This document shows, one piece after another, positions 1-11,728 of a stretch of DNA of 11,728 nt (position 1 is its first letter; every line of letters starts with the position of its first letter). Source of the DNA: Triparma columacea (Eukaryota > Sar > Bolidophyceae > Parmales > Triparmaceae); the NCBI GenBank assembly GCA_030267965.1, contig BRYA01000483.1:3978-15705 (forward strand). The letters run 5' to 3'. A model generated the notes under the pieces. It was not told the DNA's origin. It ran no database searches and was given only the letters and a program-made list of their open reading frames with translations. A program made the translations under genes and the position numbers.

Positions 1-92
1 GGAGTTAAATTGGTTTGTCTGTTTTATTTCTAAGACCGGCGGCAAGTTATCATGAGAGCTATTACAACTAACTCTTAACAAAAACCCGTTGA

Positions 93-105
93 CCCCCCCC
101 CCCCC
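93..105. repeat. C13 homopolymer run
   Basis: Thirteen consecutive C residues lie about 190 bp upstream of the aldehyde dehydrogenase start codon. This is a simple homopolymer that is prone to slippage in replication and sequencing, so its exact length may not be reliable. No function is implied by the sequence. Confidence 0.9.
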
Positions 106-121
106 TTCCCAATGCCGTGCT

Positions 122-134
122 GAAGGAATCCTTC
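122..134. repeat. Short palindrome GAAGGA-A-TCCTTC
   Basis: Six-base arms surround a single central A, 11 bp before the larger hairpin. The spacing does not match a canonical heat-shock element, which needs two bases between GAA and TTC. It is listed only as a possible regulator site in the ALDH 5' flank. Confidence 0.4.
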
Positions 135-145
135 GAGCTGCTGAT

Positions 146-188
146 TTTCCTCACAACGAATTCTGTTGCAGAATTCGTTGTGAGAAAA
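146..188. repeat. Long near-perfect inverted repeat (hairpin) upstream of the ALDH gene
   Basis: The arms 150-165 and 169-184 are perfect 16-bp reverse complements around a 3-base TTG loop. After one mismatch, three further pairs form (146-148 with 186-188), giving a stem of about 20 positions. Each arm contains GAATTC. The hairpin sits roughly 45 bp upstream of a TATA-like element and 112 bp upstream of the ATG, so if that TATA is used it is a promoter palindrome rather than part of the transcript. It could be a binding site for a dimeric regulator, a cruciform, or a remnant of a fold-back element; the sequence does not decide between these. Confidence 0.85.
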
Positions 189-232
189 CAATCTGCTGTG
201 AACTATTCAGCTAAAACTGATTGATTTCGCGC

Positions 233-239
233 TATAATA
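233..239 (+). promoter_or_regulatory. TATA-like element of the ALDH gene
   Basis: TATAATA lies 57 bp before the chosen ATG at 296. A TATA box usually places initiation 25-35 bp downstream, which here would be near 260-270. That leaves a short leader of about 30 nt and makes ATG 296 the first start codon in the transcript, in agreement with the ALDH model. No experimental start site is available. Confidence 0.4.
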
Positions 240-295
240 CTACTGTCCCGTAAGAGACATTCCTCTTGGCGATAGAGCCCCCCACCAAACGTGAA

Positions 296-2147
<1,852 letters not shown>

Positions 2148-2929
2148 GATGCAGAAGGTGCAAAGGGTAGAATAGTTTGGGGGAGTAAAATGCAGCACAA
2201 AGTAGAGGAAATGTGATGAACGTTATTTCAAAGCAATAGTATTTTTGAATAGGGAGGAAGGCTACAGCACCGAGGGCGAGTGGATAGGGAAGGAATTAAG
2301 GGCAAATTAAGTTGCCTTGGCCAACGTTTGAGAGGAAGGCTGTATATATAGGGTCCGTGCGACTCTTTGGGTTGATTTGAGGGATTGGGAAGGAGGAGGA
2401 AGGGTGCAGCATATAGATACAATTTTGTTATTGGGAAGATATAGCGTACTTGAAATGGCAATCCGGGAACAAACGCCGATCTTAAGGACTGGAAACACGA
2501 AGACATGGAGGCATAGACGAAGTTCAAGGTGTGAAAAATTAACTTTCCAAAACCCTCAAAACAATTTCTGAATACATTAACCTCATTTACATCGCATTGT
2601 CGCATTCGTTACAACAAGAAGATCGATATTACTATACAACACTCAGAAAATTGAGTTTGACGGCTTTAAGTGTCGACTGAAGCATAATACTAGCTCACAC
2701 CACTCCCGGCCAACGTCGTGAGCACAAGCAATTTAATCCTCATTTGGAAGGTGAGAATGTGAAGAGAGGGACGAAAAGGCTTAACATTGGATCGGAGCGG
2801 TATATTGAGGGGTTCTATGGGCCTGATCGTGATAATGAGGCCTGCCCCCACCCTGCAACTTGCCTTCCAGATGAGGACTGGCGTTGCGCACGTCGAAGGA
2901 CCCATAACAGATTGGGTGATTTTGGAAAA
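2148..2929. other. Intergenic region, no supported gene
   Basis: This stretch of about 780 bp separates the ALDH stop from the TATA box of the large gene. It should contain the ALDH 3' UTR and poly(A) site; no AATAAA is present and the closest variant is AGTAAA at 2184-2189. Several short open frames exist on both strands (for example 2228-2605 on the minus strand) but show no recognisable domain. A TATATATA stretch (2343-2350) and small inverted repeats (GGCAA/TTGCC at 2301-2316, TTGGCCAA at 2317-2324) are visible but unremarkable. Confidence 0.6.
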
Positions 2930-2937
2930 TATAAAAA
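2930..2937 (+). promoter_or_regulatory. TATA box of the large START/XKR-like gene
   Basis: TATAAAAA is a strong TATA match only 17 bp upstream of the first in-frame ATG at 2947. If initiation is at the usual 25-35 bp, transcription would start near 2955-2970, after that ATG. This favours ATG 3073 as the true start, with a leader of about 110 nt. Confidence 0.55.
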
Positions 2938-3072
2938 CGCGCAATAATGACGCACTATACGAATTTTCCAGCTTACGACATCTTTACTCACACCAAAAAA
3001 CGCCGCTCCGCCACCTTTTTTTACGCACGTCGATCACGAACGCATGATTTTCAGCACCCAATCAAGATCGTC

Positions 3073-6000
3073 ATGGAGGGTGAGGTTGAAGCAGATGTAG
3101 GAGTCGTGAATGACGCCGGCGAGATCAACTTCGCCTCCGAGCCCCCCTCAGGCCCCAATCACACACCCTCCGCAATATGCGGTCCCATAGATATCGATTA
3201 CACAGCTCTTGGCCCCGAACAAGTCAAACTTGTGAAACTTCTGGATGACCGAGGAGCCATTGAAGGCCTCATCGACAACTCTACTGGCGTCGATGTGAAG
3301 GTTATGGAGCTCGCTGATGTCTTGCACGACGAGCGCGACAAGATCGTTGACTTTCTCCTCACGGATTGCGAGCAGGGAAAGTTCCGAAGGAAGACCCTCC
3401 AGGAGTATGACGAAAAGGAAGGAGTCATTCATAGACTCGTCTACTGGCAGCACTACGGCAGCGGAAATAAGTTTGTCGAATTTCTCCTCGACGTCAAAGT
3501 CGTATCTCCTGACAAATCGACGAACATTATGGAGTTGGCACCCCTTGATGAGGATGACCTTTCTGATGAGGCAACTGCGATGCTTGTCGACATTCTAGCG
3601 TCAATAAAGACCAAGACTGTCAAGCGAGGTGTCATTAAGGGGGAGCTCAGCTTCACTGATTTCGAGTTTGGACAAACTGCAGTCACCATGGTGGGAACTC
3701 TTAAGGCAGAGGAGAGAGCAACAGAGATGAAACCAGAAGTTGATGTTCGCACAGTCAAAACCTTTAAGAGTGTGAGATCCATGAGATCTAGGGTTGAAGG
3801 CTGGAACAATGGCAGGATCAAGAAGGGAGACGTCAAGGCTGCGTATGCAGCAGTAAAGGGTATCATGGAGGAGGTCAGGAAGAAGTTCAGACAACCTAGT
3901 GTCATTGATGAGAGGAGGAAAAGACACTTTGTGGAGGAGGTCATGCCAAGGGCACCGCCTCTGATTATAGAGGAGGAGGCAATGTTGGAGAGGGTTGGGA
4001 GGCTAGAGAAGGAACTTCACATGAAGGGGAAAAGGGTCAAGGGGACACTGAAGGAGGGTATTGACAAGTTCCTGTGGAGAGAGGGGGACAAGGTTTGGGG
4101 AGCCTATGGGGTCATTGTGGACAAGTCAGCGAAGGGTGTATTGGCAGAGCAATATCTGCTTGACACATTTGCGCGATCTGAGAAGCACTTCAAAAATAAT
4201 GGGAACTTACCAAGGGCTATCAGGAACGATTTTGAGGGAACTAGAAGCACGCACTATCATTTTGGCGTGAAGGTCCCTGCCACCACCAACCGACTCTTTG
4301 AGATGTGGTTGGTGTGGAAGGAGGTTAAACTTGAGAATGGCCAGACTTCATACATGATAGGATTAGTGCCATTGCATGAATATTATGGGGCAAGCTTCAC
4401 CAAGCTTAGCAAGGACGGCTTTGTAGTTGGAGTAACAAAAGGAATCTACATCATGGCCGAGGTTGCCCCAAATGTCTGTAGGGTGACACGTATTCAAACA
4501 GTTGATCTGAAATTTAGTGGCATTCATAAGACAGTGATGGACAAAGCCATTGACTACCTTGCAAAGAGTCAGCTTGTTGAGGCCAACAGGTTGCAGAAGA
4601 AGTTCAGGAGGAACGGGAAGGAAGTTGATGCTGAGGTCAGGGGGGCCTTGGTGGAGAGGATGAGGGAGGGCGTTGAGTTGGAGGAGGACCAGAAGAAGGT
4701 GTTTGGGGAGTTGGAGGAGCTCTTTGGTGGGGAGGAGGAAGGAGGAAAAACTAAGATCTTGAAGAAAACGAGCTGGAAGAGTAGGGCAACTTTTATGGCA
4801 TCTTTAAAGGGTCGAATGGGTTTTGGAAAGCTCTTTGGTGGGGAGGAGGAAGGAGGGTGGGGGCCTCTCAAGTCACCTTATGAGGGAGTGAAGATGGAGC
4901 TCAAGTACAAGCAGCAGGAGAAAGGAAAAAAGACACTTGGTTTTGGAAGAGCCGAGTGCTTTGCCGACTGCTCAGCCGAGGAAGCAGCTGCTTGGTTCTT
5001 TGAGTACTCAAGCAGAGAAAGAATGGCTCTGAGTATAGAGGAAGGGAACCCTGCAAGGCTGGAGATAAGGAAATGGGGAGAGGAAAGGACCAATGAGAAG
5101 CTTTTTGCTATAATTAAGAAACTCCCATACCCTCTTCACAAAAGAGAGTTTGTGATGAGATATGTATTGCAAAAGGGATGCCAAGATGACACCATGTCTG
5201 TAGCATTTGTCCCAGCTAACGTGCAGGTGGACTATGGGGGAAACCTAGGAAACCTTGTACGGGCAACAACAAGTGGCATTTTCACTGCCAAGAATATTGA
5301 GGACCATAATGGTGTTCTCCAGTGTAAACTTACATTGACCCAATACATGGACACAGGGGGGCATATTCCAGTCAAAGTTGTCGACAGAACAATACCACGA
5401 GTACTAAGTACGATAGCAACACTAAGGGACTGCTTCAAGCGGGATGAAGAGATTGATAAAGCTGCACTGGCCTCGCTTGCCAACATTATCAAGAATGAGC
5501 CCCAGAATTATACCAAGGAGGAGGAGGATGCAATCAGTAAGGGGAAGGAGTTCTATGAGAAGAGCAAGGTGGATAAGAACTTTGATGATTTGAAGAGTCC
5601 TGATGAGAGGGTCAAGATGAAGCTAGTTCATGTTGACGGGGAAAGCAGGGGAACTGGTTTTGCCACTACTTTGGTTGATGCGAGTGTGGAGGAGTGTGCA
5701 GCACATGTAATAGTCGATCTAGACAGCAGGGAGAAGGTGGAGAAAGCTAAGAAGAGAGGAATAACCTTCTTGAAAGTCATCAATGTGAACCCCCACACTC
5801 TCTACTACATCACAACAAGGGACCTTGGTCTCCCTCGTTTTGCTCCACGTGATGGTCGGAGTAAAATTACCTGGTGCAAGCAAGATGATGGCAAAGTTAT
5901 CATTGATGTTGCAGACACAGAGGAGATTGATGTAGACTTTCCAGTGAAGGCTCGGAATGTTTTAGGGAAGGCACACACAGTATGGGTATTTGAGCCACTT

Positions 6001-9000
6001 GACCCTATTGGAGGTGTGCCGAAAACATCAGTCACTTTCACAACAAAGGTAGATCTTGGTGGTGTCTTCTTCTCCTCCATCATGAACAAGCTTGCACCGG
6101 GGTTTCTAGCAACTGTCTCAAATATGAGAAGAAAATTTGACAAGAGCAATGAGATTGATGCCTTCAAGAGGCAGCAGATCATAGAAAAGTTTGAGGAGAT
6201 TGCAATTGAGGGAGCACCAGGGATTGAAAGTCACTTTAATGAGATTGACGGAGCTCAAGAGATCAGTAGTGGGTTGTCTGGAACGACAATGATTAAGGCA
6301 GAGAAGGGGATGGGATGGGGAATGACTTCAATAATTGCCAGAGCATCCCACAAGGAAGTTGCAGCATTCTTCTGGGGCCTTAAAAGTGGAGTTGACTCCC
6401 AGCTTGTGATTCACAGAGTTAACAACAAGACACTTGTAATCACAGGTGACCAAGGAGCATTAACACCAAAACGCTCACTGAGCTCACTGAGCAGTACCAG
6501 GGTTGACTCAATTGTAAGCTCACTGAGCAGTACCACAATTGGCTCAAAAATAAATGCATTCACAGCATTCACAGCAGTGAAATTTTCTGAGGTTGAAGAA
6601 AAGAAGACAGACATTGAAATGATGACTGTACATACGGGTTTAGGAAAAGCCGCCAGCAAAAAGAGTGTAATCAAGCACCTGGGCATAGCAATTGATGCTG
6701 CTTACTACTTTGACAACATCCTGAAGAGCACAGAAGCAGGGGAGCAGGATGGGAGGAGGTTTGGAGAGCAGCTGATGGAGAGAGTGAATAGAAGAAATGT
6801 TGGGGACAGTAAGGTAGAGGTCGTGAGGGAATTCATTGCTGCCAATAGGGCACTGAGAGAGATTACAGAGCAGCATGGTTTCATAAGAACTCTGCTGTTT
6901 GCTGTGCTTATGAACAAATTTAAAAGGAGAGCGACAAGTGAGGGAGAAGATAATAGTGAGGAGGAAGCCAGGGGGTGGGAGATTGGGAGTGCAATGACAG
7001 GAGTCATGTTGACCACAGCAACTGCTGCTCATGCTGTAGACGAGTGGGCCCATCAGTTCACTGAAGTGCAAGAAGTCATGAATGAACAAGCATGGTTAAG
7101 GCCAATGCTTGAGGAGATAGTTATGAAACTATTTATGAAGTCTAACCTAGGCTTAAAAGCAAGGGTCATTGTTGGGGCTATTACAAGCATGTCTGATTTG
7201 CTGACTGATGTGTATGTGACACATAAGTTTTGGAGTGATAAGAAGTATGGGTACTTCAAGGCTTCTTTTGCAAGTTTGGCAGTGTCAATTGGGTTCCAGA
7301 TGCTTATTGTTTGGGGACAGAACAGGAAGTTGGGGATGAAGAGAGTGTTAAGGGAGTGGATTCCAATCTTACTCGGGTACAAGCCTGCAGTTGATGCTTA
7401 CAGGGTTGCAAAAGGAAAAAAACAAGAAGCTGGACATGCTGTTGATCCTATGTACGAGATGACATTTATGAAAGGGATAGAGATGTTTGCTGAGGCAATC
7501 CCTGGAGTGATCATCCAACTTATGGCAATAGCAACAAGTGATAAAGATGTTGGCAGATCAGCATGGCTTTCAGTTGCAGTGTCAGCAATTACAACAGGCT
7601 TTGCCTCTGCAACAATTAGTTATGACTTTGACACTGACCCTGCTAGGAGAGAAACGGCACCAGACTTTTACGGTTATATACCAGCAAAGGCAAGCAAGAG
7701 ATCAGTAGTGTTTGTTTCCATGATGCTCTTGACAGCAGGGATGCTTCTCATAAGATGTACAACAATAGTTCTTCTTGGGTTGATTGGAGGTCGTTGGGCC
7801 ATTCTCTACATTGGAGCTGACCTTGGTTTGTTCTTGTTAGTTAAGATATTGAGGGGAGACTTTTGGTACTGGATACCAGCAGGAGGAAACCTAGAAATTG
7901 TGAGCAGTATTCTATTGAGAGTGATTGGTAAGATCATCACAGACTTCACGTCAATTGCACATTTCCGACATCCTAACGCAGTTGGAGGAGCCTATTGGTT
8001 GTTTGGTCTTATGTTGACCATGGGGAGCCTACCAGTGTCAATATATATAGCTTCACCTTATGTTGATGAGCGAGCTATTGATATTGCATCATTCATTGTG
8101 AACTATTTCATTCTAATGACTATCCTATGCTTTGCTGTCTTCTTGTTGAACATTGATAGGAAGTACTGGCACACCTTCTGGAGTACAGAAACATCAAAGG
8201 CTTTTACAATGGCATACTTTCTTGAAGGAAAGAGTGATGAAGTAAAGTTTCTAGTCCTTACATGCTCAAGACATCACTGGGTTTCTATTGAGGAAGAAAT
8301 TAAGAAATGGGTTGGCTTAAACTGGGCTAAATGGGAAGAGGAGCAACCAGAGTGGTTTACTGATGCGACAAAAGCTTTGGTGCCAGTAGAATTTATTCCA
8401 GCAGATGGAGATGCGAGAAAGATTGAGAGTGTTAGGAGAGCAAGTGTGGATGCTGAAGCTGAGGGTGGTCTAGCTGGTACTTTGAGAGCAAGTATCAGGA
8501 GAGCAAGTGTTGGCTTGGACAATGCAGGTGCATTGGTTTCTTTGCATGCTGTGAATGATACTATACAAGACTATGCAGGTTTAGATCCTAAGCAAATAGG
8601 AAAGTTGTTGGGTGAGCAACTGTTGGTTGCATTAAGTTTCAGGAAGAAGGGAATGACAAAGGAGGACGCAGTGAGGTTATTTATAGGGTCAAACTATGTT
8701 CTGAGACAGGCTGCAGATAAGTACGCGTTTGTCACACCAATGCTTGGCGCAGTTGTCAAGAACAAGCTGTGCAAGTTGAGGAAGGTAGAGGGTAAGGCTG
8801 TAGAGCTGGGGGAAAAGGAGGGGAGAGAGATTGGACAGTCACTAGCAAGGAGTTTGGCTATTAATACAAAGCCAGTTGCTGCTGTAGATGCCTTCATCTT
8901 AAATTTCCCTGCACTGCAGGAGCTTGATGATGAGTATGAGTGGTTCAGACCTATGCTTGAAACAATTAGCTACAGGCTTTTGGAGGAAGTTCCTTGGGGG

Positions 9001-10467
9001 TTGAAGGCGAGAGTGACTGTTGGCTCTATTACGAGTATGATCGATTTGCTAACTGATGTGTATGTGACGTACATGTTTTGGTTTGATGAGAAGGGGGGAT
9101 ACTTCAAGGCTTCTCTGGCAAGTTTGGTGGTATCCATAGGGATACAAATGCTTGTAGTTTGGGTAAAGAACAGAAAGTTGGGTACAAAGAGGGTGGTACG
9201 GGAGTGTATTCCAATCTTGCTTGGGTACAAGCCTGCTGTTGATGCTTACAGAGTTGCAACGGGAGAAAAGCAAGAGATTGAGACAGCATTTGACGCAATG
9301 GGTGAATTAACATGTATGAAAGTGGTTGAGATGTTTGCTGAGGCAATCCCTGGAGTGATCATTCAACTTATGGCAATTGTAACTAGTACCAAAGATGTTG
9401 GAATTTCAGCATGGCTTTCAGTTGCAGTGTCAGCTATTACAACAGGCTTTGCTTCAGCAACTATTAGTTATGACTGGGATACAGACCCTGGGATGAGAGA
9501 AAAGGCACCAGACTTTTATGGGTGTATACCAGCACAAGCAGGTATGAGGACAGTAGTGTTTGTGTCAATGTTGCTCTTTACAGCAGGGATGCTTCTAATA
9601 AGGTGTACAACAATAGTTCTTCTTGGGGTGATGGGAGGTAGGTGGGCCTTTCTCTACATTGGAGCCGACCTTGGTCTCTACTTGTTGGTTAAGATATGGA
9701 GGGGAGACTTTTGGTACTGGATATCATTAGGGGGTAACATTGAGATTGTGACTAGTATTCTTTGCAGAGTGGTGATAAAGATCATTACAGATTTCACATC
9801 AATAGTGATATATAGACATCCTTATGAAGTTGGAGGAGTGTATTGGTTGTTTGGTCTTGTTTTGACCATGGGGAGCCTCCCAATGTCAATACATATAGCT
9901 TCACCTTATGTTGATGAGCGAGCTATTGATATTGCATCATTCATTGTGAACTATTTCATTCTAATGACTATCCTATGCTTTGCTGTCTTCTTGTTGAACA
10001 TTGATAGGAAGTACTGGCACACATTCTGGAGTACACAAAGATCAAAGGACTATTCAATGGCATATTTCCTTGAAGGAAAAAGTGATAAAGTAAGGTTTGT
10101 AGTCTTTGGAAGGTCAAGGCATCATTGGGTCTCAATTGAAGGCGAATTAAGGAGGTGGATTGAGTCGAACTGGGCTAAATGGGAAGAGGAGCAACCAGAG
10201 TGGTTTACTGATGTGATGAAGGCTAAAGTACCTGTAGATTTTATTCCATCAGATGGAGATGCAAGAAGGAGAGAGAGTGTTAGGAGAGCAAGTGTTGATG
10301 CTGAAGCTGAGGGTGGTCTAGCAGGTGCTTTGAGAGCAAGCATTAGGAGAGCAAGTGTTGGAGGCGCTGATGGTGGAGAGATTATAGGGCTAGGAGGTGG
10401 GAAGGCTAAAGTTAGCAGTGTTGTGCCAGTTAAAGATGAAGAAGAGAAAGAAGGTGAAGCAATTTGA
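3073..10467 (+). CDS. Giant START-like / tandem XK-related (scramblase-like) membrane protein
   Basis: One uninterrupted frame to TGA at 10465-10467 gives 2464 residues from ATG 3073, or 2506 from ATG 2947. I prefer 3073: it lies downstream of the likely start site, its context is good (G at -3 and +4), and the intervening 42 residues (Thr, His, Arg rich) are unlike the rest. Residue numbers here count from 2947. Residues 96-260 are an unassigned N-terminal region. START-like repeats lie at about 365-560, 643-850 and 883-1090, with a truncated copy at 1100-1168. A Ser-rich linker follows, then two homologous membrane modules (about 1268-1856 and 1884-2472). Each module has nine or ten hydrophobic segments in the order and spacing of XK-related scramblases. 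The tail is acidic. No signal peptide is seen. The expected role is binding or moving lipids and redistributing phospholipids between bilayer leaflets; this is inferred from family resemblance. START-like assignment is moderately sure; XKR likeness rests on motif order and length. The alternative is an uncharacterised polytopic membrane family. Confidence 0.85.
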   Translation: MEGEVEADVGVVNDAGEINFASEPPSGPNHTPSAICGPIDIDYTALGPEQVKLVKLLDDRGAIEGLIDNSTGVDVKVMELADVLHDERDKIVDFLLTDCEQGKFRRKTLQEYDEKEGVIHRLVYWQHYGSGNKFVEFLLDVKVVSPDKSTNIMELAPLDEDDLSDEATAMLVDILASIKTKTVKRGVIKGELSFTDFEFGQTAVTMVGTLKAEERATEMKPEVDVRTVKTFKSVRSMRSRVEGWNNGRIKKGDVKAAYAAVKGIMEEVRKKFRQPSVIDERRKRHFVEEVMPRAPPLIIEEEAMLERVGRLEKELHMKGKRVKGTLKEGIDKFLWREGDKVWGAYGVIVDKSAKGVLAEQYLLDTFARSEKHFKNNGNLPRAIRNDFEGTRSTHYHFGVKVPATTNRLFEMWLVWKEVKLENGQTSYMIGLVPLHEYYGASFTKLSKDGFVVGVTKGIYIMAEVAPNVCRVTRIQTVDLKFSGIHKTVMDKAIDYLAKSQLVEANRLQKKFRRNGKEVDAEVRGALVERMREGVELEEDQKKVFGELEELFGGEEEGGKTKILKKTSWKSRATFMASLKGRMGFGKLFGGEEEGGWGPLKSPYEGVKMELKYKQQEKGKKTLGFGRAECFADCSAEEAAAWFFEYSSRERMALSIEEGNPARLEIRKWGEERTNEKLFAIIKKLPYPLHKREFVMRYVLQKGCQDDTMSVAFVPANVQVDYGGNLGNLVRATTSGIFTAKNIEDHNGVLQCKLTLTQYMDTGGHIPVKVVDRTIPRVLSTIATLRDCFKRDEEIDKAALASLANIIKNEPQNYTKEEEDAISKGKEFYEKSKVDKNFDDLKSPDERVKMKLVHVDGESRGTGFATTLVDASVEECAAHVIVDLDSREKVEKAKKRGITFLKVINVNPHTLYYITTRDLGLPRFAPRDGRSKITWCKQDDGKVIIDVADTEEIDVDFPVKARNVLGKAHTVWVFEPLDPIGGVPKTSVTFTTKVDLGGVFFSSIMNKLAPGFLATVSNMRRKFDKSNEIDAFKRQQIIEKFEEIAIEGAPGIESHFNEIDGAQEISSGLSGTTMIKAEKGMGWGMTSIIARASHKEVAAFFWGLKSGVDSQLVIHRVNNKTLVITGDQGALTPKRSLSSLSSTRVDSIVSSLSSTTIGSKINAFTAFTAVKFSEVEEKKTDIEMMTVHTGLGKAASKKSVIKHLGIAIDAAYYFDNILKSTEAGEQDGRRFGEQLMERVNRRNVGDSKVEVVREFIAANRALREITEQHGFIRTLLFAVLMNKFKRRATSEGEDNSEEEARGWEIGSAMTGVMLTTATAAHAVDEWAHQFTEVQEVMNEQAWLRPMLEEIVMKLFMKSNLGLKARVIVGAITSMSDLLTDVYVTHKFWSDKKYGYFKASFASLAVSIGFQMLIVWGQNRKLGMKRVLREWIPILLGYKPAVDAYRVAKGKKQEAGHAVDPMYEMTFMKGIEMFAEAIPGVIIQLMAIATSDKDVGRSAWLSVAVSAITTGFASATISYDFDTDPARRETAPDFYGYIPAKASKRSVVFVSMMLLTAGMLLIRCTTIVLLGLIGGRWAILYIGADLGLFLLVKILRGDFWYWIPAGGNLEIVSSILLRVIGKIITDFTSIAHFRHPNAVGGAYWLFGLMLTMGSLPVSIYIASPYVDERAIDIASFIVNYFILMTILCFAVFLLNIDRKYWHTFWSTETSKAFTMAYFLEGKSDEVKFLVLTCSRHHWVSIEEEIKKWVGLNWAKWEEEQPEWFTDATKALVPVEFIPADGDARKIESVRRASVDAEAEGGLAGTLRASIRRASVGLDNAGALVSLHAVNDTIQDYAGLDPKQIGKLLGEQLLVALSFRKKGMTKEDAVRLFIGSNYVLRQAADKYAFVTPMLGAVVKNKLCKLRKVEGKAVELGEKEGREIGQSLARSLAINTKPVAAVDAFILNFPALQELDDEYEWFRPMLETISYRLLEEVPWGLKARVTVGSITSMIDLLTDVYVTYMFWFDEKGGYFKASLASLVVSIGIQMLVVWVKNRKLGTKRVVRECIPILLGYKPAVDAYRVATGEKQEIETAFDAMGELTCMKVVEMFAEAIPGVIIQLMAIVTSTKDVGISAWLSVAVSAITTGFASATISYDWDTDPGMREKAPDFYGCIPAQAGMRTVVFVSMLLFTAGMLLIRCTTIVLLGVMGGRWAFLYIGADLGLYLLVKIWRGDFWYWISLGGNIEIVTSILCRVVIKIITDFTSIVIYRHPYEVGGVYWLFGLVLTMGSLPMSIHIASPYVDERAIDIASFIVNYFILMTILCFAVFLLNIDRKYWHTFWSTQRSKDYSMAYFLEGKSDKVRFVVFGRSRHHWVSIEGELRRWIESNWAKWEEEQPEWFTDVMKAKVPVDFIPSDGDARRRESVRRASVDAEAEGGLAGALRASIRRASVGGADGGEIIGLGGGKAKVSSVVPVKDEEEKEGEAI
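3232..3726 (+). other. N-terminal region of the large protein, unassigned
   Basis: Residues 96-255 (numbered from 2947) form a predicted globular, charged region with alternating strand-like stretches, including HRLVYW, KFVEFLLDVKVV and TAVTMVGTL. It could be a strongly diverged START-like copy, since later copies share the pattern of strands ending in an acidic linker, but I see no diagnostic motif. A basic stretch follows (about 267-330, many Arg and Lys). The codon choice here is more C-ending than in the rest of the gene. Confidence 0.35.
4039..4626 (+). other. START-like domain 1
   Basis: Residues 365-560. The order resembles the START fold: a strand plus the helix preceded by VDKSAKGVLAEQ, an Arg-Ser-Glu region, then NRLFEMWLVWKE strands, and finally VCRVTRIQTVDLKFSGI leading into a long C-terminal helix. 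START domains bind a single lipid in a helix-grip cavity. It is more diverged than repeats 2 and 3. Confidence 0.55.
4718..4856 (+). repeat. 28-nt direct repeat encoding LFGGEEEGG twice
   Basis: Positions 4718-4745 and 4829-4856 are identical over 28 nt and lie 111 nt (37 codons) apart, so they are in frame. Both encode Leu-Phe-Gly-Gly followed by Glu3-Gly2. The repeat lies in the linker between START-like domains 1 and 2, next to a Lys/Arg-rich stretch, and looks like a recent in-frame duplication. Confidence 0.85.
4873..5496 (+). other. START-like domain 2
   Basis: Residues 643-850. It begins SPYEGVKMEL, then CFADCSAEEAAAWFFEYSSRERM, KKLPYPLHKREFVMRYVLQ, VDYGG, LQCKLTLTQYMDTGGHIPVKVV and the final amphipathic helix. 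The Gly-Gly-x-Ile-Pro step into the C-terminal helix and the Pro-x-x-x-x-Arg-Glu-Phe strand are typical of START-like proteins. This is the best preserved copy in the protein. Confidence 0.72.
5593..6216 (+). other. START-like domain 3
   Basis: Residues 883-1090. It shares the opening SPDERVKMKL and VDASVEECAAHVIVDLDSRE with domain 2, followed by the aromatic strands around TLYYITTRDLGLPRF, and ends in the helix KLAPGFLATVSNMRRKFDKSNEID. The clear alignment with domain 2 shows a tandem internal repeat. Confidence 0.68.
6244..6450 (+). other. Truncated START-like copy 4
   Basis: Residues 1100-1168. The segment GWGMTSIIARASHKEVAAFF and the following LVIHRVNNKTLVIT align with the opening strand-helix-strand of domains 2 and 3. 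The sequence then runs into a Ser-rich linker, so about two thirds of a domain is missing. It may be a degenerate copy now serving as a spacer. Confidence 0.5.
6481..6535 (+). repeat. In-frame 36-nt-period duplication encoding SSLSST twice
   Basis: The 19-nt sequences at 6481-6499 and 6517-6535 are identical and lie 36 nt (12 codons) apart. A 9-nt tandem repeat encoding Phe-Thr-Ala follows at 6556-6573. Both sit where START-like copy 4 breaks off, which marks this linker as a slippage-prone, fast-changing segment. Confidence 0.85.
6748..8514 (+). repeat. XK-related-like membrane module A (first of a tandem pair)
   Basis: Residues 1268-1856. About 135 residues of helical, charged sequence precede the membrane core at 1404-1737. 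Hydrophobic segments lie near 1404-1426, 1436-1457, 1468-1482 (possibly re-entrant), 1505-1530, 1537-1557, 1585-1634 (two helices), 1648-1672, 1681-1702 and 1711-1735. XKR-like marks are Asp1417-x-x-Thr-Asp1421 in the first helix, LLGYKP (1475-1480), Glu1516 and Pro1519 before Gln1524 in the EMFAEAIPGVIIQL helix, Tyr-Asp at the end of the next helix, and RGDFWYW (1636-1642). XK-related proteins have eight transmembrane helices plus two re-entrant ones in about 340 residues, which fits. The tail carries two RRAS sites. Confidence 0.7.
8424..8508 (+). other. Tail of module A with two RRAS phosphosite motifs
   Basis: Residues 1826-1854, just after the cytosolic tail of module A, contain VRRASVD (Ser1833) and IRRASVG (Ser1854) either side of an Ala/Glu/Gly segment. 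Arg-Arg-x-Ser is the consensus of PKA-type and other basophilic kinases. The same arrangement recurs at 2442-2470 after module B (Ser2449 and Ser2470). Confidence 0.6.
8596..10362 (+). repeat. XK-related-like membrane module B (second of a tandem pair)
   Basis: Residues 1884-2472, aligned to module A at a constant offset of 616 residues (1848 nt) with no net insertion or deletion at any motif checked. The membrane core is strongly conserved (Asp2033 and Asp2037, Glu2132, Pro2135, RGDFWYW at 2252-2258). The roughly 110 residues before the core are much more diverged. This copy should have the same fold and membrane topology as module A; if both act as scramblase units they form a covalent pair. 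Confidence 0.7.
10272..10356 (+). other. Tail of module B with two RRAS phosphosite motifs
   Basis: Residues 2442-2470 repeat the VRRASVD and IRRASVG pair of module A. All four serines are kept at the exact 616-residue period while nearby residues differ. About 36 residues follow to the stop, Gly-rich and then acidic (Lys and Glu). Confidence 0.6.
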
Positions 10468-10497
10468 ATGTGAACAAACATCATTCACAAATAGATC

Positions 10498-10553
10498 GGA
10501 AAATAGTTAAAAACATAAAATGATAAGAAGGATCAACAGGAAAATAGTTAAAA
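10498..10553 (+). repeat. 15-nt direct repeat in the 3' UTR
   Basis: GGAAAATAGTTAAAA occurs at 10498-10512 and 10539-10553, starting 31 nt after the stop codon. It is a short duplication in A-rich sequence, and no role is evident. Confidence 0.7.
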
Positions 10554-10621
10554 CACAAGTAAGTGTTACAAAATAGAAAGATTAGGGAGGAGAAAAAGTA
10601 GAGAGCTCAATTTTGTATTGG

Positions 10622-10637
10622 AATAAAATGAAATAAA
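10622..10637 (+). terminator. Tandem AATAAA polyadenylation signals of the large gene
   Basis: AATAAA occurs at 10622-10627 and again at 10632-10637, about 155-170 nt after the stop codon, followed by G/T-rich sequence. This arrangement fits a cleavage and polyadenylation site shortly downstream. It is inferred from motif and position only, and signal usage in algae is variable. Confidence 0.45.
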
Positions 10638-11043
10638 TTTTAGAGTAGTGTGTTATGACAAAAAGGAATGTTGGATGTGGGGTTGGGAGACTGAGTTGAG
10701 TGTAAGGTAAGAGGGTGTGTGGGGAGAGTATTGTGTAGGTTAGAGAAAGAAGGAAAAGAGAGAAGGAGTGAGGCTAATGGGGGGTCGTGTCATTGTTTTG
10801 CAGGAAGGTTGAGTGTTAAGGAAGTGTATTTTAGTTAACGTTTGGTATCATGAGAAATGAAGGAGATGGGATTAAATGAGATGAGAGCTGAAAGCACTGG
10901 AGGGAATAGAAGCGAAGAGGTAGCGAGAGTAAGTTTGAAAGCAGGCGTATTCTCGGGATCAGCACCGAGTGAGGAGACTTGTGCTTGCATTTAGGTTTGT
11001 GGGAGTTTAAGTGGGAGTGTAAGTGGGAGTGTAAGTGGGAGTC
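10638..11043. other. 3' flank, purine/T-rich, no supported gene
   Basis: About 400 bp with G, A and T strongly preferred over C on the + strand. No open frame with recognisable content, no RNA gene and no clear repeat was found except the beginning of GGGAGTGTAA-type units near 11010-11040, which lead into the octamer array. Confidence 0.5.
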
Positions 11044-11090
11044 AGAGTTTGGGAGTGTGGGAGTGTGGGAGGAAGTTTGAGAGTTGGGGA

Positions 11091-11194
11091 GTGTGGTAGT
11101 GTGGTAGTGTGGGAGTGTGGTAGTGTGGGAGTGTGGTAGTGTGGGAGTGTGAGAGTGTGGTAGTGTGGTAGTGTGGGAGTGTAGGAGTGTGGGA
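11091..11194 (+). repeat. Octamer minisatellite, 13 units of GTGTGGKA
   Basis: Thirteen consecutive 8-bp units follow the pattern GTGTGG(T/G)A with only two variant units (GTGTGAGA, GTGTAGGA). Looser, related units (GGGAGTGT) occur upstream to about 11010. The G/T-rich strand resembles irregular telomere-like or subtelomeric arrays, but the unit matches no telomere repeat I know. Confidence 0.88.
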
Positions 11195-11199
11195 GTGGG

Positions 11200-11643
11200 G
11201 TTAGAGGAGTTGAGTAAAGAGAGTAGTAGAGAGGAAGTGAATGGTAGAATTATTTGTGAGTGTGAGTGTTTGAGTGTGTGAGTGTGTTAGAGGAGTTGAG
11301 AAGAAAAAGTAGTGGAGAGAAAGTTATAAGGTAGAGTGGTGTTTGAGTGTGAGTGTGTGAGAAAGAATGAGAGCGAGTGTGTGAGTGTGTTAGAGGAGTT
11401 GAGAGAAGAGAGTAGGGGAGAGAAGGGTATAAAATGGAGTGGTGGGTGTGTGAGGTGTGAGTGTGTGAGTGTGTGAGTGTGTTAGAGGAGTTGATAGAAG
11501 AGCGTAGGGGAGAGAAGGGTATAAGGTAGAGGTGTGTGAGTGTGTGTGACGTGTGAGTATGTGAGTGTTTAAGTGTGTTAGAAGAGTTGATAGAAGAGAA
11601 TAGGGGAGAGAAGGGTATAAGGTAGAGGTGTGTGAGTGTGTGT
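11200..11643 (+). repeat. Tandem array of about five imperfect ~95-bp repeats
   Basis: Copies of a unit starting GTTAGAGGAGTTGA begin at 11200, 11286, 11389, 11481 and 11577, with spacings of 86, 103, 92 and 96 bp. Each has an A/G-rich half (GGGGAGAGAAGGGTATAA in the later copies) and a GTGTGAGTGT-rich half. The last three copies are closest to each other. The long minus-strand frame across this array is simply the repeat read backwards. Confidence 0.88.
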
Positions 11644-11673
11644 GACTAAGTAAAATCCAGGACTTGGTTGAAA

Positions 11674-11692
11674 TTGGTCGATATCCGACCAA
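11674..11692. repeat. 7-bp-arm hairpin at the array edge
   Basis: TTGGTCG and CGACCAA pair around the 5-base loop ATATC. It lies 30 bp after the tandem array ends, in sequence of ordinary composition. Confidence 0.65.
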
Positions 11693-11705
11693 AAAGAGGC
11701 TCATT

Positions 11706-11722
11706 TTGCACCTGAGGTGCAA
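11706..11722. repeat. Second 7-bp-arm hairpin at the window end
   Basis: TTGCACC and GGTGCAA pair around a TGA loop, 13 bp beyond the previous hairpin. Two compact hairpins in a row could belong to the end of another element or a small RNA, cut off by the window end. Confidence 0.65.
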
Positions 11723-11728
11723 TTTGCC

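Follow-up and report, generated by a model that had tools for sequence, protein, structure and literature searches.

The end of a contig of the alga Triparma columacea carries a gene whose product places START-like units ahead of two tandem XK-related (XKR) membrane modules within a single chain. This gene belongs to a large, intronless-looking family found at contig ends, and we take this START-XKR family, with a probability of about 0.6, to encode kinase-gated lipid-transfer scramblases. The current view has lipid transfer proteins and scramblases cooperating as separate partners, as exemplified by VPS13A and XK, whereas START-XKR would join both; the presence of transfer and scramblase domains in one polypeptide makes their coupling directly testable.

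Organization of the START-XKR protein

The window, that is, the whole stretch of 11,728 bases analysed, represents the final bases of contig C431 in a genome of 37.85 Mb and 789 contigs. One uninterrupted reading frame spans positions 2947-10467; translation from the ATG at 3073 gives a protein of 2464 amino acids, which would be 42 residues longer if the alternative in-frame ATG at 2947 were used. The first-pass annotation had described three START-like repeats and a truncated one, followed by two polytopic modules in an intact single frame, and this layout is confirmed (U1 to U3, the partial U4, and XKR modules 1 and 2; Table 1). The N-terminal domain U0 was considered as a further START unit and rejected, hhalign profile comparison giving no link. 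The helical blocks H1 and H2 are among the best-kept stretches of the family. The window also contains, at 266-1382, an aldehyde dehydrogenase gene that is probably split by an intron, PF00171 matching two overlapping frames with 54.3 and 113.8 bits.

Table 1. Features of the window, with positions counted from its first base
Feature	Position	Strand	Basis or remark
START-XKR gene	3073..10467	+	2464 aa plus stop; aligns along its length with 19 family copies
U0, N-terminal domain, residues 73-240	3289..3792	+	Alpha/beta in model (secondary structure)
U1, START-like unit, residues 290-515	3940..4617	+	
U2, START-like unit, residues 584-812	4822..5508	+	hhalign; STARD10 profile match; most variable domain of the family
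U3, START-like unit, residues 812-1048	5506..6216	+	
U4, partial START-like unit, residues 1049-1220	6217..6732	+	hhalign to U2, E 8e-7; weak to U1 and U3
H1, helical block ahead of XKR module 1, residues 1221-1355	6733..7137	+	Helices in model; conserved in family
XKR module 1, residues 1356-1740	7138..8292	+	
D1375 and D1379, module 1, XKR9 acidic pair of TM1 (putatively XKR8 D26/D30 by spacing)	7195..7209	+	Alignments
K1467, E1470 and E1474, module 1 (putatively XKR8 K/R134, E137 and E141 by spacing)	7471..7494	+	Alignments
RRASV sites, residues 1788 and 1809, module 1 tail	8434..8508	+	Motif search
H2, helical block ahead of XKR module 2, residues 1826-1970	8548..8982	+	Helices in model; conserved in family
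XKR module 2, residues 1971-2360	8983..10152	+	
D1991 and D1995, module 2 acidic pair	9043..9057	+	Alignments
K2083, E2086 and E2090, module 2 triad	9319..9342	+	Alignments
RRESV/RRASV sites, residues 2399, 2404 and 2425, C-terminal tail	10267..10356	+	Motif search
G+T-rich minisatellites between gene and contig end	10999..11646	.	Sequence repeats; contig stops at window end

The XK-related identity proposed for the membrane modules is upheld by Pfam score, by a profile match to a PDB entry and by the fold of the model. The window protein exceeds the PF09815 cut-off of 24.8 with 27.2 bits, the second module giving the stronger match, and all 19 family copies read have matches at E ≤ 0.01; identity between its two modules is 77.7%. 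A module-only profile of seven modules (A4) recovered rat XKR9 from the PDB at E 1.6e-4, the next entry being FliQ at an unconvincing 0.14, and did not find XKR8 even at E 10; a profile of full-length rows with both XKR modules (A3) found no XKR chain in the same database. The AlphaFold2 model of residues 1265-2464, built on seven sequences, has a mean pLDDT of 51.8 and thus low confidence. The five listed XKR entries nonetheless take the top five places in its VIA-align comparison (XKR4 at 20.5, XKR9 at 16.0 and 15.8, XKR8 at 16.0 and 15.8), ahead of TTYH2 at 9.3; the XKR8 entry 7dce matches module 1, and the other XKR entries match module 2. As modeled, both modules have the XKR fold. Weak Pfam matches, Cortexin, YL1 and Herpes_pp38 among them, fell on membrane or charged stretches, below the cut-offs where shown, and were set aside; no chorein or other bridge-domain family pointing to a VPS13/ATG2 bridge-like transporter occurred among the Pfam matches to E 10. 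START-XKR has the modeled fold, the putative acidic path residues and a presumably regulated C-terminal tail in common with the XK-related scramblases (XKR8-basigin, XKR9 and XKR4; PF09815), but differs in possessing two or three modules per chain, START units in front of them, and RRxS clusters of basic-kinase type.

In the available sections of Sakuragi et al. (PMC8500837), the XKR8 substitutions D26A, D30A, K134A, E137A, E141A and R183A are reported to abolish phosphatidylserine exposure, R183A retaining cinnamycin sensitivity. Equivalents of five of these six residues, R183 excepted, were assigned by way of the XKR9 alignment and residue spacing and not by direct alignment to XKR8: the family residues D, D, K, E and E fall on D, D, R, E and E of XKR9, and the family spacings D-x3-D and K/R-x2-E-x3-E equal those of XKR8. 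All ten putative scrambling residues, five per module, form invariant columns in the 19-copy alignment. Across 65 module rows from 49 proteins, the positions of D1375 (63/63), D1379 (63/63) and E1474 (59/59) are without exception, that of E1470 is kept in 59 of 61, and that of K1467 is K in 58 and R in 4 of 63.

The START identity suggested for the repeats is supported by profile, by fold and by Pfam in relatives, although Pfam START (PF01852) finds no match in the window protein itself. The Pfam cut-off is passed by the paralogue L024 and the relatives P0018, P0026, P0027, P0036, P0042 and P0047; U2 matches the profile of STARD10, and U3 adopts the START helix-grip fold in the model. That fold is common to U3 and the START lipid-transfer proteins (CERT/STARD11, STARD4, STARD10 and StAR), from which START-XKR differs in having three full units and one partial unit in tandem, fused to a polytopic scramblase-like module. 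In STARD3, a single START is joined to the MENTAL membrane domain. The START units of the present protein might be pseudo-domains which sense lipid instead of carrying it.

A mosaic family adjoining telomeres

PF09815 yields 112 matches (E ≤ 0.001) in the T. columacea genome, and the START-3 segment of the window at least 150 (150 of 894 candidates were scored), all but one of the 150 without an internal stop. Pooled with places from further searches, these matches put the family at 230 contig-and-strand places or more, 125 on the minus and 105 on the plus strand; 40 places, among the matches listed, are shared by the START-3 and XK lists, the cut-offs of which differ. Every one of the 181 minus-strand matches listed lies within 10,420 bases of the contig start, and of the 28 plus-strand matches for which the contig end position is known (partly via telomere places), 26 are no more than 12 kb away from it; the exceptions are divergent genes on contigs C470 and C133. 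Since minus-strand matches lie near starts and plus-strand matches near ends, the 3′ end of the gene points outward wherever this can be determined. Two of the pooled places, on the plus strands of C528 and C133, are divergent single-XKR genes, and another such gene stands on C470 beside a family copy; L001, L002 and L003, divergent single-XKR genes outside the family pattern, have the top PF09815 scores of the genome.

Telomere arrays, (CCCTAA)4 or longer, stand at 14 of the 38 family-bearing contig starts read: 6 of the 18 read over the first 1500 bases and 8 of the 20 read over the first 400. The search for ten telomere units gave 186 matches, 100 of which, a part only, provide the 60 telomere-array ends considered here (contigs C2 to C348). 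Among the matches listed, a family match shares the contig end with the array in 32 of these 60 cases (17 of the 32 starts and 15 of the 28 ends), and 28 have none; with the divergent C133 gene excluded, there are 31 matches, with the 3′ end outward. The distance from telomere to match ranges from 1.9 to 8.2 kb on the 14 contig ends measured. A telomere pattern with a non-G first base matched five arrays, which says nothing about array number. As a family, then, the copies adjoin telomeres; at the window's own contig end there are minisatellites and no telomere array, so that we infer the telomere there. An effect of assembly, whereby contigs break in gene-adjacent satellites and the copies are really dispersed through the chromosomes, would accommodate that end as well as the 24 of 38 family-bearing starts read without an array, some of them ending in satellite or N runs. 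It is made rather improbable by the outward-facing matches at 31 of the 60 telomere-array ends (32 with the C133 gene) and by the short measured distances. Contigs C70, C71 and C75, of approximately 68-84 kb, have outward telomere arrays at both ends and are apparently whole, very small chromosomes.

To our knowledge, large mosaic gene families near telomeres are known mainly from parasites and fungi, and START-XKR adds an example from free-living phytoplankton. Like the subtelomeric var, rif and VSG families of parasites it comprises many mosaic copies near telomeres; it differs from them in its free-living, photosynthetic host, in its lipid machinery of intracellular type, and in being under purifying selection.

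All 19 copies read have open frames of about 1,900-2,865 amino acids, and their 171 pairs give medians of 0.218 for dN, 0.646 for dS (0.38-1.0) and 0.335 for omega (range 0.268-0.457). START-2 is the most diverged domain (median dS 1.68, near saturation), with a mean nucleotide distance of 0.449 versus 0.146-0.328 elsewhere, and it occurs as distinct types between conserved flanks; it is likewise under purifying selection (median omega 0.232, above 1 in none of 124 pairs). Values of omega above 1 are confined to a few short stretches, in the tail (5 of 153 pairs) and the N-terminus (7 of 87 pairs). Variability is likewise raised in the final helices of each XKR module, where identity is about 0.54-0.56. 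The very high copy number and contig-end position could be those of a hitch-hiking repeat, spread passively with chromosome-end DNA in the manner of Y′ elements and yielding a product of little function, but this is very unlikely for a family with 19 of 19 copies open at such dS, omega at 0.27-0.46 and catalytic-type residues invariant. We give hardly any credence to the view that these are variant surface or antigen-like proteins whose contig-end position serves the switching of exposed epitopes: position and mosaicism are like those of var or VSG families, and the variable last helices leave room for it, but most variation resides in START-2, which is predicted to be cytosolic, the pore-path residues are invariant, and selection is purifying.

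The copies are mosaic, their domains having discordant histories. Distance matrices were compared for 13 of the 19 copies, the partial or outlying L014, L017, L019, L023, L024 and L025 being excluded. Spearman correlations between the two halves within one module are 0.75 and 0.69 (p 0.001); those between module 1 and module 2 are -0.09 and 0.03, those of START-3 with START-2 and START-1 are -0.09 and -0.14, and that of START-3 with H1 is 0.39 (p 0.045). All 19 copies give a similar picture, except that N1, S4, H1 and H2 intercorrelate (0.65-0.96) through the outliers. In agreement with the discordant matrices, modules 1 and 2 are intermixed in a tree of 89 XKR modules, yet more clustered than shuffled labels (bootstrap unsettled, long branches). 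Two XKR modules are present in 17 of the 19 copies (one cut by a contig end) and three in L019 and L025; the U3 type is repeated in L014, L019 and L025. Recombination is the probable cause of these mosaics.

RRxS tails and the proposed mechanism

The tails behind the XKR modules are marked by RRxS, a PKA-type motif. Among the complete-module tails of the family, all 39 possess at least one such site and 38 at least two, and the window protein contains eight RRxS/T, compared with a mean of 0.87 in shuffled sequence. The sites recur every 616 residues in the three-module copy L025, and the triple-XKR protein P0020 has RRSSV behind each module. P0018, a relative with a single XKR module, lacks any RRxS/T site, which indicates that phospho-gating is not general. 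The tail of XKR8, according to the available part of PMC10938166, restrains the protein, and its cleavage or phosphorylation activates it.

We propose that the START units would take up or pass on single lipids at the cytosolic leaflet, while the XKR modules would let lipids cross between leaflets and so keep the bilayer balanced during delivery or removal. Phosphorylation of the RRxS tails may free the modules, as tail phosphorylation does in XKR8, and recombination between chromosome ends would reshuffle the START cassettes. With an even number of membrane passes, as in XKR8, the START units, linkers and tails would all be cytosolic, and on that basis we prefer a model of transfer and scrambling coupled in cis, with a basic-directed kinase as the switch. 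The differing START cassettes among the copies suggest that a repertoire of lipid preferences is maintained. The VPS13A-XK partnership likewise couples lipid transfer to an XK-family scramblase, but does so with two proteins and a bridge-like transporter, whereas START-XKR would employ shuttle-type START units within one chain.

The same repertoire could, by analogy with NLRs, serve recognition and death: START cassettes would sense foreign or damaged lipids (of virus, prey or bacterium) and switch on the XKR modules, exposing phosphatidylserine or collapsing membrane asymmetry. A recombining lipid-sensor repertoire at chromosome ends, joined in one chain to kinase-gated scramblases, would then constitute a system of innate recognition and membrane remodeling or cell death, and a free-living alga would have an NLR-like design made of lipid-transfer parts. 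Copy number, contig-end position, START-2 types on conserved flanks and domain-wise mosaics are all compatible with it, as is an effector module of the XKR8 family, XKR8 exposing phosphatidylserine in apoptosis (PMC10938166, available part). We nevertheless consider it unlikely, for amino-acid change is in excess nowhere in the protein body, START-2 included, and cytosolic START units could meet only intracellular lipids. Lipid transfer coupled to kinase-gated scrambling is the reading that we prefer.

START-XKR proteins in other Parmales

The layout, which the first-pass annotation had suggested seeking in other algae, is shared by further Parmales and by environmental sequences. A search with the XKR part of P0018 (7840 candidates scored after the word filter; lengths 0.55-1.75 of the query) returned 33 proteins, and all 14 that are organism-named come from Parmales (Tetraparma gracilis, Triparma laevis and T. 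verrucosa). Precomputed Pfam START is recorded for nine of these 14, and P0042 brings the number to ten with a score of 22.3, just over the cut-off of 22; both Pfam domains, START and XK-related, are present in 6 of the 33. P0043, an MMETSP transcript, is joined by a short branch to its sister P0042 of T. verrucosa; a member is thus transcribed in some relative. The environmental proteins P0020 (1882 aa) and P0021 to P0025 contain two or three tandem XKR modules; P0020, with three, has no precomputed Pfam START. In T. gracilis the predicted protein P0041 (TeGR_g7304) combines an XKR module with ion-channel and EF-hand Pfam domains, and may be either a genuine fusion or an artefact of gene models run together.

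START domains are enriched in Parmales, with up to 141 genes in T. gracilis, and multi-domain START proteins occur there, as does an enrichment in cyclic-nucleotide signaling, according to the available text of Ban et al. 2023 (PMC10328945). START-XKR has these START features in common; the two enrichments fit the mechanism proposed above without proving it. The terms "XK-related," "scramblase," "telomer" and "chromosome" are absent from the available portion of the main text of that paper. In the open-licence PMC literature we found no paper combining a START domain with XK-related, none on Triparma telomeres and, among the matches listed, none on a contig-end or subtelomeric family in Parmales. 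The T. columacea genes were predicted by Ban et al. without RNA-seq (PMC10328945, available part). Residues 1-1565 of the 1570 in the public T. columacea protein P0007 (TrCOL_g854) are 100% identical to a locus on contig C8, which assigns the genome to T. columacea or a nearly identical strain. At that locus the protein sits inside an open frame of 1974 amino acids (C8:83261-87955); the published annotation therefore seems to truncate at least that copy.
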